A DNA stretch of 42,671 bases. Origin: an uncultured Bacteroidales bacterium. GTDB taxonomy: Bacteria; Bacteroidota; Bacteroidia; Bacteroidales; Paludibacteraceae. This document shows, in pieces, positions 1 through 42,671 of the stretch. Within the stretch, counting starts at the first letter, position 1. Each line of letters begins with the position of its first letter. Made by a program: the position numbers and the translations under genes. The notes under the pieces are model-generated. The model was given only the letters and a program-made list of their open reading frames with translations. It was not told the DNA's origin and ran no database searches. The stretch spans positions 1 through 42,671 of the forward strand of contig CALZOG010000008.1 of assembly GCA_945827635.1 (NCBI GenBank), in the 5' to 3' direction.

Positions 1-1208
1 TTCACAATATTGAACGCATTATAGTATTTGTCCATATTGTGCTCAATGCGCATCAGCACGATCTCCTCGGCTTGTATGCCCAGGCGCTCAAGGTTGTCGT
101 ATAGCATCTGACGGGCTACCAGTGCCTCAGGCTTCTGCCAGATGTAACGGCAACCGGTCTTCACCAGCCACAACTGACGGTCGGGAGTGCAGTCTTTCAG
201 GTCTTTGCCTACCTCTTCGCCGTGCAACCATTTCTTCCAGCGGTTCGACTCATATACGCATTGCCACAGCACTTGTGTCATGTTACTCAGCTGAGCTACC
301 TTGCCTTCGGCGAACAGTTTCTTCTCCACTTCCTCAAGTTCTGCAAGTGCGTCATACTCGTTCATCGTGAACTCCGGACCAACATTGGCGGCGCCCATGC
401 CTGCCTTCGGATAATCCTCGGGATTCTCTACATCATCGCTGTAGTGACCTTTGATATAACTGCCGTACGGACGAACCTTCGCGGTCAGTTCGCGGGCTAC
501 CTGCGGGTCAAAGAATGTGGTGTGAAGGTCTGTACCTACCTTACCCACTATGAAGCAAGGCCAAATATCGTCCAAACCAACCTCATGCAATCCGGCTTTC
601 AGTCCCTCCAGGAACGTGTCGAACGTCTTCTCGTCTGCCAGACCGCCGTGTACTTCCTCTGTACCTACCTCATAACTGATAGGAGCAATGTTGTGTGCCT
701 TGCGGAAATCCTCTGCATGCTTGATCAGCTCCACCGTACGCTTAACCACTACGTGGATATCAATAATCTCGCCTTTCGGCAGGAAAATATCTACGGTCGG
801 GTCAACGTGAATCAGGTCATAGCCAGCAAGAATTGCTGCCTCGTAGCTCTTCTTCACGCCGTTCATGGCACGCTCGGTATCCCAACGCTCTATGCTCTGT
901 TTGTCTTTCAACCACGGACCGCCATGGTCGATTGCTACTACGTACGGACCGGTATAGTTCACAGCAGCTGCCTCACGTGCTAAGATCTTGGTGAACTCGG
1001 CCTGCGTCATGCCGGTATATCCGCCGTCACAATCCACTTGGTTCAGTGTCGTTGCGAAGTATATCGGTGAGTTGTTACGTTTCGCTGCGCGGAACGATGC
1101 CTTGATTACTGACAAGGAGTTCGGGCACGCTGCAAACAGTGTCATAGGAACTCCGGTTGCTTTTTTCCTTTCCTCCATCACGCGGAGGATGTTCTCTGTC
1201 TTTGCCAT
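1..1208 (-). CDS. kbaZ: Tagatose-bisphosphate aldolase non-catalytic subunit, GatZ/KbaZ-like (3' end outside window)
   Basis: This gene is absent from the ORF track because it runs off the left edge. Reading the minus strand from ATG at 1208 gives MAKTENILRVMEERKK, then GVPMTLFAACPNSLSVIKASFRAAKRNN and DLIHVDPTVDIF, with no stop for about 402 codons. The family is usually a little over 400 residues, so only the C-terminus is missing. GatZ/KbaZ proteins have a class II aldolase-like barrel and are described as the chaperone-like subunit of tagatose-1,6-bisphosphate aldolase, acting in galactitol or N-acetylgalactosamine breakdown in the cytoplasm. The gene lies 55 bp after the agaS-like gene on the same strand, which supports an amino-sugar or tagatose pathway operon. 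The catalytic partner (GatY/KbaY) is not visible and could lie beyond the edge. Family assignment is good; the choice between Gat and Kba is not possible here. Confidence 0.85.
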   Translation of the reverse strand, partial: MAKTENILRVMEERKKATGVPMTLFAACPNSLSVIKASFRAAKRNNSPIYFATTLNQVDCDGGYTGMTQAEFTKILAREAAAVNYTGPYVVAIDHGGPWLKDKQSIERWDTERAMNGVKKSYEAAILAGYDLIHVDPTVDIFLPKGEIIDIHVVVKRTVELIKHAEDFRKAHNIAPISYEVGTEEVHGGLADEKTFDTFLEGLKAGLHEVGLDDIWPCFIVGKVGTDLHTTFFDPQVARELTAKVRPYGSYIKGHYSDDVENPEDYPKAGMGAANVGPEFTMNEYDALAELEEVEKKLFAEGKVAQLSNMTQVLWQCVYESNRWKKWLHGEEVGKDLKDCTPDRQLWLVKTGCRYIWQKPEALVARQMLYDNLERLGIQAEEIVLMRIEHNMDKYYNAFNIV

Positions 1209-1238
1209 ATTGTTTTGTTCTTTTGGTTTTCAGTATTT

Positions 1239-1258
1239 ATCAGCCAAGTTTGGCTGAT
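1239..1258. repeat. Palindrome ATCAGCCAA-GT-TTGGCTGAT between agaS and kbaZ
   Basis: A near-perfect palindrome with 9-bp arms and a 2-bp centre fills much of the 55-bp gap between the two genes of the operon. It has no strong T-run on the operon strand, so it is more likely an RNA-processing or stability hairpin, or a repeat, than a terminator. The same outer arms recur inside pcnB (24965-24984), and a degenerate version lies at 19428-19446. Confidence 0.6.
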
Positions 1259-1263
1259 TTCTT

Positions 1264-2382
1264 TTATTCGTAGATGGTGACCCCTTCCACCACTCTGTGG
1301 ATGTTACCGCTCACACTCGGGGTATCGGGGTTCAGCCCGTGCGCTTTCGAGGCATAGAAGCCCAACAACTGACCTACCAGCACGTACGGCACTACGCCAT
1401 AGAAATCGGTCTCTGCCTTACTGTAGGGCATCTTCACCACAAGGTCTGCCTTCACCTCAGGCATCTCAGGATCACGCCCCGAGATCACAATCACCTGTGC
1501 TACAGGCGTGTTGTTACCATCCACCTGACGGATTAGATCGCGCTCATAACGCATCACGTTCTCCTCGTCTGTCATCAGATACACAACGATCGACTTGTCG
1601 TTTACCACCGCTTTTGGGCCGTGACGGAAACCTAAGAACGAATCGAACTTGCATACAACCGCACCGTCCGTCAGCTCCTGAACTTTCAGGTGACACTCCT
1701 CAGCGATGCCTTTCAAGGCGCCCGATCCAAGGAACACACCGCGCTCGAACTTGCGCTCGGCTATAGCTTTCAGCTTCTCTTCGTACTCGGCAATCACAAC
1801 CTCAGCGTTCTTCGCTGTCTTCTCTACTTTCTCTGCATCGTTCTCCAGACAATCAATGTGCCCCAACATCAGGCAGGTCAGCAGCATTGTTGAGAACGAA
1901 CTCGTCATTGCCAGGCTCTTGTCATCGGTCTCTTCCGGCAACAGCAGCAGAAGAATATTGTCCTTACCTGCGGCTTGCTGTGCTAACTTGCCGTTCTTGT
2001 TGCAGGTTATATATACGTGTGCCACGTTCTTGCACAGTTTGTTCGCGAGGTTCACTGCACCCACGCTCTCGGGGCTGTTACCCGAACGGGCAAAACTGAT
2101 CAGCAGCAACGGACGTTCTTTGTCCAGCAGATACTCCGAGTGAGTGATCAGATCCGTTGTCGGAACGCTGCGAACGTTACGCCACATCCCGCGCATCACC
2201 GGGTATATTGCATCGCCGATGAATGCCGACGTACCTGCACCTGTCAGCACTACATCTGTGTCGGGAGTTAGGTACTTGTGCATGAATGCACTGATCTCTG
2301 CCTTTGCATTTAGCAGGGCTTGCAACTCTTTGCGCCACATGGCGGGCTGCTGATGAATCTCGTTAAACGTGAAATTGTTCAT
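1264..2382 (-). CDS. agaS: SIS-domain sugar isomerase/deaminase, AgaS-like
   Basis: The 372-residue protein carries two SIS (sugar isomerase) domains. The first begins near residue 45 with GAGTSAFIGDAIYP and continues to SFARSGNSPESVGAVNLAN. The second starts near residue 215 with GSGALKGIAEECHLKVQELTDG. These are the phosphosugar-binding loops of the AgaS / GlmS-C family, and the length fits AgaS. AgaS proteins act on galactosamine-6-phosphate or a related ketose/aldose phosphate, yielding tagatose-6-phosphate in the cytoplasm. The next gene downstream is the GatZ/KbaZ subunit, which acts in the following part of that pathway, so the context agrees. A candidate promoter lies about 200 bp upstream, giving an unusually long leader. 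The exact substrate is inferred, not shown. Confidence 0.87.
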   Translation of the reverse strand: MNNFTFNEIHQQPAMWRKELQALLNAKAEISAFMHKYLTPDTDVVLTGAGTSAFIGDAIYPVMRGMWRNVRSVPTTDLITHSEYLLDKERPLLLISFARSGNSPESVGAVNLANKLCKNVAHVYITCNKNGKLAQQAAGKDNILLLLLPEETDDKSLAMTSSFSTMLLTCLMLGHIDCLENDAEKVEKTAKNAEVVIAEYEEKLKAIAERKFERGVFLGSGALKGIAEECHLKVQELTDGAVVCKFDSFLGFRHGPKAVVNDKSIVVYLMTDEENVMRYERDLIRQVDGNNTPVAQVIVISGRDPEMPEVKADLVVKMPYSKAETDFYGVVPYVLVGQLLGFYASKAHGLNPDTPSVSGNIHRVVEGVTIYE

Positions 2383-2464
2383 AATCGTTGTATTTTAAAG
2401 TTAATGATGTCTTTCTGTTTTTCACTTATCTCCTCTTTTCCCCCTTCCATTTCCCTCTCTTTTT

Positions 2465-2557
2465 CTCCCTTCCCTTTAGATGGAGAATTGCCTCGGCTTG
2501 GCAATTCGAACGGGAAGAGCAGCGGAGAGCGTCGCTCTGCCCCAGATATGGGTCGGG
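2465..2557 (-). repeat. Leader element shared in part with the btuB signal-peptide region
   Basis: On the minus strand this leader begins GAAGCCTACCCCCGACCC and ends AAGGGAAGGGAG. Both end blocks recur, adjacent to each other, at 36021-36057 in the 5' coding region of btuB (23 of 25 and 12 of 12 identical). Between them the leader copy holds two hairpins, AGAGCG-T-CGCTCT and AATTGCC-TCGGCTT-GGCAATT, which the btuB copy lacks. It may be a dispersed mobile-like element with an optional centre. The minus-strand ORF at 2379-2579 (EAYPRPIS...) is a reading of this element, not a gene. Confidence 0.6.
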
Positions 2558-2582
2558 GGTAGGCTTCCTTCTTTATCACGCT

Positions 2583-2615
2583 GCAAAATTACAAAATTTT
2601 GTTGATATTTCGAAA
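2583..2615 (-). promoter_or_regulatory. Candidate Bacteroidota promoter for agaS-kbaZ
   Basis: On the minus strand the -7 box reads TAATTTTGC (consensus TAnnTTTG) and lies exactly 20 bp from TTTC, one base off the -33 consensus TTTG. The same 20-bp spacing is seen at eight other sites in this window. It implies a leader of nearly 200 nt before the agaS start codon. Confidence 0.5.
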
Positions 2616-2866
2616 GTATTTCGTATGCTCTTTAGCATGTTTTCGAAACAATTCGCCATAACAACGCATATTTCAACCACTTACACGTTTCACTTGTCAT
2701 TTCGTAACCTTTCGAAAAATTCCGCCCTTTCCTTGCCATCATTTCCGTATTATCTGCATTATCCGTACAGTTTTATTCCCTGTTTCCTTGTTTCCCATGC
2801 ATTCCGTGCGTTCCGTGTTCTCCGTACAGATTTTCACCGAGTTTTTACGAATATTTTTCGGTATTT

Positions 2867-2910
2867 TAGTAGGTGATTAGTAGGTGAATAGTAGGTGAAT
2901 AGTAGGTCAT
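2867..2910 (+). repeat. Four tandem 11-bp repeats, TAGTAGGTGAW
   Basis: The copies are TAGTAGGTGAT, TAGTAGGTGAA, TAGTAGGTGAA and TAGTAGGTCAT, directly abutting. They sit in the 1.25-kb gene-free region between agaS and the 829-residue protein gene. No protein-coding signal covers them. Confidence 0.85.
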
Positions 2911-3062
2911 TACATGGTGATTAAAGCAATCATTCCGCGAGCAACACCTTACGTCACTATATGCGCGCCCTATTTACGTGCCATTTTCGAGCCAATCCTA
3001 TACAATACACGACCTTTTACCGTACTCTCATCCTATTCTCATCCCTCTTTCCTGTCTCGAAA

Positions 3063-3092
3063 ATTGTTAGCAATTGTTGTTAATTGTTGACT
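3063..3092 (+). repeat. Three tandem 10-bp repeats, AATTGTTNNN
   Basis: AATTGTTAGC, AATTGTTGTT and AATTGTTGAC follow each other directly. The reverse complement of the array beside pcnB (25159-25190) has the same decamer with the same ending TAATTGTTGAC, so both belong to one family. Confidence 0.7.
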
Positions 3093-3134
3093 GACTAAAC
3101 TCTCCATTGTTGACTTTGACCAACCCTTATTGCA

Positions 3135-3213
3135 TGGGATTTTTGGGATTTTCTCATTTCGCACAAATGATTACTAATCAGTTACGATGCCGCTCAAAAT
3201 CCCAAAAATCCCA
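3135..3213. repeat. Perfect 18-bp inverted repeat, arms 3135-3152 and 3196-3213
   Basis: TGGGATTTTTGGGATTTT is repeated as its exact complement AAAATCCCAAAAATCCCA, 43 bp away. Each arm is itself a near-duplication of GGGATTTT. It lies in the gene-free region upstream of the 829-residue protein gene. Neither terminator nor protein-binding function can be assigned. Apart from this, the other listed repeats and the agaS leader, nothing is seen between 2616 and 3520. Confidence 0.75.
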
Positions 3214-3520
3214 CATCATTTATCCGCAGATGGGTGCGAATATCCGACCATAGCAAATTTGCTGCAGTCAGCCTCTTTACATCCGCCATTAAGCCGTGTG
3301 GCATCCGACTATTCTGCTCATCAAGTGTTCTGTGTCCGGCGCTTCCAACGCCGGATATTTCCGAAACGTTACGAAATTCGAAACACCACATTTCCCTGCA
3401 ACACCGCAACTTCCGCACCACGCTGATTTTCAGTCACTTTCGTGTCAATCGATAATTTTTCCGCTATTTTTATGTTTCATAACATTATATGTTGTACGCG
3501 CGTATATGAAATATTTTTCG

Positions 3521-3529
3521 TAACTTTGC
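3521..3529 (+). promoter_or_regulatory. Possible -7 box (TAACTTTGC) for the 829-residue protein gene
   Basis: TAACTTTGC fits the Bacteroidota -7 consensus and lies 103 bp before the start codon. A TTTG element at the usual 20-bp distance is not seen, so this is weaker than the other promoters listed. Confidence 0.35.
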
Positions 3530-3565
3530 ACTGTTTTTACGGCCTTAATCTGCCCGAAACATCTC

Positions 3566-3598
3566 AAAAACACATTAAAAAGCACATAAAAAACACAT
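3566..3598 (+). repeat. Three tandem 11-bp A-rich repeats in a 5' leader
   Basis: AAAAACACATT, AAAAAGCACAT and AAAAAACACAT abut one another just before the gene at 3632. A-tracts in phase with the helical turn would be expected to bend DNA. A-rich leaders also favour translation initiation in Bacteroidota. Both roles are inferred. Confidence 0.6.
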
Positions 3599-3631
3599 CT
3601 CATACACGTAAATTTTTAAAACCACAATATT

Positions 3632-6121
3632 ATGAAAAAACTATTCTTTTTTGTCCCCGCATTACTGCTTTCGCTCCTCGCGAATGCCGCAGTGATTAAC
3701 ATTAACACCTCCACACCGAACGCGGTGCAGGCGGCACTCAATAGTGCAGCAAGCGGTGACGAAATCGTTATGGCTGCTGGCATCTACGAAGAGTCAGGTA
3801 ATTATCTTGCATTTACAGGCAAGGAGCTTACAGTTCGTGCAGCTGAAGGTGCTGAAGTTATTATTAAAACTGTTTGCCCTGTTCGTTTAAAAGAAGGTGC
3901 TAAAGCTGAGTTTATCAACATTAAATTTGATTGTAGTACAATTGGTAGTTACGAACAAGTTATCGTAGCTGCGGATGATACAGACAACAAACGTGTTATA
4001 CTCACCGGATGTGAATTCTATGGCTGGGAGAAAAACAAAGCCATGATTCAAGCTACATCCAGCAGAAGACTGGCTGCGGTTACGATTAACAATTGCTATT
4101 TCCATAATTGTATGAAGAGTGTTGTCTTTATTGAGAACACCAATGCAATTGATTTGAGTATTACGAATTCGACTTTCGCAAACATTTCTACGGATGCTTC
4201 CTCTTTCTGGGCTGGTGTTATTGATAGTCGTGCTACTACTGGTTCTATACTTGTTGACCATTGCACTTTCTACAATGTGCAGGCAATGAGTACTGACTAT
4301 GCTGCTATTGGTAAATGCGCTACCCCGGGCACTATCGTTTCCAACTGTATTTTTGCGATGCCGACAGCAGTGGATGGTGTTCGAGCTATCCACGATGTAG
4401 CACAAGCAAACAACTGTCTCACCTTTAATTATCTTAAAGATTCCGGTAAAGGTATCCATGACGATGTTACTAAAAACAATTGTATCTTTGCCGACCCGCT
4501 CTTCACAGACGCAGCCAATGGCGATCTCTCTCTTGCTGGCAACTGGGTTACGATGGCTCTCTCTCCCGCTCGTGGTGCTGCTACCGACGGTTCTGACCTC
4601 GGCGACCCGCGCTGGTACACAGCAGAAACGCTGCCTTCAACAGATTTCGCTTCTCCCGGATATTTCTTTGACGGCACTCATGCACAATTGGTCGGAAATA
4701 TTCGTCTGAATGCAAGCAACTATATTGAGTACTATGATAACAATCCTTCAGGTACTGCCACATGGAAAATTCATGCCACAAAAGCATGCGCTTTACAGGC
4801 CACGTTGAACATGGAAAGTTCAACAAGCAATCATAAATTTACGATTGAAGTGCTTGACTCCGAGGGCGCAGTTGTTGGAAGCGTCGCTGAAGTTAGCGGA
4901 AACAAGACTCTCGGCGACATAGAATTATCCGGCAAAATTATTATTCCTGCAGCCGGCGACTACACAATACGATTAACTAGCATTCCATGGACAACAGTAG
5001 TAATCAAAGGCATCACTCTCATGAATTCCGGAAAAGCGTTCACAGAAATACCGGGCACGCTCGATCCGTATGATGCAAACACTTCGGCCGCAGCGTACGC
5101 CGCAGCTGACGGATTGCACTTTGCCGAGAATCCCAGCAGCCACAACATTGCCACTGAATGGGCATCGTGGAAAGTGCGCGCTGCAGAAGATGGAACATTC
5201 TTGTTCACAATGAACGTAACAAGCACAGATGGGCAGAGCTACAAGATTACCATCTACGATAACGAAGATAACGTAATTGATTACTACGCATCAAATAGTT
5301 TGGGAAGTGGAGACAAATCAATTGCACAGTACTTCTACCTCGAAGCAGGCGACTACACCGTAAAAGTGCAACCTACCTATAATTGGTCGCACGGCTACAT
5401 GAAGAGCCTCGTGGTTACCGAACCCGCAGACCTTCTCGTGATTGACGAAAATGCAGCGAATAATGACTACTTAACAGCACATCTTGACGAAACAGCCAAT
5501 ATTCAAATCACCCGTACTTTACTTCCTGGAATGTACAACACCATTTGCCTGCCGTTCCCTGTTAACTCAATTGCACAATTACAAAATGCATTAGGCTGTG
5601 AAGTTGAGCTTCTGAAGATGTCTAACGCTGTGATTGAAGAAGGCGGTTTTGTTCTTACACTTACTTTCACAACTGACGGTTCAATGTATCAAGGTTCGCC
5701 ATATCTCATCAAGCCTGCTAAGAAAGTGGTTAACCCTGTATTCAAGGATGTTACAATCAAAGCAACTACTGCAGGCAGCAGACATATTAACGAGACATAT
5801 TGTATCGGCACGCTCATCTCCTCTGAAGTTCCTGCCGGTGCAAACAACCTTTTCCTTGGCTCGGAGAACAAACTCTATTTCTCCAACGCAGCAACGCCTA
5901 TCAAAGGTATGCGCGCTTATTTCCGAATTGACGAATCTGTCCCTGCACCTTCACGCGCACGCATAGTTGCACACGAAGAAGTTGTAACAGAGGTGGAATT
6001 AGTAAACGGCACTTTGCCTGATACTTTCGGTAACAAGGCTGTCAAACGGATCGACAACGGACAACTTCTTATCATCCGCAACGGCGCATACTACAATGTA
6101 ATGGGGCAAATTGTGAAATAA
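3632..6121 (+). CDS. Exported parallel beta-helix protein with C-terminal sorting-type tail
   Basis: The 829-residue protein starts with a signal peptide (MKKLFFFVPALLLSLLANA). Residues about 20-345 form Asn-rich turns typical of a right-handed beta-helix (TINNCYFHNC, ILVDHCTFYNV, IVSNCIF), ending in the motif ATDGSDLGDPRW. Residues about 355-475 and 480-605 look like two related beta-sandwich, carbohydrate-binding-type modules (TATWKIHA..., ATEWASWKVRA...). A module with LLPGMYNTICLPFPV and PYLIKP follows, which is common in Bacteroidales surface proteins. The extreme end, RIDNGQLLIIRNGAYYNVMGQIVK, matches the tails of four other proteins in this window and resembles a T9SS sorting signal. 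The substrate is unknown; a glycan-binding or lyase-like role is possible, but no catalytic residues can be assigned. The N-terminal domain is paralogous to that of the gene at 6419. Confidence 0.88.
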   Translation: MKKLFFFVPALLLSLLANAAVININTSTPNAVQAALNSAASGDEIVMAAGIYEESGNYLAFTGKELTVRAAEGAEVIIKTVCPVRLKEGAKAEFINIKFDCSTIGSYEQVIVAADDTDNKRVILTGCEFYGWEKNKAMIQATSSRRLAAVTINNCYFHNCMKSVVFIENTNAIDLSITNSTFANISTDASSFWAGVIDSRATTGSILVDHCTFYNVQAMSTDYAAIGKCATPGTIVSNCIFAMPTAVDGVRAIHDVAQANNCLTFNYLKDSGKGIHDDVTKNNCIFADPLFTDAANGDLSLAGNWVTMALSPARGAATDGSDLGDPRWYTAETLPSTDFASPGYFFDGTHAQLVGNIRLNASNYIEYYDNNPSGTATWKIHATKACALQATLNMESSTSNHKFTIEVLDSEGAVVGSVAEVSGNKTLGDIELSGKIIIPAAGDYTIRLTSIPWTTVVIKGITLMNSGKAFTEIPGTLDPYDANTSAAAYAAADGLHFAENPSSHNIATEWASWKVRAAEDGTFLFTMNVTSTDGQSYKITIYDNEDNVIDYYASNSLGSGDKSIAQYFYLEAGDYTVKVQPTYNWSHGYMKSLVVTEPADLLVIDENAANNDYLTAHLDETANIQITRTLLPGMYNTICLPFPVNSIAQLQNALGCEVELLKMSNAVIEEGGFVLTLTFTTDGSMYQGSPYLIKPAKKVVNPVFKDVTIKATTAGSRHINETYCIGTLISSEVPAGANNLFLGSENKLYFSNAATPIKGMRAYFRIDESVPAPSRARIVAHEEVVTEVELVNGTLPDTFGNKAVKRIDNGQLLIIRNGAYYNVMGQIVK

Positions 6122-6158
6122 CTTCGATTCCTACATCAATCTATTGTTTAACACTAAA

Positions 6159-6314
6159 ATGAATACGAATATGAAAAAGCAATATATTCAACCGGCAACG
6201 ATGTATCAATCGATGAGCTTCATCAGTAATATTTGCGTAGGTTCCGTTCATGGTAATGCTCTCCTGTTCGGTGGCAATGTCAGTGAAAGTCCTACACCCA
6301 TCGAACCGATGTAA
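6159..6314 (+). CDS. Small protein, MKKQYIQP type, unknown function
   Basis: This 51-codon ORF was too short for the ORF track. It reads MNTNMKKQYIQPATMYQSMSFIS and then a Gly/Ser-rich end closing in SESPTPIEPM. The likelier start is the second Met at 6171 (MKKQYIQP), because many short Bacteroidales proteins begin MKKxYxxP followed by a hydrophobic stretch and often sit beside surface-protein genes. It lies 37 bp after the 829-residue protein gene and 104 bp before the next one. No function is known to me. The reading is plausible but rests on composition, position and the typical N-terminus only. Confidence 0.5.
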   Translation: MNTNMKKQYIQPATMYQSMSFISNICVGSVHGNALLFGGNVSESPTPIEPM

Positions 6315-6346
6315 AACCCTACTCTCGCCTATAGGCGACACAAGCA

Positions 6347-6381
6347 ATATAGGTGGTGCGCCTCTGGTTAACCCCCTATAT
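6347..6381 (+). other. Hairpin in the leader of the 1150-residue protein gene
   Basis: ATATAGGTGGT and ACCCCCTATAT can form an 11-bp stem with one mismatch and a 13-nt loop, ending 37 bp before the start codon at 6419. A smaller palindrome, CGCCTATAGGCG, lies just upstream. There is no T-run, so it is probably not an intrinsic terminator. Confidence 0.45.
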
Positions 6382-6418
6382 TTATCACTACCAGCATTTA
6401 GATTATTTGCCCTATACC

Positions 6419-9400
6419 ATGAACAAGTTTTTATCCTCTCTGTTTGCGGCACTTCTTTGCATAGCCGCACTTAATGCAGCCACTATCAACGTTTCCCCGG
6501 GTTCGGGAACGCTGAAAACTGCAGTAACCAACGCCACAGCCGGTGACATCCTCATTCTCGCTGACGGCGAGTACTCCGAGTCTTCGCTCAAACCAACCGT
6601 AGCACTTACCATCAAGGCGGCAAACGGCGCAAAACCCGTAATCAAGCTATCCAGCCGCTTCGAAGTGAAGGCGGACTTCACCATCCAAGGCGTTACGATT
6701 GAGAGTACCGGCGAAGCCATACGTATGGTGCCCGGCAACTCGGCGTACAACGTGACAGTGACAGATTGTCAACTCAGCGGCTGTCCCTCGTACTTCATCC
6801 GCGCATATAACACCGAACAGTCTGCACCGTACATCAACACCCTGACGATCGACAACTGCCTCTTCCTGATGGGTACTGAAGCCGCCAACACCGCGCGCGC
6901 CGTTGCGGCTACCAAAGCACCTGTACAACTCCGTAGCCTGCTTGTCCGCAACAGCACTTTCAATGGCGGCGCACAGGGCACAGGACGTATGATCTACCTG
7001 CACGCCGGAAACGAGGACACCGCTATACCTCTGGAAGGCACCTGCCTGATTGACCACTGCACGTTCTATAACAGCACCGACACACGAGGCGTCTATCTGG
7101 CAAACATCAACGGTGCTCACGTCACCAACTGCATCTTCATGAACACCGAAGAACGCTTCGGTGCTGTCAGTTATGCCCTGTATGGCGCTAACTCAAAGAT
7201 CGAAAACAGCCTGTGCTGCAATGCGCCAATCAAGTTAAGCTCAGGCGCTATTCAGAGCAACGGCATCAATCGTAACCCGTACTTCGTTGATGCCAATGCC
7301 GGCAACTTCCAGCTCTACAAGAATAGTCCCGCCGTTGGCGCCGCTACCGACGGTAGCAATCTCGGAGACCCACGTTGGGGCGTATCCGCCGAGTCACACG
7401 ACAGCAGCAGTGACCCGTATATCCCGTACAAACAGCCGTACTCCATGTCACCGACCACGAACTCCGTAAAGGTGCTCTGGCAAATGAACGAAGAGACCGA
7501 ACCAACCGATGCACTCGTGTATTACGGCACAGACCCTAACAACCTCAATCAGCAAATTCAAACCAACAGCGGCTGGAACGTAGCCGGCGAAGGCTATGTA
7601 CACGTTGTCACACTCACCGACCTGCAACCCGACACCCGCTACTATTTCACCATTGGCGCAAGTGCCACACGCCGCTTTGACAAGATCAGCAGCACCAAAA
7701 CAGCACCCGAGCCCGGCACAGCCTACCGCATATTCACCATCAGCGACATCCACGGCAATGCGCGCAACAACTGGTCGAACATGCAAGATTTCATCTGCAA
7801 CCTCAATTGCGACATTGCACTCATGAACGGCGACTTCGTCAGCAGCAAGGGCAACGACCGAAACTGGAACAACTATTTCTTCACGCCCGGTGCACAGTTC
7901 TTGAGCCAAGTGCCCGTTATGTCTTCTTCCGGCAACCATGAGACAGGCGATCCGTTCACTTTCCGCTGGTCGTCGTTCTACGATTATTTCCATCAGTTCC
8001 CGCACGAGGGCATATCCGAAGGCGACACCATTGACCCGCGCGGCGAGGCATACTTCCATTTCACTTACGGCAACGCCGACATAATCATGCTCAACCTCAA
8101 CGGTGACCCGTCCAGCCCGCATTTCCTGCCGGGAAGCAAGCAGTACCACTGGGCAGACTCTATCCTCGGCACCTGCACACGCCCGTGGATAATCATCTGC
8201 CACCATGTGGGCGTTCACACCACAGGCTATCACGGTCAGTGGGCGGACGAGCCGCGGCAGATGGGTGCACTATTTGAGAAACATGCGGCATTAGGCAAAC
8301 GTATCATCTCCCTCTCCGGCGACGACCATTCGTTTGAACATTTGTACAAGGATGGTGTGCATTACGTGCGCCCGGGCTGCGGACGCGATGCCAACTACAG
8401 CCAGCAAAAGCAACTCAAGGACTTCAAATACTCCATGTTCTACAAGCAGATCTCCTGCTTCTCCACCCTCGACATGGCTGCCGATGCCTCAACCATTGCA
8501 CTCACCGCCTACGACTCAGTGGGTAATATCTTCTACACCTATAACTTCCTGCACGACGGCGAAGTGATCAATCCCTCGGTGAACTTCACCGCTCCGACTA
8601 AGAAAATCGGAGTGGAAGATTCAATCACTCTTCGTTGGTTCACATTCGATCCAGCTGGCGATGCCAAAGTGTCGTTCTACTACTCGCAAACAGCCGGTGC
8701 TACTGACATTACCGCCATGACACCCATCGTAACCGACCTATCCGGCAAGGATGAGAAATATGTTTGGCACACACGCGACATCTACCCGAAAGGTGATTAC
8801 TACATTTACGCTGTTATCACTTCCGGTGGCAAGAGCTTCATGGGCGGCAACACAGCCGAAGTCACACTATTGGAGGACACCACACCACCGCCTGCACCAA
8901 CGGCACTTGGCGGATACAAGAACAACTGTCAGTACCACCTCACCTGGCGCAACCCTACCCATCTGGTGCATCTCGACAATCTGCTTACTGATTTCAGTAG
9001 CGGCACGTCACCCGTCGAGACTGTGGGCGATGAAGGCGCAACAATGGACGTCAGCATAGCTGACAGTGCACTCAAATGCGACTATAGCCTAACCAAAGCA
9101 TGGGCTACCGCCTCGGCTGATTACGTGTTTGACTCTCCCGCAGATATGCACCGGACACCTATCCTAACCTTTCGTCTCAAAGGCAACGGCACAAACACCA
9201 GCCTGCGTATCGTGTGCAAGAATATCTCCGCCAATCACGAAGACTGGTGGTACACCGAGCAACTCACACTCTCCTATGCCGACTGGCAAACAGTAACACT
9301 GGACCTAACTACCCTGCAGGCATTCGATTGGTACAGCAACACCGATGATCACAATCGGCTGGAAGGCGTGGCACGTATCTCGTTCGGCGTATCAACCGGC

Positions 9401-9805
9401 GAGGCTGTGTCAGGCACATTCTGGCTGGACAACCTGCATCTGAGCGGTGACATCTATCCTGCGCCGGATTATGCACAAACGGTGATTATCCGCAAGGATA
9501 ATAGTTTTCCCTCCTCTCCTACCGACGGCACGGAGATCTACCGCGGCAAGGCGGAGACTTGCGCCGACCCGACAGCCATAGTAGGACAAATATACTTCTA
9601 TGCCGCCTTTGCCGCCGATGACCGCAATAACTGGTCAGACGCCGATGCCGGCGCACAGTGGAAATCAGAGAACGTACAAGAAGGTTCAGGGCTGAACATA
9701 CTAACAGGAACTCCAGAAATTTCACGGAAGTTCCTTCATAACGGGCACTTGTTTATCCGCCACTCGTCAGGCACATTCACCATGCTCGGGCAACGGAAAG
9801 ACTGA
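6419..9805 (+). CDS. Exported beta-helix / metallophosphatase multidomain protein with sorting-type tail
   Basis: The track starts at 6353, but the signal peptide begins at MNKFLSSLFAALLCIAALNAA, so the start is set at 6419 (1128 residues). Residues about 20-325 are a beta-helix paralogous to the upstream protein and end in the same ATDGSNLGDPRW motif. A fibronectin III-like segment (KVLWQMNEE...DTRYYFTI) precedes a calcineurin-like metallophosphatase of the purple-acid-phosphatase type: SDIHGN, MNGDF, SSGNHE, ICHHVGVH and SGDDHSFEH supply the metal ligands. After another Ig-like unit comes a galactose-binding-like module (about 860-1010). The end reads KFLHNGHLFIRHSSGTFTMLGQ, the sorting-type tail. 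It probably dephosphorylates an extracellular substrate; which one is unknown. It may be co-transcribed with the two genes before it. Confidence 0.87.
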   Translation: MNKFLSSLFAALLCIAALNAATINVSPGSGTLKTAVTNATAGDILILADGEYSESSLKPTVALTIKAANGAKPVIKLSSRFEVKADFTIQGVTIESTGEAIRMVPGNSAYNVTVTDCQLSGCPSYFIRAYNTEQSAPYINTLTIDNCLFLMGTEAANTARAVAATKAPVQLRSLLVRNSTFNGGAQGTGRMIYLHAGNEDTAIPLEGTCLIDHCTFYNSTDTRGVYLANINGAHVTNCIFMNTEERFGAVSYALYGANSKIENSLCCNAPIKLSSGAIQSNGINRNPYFVDANAGNFQLYKNSPAVGAATDGSNLGDPRWGVSAESHDSSSDPYIPYKQPYSMSPTTNSVKVLWQMNEETEPTDALVYYGTDPNNLNQQIQTNSGWNVAGEGYVHVVTLTDLQPDTRYYFTIGASATRRFDKISSTKTAPEPGTAYRIFTISDIHGNARNNWSNMQDFICNLNCDIALMNGDFVSSKGNDRNWNNYFFTPGAQFLSQVPVMSSSGNHETGDPFTFRWSSFYDYFHQFPHEGISEGDTIDPRGEAYFHFTYGNADIIMLNLNGDPSSPHFLPGSKQYHWADSILGTCTRPWIIICHHVGVHTTGYHGQWADEPRQMGALFEKHAALGKRIISLSGDDHSFEHLYKDGVHYVRPGCGRDANYSQQKQLKDFKYSMFYKQISCFSTLDMAADASTIALTAYDSVGNIFYTYNFLHDGEVINPSVNFTAPTKKIGVEDSITLRWFTFDPAGDAKVSFYYSQTAGATDITAMTPIVTDLSGKDEKYVWHTRDIYPKGDYYIYAVITSGGKSFMGGNTAEVTLLEDTTPPPAPTALGGYKNNCQYHLTWRNPTHLVHLDNLLTDFSSGTSPVETVGDEGATMDVSIADSALKCDYSLTKAWATASADYVFDSPADMHRTPILTFRLKGNGTNTSLRIVCKNISANHEDWWYTEQLTLSYADWQTVTLDLTTLQAFDWYSNTDDHNRLEGVARISFGVSTGEAVSGTFWLDNLHLSGDIYPAPDYAQTVIIRKDNSFPSSPTDGTEIYRGKAETCADPTAIVGQIYFYAAFAADDRNNWSDADAGAQWKSENVQEGSGLNILTGTPEISRKFLHNGHLFIRHSSGTFTMLGQRKD

Positions 9806-9854
9806 ACAAGAAACAACGCAGAATAAAAATTCCTTGCATATTTATTGCAGAAAA

Positions 9855-9887
9855 TTTGCATATTTGCTTTTTTTTTCGTAACTTTGT
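9855..9887 (+). promoter_or_regulatory. Promoter for rfbA and following genes
   Basis: TTTG at 9855-9858, 20 bp, then TAACTTTGT at 9879-9887 fits the Bacteroidota primary sigma consensus. It lies about 47 bp before the rfbA start codon. Confidence 0.75.
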
Positions 9888-9933
9888 GGGCGATTAGCTA
9901 TAATAACAAGATTATACCCAAACACCCCATACA

Positions 9934-10815
9934 ATGAAAGGAATTATTCTGGCGGGCGGTAGTGCCACGCGACTTTATCCGCTGTCCAAAGCCATCAGCA
10001 AACAGATTATGCCTGTGTACGACAAGCCGATGATCTACTATCCGCTTTCTACACTTATGATGGCAGGCATTCGCGAAGTTCTAATCATCTCCACACCGCG
10101 TGACTTGCCGATGTTCGAAGAGCTGCTTGGCGATGGTTCGCGCTTAGGCATGCGCCTGGAGTACAAAGTTCAACTCGTGCCTAACGGACTTGCGCAAGCT
10201 TTTGTACTGGGCAAAGAGTTTCTTGGCGGCGAACCGGGTTGCCTTATTCTGGGCGACAACCTGTTCTACGGACATGGTTTCCGCCATATACTGCGTGACG
10301 CAGTCGAGCAGGTCGAGACCAACGGCGGCGCGTGCATCTTCGGCTACGAAGTAATGGATCCGCGCGCTTACGGCGTGGTGGAGTTCGATGCCGACGGACA
10401 TGTTCTCTCGCTCGAGGAGAAACCTGAGCACCCCAAGTCGAACTACGCCGTTCCCGGTCTGTACTTCTACGACGCAACAGTCACCGCCAAAGCCGCAGCA
10501 CTGCAGCCGTCCAAACGTGGCGAGTACGAGATTACTGACCTCAACAAGACCTACCTCGCCGAAGGCAACCTGAGCGTCAAACTCTTCTCGCGCGGGTTTG
10601 CGTGGCTCGACACCGGCAACTGCGACAGCCTCATCGAGGCAGGGAACTTCATCGCCACCATTCAGAACCGCCAAGGCTTCTACGTCAGCTGCATCGAAGA
10701 GATAGCATGGCGCAACGGCTGGATCAGCAGCGACGAACTGCGCACTCTGGGCGAGCAGATGGGTAAGACCTCTTACGGGCAGTACCTCATTCGTATGGCA
10801 CAAACGAAAGCATGA
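9934..10815 (+). CDS. rfbA: Glucose-1-phosphate thymidylyltransferase
   Basis: The 293-residue protein matches RmlA/RfbA in length and motifs. It opens MKGIILAGGSATRLYPLSKAISKQ, the nucleotide-binding signature (GGSATRL in place of the commoner GGSGTRL), followed by YDKPMIYYPLSTLMMAGI, ILGDNLFYGHG, and EEKPEHPKSNYAVPGLYFYD. The enzyme joins glucose-1-phosphate and dTTP to make dTDP-glucose in the cytoplasm, the first step towards dTDP-rhamnose for surface polysaccharides. The next enzyme, RfbB, is encoded 15 kb away on the other strand, so the pathway genes are split here, and rfbC and rfbD are not in the window. It has its own promoter and overlaps the following lipoprotein gene by 4 bp (ATGA), implying translational coupling. 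Confidence 0.96.
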   Translation: MKGIILAGGSATRLYPLSKAISKQIMPVYDKPMIYYPLSTLMMAGIREVLIISTPRDLPMFEELLGDGSRLGMRLEYKVQLVPNGLAQAFVLGKEFLGGEPGCLILGDNLFYGHGFRHILRDAVEQVETNGGACIFGYEVMDPRAYGVVEFDADGHVLSLEEKPEHPKSNYAVPGLYFYDATVTAKAAALQPSKRGEYEITDLNKTYLAEGNLSVKLFSRGFAWLDTGNCDSLIEAGNFIATIQNRQGFYVSCIEEIAWRNGWISSDELRTLGEQMGKTSYGQYLIRMAQTKA

Positions 10816-11513
10816 AACGTCTGACTGCACTCATTCTTCCACTACTGCTCATACCATCTGTCGGCTGCCACCGGCAGACAAACAGTTCCTCGGCACACAA
10901 TGACAGCAGCGACGAGCAGCAAAACACCGAACAGATTCTCGCCAAACAACGCCAGACTCTGATGGCGGAAAACGAGGTGACTGCCGCCGTCAAGGCAGAC
11001 ACCGGCAGATGGGTGCAGCACGAGCTCGGATGGTGGTACCGCTATACGCACAAAGCTGAAGAGCATATCAACTACATGCACACGCCGTTGCCGCAGGACA
11101 CATGCATGCTCATCCACGAGCGAGTATGCACACTCGACGGACAACTGCTGCTTGACGCCATCCGCACCTACGACCGCTGCTCAGAAGGCTCTGACACACC
11201 CGAAAAAGAAGAACCGTTTGCCTATCAGATCATGCTCTCTGAAATGGTACCACAGGACACAGTGCTCATTCTCACAGCATGGTACGCAGCCTACGGGAAA
11301 GAAGGTCGCGGAGTAATTCCGCCATTAGCCAACCTGCGCGTACTGCTCACTATGCACACCACACCGCTCGAAGATGTAAGACTGACGAGCGACTCAACTG
11401 ACAACAAAGTAATATTAGTGCCCATCGGGCAAAACGAATATGAAACATTCAACCCTGATTATCCCTTGTCTGCTACTTCTGCTGATAGGAGTAACAGCTT
11501 GCGACAAGAATAG
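10812..11513 (+). CDS. GldI/FKBP-like lipoprotein (degenerate)
   Basis: The 233-residue protein begins with a short lipoprotein-type signal (MKRLTALILPLLLIPSVGC). A polar linker leads to a region resembling an FKBP peptidyl-prolyl isomerase fold: GWWYRY, then VCTLDGQLLLDA, and near residues 135-190 ending in AWYAAYGKEGRGVIPPLANLRVLLTM, which parallels the FKBP ending of ..YG..G...IPP...L.F.V.L. Known relatives in Bacteroidota include GldI, a gliding/T9SS-associated lipoprotein. Whether it is an active isomerase cannot be said. The start codon overlaps the rfbA stop. Its last 25 codons overlap the next gene by 74 bp in another frame, which is unusual. The FKBP reading is by pattern only. Confidence 0.72.
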   Translation: MKRLTALILPLLLIPSVGCHRQTNSSSAHNDSSDEQQNTEQILAKQRQTLMAENEVTAAVKADTGRWVQHELGWWYRYTHKAEEHINYMHTPLPQDTCMLIHERVCTLDGQLLLDAIRTYDRCSEGSDTPEKEEPFAYQIMLSEMVPQDTVLILTAWYAAYGKEGRGVIPPLANLRVLLTMHTTPLEDVRLTSDSTDNKVILVPIGQNEYETFNPDYPLSATSADRSNSLRQE

Positions 11514-11985
11514 CTACTCCGCCAAGCGCGCAGAGGAAGACAAACTGATTGCCGACTTTATCAAGCGGCAAGGTATCAACATTATCTACGAAGAGCCCGA
11601 TAGCGAAGACGATTGGGGAGAAAAAGATTACCTCAAGGTTCCGGGTTACGACGACTTGTACTACCACCTTGTCAAGGCGGGCGATTCTTCGTACAATGTC
11701 AAGGAGTACGACAAGATCAACGTCCGTTACATTCGTTACACCCTCAATGCCATCGCCGATACCGCCCGCTACATGAATACCATCGAGCAGGCGTATCCCA
11801 CCACCTTCACCTACTCACTCACTGAGACTTCCGTTCCTCACGGATGGATCGTGGCAGTCGGATATATGAAGCACAACGGTGCCGCGTGCAAGATTATCTG
11901 CCCCAGCAAGCAGGGTATGGATGCCGAAAAGAGTGCCGTTATCCCGTACGGCTACGACATGCAAATCCAGATTCCGAGATACTAA
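11440..11985 (+). CDS. DUF4827-like FKBP-fold lipoprotein
   Basis: The 181-residue protein has a clear lipoprotein signal (MKHSTLIIPCLLLLLIGVTAC-D). The body contains YYHLVKAGDS and, towards the end, VPHGWIVAVGYMKHNGAACKIICPSKQG...VIPYGYDMQIQIPRY, which follows the FKBP C-terminal pattern (GW..A...M..G.....PS......IP......I.I). I recall similar proteins as DUF4827, next to glmM in Bacteroidales, but could not check. It starts inside the preceding gene, so the two FKBP-like lipoproteins form a tandem pair, probably made together and acting in the periplasm or at the inner face of the outer membrane. Function is unknown. Confidence 0.75.
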   Translation: MKHSTLIIPCLLLLLIGVTACDKNSYSAKRAEEDKLIADFIKRQGINIIYEEPDSEDDWGEKDYLKVPGYDDLYYHLVKAGDSSYNVKEYDKINVRYIRYTLNAIADTARYMNTIEQAYPTTFTYSLTETSVPHGWIVAVGYMKHNGAACKIICPSKQGMDAEKSAVIPYGYDMQIQIPRY

Positions 11986-12010
11986 ATCTTCTGACATCCG
12001 GACAAAACAG

Positions 12011-12124
12011 CAAAATAACAAAATGACAAAATAAATGTCCCATACGGCGAAGCAGATTGTTCGACCGAGGGGAGATTGGAAATCGCAAATAACCAAATCG
12101 TAAATGACCAAATCGTAAATATCT
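12011..12124 (+). repeat. Repeat tract upstream of glmM: CAAAATRA x3 and AAATCGYAAATNACC x3
   Basis: CAAAATAA, CAAAATGA and CAAAATAA (8-bp units) are followed 45 bp later by AAATCGCAAATAACC, AAATCGTAAATGACC and AAATCGTAAATATCT (15-bp units). The last unit ends 2 bp before the glmM start codon. AAATCGTAAAT also precedes the rfbB start codon on the other strand. The tract is A-rich, which suits translation initiation in Bacteroidota. Confidence 0.7.
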
Positions 12125-12126
12125 TT

Positions 12127-13494
12127 ATGTTAGTCAAAAGCATTTCCGGCATACGCGGTACGATAGGCGGCCGCGTAGGCGAGGGACTCAATCCCGTAGA
12201 TATCGTTCGTTTCAGTGCTGCATACGCCACCCAGCGCCGCCAGGCTATGCCCGACAACCGCACACTCATCGTAGGTCGTGACGCACGCATTAGTGGTCAG
12301 ATGGTTGACATGCTCGTTACAGCCACACTCAGCGGCATGGGCTACCGCGTGGTAAACATCGGTCTCGCCACCACGCCTACCACTGAACTGGCAGTCATTG
12401 GTGAGCAGGCTGCCGGAGGTATCATTCTCACCGCCAGCCACAACCCCATGCAGTGGAACGCACTCAAACTGCTTAACGAGCGCGGAGAGTTCCTCTCTGA
12501 CAAAGAGGGCAAAGAGGTGCTCGCCATCGCCGAGCGCGAAGACTTCACTTTCGCCGAGATCGGCGAACTCGGCACTATCGAGCACAAGGATTATCTGCCC
12601 TACCACGTGCAGAACGTACTGAACTTGAAACTTGTGGACGCCGAGGCGATACGCAAGGCTAACTTCACCGTGGCTATCGATTGCGTCAACTCTGTTGGCG
12701 GATTGGCTATTCCGGCTGTACTGGAGGCACTCGGCGTGAAGAATATTATCCGCCTCAACTGCACACCCGATGGACACTTCCCGCATAACCCCGAACCGCT
12801 GCCTCAACATCTCACAGAGATTAGCGACCTGCTGCGTAGCGGCAAGGCGGATGTAGGATTTGTAGTTGACCCGGATGTTGACCGTTTGGCTATCATCTGC
12901 GAGAACGGAGATATGTTCGGCGAGGAATATACGCTGGTCAGCGTTGCCGACTATGTGCTCAAGCATACGCCCGGTAACACGGTCAGCAACCTCTCCTCCA
13001 CACGTGCACTGGCTGATGTCACCCGTCGCTACGGCGGAACCTACGAGGCTTCGGCTGTAGGCGAAGTGAACGTCACCACACTCATGCGCAAGAACAATGC
13101 CGTGATTGGCGGCGAGGGAAACGGCGGCGTTATCTACCCTGCCAGCCACTACGGTCGCGACGCACTCGTCGGTGTGGCACTCTTCCTCAGTCATCTGGCA
13201 CACAGCGGCATGAAGGTCAGCGAACTGCGACGCACCTACCCCAACTACTGCATCTCCAAGAACCGCATCGATCTCACGCCCGACATGGACGTTGACGCAC
13301 TGCTCGAACGTATCAAGCAGAAGTACGCCAACGAACGGATAACGACGATCGACGGTGTGAAGATTGACTTTGCTGACGGCTGGGTACACCTGCGCAAGTC
13401 GAACACCGAACCGATCATCCGCATCTATAGCGAGGCGGCTACCATCGAGCAGGCTGACGCACTCGCACAACAAATCAAAGACGCAATCAAATAA
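12127..13494 (+). CDS. glmM: Phosphoglucosamine mutase
   Basis: The track ORF starts at 12076, but its first 17 residues are translated repeat (MEIANNQIVNDQIVN). The conserved N-terminus is MLVKSISGIRGTIGG, so the start is 12127 (455 residues). Phosphohexomutase signatures are complete: TASHNPMQWNALK with the phosphorylated Ser near residue 100, the metal-binding loop DPDVDRLA near 248, GEGNGGVIYP, and the phosphate-binding RKSNTEPIIRIY near the end. It converts glucosamine-6-phosphate to glucosamine-1-phosphate for UDP-GlcNAc, feeding peptidoglycan and lipid A. Its downstream neighbours surE and lpxB fit an envelope and housekeeping run. A related phosphomannomutase/phosphoglucomutase role is the main alternative. 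Confidence 0.92.
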   Translation: MLVKSISGIRGTIGGRVGEGLNPVDIVRFSAAYATQRRQAMPDNRTLIVGRDARISGQMVDMLVTATLSGMGYRVVNIGLATTPTTELAVIGEQAAGGIILTASHNPMQWNALKLLNERGEFLSDKEGKEVLAIAEREDFTFAEIGELGTIEHKDYLPYHVQNVLNLKLVDAEAIRKANFTVAIDCVNSVGGLAIPAVLEALGVKNIIRLNCTPDGHFPHNPEPLPQHLTEISDLLRSGKADVGFVVDPDVDRLAIICENGDMFGEEYTLVSVADYVLKHTPGNTVSNLSSTRALADVTRRYGGTYEASAVGEVNVTTLMRKNNAVIGGEGNGGVIYPASHYGRDALVGVALFLSHLAHSGMKVSELRRTYPNYCISKNRIDLTPDMDVDALLERIKQKYANERITTIDGVKIDFADGWVHLRKSNTEPIIRIYSEAATIEQADALAQQIKDAIK

Positions 13495-13534
13495 TAGTAA
13501 ATAGTAAATGATGAATGACAAAATGGCAAATGAC
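13493..13534 (+). repeat. Heptamer array spanning the glmM stop and surE start
   Basis: AATAGTA, AATAGTA, AATGATG, AATGACA, AAATGGC and AAATGAC run from the glmM stop codon into surE. The units supply three possible ATG codons for surE, at 13508, 13511 and 13523. Confidence 0.6.
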
Positions 13535-14281
13535 TTGAACATACTCATCACAAACGACGATGGCTGGGGCACACAGGGCATACTGACTCTCGTGCGCACC
13601 ATGCTTCCGTTCGGGCACGTAGTGGTTATCGCCCCTGACGGACCGCGTAGCGGTGCTGCAGCAGGCATAACCGTCAACAAGCCCATGTACCTCACGCGCA
13701 TCGATGGCGCGGAGTACGGCTTGGTCGAAGCAGAGATATACACCACCAACGGTACACCGGCCGATGCGCTCAAACTTGCCATCAACGCGCTGTACGAGGG
13801 CGACGCAACAAAGATCGACCTCGTGGTGTCGGGTATCAACCACGGCTCGAACGCCACGATCAATGTCATCTACTCCGGTACGATGGGCGCGTGTCTCGTG
13901 GCGGCGGAGCATGGTATACCTGCTATCGGATTCTCGTACAACGACCACGCGATGGATATCGACCTCACCGAGGCGGAAAAGTATATACCTGAGATTACCC
14001 GCCACCTGCTGGAGGAAGAGGTGCCGTACGGTATCTGCTATAATGTCAATTTCCCTGTCGGTCAGATTGAGGGTATTCAGTGGACGCGCCAGTGCCGCGG
14101 ACATTGGGAGAAAGAACTGGCACCGCACACCGACGAGCAGGGACGTACCTACTACACGCTTGTTGGCAATTACGTCAATCTCGAACCCGATGCCGAAGAT
14201 ACCGACGAGTATGCGCTTGCTCACCACCGCATCAGTATCTCTCCTACCTCAATCGACCTCACGGCGTATCAGTTGCTTTAA
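13508..14281 (+). CDS. surE: 5'/3'-nucleotidase SurE
   Basis: The 257-residue protein has the SurE signatures: ILITNDDGWGTQGI with the metal-binding Asp pair, PRSGAAAGIT with the conserved Ser, and VSGINHGSNATINVIYSGTMGA. SurE is a cytoplasmic metal-dependent phosphatase that removes phosphate from nucleoside monophosphates. The start is uncertain because the region is a heptamer array (MMNDKMANDLN); MANDLN at 13523 is an equally good start and would drop the repeat-derived residues. It sits 13 bp after glmM and before a small membrane protein gene and lpxB, an order I recall from other Bacteroidales. Confidence 0.93.
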   Translation: MMNDKMANDLNILITNDDGWGTQGILTLVRTMLPFGHVVVIAPDGPRSGAAAGITVNKPMYLTRIDGAEYGLVEAEIYTTNGTPADALKLAINALYEGDATKIDLVVSGINHGSNATINVIYSGTMGACLVAAEHGIPAIGFSYNDHAMDIDLTEAEKYIPEITRHLLEEEVPYGICYNVNFPVGQIEGIQWTRQCRGHWEKELAPHTDEQGRTYYTLVGNYVNLEPDAEDTDEYALAHHRISISPTSIDLTAYQLL

Positions 14282-14305
14282 TAAATCATAGATTATCAAC
14301 CATCC

Positions 14306-14587
14306 ATGACTTCCAAGTGGGATAACTTTTGGCTCGGACTGCTGGCGGGGCTTATTCTGCCGGCATTGTTTTGTCTGGCATATGCGCATACCATCAGTCT
14401 GGATCACCTGTGGCAGGGGGGAATGTTTCAGACCCTCAGACCTGTGATTGGGCGTATGGTGCTGCTTGGCACGTTTGTCAACATGGCAGCAACATTCGTG
14501 CTGTATGAGTTCAACCTGTGGAAACTTGCCAAAGGACTGATTGTGGCCGTTGTTCCGTATATGGCCGCCGCCATTATCCTCCTTTGA
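14306..14587 (+). CDS. Small three-helix membrane protein, unknown function
   Basis: The 93-residue protein has three hydrophobic segments: FWLGLLAGLILPALFCLAYA (about 8-27), MVLLGTFVNMAATFVLYEF (about 51-69) and LIVAVVPYMAAAIILL at the C-terminus. It lies 24 bp after surE and 44 bp before lpxB. A short membrane protein between surE and lpxB is familiar in Bacteroidales, but I know no function. No catalytic or binding motif is visible. Confidence 0.8.
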   Translation: MTSKWDNFWLGLLAGLILPALFCLAYAHTISLDHLWQGGMFQTLRPVIGRMVLLGTFVNMAATFVLYEFNLWKLAKGLIVAVVPYMAAAIILL

Positions 14588-14631
14588 TTACTAAATTTAC
14601 GCTGTCGGGCGCACCCGACCTTTCGACTCAT

Positions 14632-15777
14632 ATGAAGTATTTCCTCATAGCCGGTGAAGCCTCTGGCGACATGCACGCCGCCCGACTTATTACTGCCTTG
14701 CGCCAGCGCGACAGCAAAGCTGTCATGATCGGCTTGGGCGGTGACAAGATGCAGGCTGCAGGCTGCAGGCTGTATCAGCACTACAGGAATATGGCTTATA
14801 TGGGTTATGTGGCTGTACTGACTCACCTGAAGGATATACGCACAAACATCCGCATTGCCGAGCAGGCATTGCTCAGCGAGTGCCCCGACGAACTTATACT
14901 GATTGACTATCCGGGCTTCAACCTGCATATAGCACAGTTCGCCAAGCGCCACCTGCCTGACACGCGCGTTACGTATTATATACCGCCAAAGATCTGGGCG
15001 TGGAAACGTTGGCGTGTGCACTCCATAGGCAAGTATTGCGACCGTATATTGGGTATTTTTCATTTCGAGCCTGACTTTTACGCCCGCTACGGTTACACTT
15101 GCACCTACGTTGGCAACCCCACTGCCGAAGCTATCGCTGACTACACCCAAGCAACGCAACCCTCAAACAGCGAAGCGCTCAAACCTTCAAACAGCAAAGC
15201 ATCCGACAGCATAGTTCTCCTCCCCGGCAGCCGCAGACATGAGATAGAAAACTGCCTGCCTAAGATGCTTCTGGCTGCGGAGCAGGCTATCAGCGATTTG
15301 CCGGACATACGCACGATAGTTGTCACGCAGGCACCGGGCATAGAGCCGCAAGTATATGAGCGGTTATGTGCCGATCATCCACTGGTACAACTCACCACCG
15401 ATACCTACGCTGCTGTCTGCAGCGCACGAGCCGCAATCGTCAACTCGGGCACAGCCACACTGGAGACAGCGCTGTTAGGCTGCCCGCAAGTGGCAGTCTA
15501 TCATCTGGCTTTCGGACATCTGTTGGGATTGTTGCGGCCGATCATGTTCCAGATACCGCATTTTACGCTGGTGAATATAGTTGCCGGGCGCGAGGTTATT
15601 CGCGAACTGCTGGCGTACGAGTTTACCGTTGAGGCTACTCGCGACGAGTTACACCGTCTGCTGACCGACAGCAATTATGTAGCCGCCATGCAAACCGGCT
15701 ATTTGGATGTGCAACGGCTCTTAGGCACCTCACGTGCTGCAGAGGCGGCAGCCGAACAAATCATCGGGAAAGTCTAA
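14632..15777 (+). CDS. lpxB: Lipid-A-disaccharide synthase
   Basis: The track ORF opens upstream at 14518 inside the previous gene; the family start is MKYFLIAGEASGDMHAARL at 14632 (381 residues). Further LpxB signatures are IDYPGFNLHIA, YIPPKIWAWK, HFEPDFYARYGY, YVGNPTAEA and the nucleotide-sugar motif LLPGSRRHEI. The enzyme joins UDP-2,3-diacylglucosamine to lipid X to form the lipid A disaccharide at the inner membrane. Residues about 176-190 (PSNSEAL-KPSNSKA) are a two-unit repeat at the junction between the two Rossmann halves. The KPSN repeat also occurs in the CPBP protease of this window, so it looks like inserted repeat DNA. The gene is convergent with trmO, 3 bp apart. Confidence 0.95.
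   Translation: MKYFLIAGEASGDMHAARLITALRQRDSKAVMIGLGGDKMQAAGCRLYQHYRNMAYMGYVAVLTHLKDIRTNIRIAEQALLSECPDELILIDYPGFNLHIAQFAKRHLPDTRVTYYIPPKIWAWKRWRVHSIGKYCDRILGIFHFEPDFYARYGYTCTYVGNPTAEAIADYTQATQPSNSEALKPSNSKASDSIVLLPGSRRHEIENCLPKMLLAAEQAISDLPDIRTIVVTQAPGIEPQVYERLCADHPLVQLTTDTYAAVCSARAAIVNSGTATLETALLGCPQVAVYHLAFGHLLGLLRPIMFQIPHFTLVNIVAGREVIRELLAYEFTVEATRDELHRLLTDSNYVAAMQTGYLDVQRLLGTSRAAEAAAEQIIGKV
15160..15200 (+). repeat. Two 17-bp direct repeats (24-bp period) inside lpxB
   Basis: CCCTCAAACAGCGAAGC at 15160-15176 and CCTTCAAACAGCAAAGC at 15184-15200 are 15/17 identical. The 24-bp period keeps the frame and encodes PSNSEAL-KPSNSKA. The unit CCTCAAAC resembles the 8-bp array in the CPBP protease gene. 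Confidence 0.65.
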
Positions 15778-15780
15778 GAA

Positions 15781-16473
15781 TCACTTTATATCTATCACCT
15801 CCAGCACGCCATCCGCAACGCGGAAGTGGATATTCCATCCGGCATAATCAATGCCATATACACGCTCTGAATCCTCATGGTAGGCAGGTCGCGGATCCTG
15901 CTCCAGTATCTCTTGCAGTTCTTGCTGCAGCACGCCATCCGGCAACGGTGCCGACCAGCGCACCTGTAACAACTGCCGGGGTGTGCTGTCCACAAAACCG
16001 TCACGCGCATCGGCGTGGCTGTCGCAGTAGCCCAAATAAGGTTTGATGTCGTAGATCGGCGTTCCGTCCAACATATCCGCTCCTTCCACCACCAGCACCG
16101 GCGCGCCGTTGGCGTCATGCTCCACTTCTACCAGACGGACAGATGTCAGCCCTACAGGATTAGGACGATAGGGCGAACGTGTGGCAAAAACACCCATTCG
16201 CGTATTGCCGCCTAATCGTGGCGGACGAACAGTCAGGTTGGGACGGTCGGATTGCGGCACAGTGTGAAAGCCCCACACCAGCCAGAGGTGACTGAATGCC
16301 TCTATGCCGCGTATTGCATCCTCGCTGCGGAACGCAGGGCAGAACACAATGCGCGTACGCAGACTCGTGTGCTCGCGTGCCTGTCGTGGGATACCGAACT
16401 TGTCGGTAAACCCGTTGCGTGCATACGCAACCGGACACATAACAAGTGTATTAGGATCGGTAGGGGAGGTCAT
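15781..16473 (-). CDS. trmO: tRNA (N6-threonylcarbamoyladenosine37-N6)-methyltransferase TrmO
   Basis: The 230-residue protein matches the TrmO/YaeB (TsaA) family. It opens PVAYARNGFTDKFGIPRQ and carries the core GIEAFSHLWLVWGFH, PRLGGNTRMGVFATRSPYRPNPVGLTSVRLVEVE and GTPIYDIKPYLGY. The family uses S-adenosylmethionine to methylate t6A at position 37 of tRNAs reading ACY codons. Its start codon overlaps the stop of the ClC gene by 4 bp (ATGA), so it is the last gene of an adk-obg-clc-trmO run. Length fits the family. Confidence 0.93.
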   Translation of the reverse strand: MTSPTDPNTLVMCPVAYARNGFTDKFGIPRQAREHTSLRTRIVFCPAFRSEDAIRGIEAFSHLWLVWGFHTVPQSDRPNLTVRPPRLGGNTRMGVFATRSPYRPNPVGLTSVRLVEVEHDANGAPVLVVEGADMLDGTPIYDIKPYLGYCDSHADARDGFVDSTPRQLLQVRWSAPLPDGVLQQELQEILEQDPRPAYHEDSERVYGIDYAGWNIHFRVADGVLEVIDIK

Positions 16474-18218
16474 TCTTCGGAGAAGTGCACAAGCACGTGA
16501 CGATAGGAGTTGAATATCTTCGATTTGGATACAAAGCCCAAATACCTATTCTGCTCATCAACTACAGGCAGGTTCCACGCGCCGGTGTCCTCAAAGATCT
16601 CCATCACTTTCTCCATAGGCATATCATGACGGAGAATGATCTGCGGGTAGTTCATCAGTTGCCCAACGGTGAAGCGATTGTACAATCGCGGCTGGAACAT
16701 GATATTACGCACCTCGTCCAGCAGCAATATGCCCTGTAGTTCGCCGTTGGCATCCACAACGGGGAAGATATTTCGCTTGCTGTCGGCTATCACTTTCACC
16801 AGTTGTCCGAGGGTCATATCCGGCGATACAGTTCGAAGGTCGGTCTCCAGCACACTGTCCATCTTCAGCAGAGTGAGAACGGAGCGGTCTTTGTTGTGTG
16901 TGAGCAGTTCGCCCTTCTGCGCCAGACGCATGGCATACAAACTGTGAGGCTCAAAGAGCATAATTGTCAGATACGATACCACGGCTACAATCATCAGCGG
17001 CATAAGCAGGTGATAGCCACCTGTCAGTTCGGCAATCAGGAAGATTCCTGTCAGCGGTGCGTGCATCACGCCGGACATCAGTCCCGCCATCCCTACCAAC
17101 GTGAAGTTCACCACCGGCACATTCACGCCAACGGCCTTCAGCAGGTAGGCACAGAGGAAACCGGTCAGTGCTCCCATGAACAGCGAGGGAGCAAATATAC
17201 CTCCCACACCGCCACCGCCGTTGGTGGCAACAGAGGCAACGATCTTCAGCAGGAGTACCAGCGAGAAATATACTATCACAACCCACACTCCGTCACCCAG
17301 CCGCGCAAACGGGCTATATGCGATGCCCGAGTGCGGGTCGTCGTTGAACAGTTGCAGGATTACATCGTAGCCCTCGCCGTACAATGGCGGAAACAGATAG
17401 ACCAGTGCGCCCAGCACGGTGCCGCCAATGAGAATCTTCACCCACATGTTAGGCAGGCGTTTGAAGTGCTGCTCGAGATTGTTCATACCTCGCGTGAAGT
17501 ACAGCGACACAAATCCGCAGGCTACGCCAAGGAGTAAGTACCAAGGGATACGCCCCAGAGTGAACGCCTCGATGGTTGTCAGTTCGAACATCGGCGTGAA
17601 GCCGGTCGTAAAGTATGCAATGGCTGTAGCTGTAACGGATGAGATGAGCAGCGGAGCAATGGAGTTCATCGTGATGTCCATCATCAGGACTTCCAACGTG
17701 AATACCAGACCTGCTATAGGAGCCTTGAATATGCCGCCAATAGCCCCTGCTGCACCGCAACCGATCATCAGCATCATTGTTTTCTGGTCGAGATGAAAGA
17801 GTTTGGCGAGGTTAGAGCCAATAGCCGCACCTGTCAACACAATAGGTGCCTCGGCACCTACCGAACCGCCAAAGCCGATAGTTATGCCGCTACCAATGAG
17901 ACTCGACCAAGTGTTGTGCGGTTTGATGATCGATTTGCGCTGCGAGATAGCAAAAAGAATCTTCGTTATACCGTGGGATATATCGTCACGCACCACATAC
18001 CTGACGAACAGTGCAGCCAGAGCAATGCCTATCATCGGGCATACGATCAGCCACCAGTAATGCTCGCCGGCAATGAGGTAGGTGTTGATCAGGTACTGAA
18101 TAAGGTGGATAAACAGCTTGAGTGCATACGCAGCAATAGCGGACAATATGCCCACCATCAGGCTCAACAGCAGCACCAACTTCTTCCGACCTACATGTTG
18201 CTCAATCCACTTGACCAC
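16470..18218 (-). CDS. ClC-family chloride channel/antiporter with C-terminal CBS pair
   Basis: The 582-residue protein has about ten hydrophobic segments over residues 1-430. ClC signatures are GSGITIGFGGSVGAEAP, where the Glu aligns with the gating Glu of GREGP, and GGGGVGGIFAPSLFMGALTGF, the GxFxP loop. An intact gating Glu favours a proton-coupled antiporter over a passive channel, though this is inferred. Residues about 450-505 and 520-575 form two CBS domains (VSPDMTLGQLVKVIADSKRNIFPVVD; DMPMEKVMEIFEDTGAWNLPVVD), likely binding adenine nucleotides. It lies 17 bp after obg and overlaps trmO by 4 bp. Confidence 0.93.
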   Translation of the reverse strand: MVKWIEQHVGRKKLVLLLSLMVGILSAIAAYALKLFIHLIQYLINTYLIAGEHYWWLIVCPMIGIALAALFVRYVVRDDISHGITKILFAISQRKSIIKPHNTWSSLIGSGITIGFGGSVGAEAPIVLTGAAIGSNLAKLFHLDQKTMMLMIGCGAAGAIGGIFKAPIAGLVFTLEVLMMDITMNSIAPLLISSVTATAIAYFTTGFTPMFELTTIEAFTLGRIPWYLLLGVACGFVSLYFTRGMNNLEQHFKRLPNMWVKILIGGTVLGALVYLFPPLYGEGYDVILQLFNDDPHSGIAYSPFARLGDGVWVVIVYFSLVLLLKIVASVATNGGGGVGGIFAPSLFMGALTGFLCAYLLKAVGVNVPVVNFTLVGMAGLMSGVMHAPLTGIFLIAELTGGYHLLMPLMIVAVVSYLTIMLFEPHSLYAMRLAQKGELLTHNKDRSVLTLLKMDSVLETDLRTVSPDMTLGQLVKVIADSKRNIFPVVDANGELQGILLLDEVRNIMFQPRLYNRFTVGQLMNYPQIILRHDMPMEKVMEIFEDTGAWNLPVVDEQNRYLGFVSKSKIFNSYRHVLVHFSEE

Positions 18219-18222
18219 CTTT

Positions 18223-18250
18223 CAGTATTCAGTTTTCAGTTTTCAGATTG
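18223..18250. repeat. Heptamer array at the 3' end of obg
   Basis: CAGTATT, CAGTTTT, CAGTTTT and CAGATTG abut one another between clc and obg. The array encodes the last obg codons and its stop (QSEN-stop), and lies just upstream of the clc start codon at 18218. Confidence 0.6.
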
Positions 18251-19414
18251 CGTATCCCAGCCTATGCCTTCGTACTTGCTCAGATCCCAATCTTCCTCAA
18301 CTTCGTTCAGGTAGATGGTGTGTTCTCCTTCTTCCTGGTCGTTTGCAGCTTCGGGTTCTTCACGCTCTACGCGCTCAATATCCAGCGGCGAATGCGATAT
18401 TTCGATTACCTGATTCTGCTCTTTGCTCAGTTCGTCCCAGAGTATATCTTTCAGTTCGCTCACTCCCTGTCCGCTCACCGAAGAGAAGGCTACAACAGGT
18501 ATATTATAGGCGTCGCTGAGATTGGCGACTATCTTGCGAACATCTTCTTCGGGCATAGTGTCGGACTTGCTAACAGCGAGTATTCGAGCTTTGGACAGCA
18601 GTTGGGGATTATATTTCTCCAACTCCGACAGGAGCACTTCGTACTCATGTTGCGGATCCTCGCTGCATGCGGGAACGAGGAACAGGAGCACGGCGTTGCG
18701 TTCAATATGCCGCAAGAAGCGCAGACCAAGGCCTTTTCCCTCGGCAGCGCCTTCGATGATTCCGGGTATATCCGCCATGCAGAACGAACGGTCGTCGCGG
18801 TAGGATACAATGCCCAACTGCGGTGTGAGGGTAGTGAACGGATAATCCGCTATCTCCGGTTTGGCGGCAGAAACGACACTGAGCAGTGTTGATTTGCCAG
18901 CATTGGGGAAGCCTACCAGACCTACATCCGCCAGGACCTTGATCTGCATGATTATTGTACGTTCCTGCGCGGGTTCACCGGGCTGCGCGTAACGGGGAGC
19001 CTGGTTGGTAGCTGTGCGGAAATGCCAATTACCCAATCCTCCGCGACCGCCCTTGAGCAGAATAACCTGCTCGCCATGTTCCTTGATCTCGGTGAGCCAC
19101 TCTCCGGTGTCACCATCATACACGACTGTGCCGCACGGCACCTCAATGATTCGGTCCTCACCATCCTTGCCAAACGAACGGCTCTCACCGCCCTTGCCGC
19201 CATCCGTTGCCTGAATATGCTTCTGGTACTTGAGGTGAAGCAATGTCCATAGGTTACGGTTGCCGCGCAGTATGATATGTCCGCCGCGACCGCCGTCTCC
19301 TCCATCAGGTCCGCCCTTGGGGACGTACTTCGCGCGGTGGAAATGCAGACTGCCTGCACCACCTTTGCCCGAGCGGCAATAGATCTTGACGTAGTCTATG
19401 AAGTTTGATGCCAT
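18236..19414 (-). CDS. obg: GTPase Obg/CgtA
   Basis: The track ORF reaches back to 19669 inside adk, but the conserved start is MASNFIDYVKIYCRSGKGGAGSLHF at 19414 (392 residues). The glycine-rich Obg fold spans about 1-158. The G domain follows with G1 GFPNAGKSTLL, G3 DIPG, G4 VSKSD (in place of NKxD) and G5-type FSSVSGQG. The C-terminal 50 residues are strongly acidic (EREEPEAANDQEEGEHT...EVEEDWD), common in Bacteroidota Obg. Obg binds the 50S ribosomal subunit and acts in ribosome assembly and stress signalling. The stop codon lies inside a short heptamer array, so the last few residues are repeat-derived. It is downstream of adk by 58 bp. Confidence 0.95.
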   Translation of the reverse strand: MASNFIDYVKIYCRSGKGGAGSLHFHRAKYVPKGGPDGGDGGRGGHIILRGNRNLWTLLHLKYQKHIQATDGGKGGESRSFGKDGEDRIIEVPCGTVVYDGDTGEWLTEIKEHGEQVILLKGGRGGLGNWHFRTATNQAPRYAQPGEPAQERTIIMQIKVLADVGLVGFPNAGKSTLLSVVSAAKPEIADYPFTTLTPQLGIVSYRDDRSFCMADIPGIIEGAAEGKGLGLRFLRHIERNAVLLFLVPACSEDPQHEYEVLLSELEKYNPQLLSKARILAVSKSDTMPEEDVRKIVANLSDAYNIPVVAFSSVSGQGVSELKDILWDELSKEQNQVIEISHSPLDIERVEREEPEAANDQEEGEHTIYLNEVEEDWDLSKYEGIGWDTQSEN

Positions 19415-19442
19415 GGTTGTCGGAGTTATCAGCCAAGATTGG

Positions 19443-19497
19443 CGATTAATAAATTGTGTTCGGAATACGCGATTAATAAATCTTGTTGAGAATACGG
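19443..19497. repeat. Duplicated 3' end of adk
   Basis: GATTAATAAATCTTGTTGAGAATACG, the last codons of adk including its stop, is repeated with four changes directly downstream as GATTAATAAATTGTGTTCGGAATACG. The period is 28 bp. The second copy lies in the adk-obg gap, which otherwise holds a degenerate ATCAGCCAA palindrome at 19428-19446. Confidence 0.65.
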
Positions 19498-20048
19498 CTG
19501 ATGCGGCCGAAGATCTCGCTGATCGTACCGAGTCCCTGGATACGTGCGTACTTGTCGTGGAGCTCGTAATAGTCGTCCACGGGACGCGTCTGCTCATGAT
19601 AGACCACGAGGCGCTCTTTGATTGTCTCCAGATTGTCGTCGGCACGTCCGCTGATCTTGCCGCGCTCAATCAGGCGGCGTATGAGTTCGTCCTCAGGCAC
19701 ATTGATGTCAATCAGTATAGCTGTCTCGTCGCCACGCTTCTTCATCAAGCGTTCGAGTTGTACGGCTTGATTCAGCGTACGGGGGAAACCGTCAAAGATC
19801 AAGCCCTTGGTATCCACCGGCAAACGATCGATGTACTCCTCGAGCATTCGGATCGTTATGTCATCAGGAACAAGATGTCCCTGCGAGGTATAGGATTCAA
19901 TCAGTTTGCCAAGTTCACTCCCCGAAGCCGCTTCCTGGCGCATCATTTGCCCCGTGCTCAAGTGAACCAAACCATAGTGAGCAACAATAAATTCCGCCTG
20001 AGTACCCTTACCGCACCCGGGAGCGCCGCATAAAATGATATTCTTCAT
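19473..20048 (-). CDS. adk: Adenylate kinase
   Basis: The 191-residue protein begins MKNIILCGAPGCGKGTQAEFI, with the P-loop GAPGCGKGT, and continues with HLSTGQMMR, DGFPRTLNQAVQLE (conserved DGFPR) and a short lid region (LIERGKISGRADDN), so it is the short-lid form common in Bacteroidota. It interconverts ATP and AMP with ADP in the cytoplasm. It heads the adk-obg-clc-trmO run. A heptamer array of seven units ends 3 bp before the start codon. No promoter of the usual type was found between it and the HU gene. Confidence 0.96.
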   Translation of the reverse strand: MKNIILCGAPGCGKGTQAEFIVAHYGLVHLSTGQMMRQEAASGSELGKLIESYTSQGHLVPDDITIRMLEEYIDRLPVDTKGLIFDGFPRTLNQAVQLERLMKKRGDETAILIDINVPEDELIRRLIERGKISGRADDNLETIKERLVVYHEQTRPVDDYYELHDKYARIQGLGTISEIFGRISRILNKIY

Positions 20049-20051
20049 AAT

Positions 20052-20100
20052 AGTCGCTAGTCAATAGTCGAAAGTCAATAGTCGAAAGTCGAAAGTCTTT
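20052..20100. repeat. Seven-unit heptamer array upstream of adk
   Basis: AGTCGCT, AGTCAAT, AGTCGAA, AGTCAAT, AGTCGAA, AGTCGAA and AGTCTTT are in exact 7-bp register. On the coding strand of adk they end just before its ATG. The same AGTCGAA unit is found inside btuB, btuG and the CPBP gene. Confidence 0.85.
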
Positions 20101-20104
20101 ATGC

Positions 20105-20135
20105 ACAAAAAACGAGTTACCCTTTCGGATAACCC
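20105..20135 (-). terminator. Terminator of the HU gene
   Basis: On the minus strand GGGTTATCC-GAAA-GGGTAACTC folds with two mismatches and is followed by CGTTTTTT. It lies just after the HU stop codon, separating it from adk. Confidence 0.7.
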
Positions 20136-20156
20136 ATTTCCCTTGAACCATCAAGA

Positions 20157-20420
20157 TTAGAACGCAAGTTTAGCGCCAGCTTTGAACTTAACCACCTTCT
20201 TAGCAGGAATAGTGATAGCCTGCTTTGTAGCGGGGTTGATACCCTGGCGAGCAGCCTTCTCAGCTACCTTCAGAGTTGCAAAACCAACGAGTTGTACAGC
20301 CTCGCCCTTCTTCAGAGCCTCAGCGATTGCGTCAATAGCAGCGTCCAATCCTTTGGCAGCAGCTGCCTTCGAGATCTCAGCCTTTGCTGCGATGGCAGCA
20401 ACGAGTTCACCTTTGTTCAT
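20157..20420 (-). CDS. hup: HU family DNA-binding protein
   Basis: The 87-residue protein opens MNKGELVAAIAAKAEISKAAAAKGLDAAIDAIAEALKKGEAVQLVGFATLKV and has the DNA-binding arm signature ARQGINPATKQAITIPAKKVVKFKAGAKL. That is the full length and layout of HU/IHF proteins, which bend and compact DNA as dimers. It has its own promoter and terminator, so it is a single-gene unit. The arm Pro of INPATK is conserved. Confidence 0.95.
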   Translation of the reverse strand: MNKGELVAAIAAKAEISKAAAAKGLDAAIDAIAEALKKGEAVQLVGFATLKVAEKAARQGINPATKQAITIPAKKVVKFKAGAKLAF

Positions 20421-20485
20421 AATTGTAGTTAGATAAATTAAACGTTTAATTTCTCACGGAGTGCCTCACACCCCGAATTCACAAT

Positions 20486-20518
20486 GCAAAGGTATAAAAA
20501 AAAATTGAATAATGCAAG
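20486..20518 (-). promoter_or_regulatory. Promoter of the HU gene
   Basis: On the minus strand CTTG, 20 bp, then TACCTTTGC, 66 bp before the HU start codon. One base differs from the TTTG consensus. No equally clear promoter was seen for the divergent rhomboid gene. Confidence 0.65.
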
Positions 20519-20617
20519 TATTTTCGAGAAAAAAAGCACTAAAACAGTATATTTTTGCATTTTTTTGCGTTTTAGCACGATAATTGTAGTATTTTTAGTG
20601 TATTTTAGTACGTATTT

Positions 20618-21343
20618 ATGAGAAATTTACCCAATGTAACGAAGAATATCTTGCTTGCCAACGTGATTGTTTGGCTGCTGGATACGCTGCTAAAGCGTTA
20701 CGGTGTGCATCTGGTTGAGTGGTTCGGGTTGATGAGTTGGTCGTTTTCGGCATTTGGTTCCCCCAGCGGATCGTTTCACCTGTGGCAACCGTTCACGTAT
20801 ATGTTCATGCACGCCAACTTCAGTCACCTGTTCTGTAACATGTTCGCCGTGCTGATGTTCGGTCCGCTATTGGAGCGCGAATGGGGCGAGCGCAAGTTCC
20901 TGCTCTACTATCTGGTGTGCGGAATAGGTGCAGCCCTTATTCAGGAACTTGTATGGATGTCGTTTATGCCCGGCATGCCGGGCGTGACGATTGGCGCGAG
21001 CGGTGCCGTGTTCGGCATATTGTTTGCGTTCGGATGGTTGTTTCCCGACACGCCGCTATTCCTATTATTCATACCCGTGCCCATACGTGCGCGTGTGTTT
21101 GTGATCGGATATGCAGTAATCGAGTTGTTTGCCGGTCTGGCAAACTTCACCGGTGACAATGTGGCGCACTTCGCCCATCTGGGCGGAATGTTGTTCGGCT
21201 GGCTGCTCATATTAGCATGGCAGAAAGGTCTGTTCGATGGTAGGCGCAAGAGCCGTATACACATTGCGTCCGATGAGCGCGAGAAAGGTGAGCGCGACTT
21301 CTCGGGCTATCACTACCACTCGTCAATCGATGAAGACAAATAG
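20618..21343 (+). CDS. Rhomboid-family intramembrane serine protease
   Basis: The 241-residue membrane protein carries the rhomboid signatures: FMHANFSHLFCNMFAVLMFG (oxyanion helix region), GASGAVFGILFAFGWL with the catalytic Ser near residue 129, and NVAHFAHLGGMLFGWLL with the catalytic His near residue 187. Six hydrophobic segments are visible. Rhomboids cut transmembrane helices of substrate proteins within the membrane. A charged C-terminal tail follows (SDEREKGERDF). It lies 9 bp before manA and probably shares its transcript. The substrate is unknown. Confidence 0.93.
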   Translation: MRNLPNVTKNILLANVIVWLLDTLLKRYGVHLVEWFGLMSWSFSAFGSPSGSFHLWQPFTYMFMHANFSHLFCNMFAVLMFGPLLEREWGERKFLLYYLVCGIGAALIQELVWMSFMPGMPGVTIGASGAVFGILFAFGWLFPDTPLFLLFIPVPIRARVFVIGYAVIELFAGLANFTGDNVAHFAHLGGMLFGWLLILAWQKGLFDGRRKSRIHIASDEREKGERDFSGYHYHSSIDEDK

Positions 21344-21352
21344 CAGAACAAA

Positions 21353-22258
21353 ATGATATATCACTTTCATCCAATCGACAGGCCAATGATCTGGGGCGCA
21401 GAACAATGGATACTGTCAGCCTATCCGGGCCGCGACAGCATCTGCGTGGAAACAGGTCAAAACATCTGGAAGATGCTTTGCGAACAGAAAGATCGTCTGG
21501 TAGGCAAGCATGTCTGGCAACGATACGGCGACACATTCCCGCTGCTGATCAAGTTCATCGATGCGCACGACGATCTGAGCGTGCAGGTTCACCCATCGGA
21601 TGCGTTGGCACACAAGTACGGCGAGCCTTTCGGTAAGACTGAAATGTGGTACGCCACAGAGTCCGAACCGCAGGCGCGTTTGTACTGCGGGTTAAGGCAG
21701 CAACTGACACCCGAGAGTTACAAACAGATGGTAGCCGACAAAACGATCCTGAACGCCCTTGCCGAATATCCGGTGAAGGATGGCGACAGTTTCTTCATAC
21801 CCGCCGGACGCATCCACGCCATAGGCTCGGGTTGCCGGCTATGCGAGATACAACAGAGCTCCGACACGACTTACCGCATCTATGATTATGACCGTGTGGA
21901 CAAGGACGGTCACCCGCGCGAACTGCACACCGAGCGTGCCGCAGAGAGTATTGATTATACGGTACAGGACGATTATCGTGTGCACTATGAGCGCAAGTCA
22001 AACGAACCAGTAAAGCTGGTTAGTTGCCCGTACTTCACGACCAACTTGCTGCAGATCAATCAGTCTGTCGCGCGCGACTATAGCCGGCTGGATAGTTTTG
22101 TATGCTTGATATGCCTGAATGGCGAAGGCACAATAACCGGACACGGGCAGACCGCGGCACTCACTCCGGGGATGCTGATTCTTCTGCCGGCAGAAGATAA
22201 CGGCGAAGTAGAAATCAACGGCAATTTGCGAGCTCTGGAGGTGTATATTGACCAATAA
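21353..22258 (+). CDS. manA: Mannose-6-phosphate isomerase, type I (short form)
   Basis: The 301-residue protein starts MIYHFHPIDRPMIWGAEQW and has the cupin metal site: LSVQVHPSD (Gln and His ligands), KTEMWY (Glu) and PAGRIHAIG (His). CEIQQSSDTTYRIYDYDR is also typical. The enzyme interconverts mannose-6-phosphate and fructose-6-phosphate in the cytoplasm, either for mannose use or for GDP-mannose synthesis. It follows the rhomboid gene by 9 bp. The short length agrees with Bacteroidota and Firmicutes type I enzymes. Confidence 0.94.
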   Translation: MIYHFHPIDRPMIWGAEQWILSAYPGRDSICVETGQNIWKMLCEQKDRLVGKHVWQRYGDTFPLLIKFIDAHDDLSVQVHPSDALAHKYGEPFGKTEMWYATESEPQARLYCGLRQQLTPESYKQMVADKTILNALAEYPVKDGDSFFIPAGRIHAIGSGCRLCEIQQSSDTTYRIYDYDRVDKDGHPRELHTERAAESIDYTVQDDYRVHYERKSNEPVKLVSCPYFTTNLLQINQSVARDYSRLDSFVCLICLNGEGTITGHGQTAALTPGMLILLPAEDNGEVEINGNLRALEVYIDQ

Positions 22259-22331
22259 GGCGGATTTTGGTATGTATAATTGATATAAAAATAGCAAAAT
22301 TAGGTACAAAGAGATAAAAAAGGCAACAAAA

Positions 22332-22364
22332 TTTGCATAATTCAAAATAGTGTTGTACCTTTGC
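22332..22364 (+). promoter_or_regulatory. Promoter of the 126-residue lipoprotein gene
   Basis: TTTG at 22332-22335, 20 bp, then TACCTTTGC at 22356-22364, 31 bp before the start codon. Confidence 0.75.
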
Positions 22365-22395
22365 ACGTTAATTAATTAATTTATTTTTCATAATT

Positions 22396-22776
22396 ATGAA
22401 GAAATTCCTTTATTTGGCCATTATGGCCCTAACAGTAGGTTTCTTTGCAAGCTGCTCAGCAGGTGGCAATAGTAGTGACTACTACAAGAACGGAAAGAAG
22501 CCTCAGATTGATGTCAAAAAAGCAACCGTAAACGGTAAGAAGTACGACAACAAGACCGAGAAGTGCTGGTATTGGACTAAGGAAGGCACTGCTTGGGAAA
22601 TTACAAGTTCTTCTAAGACATATGTCTATTTAACCGAGTTCGATTTAGTTGTTGGTTGCGAAGAGGCGTTGTATTTAGTTGCTAACCGTGGAGGTAAAGC
22701 TTCGTACTCCTATTTTGAAGTTAAAGGTTACGAGAAAGATCCAGGAGGTTGTCTTGAGAACAACGACAAAAACTGA
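22396..22776 (+). CDS. Small lipoprotein of unknown function
   Basis: The 126-residue protein has a lipoprotein signal, MKKFLYLAIMALTVGFFASC-SAGG. The mature part is Lys- and Tyr-rich (YYKNGKKPQIDVKKATVNGKKYDNKTEKCWYWTKEG) with three further Cys, perhaps forming disulfides. No known domain is recognised. It has its own promoter and terminator, so it is a single-gene unit, and its codon use is more AT-rich than that of its neighbours. The product is probably anchored in the outer or inner membrane facing the periplasm or surface. Confidence 0.82.
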   Translation: MKKFLYLAIMALTVGFFASCSAGGNSSDYYKNGKKPQIDVKKATVNGKKYDNKTEKCWYWTKEGTAWEITSSSKTYVYLTEFDLVVGCEEALYLVANRGGKASYSYFEVKGYEKDPGGCLENNDKN

Positions 22777-22809
22777 TCTACTGCAGTGAAACATTCGTTT
22801 CGAAGCACT

Positions 22810-22840
22810 CAGGCGTGGAGCAATCCACGCCTGTTTTTTT
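22810..22840 (+). terminator. Terminator after the small lipoprotein gene
   Basis: CAGGCGTGGA-GCAA-TCCACGCCTG is a perfect 10-bp stem with a GCAA loop, followed by seven T. Confidence 0.93.
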
Positions 22841-22872
22841 GTTGGTGAACATTAGGCAAAAAGAGGCATATA

Positions 22873-22916
22873 AACTAAAGAAGAACTAAAGAAGAACTAA
22901 AGAAGAACTAAAGATT
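22873..22916 (+). repeat. Four tandem 11-bp repeats, AACTAAAGAAG
   Basis: AACTAAAGAAG occurs three times and is followed by AACTAAAGATT. The array lies in the 390-bp gap between the lipoprotein terminator and tRNA-Pro, which otherwise holds only the tRNA promoter. Confidence 0.85.
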
Positions 22917-23091
22917 ATCTAAAAAGAATTGCGAAACGATGCAGGGTAGAATACGGGTTGGGAGAGAGAAACAGGGGGGAAAATGCGACCAATAGTGAGT
23001 AGTACATGCAACATAGAAAGGGAAGAAATGCAACCAACAATGCACAAATACGCATAAATTGCAAGAATTTCGATATTTTTTATCGGAATAA

Positions 23092-23124
23092 TTTGCATAA
23101 ATGCGAAAAAAGTAGTATCTTTGC
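23092..23124 (+). promoter_or_regulatory. Promoter of tRNA-Pro
   Basis: TTTG at 23092-23095, 20 bp, then TATCTTTGC at 23116-23124, about 45 bp upstream of the tRNA. Confidence 0.75.
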
Positions 23125-23168
23125 AGCCGCTTTCGGGATTTCGATGTTTTTTCGGAGTTCGGAAGATT

Positions 23169-23241
23169 CGAGAAGTAGCGCAGTTGGTAGCGCACCACGT
23201 TCGGGACGTGGGGGTCGGGCGTTCGAGTCGCCTCTTCTCGA
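23169..23241 (+). tRNA. tRNA-Pro(CGG)
   Basis: A complete cloverleaf can be drawn: acceptor CGAGAAG/CTTCTCG, D-arm GCGCAGTTGGTAGCGC, anticodon stem CCACG/CGTGG with loop TTCGGGA (anticodon CGG), and T-arm GGGCG-TTCGAGT-CGCCT. The C1-G72 pair is the hallmark of bacterial tRNA-Pro. The discriminator is A and the CCA end is not encoded. A hairpin with a T-run follows within 3 bp. Confidence 0.96.
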
Positions 23242-23357
23242 CGAAAAAGGATGGTCAGAATGGCCATCCTTTTTGAGTAGAGGGACTCCAACGCCCGCGT
23301 TCTTATCTCGCTGCGCTCGAACGATTATTGCTGCGCAATTCACGAGTCGCCTCTTCT
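23224..23357 (+). repeat. 15-bp copy of the tRNA-Pro 3' part, 119 bp downstream
   Basis: CGAGTCGCCTCTTCT at 23224-23238 in the tRNA T-arm and acceptor is repeated exactly at 23343-23357. Repeats of tRNA 3' ends can be integration scars (att sites), but no integrase lies near. The region from 23276 to 23436 shows no gene. Confidence 0.5.
23244..23274 (+). terminator. Terminator after tRNA-Pro
   Basis: AAAAAGGATGG and CCATCCTTTTT pair, with three more inner pairs and a GAA loop, giving a long stem followed by a T-run. The A-run on the other side would let it work on both strands. Confidence 0.88.
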
Positions 23358-23436
23358 TAGCCCAAGGGCACTTCGCTCATGGAAATCGCGAACACAGGAC
23401 ACCAGACAAAACATCGGATAAAGTACGACAAAACCT

Positions 23437-23467
23437 CGATAAAGGTCCGATGGAACGGAACGTTTTT
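23437..23467. repeat. 31-bp dispersed repeat, copy A, adjoining the pcnB stop
   Basis: CGATAAAGGTCCGATGGAAC followed by GGAACGTTTTT directly precedes the pcnB stop codon on the plus strand. An inverted copy, 28/31 identical, lies at 28860-28890. Both read KTFRSIGPLS on one strand. It may include the pcnB terminator region. Confidence 0.7.
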
Positions 23468-25153
23468 TTACATAGAGACAGTATTAGGGTCGGCTGTGAC
23501 TGCCGGGGCAGCAGTGGGATTCTGATCAGGAGTGACTGCCGGGTCGGCAGTGGGATCCTGATCAGGAGTGGCGGCCGGGGCGGCAGGGAGGTTTGGATCA
23601 GGGGTGAGACCTTTGTCGGCGGCGAGGCGGAGGAGGAACGCGACAGCGGCATCGTGGTCGTTGGGGATAATGCCGTCGAGGATAGCATCCTTGATAGCCG
23701 ACTTGAGTTCTCCCACGAGCGAGCACGGCTCGAGATGGAACATCTGCATGATCTCGTCACCCATCACAGGCGGCTGGAAGTTACGAATGCGGTCGCGCTC
23801 CTCGAGTTCGACCATCTTACGCATGACGAGTTCGTAATTGTCGTGGTAGCGCTTGACTTTGTTCTGGTCGCGCGAGGTGATATCCGCGTTGCAGAGGAGC
23901 ATAAGGTCGCCGATGTCATCGCCCGCCTCGAACAGCAGGCGGCGTACGGCACTATCAGTGACCGTCTCCTCAATCAGGTTGATAGGCCGCATGTGCAGAT
24001 CGACCATCTTGACAACATAATCCATCTTCTCGTTCTGCGGGAGCTTGAGTGCCTTGAAGATGCGCGGGACCATCTTTGCGCCTATATAGTTGTGGTTATA
24101 GAATGTCCAGCCGACCTTGGGTTCGAACTTCTTCGATTTGGGTTTGCCTATATCGTGAAGGAGAGCAGCCCAGCGGAGGAATAATAGACTATCCTTCGGA
24201 CTGTTAGACCGCTGACGCGGAGAGACCGTTTCACTGCCAGACCGCTGACGCTCAAAGTCAAAAGACTGCTGTTGGTGTTGCAGTTCGGCAACGTTATCGA
24301 GGACCTTGAGGGTATGGTAGAAGACATCTTTGTGTGCACGGCCGTTGACTGTTTCCACGCCTTTGAGTGCAGCCAGTTCGGGGAAGATGATCGGCAGCAA
24401 GCCTGTCTTGTCGAGCAGCAACCAACCCTCGGACGGTCGGCGCGAGAGCATGATCTTGTTCAGTTCGTCGGCTATACGCTCGCGCGAGATGATACGTATA
24501 CGCTCGCGGTTGCGCGCGATAGCATCGAAGCACTCGCCTGTGAGATTGAAGCCGAGTTGGGTGGCAAAACGTATGGCGCGCATCATACGCAGGGGATCGT
24601 CGCTGAAAGTGATATCGGGGTCGAGCGGTGTTTGAATGATACAGTCCTCCAGGTCGTACCATCCGTCAAAGGGGTCGAGCAGTTCGCCGTATCGGTCGTG
24701 GTTGAGGCAGATAGCCATGGCGTTGATGGTGAAGTCGCGGCGGTTCTGATCCTCCTCGAGCGTTCCGTCCTCCACGATAGGATTACGCGAGTCGTGGCGG
24801 TAGCTCTCCTTGCGTGCGCCTACGAACTCGAGTTCGGTATCCCCCTTCTTCACCTGGGCAGTGCCGTAGGTCTTGAAGATAGAGAGGTGTGCACCTTTGC
24901 CCAGACGCTTGGCAACAGCCTCGGCGAGGAGGATCCCCCAGCGCGGAGCCTCGGAGTCACTACGATCAGCCATGCATGGCTGATGGGTGGAGACCGGTTG
25001 GACAACAACAATATCGATATCCTTGCTTTCGCGGTGGAGGAGGAGGTCGCGCACCCAGCCGCCGACTACGTAGCAGTCGATACCGAGCTTGTCGGCTTCT
25101 TCGCCCACGAGCTTGAGAATGGGATTCTGTATTTTAGGGTCTGTGATTATCAT
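23468..25153 (-). CDS. CCA tRNA nucleotidyltransferase / poly(A) polymerase-like protein with HD domain
   Basis: The 561-residue protein has the class II nucleotidyltransferase head (YVVGGWVRDLLLHRESKDIDIVV, GTAQVKKGDTELEFVGARKESY, RRDFTINAMAICL), the RNA-binding middle (RAIRFATQLGF) and an HD domain (WAALLHDIGKPKSKKF). It adds or repairs tRNA CCA ends, or extends RNA 3' ends; tRNA-Pro next door lacks encoded CCA, so CCA addition is needed in this organism. Three parts look inserted. Residues about 52-72 (QPVSTHQPCMADRSDSEAPRW) contain a 20-bp DNA palindrome and interrupt the head. Residues about 295-326 (QQQSFDFERQRSG...NSPKDS) carry a 13-bp direct repeat before the HD motif. The tail from about 516 is a 12-residue repeat (VTPDQNPTAAPA-like). 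All are in frame, so the enzyme is probably intact. Confidence 0.93.
   Translation of the reverse strand: MIITDPKIQNPILKLVGEEADKLGIDCYVVGGWVRDLLLHRESKDIDIVVVQPVSTHQPCMADRSDSEAPRWGILLAEAVAKRLGKGAHLSIFKTYGTAQVKKGDTELEFVGARKESYRHDSRNPIVEDGTLEEDQNRRDFTINAMAICLNHDRYGELLDPFDGWYDLEDCIIQTPLDPDITFSDDPLRMMRAIRFATQLGFNLTGECFDAIARNRERIRIISRERIADELNKIMLSRRPSEGWLLLDKTGLLPIIFPELAALKGVETVNGRAHKDVFYHTLKVLDNVAELQHQQQSFDFERQRSGSETVSPRQRSNSPKDSLLFLRWAALLHDIGKPKSKKFEPKVGWTFYNHNYIGAKMVPRIFKALKLPQNEKMDYVVKMVDLHMRPINLIEETVTDSAVRRLLFEAGDDIGDLMLLCNADITSRDQNKVKRYHDNYELVMRKMVELEERDRIRNFQPPVMGDEIMQMFHLEPCSLVGELKSAIKDAILDGIIPNDHDAAVAFLLRLAADKGLTPDPNLPAAPAATPDQDPTADPAVTPDQNPTAAPAVTADPNTVSM
23497..23604. repeat. Three tandem 36-bp repeats encoding the Pro/Ala-rich tail of the CCA enzyme
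   Basis: Units at 23497-23532, 23533-23568 and 23569-23604 share the frame TGRCKGCCGGG...CAG...GATCAGG. The first two are almost identical and the third is diverged. They encode 12-residue repeats at the protein end. Confidence 0.85.
24206..24251. repeat. 13-bp direct repeat within the CCA enzyme gene
   Basis: AGACCGCTGACGC occurs exactly at 24206-24218 and 24239-24251, 33 bp apart (11 codons), inside a Ser/Arg/Gln-rich stretch that the family normally lacks. Confidence 0.65.
24965..24984. repeat. Perfect 20-bp palindrome inside the CCA enzyme gene
   Basis: ATCAGCCATGCATGGCTGAT is fully self-complementary. It lies in the 21-residue stretch that interrupts the nucleotidyltransferase head. 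Its outer 8 bp on each side match the palindrome at 1239-1258. Confidence 0.8.
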
Positions 25154-25255
25154 GAGGGGTCAACAATTACCAACAATTATCAACAATTTGCGAATGAGGG
25201 TGTTTGAGGGCAACCATTATCAACCATTACCAGCAATGCGATGATCATGAGGGGT
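25149..25255. repeat. 10-bp repeat arrays between 12-bp direct repeats, pcnB-rfbB gap
   Basis: ATCATGAGGGGT at 25149-25160, which includes the pcnB/cca start codon, recurs exactly at 25244-25255. Between them are CAACAATTAC, CAACAATTAT, CAACAATTTG and then CAACCATTAT, CAACCATTAC, CAGCAATG. The whole rfbB-cca gap is therefore repeat DNA. Confidence 0.75.
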
Positions 25256-25256
25256 G

Positions 25257-26387
25257 TCAGCGATTGTTGTACATCTCGGCGTAGTATTTCTCGTACTCGC
25301 CGGAGGTTATATTGTCCACCCAGGCTTCGTTATCGAGGTACCAGCGGACGGTTTTCTCTATACCTTCCTCAAACTGCAAGGTAGGCTCCCAACCAAGTTC
25401 GCGTTGGAGTTTGCGCGAGTCGATAGCATAACGCATATCATGTCCGGCACGATCGGTAACGAAGGTGATAAGGTCCATATCCTCCCCCTCCTTGCGTCCG
25501 AGCAGACGGTCAACGGTTCGGATAACAACTTTGATGATATCGATATTCTTCCACTCGTTGAATCCGCCGATGTTATACGTCTCGGCAATCGTACCTTTGT
25601 GGAAGATCAGGTCGATAGCTCGGGCGTGATCCTCTACATAGAGCCAGTCGCGTACGTTTTCGCCCTTGCCATATACGGGCAGCGGTTTGCGGTGACGGAT
25701 ATTGTTGATGAACAGCGGGATCAGTTTCTCGGGGAACTGGTAGGGACCATAGTTGTTCGAGCAGTTAGTAACGATAGTAGGCATGCCGTATGTGTCGTGG
25801 AACGCGCGCACAAAGTGGTCGCTGCTTGCCTTGGAAGCACTGTAGGGCGAGTGCGGGTTGTATTTGGTGGTCTCTACGAAGAAGTTTTCTCCGTAGGTCT
25901 CATGACCGTCAGCGGAAGCTTTGGTGGTGAACGGCGACGGCAGCCCCTCGGGGTGCGTGAGTTCGAGTGCGCCATAGACCTCGTCGGTAGAGATATGGTA
26001 GAAGCGTTTGCCTTCGTACTTCTCCGGCAGGCTCTCCCAGTAGAGTTTGGCAGCCTGCAGCATACTGAGCGTACCCATGACGTTCGTGCGTGCGAAGGTG
26101 AACGGGTCTTTGATCGAGCGATCGACATGGCTCTCGGCAGCCAGATGAATAACGCCTGTGACATGTTCTTCCTGCATCAGGGCATAGATGGTATCGAAGT
26201 CGCAGATATCCGCGCGCACAAAGCGGTAGTTGGGTTTCTGCTCAATATCCTTGAGGTTAGCCAGATTACCGGCATACGTGAGCTTATCAACATTGATAAT
26301 GCGGTAGTCGGGGTACTTGTTTACAAACAGACGTACAACGTGACTTCCGATGAATCCGGCTCCGCCGGTGATGATGATGGAGTTCAT
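25257..26387 (-). CDS. rfbB: dTDP-glucose 4,6-dehydratase
   Basis: The 376-residue protein is an extended short-chain dehydrogenase with the NAD motif ITGGAGFIGSHVVRLF, the conserved HLAAESHVDRSI, ISTDEVYGAL and the catalytic YSASKASSDHFVRA. NCSNNYGPYQFPEKLIPL and NIGGFNEWKNIDI are also typical of RfbB/RmlB. It makes dTDP-4-keto-6-deoxyglucose in the cytoplasm, the step after RfbA, leading to dTDP-rhamnose or other deoxysugars. It is on the opposite strand from rfbA and 15 kb away. The start codon is preceded at 3 bp by AAATCGTAAAT, the same repeat word found before glmM. Neighbours on the same strand are birA upstream and cca downstream. Confidence 0.95.
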   Translation of the reverse strand: MNSIIITGGAGFIGSHVVRLFVNKYPDYRIINVDKLTYAGNLANLKDIEQKPNYRFVRADICDFDTIYALMQEEHVTGVIHLAAESHVDRSIKDPFTFARTNVMGTLSMLQAAKLYWESLPEKYEGKRFYHISTDEVYGALELTHPEGLPSPFTTKASADGHETYGENFFVETTKYNPHSPYSASKASSDHFVRAFHDTYGMPTIVTNCSNNYGPYQFPEKLIPLFINNIRHRKPLPVYGKGENVRDWLYVEDHARAIDLIFHKGTIAETYNIGGFNEWKNIDIIKVVIRTVDRLLGRKEGEDMDLITFVTDRAGHDMRYAIDSRKLQRELGWEPTLQFEEGIEKTVRWYLDNEAWVDNITSGEYEKYYAEMYNNR

Positions 26388-26391
26388 ATTA

Positions 26392-26420
26392 TTTACGATT
26401 TGACGATTTACGATTGGGTC
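26392..26420. repeat. AAATCGTAAAT-type repeat upstream of rfbB
   Basis: On the minus strand AATCGTAAATCGTCAAATCGTAAAT precedes the rfbB ATG. It matches the 15-bp tract before glmM on the other strand (AAATCGTAAATGACCAAATCGTAAAT). Confidence 0.65.
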
Positions 26421-26450
26421 ATATATTTTGTGATTGGGCTATTTAGCCAT

Positions 26451-27236
26451 TCATACCACGAAGCGTATCTGCTTGAAGTGGTAGGTGCGGTGGTTGCCTT
26501 GCGTGTCGCATAGTACGATCTCGCCGGTGGGCAGTATATCCTCGATGCGCGCCATGAACTGCCCTGTATCCGCCTCTGTAGCAATCATTGTGGGTGCGGT
26601 GCTGACCTCGCGTTCGACGAACGGATGGTAGCCCTCGCGACGATACAGGTGTTGTATATAATAATCCTTGCAGTCGTCAGCATTCCACTTTAGGGTGAAG
26701 TGCAACATTTGCATGAATGTTTGTCTCACCTGATGAATATCCGTCTCTGCACCTGTTATCTGCTTCAGGCTGACCGGGTTGGGCGCGTTGCCTACCCAAT
26801 GCTCCTGATTCAGATTGATACCTACGCCTGCTATGCTGTGTTGCACACAGTTGCCGCTCAGGCTGTTCTCCACCAGTATGCCGGCTATCTTCCTGTCGTC
26901 GAAGTAGATATCGTTCGGCCATTTGATGGTCAGTCGTTCGCGCTGCTGCTTAGGCAGGTAGGTCGCCAGCGTGCGGTGGGTGACTATAGATGCGAGCATG
27001 TTCAGCATGAACTGTCCTGCGAGTGTCACCTTGGGCAGCCGCAGCAGGTAGGTGAGCAGCAGGTTCTTGTCGCGCTCTGACTCCCAACCATTGCCTGTCT
27101 GTCCGCGTCCAGAGGTTTGATAGCCCGTGTACACCAGAGGTATATCCTCCTCAAGACAGGCTGCATACTGCGGTTCTTCGCCGCGCAGCAGGCGAGCCAT
27201 CAGGTTGTTGGTGCTATCGGTTTGCGGTAGGTACAT
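26451..27236 (-). CDS. birA: Biotin--[acetyl-CoA-carboxylase] ligase
   Basis: The 261-residue protein carries the biotin ligase core: LPQTDSTNNLMARLL, YQTSGRGQTGNGWES (the GRGRxGR-type adenylate loop), KWPNDIYFDDRKIAGILVEN and VGINLNQ. It lacks an N-terminal helix-turn-helix, so it should act only as an enzyme, attaching biotin to acceptor carboxylases, and not as the Bio repressor. It lies between dacB and rfbB on the minus strand. A five-unit heptamer array fills the gap to dacB directly upstream of the start codon. Confidence 0.94.
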   Translation of the reverse strand: MYLPQTDSTNNLMARLLRGEEPQYAACLEEDIPLVYTGYQTSGRGQTGNGWESERDKNLLLTYLLRLPKVTLAGQFMLNMLASIVTHRTLATYLPKQQRERLTIKWPNDIYFDDRKIAGILVENSLSGNCVQHSIAGVGINLNQEHWVGNAPNPVSLKQITGAETDIHQVRQTFMQMLHFTLKWNADDCKDYYIQHLYRREGYHPFVEREVSTAPTMIATEADTGQFMARIEDILPTGEIVLCDTQGNHRTYHFKQIRFVV

Positions 27237-27241
27237 TATTA

Positions 27242-27276
27242 GTTGAGTGTTGAGTGTTGAGCGTTGAGCGTTGAGT
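27242..27276. repeat. Five-unit heptamer array GTTGAGY upstream of birA
   Basis: GTTGAGT, GTTGAGT, GTTGAGC, GTTGAGC and GTTGAGT in exact 7-bp register lie between the birA start and the dacB stop. The unit is one base from the GTTGAGA units at 39361. Confidence 0.8.
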
Positions 27277-27278
27277 GT

Positions 27279-28718
27279 TTACTTACCTTTGGTGTTATAC
27301 AGATCGAGCAGGTAATCGCCGATAACCTTCTGTATCTGTTTGGACTTACCGTTGCCGAAGCTGACCATGACGGCAAAGACCCATGTGCGTCCGTCCGGCA
27401 GTTCGATGTATCCGGCAAAGTTCTTGGTTGCGGCTATCGTTCCTGACTTGGCGTGCACCTTGCCGTCGAGCGGTGTGCCGGGCAGCAGCGAGCGCAACGT
27501 GCCTGTTTGTCCGCTGACCGGCAATGAGGCGTAGAACGCGTTGCTGTTGCTCGAGCGGTACATATACGTGAGCAGTTGCACGAGTGTCTCGGCACTGATA
27601 GCATCCTGCGGCGCCAGACCGCAACCATCCACTATACGCGTGCTGCGGGTGTTCACACCGCGGCGCAACCAGTAGTCTTTCTCAAAATCCGCAGAGTTGT
27701 GAATCGTGCACGGCAGCGAGTAACGCGAACCGAACGTACGAAACAGCGACTCGGCGTACATGTTGTTGGAGTGGATGTTTGTCTCCATGATAATCTCCGA
27801 CAGCGGCGGTGACTGCCATGTATAGAGCAGTGTGCGATTCACTCCGTCCGCTTCGGATATGTATGTCGGTTCGGCTGTGATGGTTATACCGCTATCCTCC
27901 AGTTTTTTGCTAAAGTGTTGTACGAGCAGCAGTCCGGGGTTAGGCAGATCGCCCTGCACGCCGAACGAGCCTTGGTTGCACGGCACGCTGCCTGTGAGGT
28001 AGCGGGTATAGTTGTACGCTGCGCCGTGGACGTACGCTCCGTCGTGGGTGATAGTGGTACAGCGTATATGGTTGTCGAACTGCACACCCGGCACCTCGGG
28101 CACAGTGTACTGCACCTCGGCTATGCTGCCCACGGGGCCGGAACGGAGGATAACGTTCATCGTGTTATCCATGTACGACAGGGCATATATGCCGGGCGCG
28201 TAGTAGTTGCCAATGTCCTCCCATATCCATCCGGGGTTGATAGCATCCGCATCAAAGTAACTGAGGTCAGCAATGACCGATCCACGGATCTCACGTATGC
28301 CAGCCTCGCGTATGGCGCGCACCCAAGCATTAAGCAGATTGCGGTCGCCTACCTTCTGCGACCCGAGTGTGGGGTCGCCCGTGCCGCGCACATACAGGTC
28401 GCCGTGGAGCACACCGCCGGTGATCTGTCCGCTATACTCGATATATGTGCTGAAGCGGTAATCAGCACCGAGGGTCTCCAGCGCAGTGGCTGTAGGCAGA
28501 AGCTTCATGACGGACGCAGGCGGTGCAACGTTCGTGCTTCGGAACGCATCGATCACCTCGCCGGACTGCAGATCCTGAACGAGCAGACTGATATTGGCGG
28601 AGGAGGTAACAGGGTTGCGGAGCAGGATATCTATGCTACTGCCGCCCTGCGCCGCACGCGCGGACAGAGCCAGCAGACAGAGCTGCAAACAGATATGTAG
28701 GATTCGCGACCTGAACAT
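27279..28718 (-). CDS. dacB: D-alanyl-D-alanine carboxypeptidase/endopeptidase (PBP4 type)
   Basis: The 479-residue protein has a signal peptide (MFRSRILHICLQLCLLALSARAAQG) and the three penicillin-binding motifs of class C PBPs: SVMK near residue 72 (PASVMKLLPTATAL), SNN near 310 (IHSNNMYAESLF) and KSGT near 425 (VHAKSGTIAATKNFAGYI). The long insert between the first two motifs is typical of DacB. It trims or cuts peptidoglycan cross-links in the periplasm. It has a good promoter of its own and is followed by birA, rfbB and the CCA enzyme on the same strand. Confidence 0.95.
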   Translation of the reverse strand: MFRSRILHICLQLCLLALSARAAQGGSSIDILLRNPVTSSANISLLVQDLQSGEVIDAFRSTNVAPPASVMKLLPTATALETLGADYRFSTYIEYSGQITGGVLHGDLYVRGTGDPTLGSQKVGDRNLLNAWVRAIREAGIREIRGSVIADLSYFDADAINPGWIWEDIGNYYAPGIYALSYMDNTMNVILRSGPVGSIAEVQYTVPEVPGVQFDNHIRCTTITHDGAYVHGAAYNYTRYLTGSVPCNQGSFGVQGDLPNPGLLLVQHFSKKLEDSGITITAEPTYISEADGVNRTLLYTWQSPPLSEIIMETNIHSNNMYAESLFRTFGSRYSLPCTIHNSADFEKDYWLRRGVNTRSTRIVDGCGLAPQDAISAETLVQLLTYMYRSSNSNAFYASLPVSGQTGTLRSLLPGTPLDGKVHAKSGTIAATKNFAGYIELPDGRTWVFAVMVSFGNGKSKQIQKVIGDYLLDLYNTKGK

Positions 28719-28753
28719 GTGCTATAACTTGTACCTCTTAACCAAAAGAGCCT

Positions 28754-28786
28754 ACAAATATAGCAAAAATATTTGACTTTTCCAAA
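28754..28786 (-). promoter_or_regulatory. Promoter of dacB
   Basis: On the minus strand TTTG, 20 bp, then TATATTTGT, 36 bp before the dacB start codon. Confidence 0.72.
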
Positions 28787-28859
28787 TTTTTGCAGTATTT
28801 TTCGGGAAATACTTGCCAAAGTCCAAAGATTTTATATCTCAGCCATTGGATTTTTTAGC

Positions 28860-28890
28860 AAAAACGTTCCGTTCGATCGGGCCATTATCG
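28860..28890. repeat. 31-bp dispersed repeat, copy B (inverted relative to 23437)
   Basis: AAAAACGTTCCGTTCGATCG followed by GGCCATTATCG is the complement of copy A with three changes. It lies in the divergent gap between dacB and the giant surface protein gene. Confidence 0.7.
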
Positions 28891-28984
28891 GAGCATGTTC
28901 GATCCATCTTCGAGGTAAAGTGTGCTATTCATACCACTATTTTTCAACGTAGAAATTTCAATTTGGCAAAATTTGAACGATTTA

Positions 28985-29017
28985 TTTGCTTTATTGCAAA
29001 AAAATGCTTAACTTTGC
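28985..29017 (+). promoter_or_regulatory. Promoter of the giant surface protein gene
   Basis: TTTG at 28985-28988, 20 bp, then TAACTTTGC at 29009-29017. Transcription would start near 29023, about 95 nt before the riboswitch P1 stem. Confidence 0.75.
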
Positions 29018-29114
29018 AGCCACTTTTGCGGAAAATGCGTGTATGAGCATACTCCGCAGAGCAATTAACATACTGACTACGGTTCTCTTGCAGGCTGAAC
29101 TAATGCAATAAGTC

Positions 29115-29262
29115 GCCTTGGCAAGAGCTAAGAGGGAAACAGGTGCAAGTCCTGTGCAGACCCGCTGCTGTTATCTCCTGACAACGGTTCAGCATTACGT
29201 CACTGCCATTGAGGTGGGAAGGCGCTGAACCGCGGAGTAAGCCAGAAGACCTGCCATAGCCG
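29115..29262 (+). ncRNA. Cobalamin (B12) riboswitch, copy 1
   Basis: The conserved core runs GGGAAACAGGTGCAAGTCCTG, then GCAGACCCGCTGCTGT, the CACTGCC block and the B12 box AAGCCAGAAGACCTGCC. TGGCA (29119-29123) can pair with TGCCA (29252-29256) as P1. The element binds a cobalamin and normally lowers expression when B12 is abundant. From the core to the B12 box it is nearly the same sequence as copy 2. It lies about 260 nt before the giant gene, an unusually long distance; that stretch holds a GCGCAC-ATC-GTGCGC hairpin at 29306-29320 and a second copy of GGTTCTCTYGCA (29081 and 29321), which could belong to the expression platform. Confidence 0.95.
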
Positions 29263-29493
29263 AGCGTTCACAGGACTCCCGCGGACTGGAGCGAACGGAT
29301 CAGCAGCGCACATCGTGCGCGGTTCTCTCGCATATAAGTGTGGTTCGTCATGTAGTCTTGTGACGCAAGTAATGCAATGCACAATGCGCAACAGGACAAC
29401 ATACACTCATCATTTCTTCTGCCAATCATTATTGGGTGTTATGCAGGAGCAACTTGCCGTGAGGCAGGCTGCCCCTGAGGTCGTGTTGGGAAA

Positions 29494-29514
29494 GTGAAAG
29501 GTGAAAGGTGAATA
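29494..29514 (+). repeat. Three-unit heptamer array before the giant gene
   Basis: GTGAAAG, GTGAAAG and GTGAATA end 10 bp before the start codon at 29525. Confidence 0.6.
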
Positions 29515-29524
29515 AAACAATGAT

Positions 29525-32500
29525 ATGCTTATGAAAAAACTACTTATGTATTTTGCCGTCTTTGCCATGAGTTGGCTAAGCGGCACAGCGGCAGCTGAGG
29601 ATTACCTGATGCCGCAGTACGGTTACGACACAAAAGTGGTGTCGAAAGATGCTCCGATAACCTTTTATGATTTCAAGGGAGCAGATACTCATTTTACCCA
29701 ATCAGCATTCTCAACAGTTATCTTCAAGCCTGCCACAGAGGGCTATTCGATTAAGATAAGTTTTGAGGAGTTGAACCTGACCAGGTATAGTGCCTCGTAT
29801 GATGTTTACTTGCGTCTTTACAACGGTCAGTATGATGTAGATGGGACAACGTATCCCACAAGTGGCAATCCGTCTGGCAGTTTTGCTGAAAATGCAAACC
29901 AGATTGCTTACATTCCCGGTGACGGTGCTGTCACCCCACTGCCAACGTATATATCCGGTTCGGCTGACGGCTGTCTGTCGGTGTGCTTGTATTCAAAAGA
30001 TCCTTCCCCAAAAGAGTCTTATTGGAAAGCTACGGTTGAGGAGGTGTTGCTGGAGAGCATGACCGTCAAGGCCGCTTCGGGTAATAACGATTTTGTAGAC
30101 GGTGAGATTTGGGCAGGCAAGCAGGGCGTAGGTGTAGCAGGATTTGGAATAACGACAGAGGGCTACTCTTCACCCGACAAACTGCAATCGCTGACTTTTA
30201 CATGCACCAATGCCGCGGTGATTGATGCTACTGCTCTGAAACTGTATGCCGGTCAGTCAGCCTCTGTGGCAGGTTTGACCGAAGTGGCTGGCACTATTAC
30301 TGAATTGGAAGGGGTATATACCTATACCCTGACTGACGCGTACTCGCTGAGCAATGGTGCGAACCTGTTTTGTCTGGGTGGTGATGTGATGACTTCGGCA
30401 GCATTCAATGCGACAGCATCGGTGAATGTGACCGGCATTGCCACAGCAGGCGGATTTACGGCATTTACTCCGGCTGCGGCTGTCACTCTGACGGTACAGC
30501 CGATGTACCTGATGGCTACGGATGCAACCTATAGCATCGCACAGGACACAAAGTTCTACGACGAAGGCGGTAAGGACGGCAAGGTTGTCAAGGGCTTTGA
30601 CGGTAAGGTAGTGTTCGCGCCTGCCACGGAAGGAAAGAAAGTGCAGTTGACGTTTAAGGAGATAGATGTCTTCTACACCGATTATGCAGCCAACTCTACG
30701 GGGTATGTTGATTATATCAAGGTGTATAATGGCAACAGCACGGACGAAAAAGACCTGTTGTGGCAACTGACGCAAGCAGAGGCATCCAGCAAGTCGGACA
30801 TTGTGATCAAGAGTACCGCTGCTGACGGCAAACTGACGATCACGCACAAGAACAATATATCTTACGACTCCAACCTCAAAGCCGGTTGGGAAGCCGTAGT
30901 CAGTGAGTTCATGCCTCAGGCTATGATGGTAAGCGGTGTAGAGGCAACCAAGCAGACCGGCACCACCGTATCAGCCGGAGCAGAAGATGTGCTGATAGCC
31001 TCGCTGAAGGTGACAACAGTAGAGACTGAGCCGGCTCTGGCAGTGAAGGAGTTGCTGTTCAATACCAACAATACCAATACGCAACTCGCCAAAGCCAAAC
31101 TGTACTACACCAAGAGCAACAGTTTTGCTACAAGTAACCTATTGGGTGAGGTAGCCATCGCTGACAACAAAGTAACACTGGCAGCCGCCAACAGCGTAAG
31201 TTTCCGCGAGGGCGAGAACTACCTGTGGCTCGTATATGACATCCACACCTTGGCTGAGAATGGCATGGCTGTAGATGTGGCACTTGAGAAACTGCTGTTC
31301 ACCAACGGCACGGAGTATGCCTCGTTCGCTGCGGCTGACGGACAACTGACCATCAAGAACGAAGCCGTACAGGCGTGTGGCAGTCAGGTATTTAACATTC
31401 AGGGCGAGTGGCAATATACCCATACCGTAGCCAACGAGTACAGCACGAAGTACAAAGCCGAGGATTGCGACCAGACGGTGGTATTCAAGCCGATACATGA
31501 GGGGTACGTCATCCAGATAGATTATGCAGACTTTGATGCCTATTATTCCTCAAGTTCCTATTACGGCACACGCGCTAAATATATTGTATACGCAGGCGAA
31601 GGCACGAGTGGTGACAAACTATGGGAACTGGATGCCAACGGGAAGAAACCTACGCAGATTCGTTCTACGGCAGCCGACGGCGCGATCACTATCGTATTCA
31701 ACCCCAACACGACCTCCTCATATTACAATGGCGAGGGGTGGCATGCTACAGTCAAGGAATACAAGTTGCAGAACATGCAATTGGAGTCTGTCAGCGTTAG
31801 TCAGGCGAGCTCGAAACTTGTACAGTTGGGAGAACAGAAAGCAGCACTTCTGGACATCAACCTGCAAACCTTGGGTACGCTCAATCCGCTTACCGTGGAT
31901 GCACTGACCATTGATCTGAAAGGCACGGAAAACAATGTTGAGACTATCTATCTGCTGCAAGGCGAGAACGTGCTGGCACAGGCTGCCGCAGCGGCACAGG
32001 TGACACTGACATTGGAGACACCTGCTACACTCGCTGAATACGACAATGCTTTTGTCGTTGTCGCAGACATCAAAGCCGATGCTACGGTCGAGACTGCTGT
32101 TGATGCCGCACTGAAGAGTGTTACTCTGAGCGGCAATGCCCAAGCCATTGCCGACGGCGATCCCGAAGGCAGCCGTACGGTGAAGAACGTGCGTTACCTG
32201 CAAGCCGGGGACAACGGCACAGTGACCATCGGCGAAAACAGCCTGATGTTCTACGACGATGGCGGAGCGGATGGCAACTATACCAAGAACATGGAAGGTT
32301 ATATTACTTTTGTGCCTGCCAACGAAGGCTACGCCGTGGAGGTGGAAGTGAAGAACTACAAGCTCAGCAACGGCGCGCCGGTGAAGATATACTACGGCAG
32401 GTCGCACGAGGGCGATGCGGATGCTACAGTGGAGTACAACTACAGCAATCCGGAGAAGTTTGTCGGTGATGTGTATATATCGTCAGCCGAGGATGGCGCA

Positions 32501-35500
32501 TTGACCATCTATTTCAAAGACCAAAGTTACGGCAATGCCAATGAGGGTTGGGAGTTTGAGGTGCGCCAACACCTGCTGACTAACTTGACTATCACCGAGG
32601 TAGAGGCTACCTCTGTAGCCGCTGATATGCAGACGGTAGGTGCCAGAGACCTGCAGATGCTGCGTGTGGCAGTTACCGTTACCGGCGACCGTACGCCCAT
32701 CACGATTGACAGACTGGCGGTTGAGGCGAATACTTTTGCACAGAACATCCGTTACTATGCTACCGGCACTATCGCCACCTTCTCCAACCAGAACGAGTTG
32801 ACCGCAGTCTATACCGTCAACGAGCGCGGAACATACTATTTTTGGGTAGTGGCAGACGCTTCCGCCGAGGCTGATGACAACGATGTGATGAGCGTGCAGT
32901 TGACAGCCGTATATAGCGGTCAGACAGCCTTTACGCCTGCTCAAATCATTGTTGCACAAACCAAACTGGCTCATGGCATGAAGGGTACGTACTACATCGG
33001 CAACGATGCGTTGGCAGACTTCCACACCATAACCAATGCGGTGGATGCAATGGAGGTATTAGGCGTAGAGGGCGATGTGGTATTCATGATAGCCTCTGGC
33101 ACCTACAACGAACAGGTCGTACTCAGCGAGATTGCCGGTACATCAGCCGATGCTACTATCACCTTCTGTGCTGAGAGCGGTAACGCCACGGATGTGGTCT
33201 TCAGCAACGACAACACCTCTGACACCGAAGGCGTGTGGACCATCAATGGTATGGATTACCTAACGCTGAAGAACTTGACTATCCAAACAGAAAAAACCGG
33301 TTATTCAGCAGCGGTTGTGCTCAAGAATCAAAGCGAACATGTGACGATTGACGGTTGCGTACTTACGACATCGGTACTGAACAACAACACCTCGCAGAAC
33401 TGTCATCTCGTACGTCTCATATCCAACGATGCTGACAATGAGGAGAATAACTACTTTACTTTGCAAAACAGCACACTCAACGGCGGTTATACTGGTGTGG
33501 ATTTGTCGCAAAGCAGTTATGCGACCCATCCCAACAAGCATGATATTGTCATTCGCAACAATACTTTCACCGGTCAGGAAAAACAAATGGTATATGGTGT
33601 GATGATAAAGAATATTACGATTGTGGGGAACACGCTAACCATGAAATCGTTTACGCAATCGGACTTCCGCGCGATTGATCTTCGTACCAAACTGGAGGGA
33701 ATTATCAACATAACCGGTAATAATATTGTGCTGAGCGGAACGAGTTACGCCAATGCTGTATATCTTGGCCCGACATCCGCAGCCAACTGCCCGGAAGGAA
33801 CAGTAATGAACATTGTAAACAATGCTATTAGTGTGAATTCTCAGACTACAAGTCTTTCCTCCGCTGTTCAAGTACGTTATGCCCGTGAAGTCAATCTGCT
33901 GTACAATACGTTGCTCGTACATTCCGAGGGTAGCAATAGTGCTCCTTTGGCTGTTTATTATGCAGCAAATATGCAACTGACAGCCACGAATAACCTCATG
34001 CAGAATACTGGCGAGACAGGTTTGGCAGTTTATTATAGTAGTGCTGCTTTTGCGAAAGGTACTTATACCAAGAATGCTTTCTATGCTCAGAGCGGTTCAT
34101 TCAGCAACCAAGCTTCTGATTTCGCTGCTTGGGAAGCATTAGGTACGATAACTTCTACGAATAATATGGTTGAGCAAGCCGTCTTTGCCTCAAATACACT
34201 GTTACTGCTGCGTGAGGCAGGCGGTCTGGTTAGTGCAACACCTGTTGCCGGTATCACCACCGACATCACCGGTAAGTTGCGTGCCGCTGTGCCCACCATC
34301 GGAGCGTACGAGTACGACGCCGACTTGTTCCACGTACCGGCATTGGCAGAAGGGTACCCTGCTGTGCTGAATGTGAAAGATTGTCTGGCGGACATAGTAG
34401 TCAAGGCGGATAATATCGGTACGGCACGCGTGCTTGTGCTGGCTGCCGATGCCGAGGTTCCGGGTGTTGAAACCGTTATAGCACAAGGTGCCGAACTAAC
34501 GTTGCAAAAGGATGCCGAGGCAAGTATTACTATCAAGGGTCTGAACGAAGAGACGGCTTACAAGGCGTATGTCGTAACTCTTTCGCCACTGGGTGAAGCG
34601 GCTGCTGCGGTTACTGCCACAGAGTCATTCACCACACTCTGGACGCTGCGTCCTGTTATGCTGAATACTATCGCCGAACAAACAGTAGCAGCAGGAACAG
34701 CTCTCTCGCTGACAGCTACGTTAACCACCGAGTATGAGCAGGCTAAGCCATATACCTACTCATGGCGCACGGCGTTCAGCAACGATGAGATTGGCAACGA
34801 GGCTACGTTGAACATCAATGCTACACGCGCAACGGAGTATATCTGCCACGTGACAGACAAGTTCGGGCAGGATGCCTATGTGTCGGCACACGTGTGGGTA
34901 GAGACTGCCGATGCAGCTACCTTTGAGGAATATACGTTGCCCGAAAGCGGACATAAGATGGTTGACGATGCATGGGCAGACGGGGGAGAGACGTATCTGT
35001 ATAGCGGCAGTTACGCCTTTGCCAATGTGCCGAACAAGTCATACAATGCCTTCAGCGGCTACGTAATCAGTGCAGACAAATCCAATGAAGCTACCGGCGA
35101 ATACATGATTGATCAGTTCCGCTCGGCTGCAGGCGGTGCATACGAAGGCGACAACTTTGCCATCGCTTACTATTCAGCCCCGTCAAGTTGGTATGCCGGC
35201 TACAAAGACCCGATCACACTGACCTATACAACCGAGGCAAAGCCCATAACCGGGTTCTATGTGACGAACAGTGCTTACACTCTGGACGCTATACTGAATG
35301 GTGATTATGCCAACGACGCCTTCGGCGAAGGTGACTACCTGAGCCTTACCGTCAAGGGGTACAATGGCGAGACATTGACAGGCGAAGTGATATTCTACCT
35401 TGCCGATTATCGCAGTGCGAATGAAAGCGAGCGCTTTGCCCTGAAGGAGTGGAAATGGCTTGACTTGAGCCGGTTAGGTGCTGTGACACGTCTGGAGTTT

Positions 35501-35713
35501 GAGATGTTCACCACCAAATCCGATCAATTCGGATTCACCACACCGACCTATTTCTGCTTGGATAACTTCGGTGTTGCCACGCACGATCCGGCAACAGGAG
35601 CAGAAAACGTCAACGGTTCGCAAAAGGCCGTCAAATGCATTAGGGATGGTATATTGTATCTCATTACGTCGGACGGGAAACAATTCAATACACAGGGTGC
35701 ACTTGTTAAGTAA
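29525..35713 (+). CDS. Giant B12-riboswitch-controlled surface protein with C-terminal DUF4465-type domain
   Basis: The 2062-residue protein begins with a signal peptide (MLMKKLLMYFAVFAMSWLSGTAAAE; MKKLL at 29531 is an alternative start). Four repeats of a CUB-like unit (YDEGGKDG...VVFAPATEGKKVQLTF, VDYIKVYNG) paired with a BNR_assoc_N-like beta-sandwich (AKLYYTKSN...FREGENYLWLVYDI) span about 42-1150. A right-handed beta-helix covers about 1152-1596 (YLTLKNLTIQT, IVIRNNTFTG, IGAYEYD). A fibronectin III-like and an Ig-like unit follow (about 1600-1795). Residues about 1796-2015 (ATFEEYTLPESG...YFCLDNFGVA) match the DUF4465 protein at 40550, a family I associate with B12 loci. The end, KCIRDGILYLITSDGKQFNTQGALVK, is the sorting-type tail. 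A cobalamin-linked surface role is inferred from the riboswitch and this domain; a ligand is not proven. Confidence 0.9.
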   Translation: MLMKKLLMYFAVFAMSWLSGTAAAEDYLMPQYGYDTKVVSKDAPITFYDFKGADTHFTQSAFSTVIFKPATEGYSIKISFEELNLTRYSASYDVYLRLYNGQYDVDGTTYPTSGNPSGSFAENANQIAYIPGDGAVTPLPTYISGSADGCLSVCLYSKDPSPKESYWKATVEEVLLESMTVKAASGNNDFVDGEIWAGKQGVGVAGFGITTEGYSSPDKLQSLTFTCTNAAVIDATALKLYAGQSASVAGLTEVAGTITELEGVYTYTLTDAYSLSNGANLFCLGGDVMTSAAFNATASVNVTGIATAGGFTAFTPAAAVTLTVQPMYLMATDATYSIAQDTKFYDEGGKDGKVVKGFDGKVVFAPATEGKKVQLTFKEIDVFYTDYAANSTGYVDYIKVYNGNSTDEKDLLWQLTQAEASSKSDIVIKSTAADGKLTITHKNNISYDSNLKAGWEAVVSEFMPQAMMVSGVEATKQTGTTVSAGAEDVLIASLKVTTVETEPALAVKELLFNTNNTNTQLAKAKLYYTKSNSFATSNLLGEVAIADNKVTLAAANSVSFREGENYLWLVYDIHTLAENGMAVDVALEKLLFTNGTEYASFAAADGQLTIKNEAVQACGSQVFNIQGEWQYTHTVANEYSTKYKAEDCDQTVVFKPIHEGYVIQIDYADFDAYYSSSSYYGTRAKYIVYAGEGTSGDKLWELDANGKKPTQIRSTAADGAITIVFNPNTTSSYYNGEGWHATVKEYKLQNMQLESVSVSQASSKLVQLGEQKAALLDINLQTLGTLNPLTVDALTIDLKGTENNVETIYLLQGENVLAQAAAAAQVTLTLETPATLAEYDNAFVVVADIKADATVETAVDAALKSVTLSGNAQAIADGDPEGSRTVKNVRYLQAGDNGTVTIGENSLMFYDDGGADGNYTKNMEGYITFVPANEGYAVEVEVKNYKLSNGAPVKIYYGRSHEGDADATVEYNYSNPEKFVGDVYISSAEDGALTIYFKDQSYGNANEGWEFEVRQHLLTNLTITEVEATSVAADMQTVGARDLQMLRVAVTVTGDRTPITIDRLAVEANTFAQNIRYYATGTIATFSNQNELTAVYTVNERGTYYFWVVADASAEADDNDVMSVQLTAVYSGQTAFTPAQIIVAQTKLAHGMKGTYYIGNDALADFHTITNAVDAMEVLGVEGDVVFMIASGTYNEQVVLSEIAGTSADATITFCAESGNATDVVFSNDNTSDTEGVWTINGMDYLTLKNLTIQTEKTGYSAAVVLKNQSEHVTIDGCVLTTSVLNNNTSQNCHLVRLISNDADNEENNYFTLQNSTLNGGYTGVDLSQSSYATHPNKHDIVIRNNTFTGQEKQMVYGVMIKNITIVGNTLTMKSFTQSDFRAIDLRTKLEGIINITGNNIVLSGTSYANAVYLGPTSAANCPEGTVMNIVNNAISVNSQTTSLSSAVQVRYAREVNLLYNTLLVHSEGSNSAPLAVYYAANMQLTATNNLMQNTGETGLAVYYSSAAFAKGTYTKNAFYAQSGSFSNQASDFAAWEALGTITSTNNMVEQAVFASNTLLLLREAGGLVSATPVAGITTDITGKLRAAVPTIGAYEYDADLFHVPALAEGYPAVLNVKDCLADIVVKADNIGTARVLVLAADAEVPGVETVIAQGAELTLQKDAEASITIKGLNEETAYKAYVVTLSPLGEAAAAVTATESFTTLWTLRPVMLNTIAEQTVAAGTALSLTATLTTEYEQAKPYTYSWRTAFSNDEIGNEATLNINATRATEYICHVTDKFGQDAYVSAHVWVETADAATFEEYTLPESGHKMVDDAWADGGETYLYSGSYAFANVPNKSYNAFSGYVISADKSNEATGEYMIDQFRSAAGGAYEGDNFAIAYYSAPSSWYAGYKDPITLTYTTEAKPITGFYVTNSAYTLDAILNGDYANDAFGEGDYLSLTVKGYNGETLTGEVIFYLADYRSANESERFALKEWKWLDLSRLGAVTRLEFEMFTTKSDQFGFTTPTYFCLDNFGVATHDPATGAENVNGSQKAVKCIRDGILYLITSDGKQFNTQGALVK

Positions 35714-35736
35714 TTAGTTTCCGCACATATTAAACA

Positions 35737-35778
35737 AAAAAAATCCACATAAATTTGCAAATGTGGATTTTTTTTTGT
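35737..35778 (+). terminator. Terminator of the giant gene, overlapping the btuB promoter
   Basis: AAAAATCCACAT and ATGTGGATTTTT form a long perfect stem around the loop AAATTTGCAA and end in a T-run. The A-run on the left lets it work on both strands. The -33 box of the btuB promoter (TTTG) lies in the loop. Confidence 0.85.
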
Positions 35779-35786
35779 ACCTTTGC
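35754..35786 (+). promoter_or_regulatory. Promoter of the btuB operon
   Basis: TTTG at 35754-35757, 20 bp, then TACCTTTGC at 35778-35786. The predicted start, near 35792, coincides with the riboswitch P1 stem. Confidence 0.75.
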
Positions 35787-35787
35787 T

Positions 35788-35932
35788 GCCACGTACGATT
35801 AAGGGAAACAGGTGCAAGTCCTGTGCAGACCCGCTGCTGTTATCTCCTGACAACGGTTCGGCATTACGTCACTGCCATGTAGGCGGGAAGACGCTAAACC
35901 GCGGAGTAAGCCAGAAGACCTGGCGTACGTTG
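35788..35932 (+). ncRNA. Cobalamin (B12) riboswitch, copy 2
   Basis: The core GGGAAACAGGTGCAAGTCCTG through the B12 box AAGCCAGAAGACCTGG is nearly the same as copy 1; over the first 65 nt only one base differs. P1 is a perfect 7-bp pairing of ACGTACG (35791-35797) with CGTACGT (35924-35930). The btuB start codon is only about 30 nt downstream, so control is probably by masking translation initiation (GGATTAGGAAG region) and not by a terminator, which is not seen. Confidence 0.95.
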
Positions 35933-35963
35933 ACGTGTATTCCTCGTGGATTAGGAAGTCAGA

Positions 35964-38111
35964 ATGAAACGTTCGCTGTTTTTCATAGTGTCTTTTGTTG
36001 CGTGCACTGCTGTTCAGGCAGAAGCCTACCCCCTGCCCATATCTGAAGGGAAGGGAGCGGAGTTGGATAGTATTGTACGGCAGTTCAGTATTGATGAAGT
36101 GGAGGTGACTGCACGCCGGCGCGAGGAGCCTGTTATACCTGTGCAGACGCTCAGCGGTGCGCGGCTGGAGGGTCTATCCACGCAGAGCGTGGCGGATGCG
36201 GCACGGTACTTCTCGGGCGTGCAGATCAAGGATTATGGCGGTGTGGGCGGCATGAAAACGATTGACGTGCGTTCGATGGGTACGAACCACTTGGGCGTGT
36301 TCTACGACGGCATAGAGATCGGCAATGCGCAGAACGGGACAGTCGATCTGGGCAAGTTCTCGATGGACAATATAGAGGAGATAGCGCTATACAACGGTCA
36401 GAAGTCAGAGATCTTCCAGCCCGCCAAGGATTTCGGCAGTGCCGGTACACTATACATCAAGACCCGCCGCCCGAAGTTCACACCGGGCAAGAACTACAAC
36501 CTGAGCATCACCATGAAAGCCGGCACATTCGGGCTGGCTAATCCCTCTATCCTGTACGAGCAGAAACTGACGGACAATATCCATCTGTCGGCAAGTGGCG
36601 AATATACATACGCCCACGGGCGTTATCATTTCCGTTACCGCAGGGTACTGCCGAGCGGTGCAGTGGCGTGGGACACGACCGCAGTTCGTCAGAACGGCGA
36701 TGTGCAGGCAGGCAGAGCCGAGGTCGGGCTGTTCGGGTATCTGCCCGAAGGCAAGTGGCACGTGAAGGGTTACTACTACCAGAGCGAGAAAGGTATACCC
36801 GGAGCGATAGTGAACAATGTATGGACGAACAGCCAGCGGCAGTGGGACAGAAACGCCTTTGTGCAGGGCAACTACACCCAACGCATCGTGAGAGGTTACG
36901 ACGTGCAGGTGAACGCCAAGTACAGCAACGACCGCATGCGTTACCTCAACCCTGATACCACGCTGATGTATATCGACAATACGTTCACCCAACAGGAGGT
37001 GTATATGAGTATGGCGCACCGGGTAGCCCTGTTAGGGCAGCAGTCTGTATTCAGCCATCAGCCATCAGCTGTGAACTGGGACGTCTCGCTCAGTGCCGAC
37101 TGGCTGTGGAACTACCTGGAGGGAAACCTCGCCAACTTCGTTTATCCCGAGCGGAACACCGTTCTGGCAGCAGCCGCTACGCAGCTCTACTGGAAGTACC
37201 TGAAGGCACAAGCCTCGGTGCTCGGCACGTTCATCTTCGACAAGATCCACCAGCCCACTATCGCCACTCCGACCGCCTACAAGCAGAAACCGCAGTTCAC
37301 GCCGGCGGTGTTTGTGAGTTATCAGCCTGTCCTGAGCGAGGAGCTCTTCCTGCGCGCCTATTACAAACGCATCTTCCGCATGCCGACGTTCAACGACCTG
37401 TACTACACCGATGTGGGAAACATCTCTCTTCTGCCCGAATACACGACCCAGTACAATGGTGGTGTGCAGTACGACAAACGCTGGCAGGAAGGTGCGTGTC
37501 GCGCAGTGAGCGTGAAGGCGGACGGATACTTCAACCAGGTGAAGAACAAGATCGTAGCTATCCCCAAGGGCAACGGTCAATACCGCTGGCAGATGCTGAA
37601 CCTCGGGTATGTGGAGATACGCGGCTGCGACGTGAATGCCTCCGGCACGTTCGACCTGACAAACGAGGTGCTGCTGACTGTAGCCGCAGCGTACACCTAC
37701 CAGAAGGCACAGGACTTTACCGACCCGGGCGAGCTGACCTATGGCGGACAGATAGCCTATATCCCGTGGCACAGCGGCAGCGCGACGATAAACCTGCAAT
37801 GGAAAGGACTGAGTGTAAACTACGCGTTCATCTATGTGGGCGAGCGCTACCACAACAGCGCGAATATACCTGCCAACCGCGAGCAGCCGTGGTACACGCA
37901 TGATGTGAGCATATCATATGATATGCCGATTAGTCGAAAGTCAAAAGTCGATAGTCGAAAGTTGATAGTCGAAAGTCGAAAGCCAAATTACTCTCCGCGG
38001 TTATACTTTGCGGTGGAGATCAATAACCTGTTCAACCAGCAATACGAAGTTATACTCAACTACCCTATGCCGGGTATCAACGGGAAAGGAATAATACGAA
38101 TAACCATTTAG
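35964..38111 (+). CDS. btuB: TonB-dependent outer-membrane cobalamin receptor
   Basis: The 715-residue protein has a signal peptide (MKRSLFFIVSFVACTAVQAEA), a TonB-box-like FSIDEVEVTARR, a plug domain (about 45-165: LSTQSVADAARYFSGVQIKDYGG, IDVRSMGTNHLGVFYDGIEIGNAQNG) and a beta-barrel to the end (RITI-stop). It is the outer-membrane pore for vitamin B12 uptake, driven by TonB; substrate is inferred from the B12 riboswitch directly upstream and btuG downstream. Two oddities: the residues after the signal peptide (AYPLPISEGKGAE) are encoded by an element shared with the agaS leader, and residues about 656-673 (SRKSKVDSRKLIVESRKP) by a perfect array of seven heptamers, inserted before one of the last barrel strands, probably in an extracellular loop or turn. 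Confidence 0.94.
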   Translation: MKRSLFFIVSFVACTAVQAEAYPLPISEGKGAELDSIVRQFSIDEVEVTARRREEPVIPVQTLSGARLEGLSTQSVADAARYFSGVQIKDYGGVGGMKTIDVRSMGTNHLGVFYDGIEIGNAQNGTVDLGKFSMDNIEEIALYNGQKSEIFQPAKDFGSAGTLYIKTRRPKFTPGKNYNLSITMKAGTFGLANPSILYEQKLTDNIHLSASGEYTYAHGRYHFRYRRVLPSGAVAWDTTAVRQNGDVQAGRAEVGLFGYLPEGKWHVKGYYYQSEKGIPGAIVNNVWTNSQRQWDRNAFVQGNYTQRIVRGYDVQVNAKYSNDRMRYLNPDTTLMYIDNTFTQQEVYMSMAHRVALLGQQSVFSHQPSAVNWDVSLSADWLWNYLEGNLANFVYPERNTVLAAAATQLYWKYLKAQASVLGTFIFDKIHQPTIATPTAYKQKPQFTPAVFVSYQPVLSEELFLRAYYKRIFRMPTFNDLYYTDVGNISLLPEYTTQYNGGVQYDKRWQEGACRAVSVKADGYFNQVKNKIVAIPKGNGQYRWQMLNLGYVEIRGCDVNASGTFDLTNEVLLTVAAAYTYQKAQDFTDPGELTYGGQIAYIPWHSGSATINLQWKGLSVNYAFIYVGERYHNSANIPANREQPWYTHDVSISYDMPISRKSKVDSRKLIVESRKPNYSPRLYFAVEINNLFNQQYEVILNYPMPGINGKGIIRITI
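36021..36057 (+). repeat. Element shared with the agaS leader, in the btuB 5' coding region
   Basis: GAAGCCTACCCCCTGCCC...ATCTG followed directly by AAGGGAAGGGAG matches both ends of the minus-strand element at 2465-2557, with the hairpin-bearing middle missing. It encodes EAYPLPISEGKGA just after the signal peptide. Confidence 0.65.
37932..37980 (+). repeat. Seven-unit heptamer array inside btuB
   Basis: AGTCGAA, AGTCAAA, AGTCGAT, AGTCGAA, AGTTGAT, AGTCGAA and AGTCGAA fill exactly 49 bp. Translated, they give a 7-residue rhythm (SRKSKVD-SRKLIVE-SRKP). Confidence 0.9.
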
Positions 38112-38122
38112 CTATAATTGAT

Positions 38123-39361
38123 ATGAAGCTATGCAGAAAAGTCGAAAGTCGAAGACACCCCACTGCGCGCATTGCTTGTGGGGCCCCCGTACAGTCGAAA
38201 GTCGAAAGCCTAATTAGTCATTACTGTTTGAGCGTCTGGGGTCTTTTGACTTTGAGCGCAGTGGTCTTATTTACCTGCTGCCGCCACGATGAGCCTGTCA
38301 TTCCTGTGGAAGAGGAGCAACACGGCGATACCGTGCGTAATGAGATAACAGGCTTCTATCTGCTCAACGAGGGCAACATGGGCAGCAACAAATCGACGCT
38401 CGACTACTACGATTACACCACCGCCACCTACCGCCGAAACATCTACGCTGAGGCGAACCCCGATGTACCGAAGGAACTGGGCGATGTGGGCAACGACCTG
38501 AAGATATACGGCAACAGGTTATATGCCGTGATCAACTGCTCGAACAAGGTGGAGGTACTCGACGCGCGAACGTGCAAACGTATCGGGCAGGTGAATATAC
38601 CCAACTGCCGGTACATAACCTTCGACGGCAAGTATGCATACGTCACCTCGTACGCCGGTCCGGTGTCGCTGGACGCGAGTCATGCGCAGATAGGTTACGT
38701 GGCACGGATCGACACGGCCACCCTGCAGATTGACAGCACCTGTCTGGTAGGCTACCAGCCGGACGAGTTGGCAGTAGCTAACGGCAAACTGTACGTAGCT
38801 AACTCCGGCGGATACATGGTGCCGGATTACGACAGCACGGTGTCGGTAATTGACCTGAAGACCTTCAAGCAGACCAAACGTATCACCGTGGCAAAGAACC
38901 TCTGGCGGGTACGCACCGACCGGCAGGGACAGTTGTGGGTCAGTTCGCGAGGCGACTACTACGGCACACCTGCCAAACTCTACTGCATCGACCCGGCTAC
39001 CGACCAAGTAACAGACTCGATCAGCATTGCCGTGTCGGCGATGGATATATCCGGCGACTCGCTCTACGCCTGTGCCACCGCGTGGGATTATATCCACTAC
39101 GAGGACGTAGTGACCTACTCTATCATCAACACCCGCACGCACGAGGTGGTGAGCACGCGATTCATCACTGACGGCACGGAGACGCAGATACAGAAACCCT
39201 ACGGCATAAAGGTTCACCCCGTGACGCACGACATGTATGTAACCGATGCCAAGAACTATGTCAACCCCGGAATGTTGCACTGCTACGGTTCAGACGGCAT
39301 ACTCAAGTGGTCGGTGCGCACGGGAGATATACCTGCGCAGATAACGTTTGTATATCAATAG
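38123..39361 (+). CDS. btuG: BtuG-like surface cobalamin-binding beta-propeller lipoprotein
   Basis: The 412-residue protein has YncE-type beta-propeller repeats over about 75-410: TGFYLLNEGNMGSNKSTLDYYDY, YGNRLYAVINCSNKVEVLDART, GYQPDELAVANGKLYVANSGG, STVSVIDLKTFK, KPYGIKVHPVTHDMYVTDAKNYVNPG. BtuG proteins of gut Bacteroidota bind B12 on the cell surface and cap BtuB; the gene follows btuB by 11 bp under the B12 riboswitch. A lipobox (LSAVVLFTC-C) is present, but it lies about 50 residues from the start. The long N-region (MKLCRKVESRRHPTARIACGAPVQSKVES) is encoded by two pairs of AGTCGAA heptamers around a CCCCAC/GTGGGG hairpin. Either the signal peptide has been stretched by insertion, or translation starts later, for example at a TTG near 38227. 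Confidence 0.9.
   Translation: MKLCRKVESRRHPTARIACGAPVQSKVESLISHYCLSVWGLLTLSAVVLFTCCRHDEPVIPVEEEQHGDTVRNEITGFYLLNEGNMGSNKSTLDYYDYTTATYRRNIYAEANPDVPKELGDVGNDLKIYGNRLYAVINCSNKVEVLDARTCKRIGQVNIPNCRYITFDGKYAYVTSYAGPVSLDASHAQIGYVARIDTATLQIDSTCLVGYQPDELAVANGKLYVANSGGYMVPDYDSTVSVIDLKTFKQTKRITVAKNLWRVRTDRQGQLWVSSRGDYYGTPAKLYCIDPATDQVTDSISIAVSAMDISGDSLYACATAWDYIHYEDVVTYSIINTRTHEVVSTRFITDGTETQIQKPYGIKVHPVTHDMYVTDAKNYVNPGMLHCYGSDGILKWSVRTGDIPAQITFVYQ
38140..38210 (+). repeat. Heptamer pairs around a hairpin in the 5' part of btuG
   Basis: AGTCGAA occurs twice at 38140-38153 and twice at 38193-38206. Between them CCCCAC...GTGGGG can form a hairpin. The block encodes the unusual N-region of the BtuG signal peptide. 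Confidence 0.75.
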
Positions 39362-39473
39362 TTGAGAGTTGAGAGTTGAGAGTTGAGAGAAGTCTTATAG
39401 TTGAAAGTTGAGAGTTGAAAGTTGAGAATTGAGAGTTGAGAGAAGTCTTATAGTTGAAAGGTAATAGTTAAAC
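39361..39473 (+). repeat. Composite heptamer array between btuG and the next gene
   Basis: Four GTTGAGA units, the 11-mer GAAGTCTTATA, then GTTGAAA, GTTGAGA, GTTGAAA, GTTGAGA, ATTGAGA, GTTGAGA, the same 11-mer again, GTTGAAA, GGTAATA and GTTAAAC. It starts on the last base of the btuG stop codon and ends 3 bp before the next ATG, so the whole gap is repeat. Confidence 0.9.
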
Positions 39474-39476
39474 GTG

Positions 39477-40529
39477 ATGAAAAAGATAGTTTACATAGCA
39501 ATGATACGTGTGGTGGTTGCATTGCCGCTGGTGGCGCAGAACAGCCCGTACCTGACGCGTGTATATGAGTATGTGCCTGCACCCGGGCAGTTTGTGAACA
39601 CATTGCCGGAGTATGAGCCGGGCGACGATATGGATGCTATGTGCCGCAAGGTAGAGGAGCAGATTGCCGCTAACAACGGCGGTATGATCACCTTGGGCGG
39701 CTGGGGAGGATACGTGGTGTTCGGTTTTGACCACCCGGTAGTGAACGTAGCCGGCGAGTACGACCTGATCGTTGAGGGCAACGCGTTCTACTCGAGCAGC
39801 AAGCAGGGAGCAGCCGGCGGAGGCAGTTGCGAACCGGGGATAGTGCTGGTGAGTGTGGATCAGAACGGCAACGGCAAACCCGATGACGAGTGGTACGAAC
39901 TTGCCGGTTCGGAATATACTAACCCGCTGACCGTTCACGGCTATAGCGTTACCTACGAGCGTCCTGACGACAGCCATGTTGCCACGCCGGACAAGGATAC
40001 GAAGTACCGCACGGACACGACGTACATTCGCTGGACGGACAACCGGGGTGCAAGCGGATATGTGGAGAAGAACAGTTTTCACAAGCAGCCGTACTACCCC
40101 GAGTGGGCAGAGACCGATGCATTGACGTTCAGCGGTGCTCGACTGCCGGACAACTACGCGTGGAAGAACAACCAGTACGTACTCTACCCGTACGCCTACG
40201 GTTATGCCGACAACCACCCCGATACTACTCCCGAGGCACAGCTGAACATCGACTGGGCTGTACGTGCCGATGGCACGCCCGCAATGCTCAGGCAGATAGA
40301 TTTTGTGAAAGTATATACGGCATTGCACCAGCAGTTGGGTTCGATTGGCGAGACGTCCACCGAGATTAAGGGCGCACGCGACCTGCACCCCGAGGCAACC
40401 ATAGAGACAGATGTCAGAAGTCAGATGTCAGAAGTCAGATATCAGAAAGTGCTGCGCAACGGGCAACTGCTGATCATGCGCGATACAGAAGCATTTAATC
40501 CTATAGGGACTAAAATATACAATTATTAA
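39477..40529 (+). CDS. Surface protein of the B12 locus with sorting-type tail
   Basis: The track starts at a GTG (39474); the ATG at 39477 gives MKKIVYIAMIRVVVALPLVAQ, a signal peptide, and 350 residues. The body (VYEYVPAPGQFVNTLPEYEPGDD, LGGWGGYVVFGFDHPVVNVAGEYDLIVEGNAF, NGNGKPDDEWYELAGSEY) matches a family I know only as Bacteroidota 'cell surface protein' in B12-type loci; its role is unknown, perhaps helping BtuG or BtuH capture. The Asp-rich DQNGNGKPDDE segment suggests calcium binding. Residues about 312-324 are a heptamer array (VRSQMSEVRYQ) placed just before the tail KVLRNGQLLIMRDTEAFNPIGTKI, so slippage there would change whether the sorting tail is made. Probably in one operon with btuB and btuG. 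Confidence 0.83.
   Translation: MKKIVYIAMIRVVVALPLVAQNSPYLTRVYEYVPAPGQFVNTLPEYEPGDDMDAMCRKVEEQIAANNGGMITLGGWGGYVVFGFDHPVVNVAGEYDLIVEGNAFYSSSKQGAAGGGSCEPGIVLVSVDQNGNGKPDDEWYELAGSEYTNPLTVHGYSVTYERPDDSHVATPDKDTKYRTDTTYIRWTDNRGASGYVEKNSFHKQPYYPEWAETDALTFSGARLPDNYAWKNNQYVLYPYAYGYADNHPDTTPEAQLNIDWAVRADGTPAMLRQIDFVKVYTALHQQLGSIGETSTEIKGARDLHPEATIETDVRSQMSEVRYQKVLRNGQLLIMRDTEAFNPIGTKIYNY
40413..40447 (+). repeat. Five-unit heptamer array before the sorting tail of the 39477 protein
   Basis: GTCAGAA, GTCAGAT, GTCAGAA, GTCAGAT and ATCAGAA are in exact 7-bp register in the coding sequence. Gain or loss of one unit shifts the frame before the C-terminal tail. Confidence 0.85.
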
Positions 40530-40549
40530 CAATCAAAACCAATAAACAA

Positions 40550-41407
40550 ATGAAAAAGATTTTTCTTCTTTTCGGTGCAGCAGCATTTGCATGCACGCTG
40601 CACGCCAAGACGGTAGCCACCTTTGAGAACGAAGCCGGTGGTATCCACGTTGCCAAGGCTGACACCTGCTGGCAGGGTGCTGACGTACCTGTTGCCGGCT
40701 GGAACAACTGGCTGAGCGGAGAGTTTGCATTCCAGAGCTATTACGGCGGCAACAGCGGCTACGGCGACTACTATGCAGCCTTTACCGTAACCAACGAGAC
40801 GGCTAACACCTCGACAGGCACTGCCGAAGCATACCGCAGCGCCAAGGGCGGTGCTTATGCCGGAGAGAACTTCGCCGTATGGAACATGAACTACTACGGC
40901 GGTGACACCGTTTCGTTTGACACACAGCTTGTACCGGGCTTCTTTGTCTGCAACACTGCGTATGCCGTTGCTTCGATGAGTCTGGGTGACAGCTACGCCA
41001 AGAAGTTCGGCAAGGACGACTGGTTCTTGCTGACCATCACCGGACTGAAAGACGGGGTTGCCGGCGAGGCGGTAGATTTCTACCTCGCTAAGGACGGCAA
41101 GTATGTGGCAGACTGGACCTATGTTGACCTCTCCGCGCTCGGCGAGATCAACGGTGTGGTATTCAGCATGAGCAGCAGCGATACAGGTGACTGGGGAATG
41201 AACACACCGGCATACTTTGCTATGGATAACTTCGGTGCTGAACTGCCCGAAGGCTACGTGGCACCAGCCATGGTTGAGTTCCAAGGTACTCCTGACGCAG
41301 TGGACAATGTGTGCAATGCTGCCAAGGCACAGAAGGTTATCCGCAACGGTCAGGTGCTGATCCTACGCGACGGCAAGATCTACAACGTAACGGGTACAGC
41401 CCTGTAA
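40550..41407 (+). CDS. DUF4465-type surface protein of the B12 locus with sorting-type tail
   Basis: The 285-residue protein has a type I signal peptide (MKKIFLLFGAAAFACTLHA-K) and one beta-sandwich domain over about 20-230: VATFENEAGG, GAYAGENFAVWNMNYY, PGFFVCNTAYAVASM, DDWFLLTITGLKDG, VDLSALGEINGVVFSMSSSD, PAYFAMDNFGA. I recognise this as DUF4465-like, common in B12 loci; the BtuH surface cobalamin-binding proteins may belong here, which I could not check. Such proteins are usually lipoproteins, but here no good lipobox is seen and the protein ends in KVIRNGQVLILRDGKIYNVTGTAL, the sorting-type tail. The same domain closes the giant protein of the other riboswitch unit. It is the last gene before a strong terminator. 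Confidence 0.87.
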   Translation: MKKIFLLFGAAAFACTLHAKTVATFENEAGGIHVAKADTCWQGADVPVAGWNNWLSGEFAFQSYYGGNSGYGDYYAAFTVTNETANTSTGTAEAYRSAKGGAYAGENFAVWNMNYYGGDTVSFDTQLVPGFFVCNTAYAVASMSLGDSYAKKFGKDDWFLLTITGLKDGVAGEAVDFYLAKDGKYVADWTYVDLSALGEINGVVFSMSSSDTGDWGMNTPAYFAMDNFGAELPEGYVAPAMVEFQGTPDAVDNVCNAAKAQKVIRNGQVLILRDGKIYNVTGTAL

Positions 41408-41427
41408 GGCTTATCCTACTGATAGCA

Positions 41428-41462
41428 AACGGAGATGCTTACGATGCATCTCCGTTTTTTTG
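41428..41462 (+). terminator. Terminator of the btuB operon
   Basis: AACGGAGATGC-TTACGAT-GCATCTCCGTT is a perfect 11-bp stem followed by a T-run, 20 bp after the last stop codon. Confidence 0.93.
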
Positions 41463-41477
41463 TCCTATCCGTCTTCT

Positions 41478-42419
41478 CTAACGCACAACTCTCCGGAAGG
41501 CGTACATCTGCAGAATCATCAGCGGCGTACAAACGAGTGTGAGCCACCATGTGTGCTCGGTGCCGAGTGCATCGATCTGCTCCTGCGACATATCCCACAC
41601 ATACGTGCCGAGGTAGAACAGCAGCACCGACAGGGCATTGTTCGTGCCGTGCATGATCATGCTGTAGCGGATGTTGCCACTCCATAGCAGCGCGTAGCCT
41701 AACAACGCGCCTAACAGCAGTCGCGGTATGAACCCATAGAACTGAAAGTGTATGAACGAGAAGATGAAAGCTGTCACCCAGACTGCCAGGTGAGGGTTTG
41801 AGGGTTTGAGGGTCTGAGGGTTTGAGGGTTTGAGAGTTTGAGGGTTTGAGGGTTGACCGTACAGGAGTTGCTGTAGCACGCCGCGGAACGTCAGTTCCTC
41901 ACCTATGGCGGGTAGCACGGCGAGCACAAGCAGATTCAGCAGCAGCACCCACCATGCGCCGTTACCGTAGGTAAGGAACTGCTGCTGCAGCAGCGCGTTG
42001 GCTTGTGCTTCCATCTGTTGCATCAGTTGCTCCAGTCCGCGCAGACTCTCCGGCAGACGGATCTGCTCGTTCCAGCTCACTATCAGGTTGATCAGCGGCA
42101 AGGCTGTGAGCATTATACCTATACTGAGCAACACCAACCGCCCTGTCTTTCGACTTTCGACTATCGACTTTCGACTATCTACTATGCGCAGCCACTCTAA
42201 CGGCCGTTCGCTCCATAGGTAAGCCACAACTATCGCGGGCACAATGAACAGACCTATAGCCTGCAGCGCCTGCAACAGCAGCAGCGCGCCTGTCGAAGCG
42301 TGATGGATAGGAAGCACCTGCCACAGGGCGAACACTACTGCCGTGCATACAACCATGATCAGCAACCACTCCGCAGCCTTCAGCAGCGGATGAAGATCTT
42401 TATGTCGAGCTTTAAGCAT
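41478..42419 (-). CDS. CPBP-family intramembrane glutamic protease
   Basis: The track starts at 42572, but the first 51 residues lie across the promoter. MLKARHKDLHPLLKAAEWLLIM at 42419 is the better start, giving 313 residues. About seven hydrophobic segments are present. The catalytic motif EExxxR appears as IGEELTFRGVLQQLL, and further His motifs as FSFIHFQFYGFIPRLLLGALLG and MIMHGTNNALSVL. The family (also called Abi/CAAX-like) cuts within the membrane; substrates are unknown. Two repeat arrays are in frame: residues about 77-91 (VDSRKSIVESRKT) from heptamers and about 188-209 (PSNPQTLKPSNPQTLKPSNP) from eight 8-bp units, both in loops between membrane segments. The gene is convergent with the btuB operon. 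Confidence 0.9.
   Translation of the reverse strand: MLKARHKDLHPLLKAAEWLLIMVVCTAVVFALWQVLPIHHASTGALLLLQALQAIGLFIVPAIVVAYLWSERPLEWLRIVDSRKSIVESRKTGRLVLLSIGIMLTALPLINLIVSWNEQIRLPESLRGLEQLMQQMEAQANALLQQQFLTYGNGAWWVLLLNLLVLAVLPAIGEELTFRGVLQQLLYGQPSNPQTLKPSNPQTLKPSNPHLAVWVTAFIFSFIHFQFYGFIPRLLLGALLGYALLWSGNIRYSMIMHGTNNALSVLLFYLGTYVWDMSQEQIDALGTEHTWWLTLVCTPLMILQMYAFRRVVR
41791..41854. repeat. Eight tandem 8-bp repeats inside the CPBP protease gene
   Basis: Eight exact-register units of TGAGGGTT (with one TGAGGGTC and one TGAGAGTT) fill 64 bp. On the coding strand they give (QT)LKPSNP repeats. Gain or loss of one unit would shift the frame. Confidence 0.92.
42147..42188. repeat. Heptamer array in the CPBP protease gene
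   Basis: CTTTCGA, CTTTCGA, CTATCGA, CTTTCGA, CTATCTA and CTATGCG are, on the coding strand, the same AGTCGAA/AGTCGAT family as in btuB, giving DSRKSIVESRK. Confidence 0.85.
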
Positions 42420-42463
42420 AATACAATGAATTGGCATTTTGTCCGTTTTTCCAACAACTTGGC

Positions 42464-42496
42464 ACAAAGATACACGTTTTTCGTGAATCATGCAAA
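42464..42496 (-). promoter_or_regulatory. Promoter of the CPBP protease gene
   Basis: On the minus strand TTTG, 20 bp, then TATCTTTGT, 45 bp before the start codon at 42419. Its position argues against the longer track ORF. Nothing further is seen from 42497 to the window end. Confidence 0.72.
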
Positions 42497-42671
42497 TATT
42501 TTTTGCCTGCTGAGGTGCAATTGTGGTGAATATGCCAAAAATGTAATCTTGATCTGCAATTACACTCGTCACTTAAATCGGCTTCACATTTGTTGTTGAG
42601 TTACGTTGTATCCACCAAGATTTACGGATTTTGGCAAAAGAAGTCTCGGGTTAACCTGCTTTCAATTCGCT

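Follow-up and report, generated by a model that had tools for sequence, protein, structure and literature searches.

The peptide that a CPBP/Rce1-like membrane protease (DSRKSIVESRK) and a TonB-dependent BtuB-like receptor (DSRKLIVESRK) have in common is, in both proteins, the translation of an (AGTCGAW)n tandem array, and it is probably the read-out of a dispersed heptanucleotide satellite that is copied, changes its length by slippage and survives selection in loops. Both genes lie in the window, the whole stretch of 42,671 bases that was analysed, which belongs to a ruminant-type Paludibacteraceae bacterium (genome G000, 2.07 Mb). The relatives of this host are rumen and gut MAGs, many of them named Paludibacteraceae; the genome G007 (RUG324) represents a close relative in the same genus. 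The two genes and their arrays are:

35964 to 38111, plus strand: gene of the TonB-dependent BtuB-like receptor (PF07715; TIGR01779 at 5.7e-21, under its cut-off)
37931 to 37987, plus strand: heptamer array (AGTCGAW)n in btuB, peptide SRKSKVDSRKLIVESRK (TRF; orthologous site of G007 without array)
41478 to 42419, minus strand: gene of the CPBP/Rce1-like membrane protease with two different arrays (ORF; PF02517 at 6.3e-19; orthologue alignments)
42147 to 42185, minus strand: heptamer array (AGTCGAW)n in the CPBP gene, peptide IVDSRKSIVESRK (TRF; orthologues; AlphaFold2 model)
41791 to 41854, minus strand: period-8 array (TGAGGGTT) in the CPBP gene, peptide (PSNPQTLK)n (TRF)

The original prediction had traced the common peptide (its CPBP site placed at 42147–42188) to one repeat DNA, and this is borne out, as both sites are AGTCGAW arrays of a single dispersed family. 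The proteins themselves are unrelated, belonging to distinct Pfam families (PF02517 versus PF07715), and species without the repeat also lack the corresponding segments of CPBP and BtuB. In the alignments, array-free CPBP orthologues have a short first loop that does not contain the heptamer segment. The BtuB site of G007 carries no array and has flanks that are 94–95% identical to those of G000, but it is not a clean empty site because it is locally diverged as well. That the peptide is a motif conserved in both proteins, or that they match by chance, in favour of which only the shortness of both peptides speaks, has a negligible probability in view of the unrelated families and the periodic DNA, and was rejected because the segment is absent from orthologues.

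The heptamer is present throughout the genome. In the window, 13 runs of at least 9 bases match themselves at a lag of 7, versus 0.2 in shuffled sequence. The three-unit pattern AGTCRWWAGTCRWWAGTC has 233 overlapping matches on many contigs of G000, versus 10 for its reversed version, which served as the control of the genome-wide search, and extrapolation from the 27 clusters found among the first 100 matches gives about 60 places for this AGTC family. A literal 33-base pattern, which is not the true repeat unit, had no matches. Base-by-base reading of 371 kb of G000 (about 18% of the genome) identified 79 places with heptamer arrays, compared to 2–7 after local shuffling. The main unit is AGTCGAA, with AGTCAAA and AGTCGAT as variants, and the AAAGTCG, ACTATCG and AAAAGTC classes, which make up the AGTC family, account for 37 of the 79 places. 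Outside arrays, single AGTCGAA is at background (48 copies versus a mean of 45.7 per 7-mer). Of 151 congeners sampled, 91 contain the pattern; counts range from 0 to 233, and many congeners have none at all. Across the wider order, 28 of 295 genomes contain it, counting G130 and the genome from which the window comes; a few of these are very rich, for example G219 with 508 matches of AGTC variants. These repeats thus display all three traits of dispersed heptanucleotide tandem repeats (LSSR/STRR-like): tandem 7-base units above chance, one unit at many unlinked loci, and a copy number that varies between relatives.

Could such arrays have arisen purely by local slippage from a 7-mer already present at each site, heptamers being the favoured slippage length and nothing moving? 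In many bacteria, long simple repeats are most often heptamers, for which slippage has been put forward as the reason (Mrazek 2007, to the extent cited in PMC4679880). Congruent with this idea, the period spectrum of the 371 kb of G000 and of 400 kb of G007 read in the same way peaks at 7 and then at 8 and 11, congeners differ in array length by multiples of 7 or 11, and the 79 array places of G000 comprise 28 units, many of them minor. Against it stand the share of one unit family among the array places while its single word remains at background, the recurrence of that unit in the majority of the sampled congeners, and the fixed phase of the 3′ ends, where AGTCGAA is the last unit in 18 of 19 arrays of G000. 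As the AGTC family is abundant only in the form of arrays, it is not accounted for by slippage starting independently at random seeds, and we regard local slippage as the sole source of the arrays as unlikely.

The dominant units of G000, G015, G077 and other genomes share GAAA plus three bases (GAAAGTC, GAAAACT, GAAAGGT, GAAAGTT), and this common form may hint at a shared priming or slippage rule. Period 11 is enriched in G000, G007, G009 and G011, and in the window period-11 arrays of AACTAAAGAAG and TTAGTAGGTGA are found at 22873–22928 and 2866–2923.

According to gene calls made by a simple home-made hexamer-based gene finder, genes contain more than half of the arrays, and nearly all of these intragenic arrays are oriented in one way. 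The intragenic AGTC arrays of G000 and G007 are sense in 29 cases and antisense in 2, and those of G130, G110, G115 and G009 are sense in 11 and antisense in 1. Counted by gene, with orthologues entered once (arrays common to G000 and G007 being non-independent observations), the ratio is 24 sense to 2 antisense (binomial p about 1e-5). Intergenic arrays of G000 show no bias relative to the downstream gene (8 forward, 9 reverse). Furthermore, units that create a TAG when read in the sense orientation make up 12 of 136 in sense arrays versus 52 of 161 in intergenic arrays (p 9e-7). Both the sense bias and the stop depletion are most simply read as selection on the encoded protein.

The intragenic arrays are spread across all three frames (8/10/11). 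Because 7 equals 1 modulo 3, every frame reads the same polar cyclic heptapeptide, SRKSKVE, so that no special frame is needed and a period of 7 is easily tolerated in genes. The insertion in the same frame that had been proposed for CPBP and BtuB is therefore correct for these two genes but is not a requirement; the constraint falls on orientation. Likewise, the two arrays are indeed on opposite strands of the window, but both are sense relative to their own gene.

Some intergenic arrays are located 3–15 bases from a start codon, as would be expected of regulatory sites bound by a protein or an RNA, a function that has been proposed for the TAACTGA repeats of Beggiatoaceae. The location of more than half of the arrays within genes, the absence of an orientation bias in intergenic arrays, in contrast to the forward bias in Beggiatoaceae (PMC4679880), and the many congeners that do without arrays make a regulatory role very improbable.

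The tolerance of the repeats inside genes, as originally predicted, is not confined to CPBP and BtuB. The 3-dehydroquinate synthase AroB carries about 20 extra residues between GHTIGHAIE and PHG, compared to about 5 in the S. aureus structure 1xag. In LepA (elongation factor 4) of G110, an array is located in the G domain ahead of LIDTPGH, and about 60 residues of the 2-oxoacid:ferredoxin oxidoreductase alpha subunit of G115 are encoded by an array. Further arrays are found in a cytochrome c assembly protein, a tRNA synthetase, a glycosyltransferase and an MBOAT protein. The G115 alpha subunit (L273 1214–3358) contains repeats of two families, LIINNEQLTS and SKVESQK, in one protein.

In the AlphaFold2 model of the CPBP protease (mean pLDDT 88.5), both arrays map between helices, onto low-confidence loops comprising residues 85–95 (heptamer) and 196–216 (period 8). 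In the first loop, G007 also has heptamers, with a hairpin core within them. The second loop, which in G000 consists of the period-8 PSNPQTLK repeat, is formed in G007 by an AGTCGAA heptamer array with the peptide SRKSKVESR. A red deer MAG has IVESRKLKVESQ in this second loop, G015 has SQQLRAN repeats, a goat MAG has RQQSAVSSQRSAVS and five further species have VKGERLK-type peptides, while in some others the loop is nearly empty; overall, the repeat peptides of other species in the CPBP loops include VKGERLK and SQQLIAN. In the GGTGAAA-type arrays found in the CPBP genes of five species, the TGA codon expected of a pure array is avoided, with TTA in its place in 9 of 10 loops.

Heptamer arrays of this and other units (AGTTGAG, CAGAAGT, GTTGAGT and others, identified by TRF) are also present elsewhere in the window:

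20049 to 20097, plus strand: intergenic heptamer array directly before the gene at 19473–20048 on the minus strand (TRF)
38138 to 38213, plus strand: composite of heptamers, a CCCCAC...GTGGGG hairpin core and heptamers in the N-terminal part of a DUF5074 gene (38123–39361) (TRF)
39360 to 39460, plus strand: array of the related unit AGTTGAG that overlaps the end of the DUF5074 gene (TRF)
40408 to 40447, plus strand: array of the unit CAGAAGT inside the gene at 39474–40529, peptide RSQMSEVR (TRF, ORF)

Repeats of other kinds accompany them. In the lipid-A-disaccharide synthase gene lpxB (14584–15777), a 24-base repeat at 15156–15202 encodes QPSNSEALKPSNSKAS and is akin to the period-8 TGAGGGTT family, of which the sample holds 17 runs. 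A 36-base repeat at 23496–23607 encodes the Pro/Asp-rich tail of the gene at 23468–25153 and differs by one unit in G007. Partly self-complementary repeats of 16–24 bases of the type CAGACCGCTGCGCTGACAGAAGA are intergenic in G000 and G007 (L083 1753–1842; L085 9635–9745). At a near-clean presence/absence site, G007 has ATTTACGATTTACGATTT (C20:69404–69421, L065/L066 region) versus a single ATTT in G000 (L085:13125–13136), so that the two genomes differ by 14 bases gained or lost between copies of a 4-base word.

Orthologous heptamer arrays of G000 and G007 differ in length by 7, 14 and 21 bases, the sole clean intragenic heptamer indel measures 21 bases, and the intergenic site at 20049–20097 is occupied in both genomes by arrays of different length. 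Arrays would thus lengthen and shorten in 7-base steps, probably by replication slippage. A loss of MutS as the cause is not supported, as MutS is present in 16 of 16 genomes tested. The scope of slippage theory, as far as it is cited in PMC4679880, includes such length change but not the spread of one unit or a fixed 3′ end. The latter reads GTCGAAAG in 28 of 51 arrays; the 5′ ends are less sharply defined, and a search for conserved flanks outside the arrays returned nothing but this 3′ boundary. For the AGTC family, neither a clean empty site with an insertion junction nor a dispersal event was observed.

To account for the presence of one unit at many sites, we propose that the AGTCGAA family has been copied around the genome by a copying step, which is needed because one unit has spread so widely and whose trace would be the fixed 3′ end GTCGAAAG. 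Our best guess for this step is ectopic template switching or else conversion between arrays. Provided that its length is suitable, an insertion would be tolerable in any frame, and arrays would persist where selection permits: in either orientation between genes and, within genes, almost only in sense, in loops and at termini, with few stop units.

A dedicated enzyme might instead have made the arrays, for example a telomerase-like reverse transcriptase such as DRT10, which uses an RNA template to make tandem-repeat DNA (PMC12632851), or a Y1 transposase of the REP type that acts on a hairpin. Uniform units and a fixed 3′ end would suit templated addition, for which DRT10 sets the precedent, and a hairpin core, CCCCACTGCGCGCATTGCTTGTGGGG, has heptamer arrays on both sides in the DUF5074 gene of the window (38152–38192) and in the CPBP loop of G007 (L032 1762–1803). 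No resident reverse transcriptase (RVT_1) was matched in G000, G007, G009 or G022, although the examined genomes are 80–100% complete and an absent gene could lie in the missing part. The Y1_Tnp match is sub-threshold in G000 and G007 and absent in the repeat-rich G079, G115 and G158, so Y1 transposases do not track the repeats. The 26-base core, moreover, has one copy per genome and no family within 3 mismatches in G000 and G007, whereas a REP/RAYT system has a multi-copy hairpin. We therefore consider a dedicated enzyme quite unlikely, more so than local slippage. The position of the core at different loci in G000 and G007 would be explained by either inter-array exchange or loss from a multi-copy ancestor. 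A looser relative of the core is found in G007 amid AGACCGC repeats (L066 around 12825).

Rickettsia palindromic elements are dispersed palindromes of about 100–150 bases without tandem structure that reside inside protein genes, where readthrough adds a segment to the protein at positions that tolerate it. The analogy to these elements drawn in the original prediction applies to lifestyle: the heptamers, too, are inserted in frame in unrelated genes (CPBP, BtuB, AroB, LepA and others) and are absent from orthologues. It does not extend to structure, as the present repeats are tandem heptamers with no palindrome, the sole hairpin core being short and single-copy. On our best reading, the closest relatives of the arrays are the dispersed heptamers of Xanthomonas, Nostoc and Beggiatoaceae.

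The TAACTGA direct repeats of Beggiatoaceae, some Cyanobacteria and five Bacteroidetes (MacGregor 2015, PMC4679880) are mostly intergenic and forward before start codons, and their forward unit has stops in all frames. Like the present arrays, they are dispersed heptanucleotide direct repeats with a patchy distribution among relatives, Bacteroidetes included, and some are found inside reading frames, mostly at protein ends (PMC4679880). In contrast, AGTCGAA and its variants are a different unit, about half intragenic and in sense, with a stop-free main unit and intergenic copies that lack the forward upstream orientation. The G-rich heptamers GGGAATC of Xanthomonas and GGGGA(C/T)T of Nostoc (PMC4692102) similarly constitute one genome-wide family of variable copy number. 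They are G-quadruplex-capable, occur preferentially as four units and, inside genes, are under-represented on the coding strand (PMC4692102), whereas AGTCGAA has no G-runs and its intragenic copies are almost exclusively on the coding strand. Both the TAACTGA and the Xanthomonas/Nostoc heptamers are mostly non-coding (PMC4679880, PMC4692102). The dominance of heptamers and the enrichment of periods 8 and 11 in the present genomes also resemble long simple sequence repeats, which have units of 5–11 bases, predominantly heptamers, in what PMC4679880 cites of Mrazek 2007. Dispersed heptamers are already known; the present case differs in the unit, its intragenic share, the sense bias and the lineage-specific units in the same loops. 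A search of the available literature found no account of such repeats in Paludibacteraceae.

Identical short peptides in unrelated proteins of MAGs can therefore be repeat read-outs and not a sign of homology. The CPBP protease provides a natural series in which one loop holds at least five different repeat units across species, so that loop tolerance and the origin of new protein segments can be tested. Throughout the genus, simple heptamer satellites have entered conserved proteins instead of remaining intergenic. It is conceivable, and we put it forward tentatively, that active copying carries a lineage-specific heptamer to new sites with the fixed 3′ end ...GTCGAAAG, that units succeed one another in the same tolerated loops, and that the proteins of the genus, core enzymes among them, may in this way keep acquiring polar linkers that are compatible with coding.
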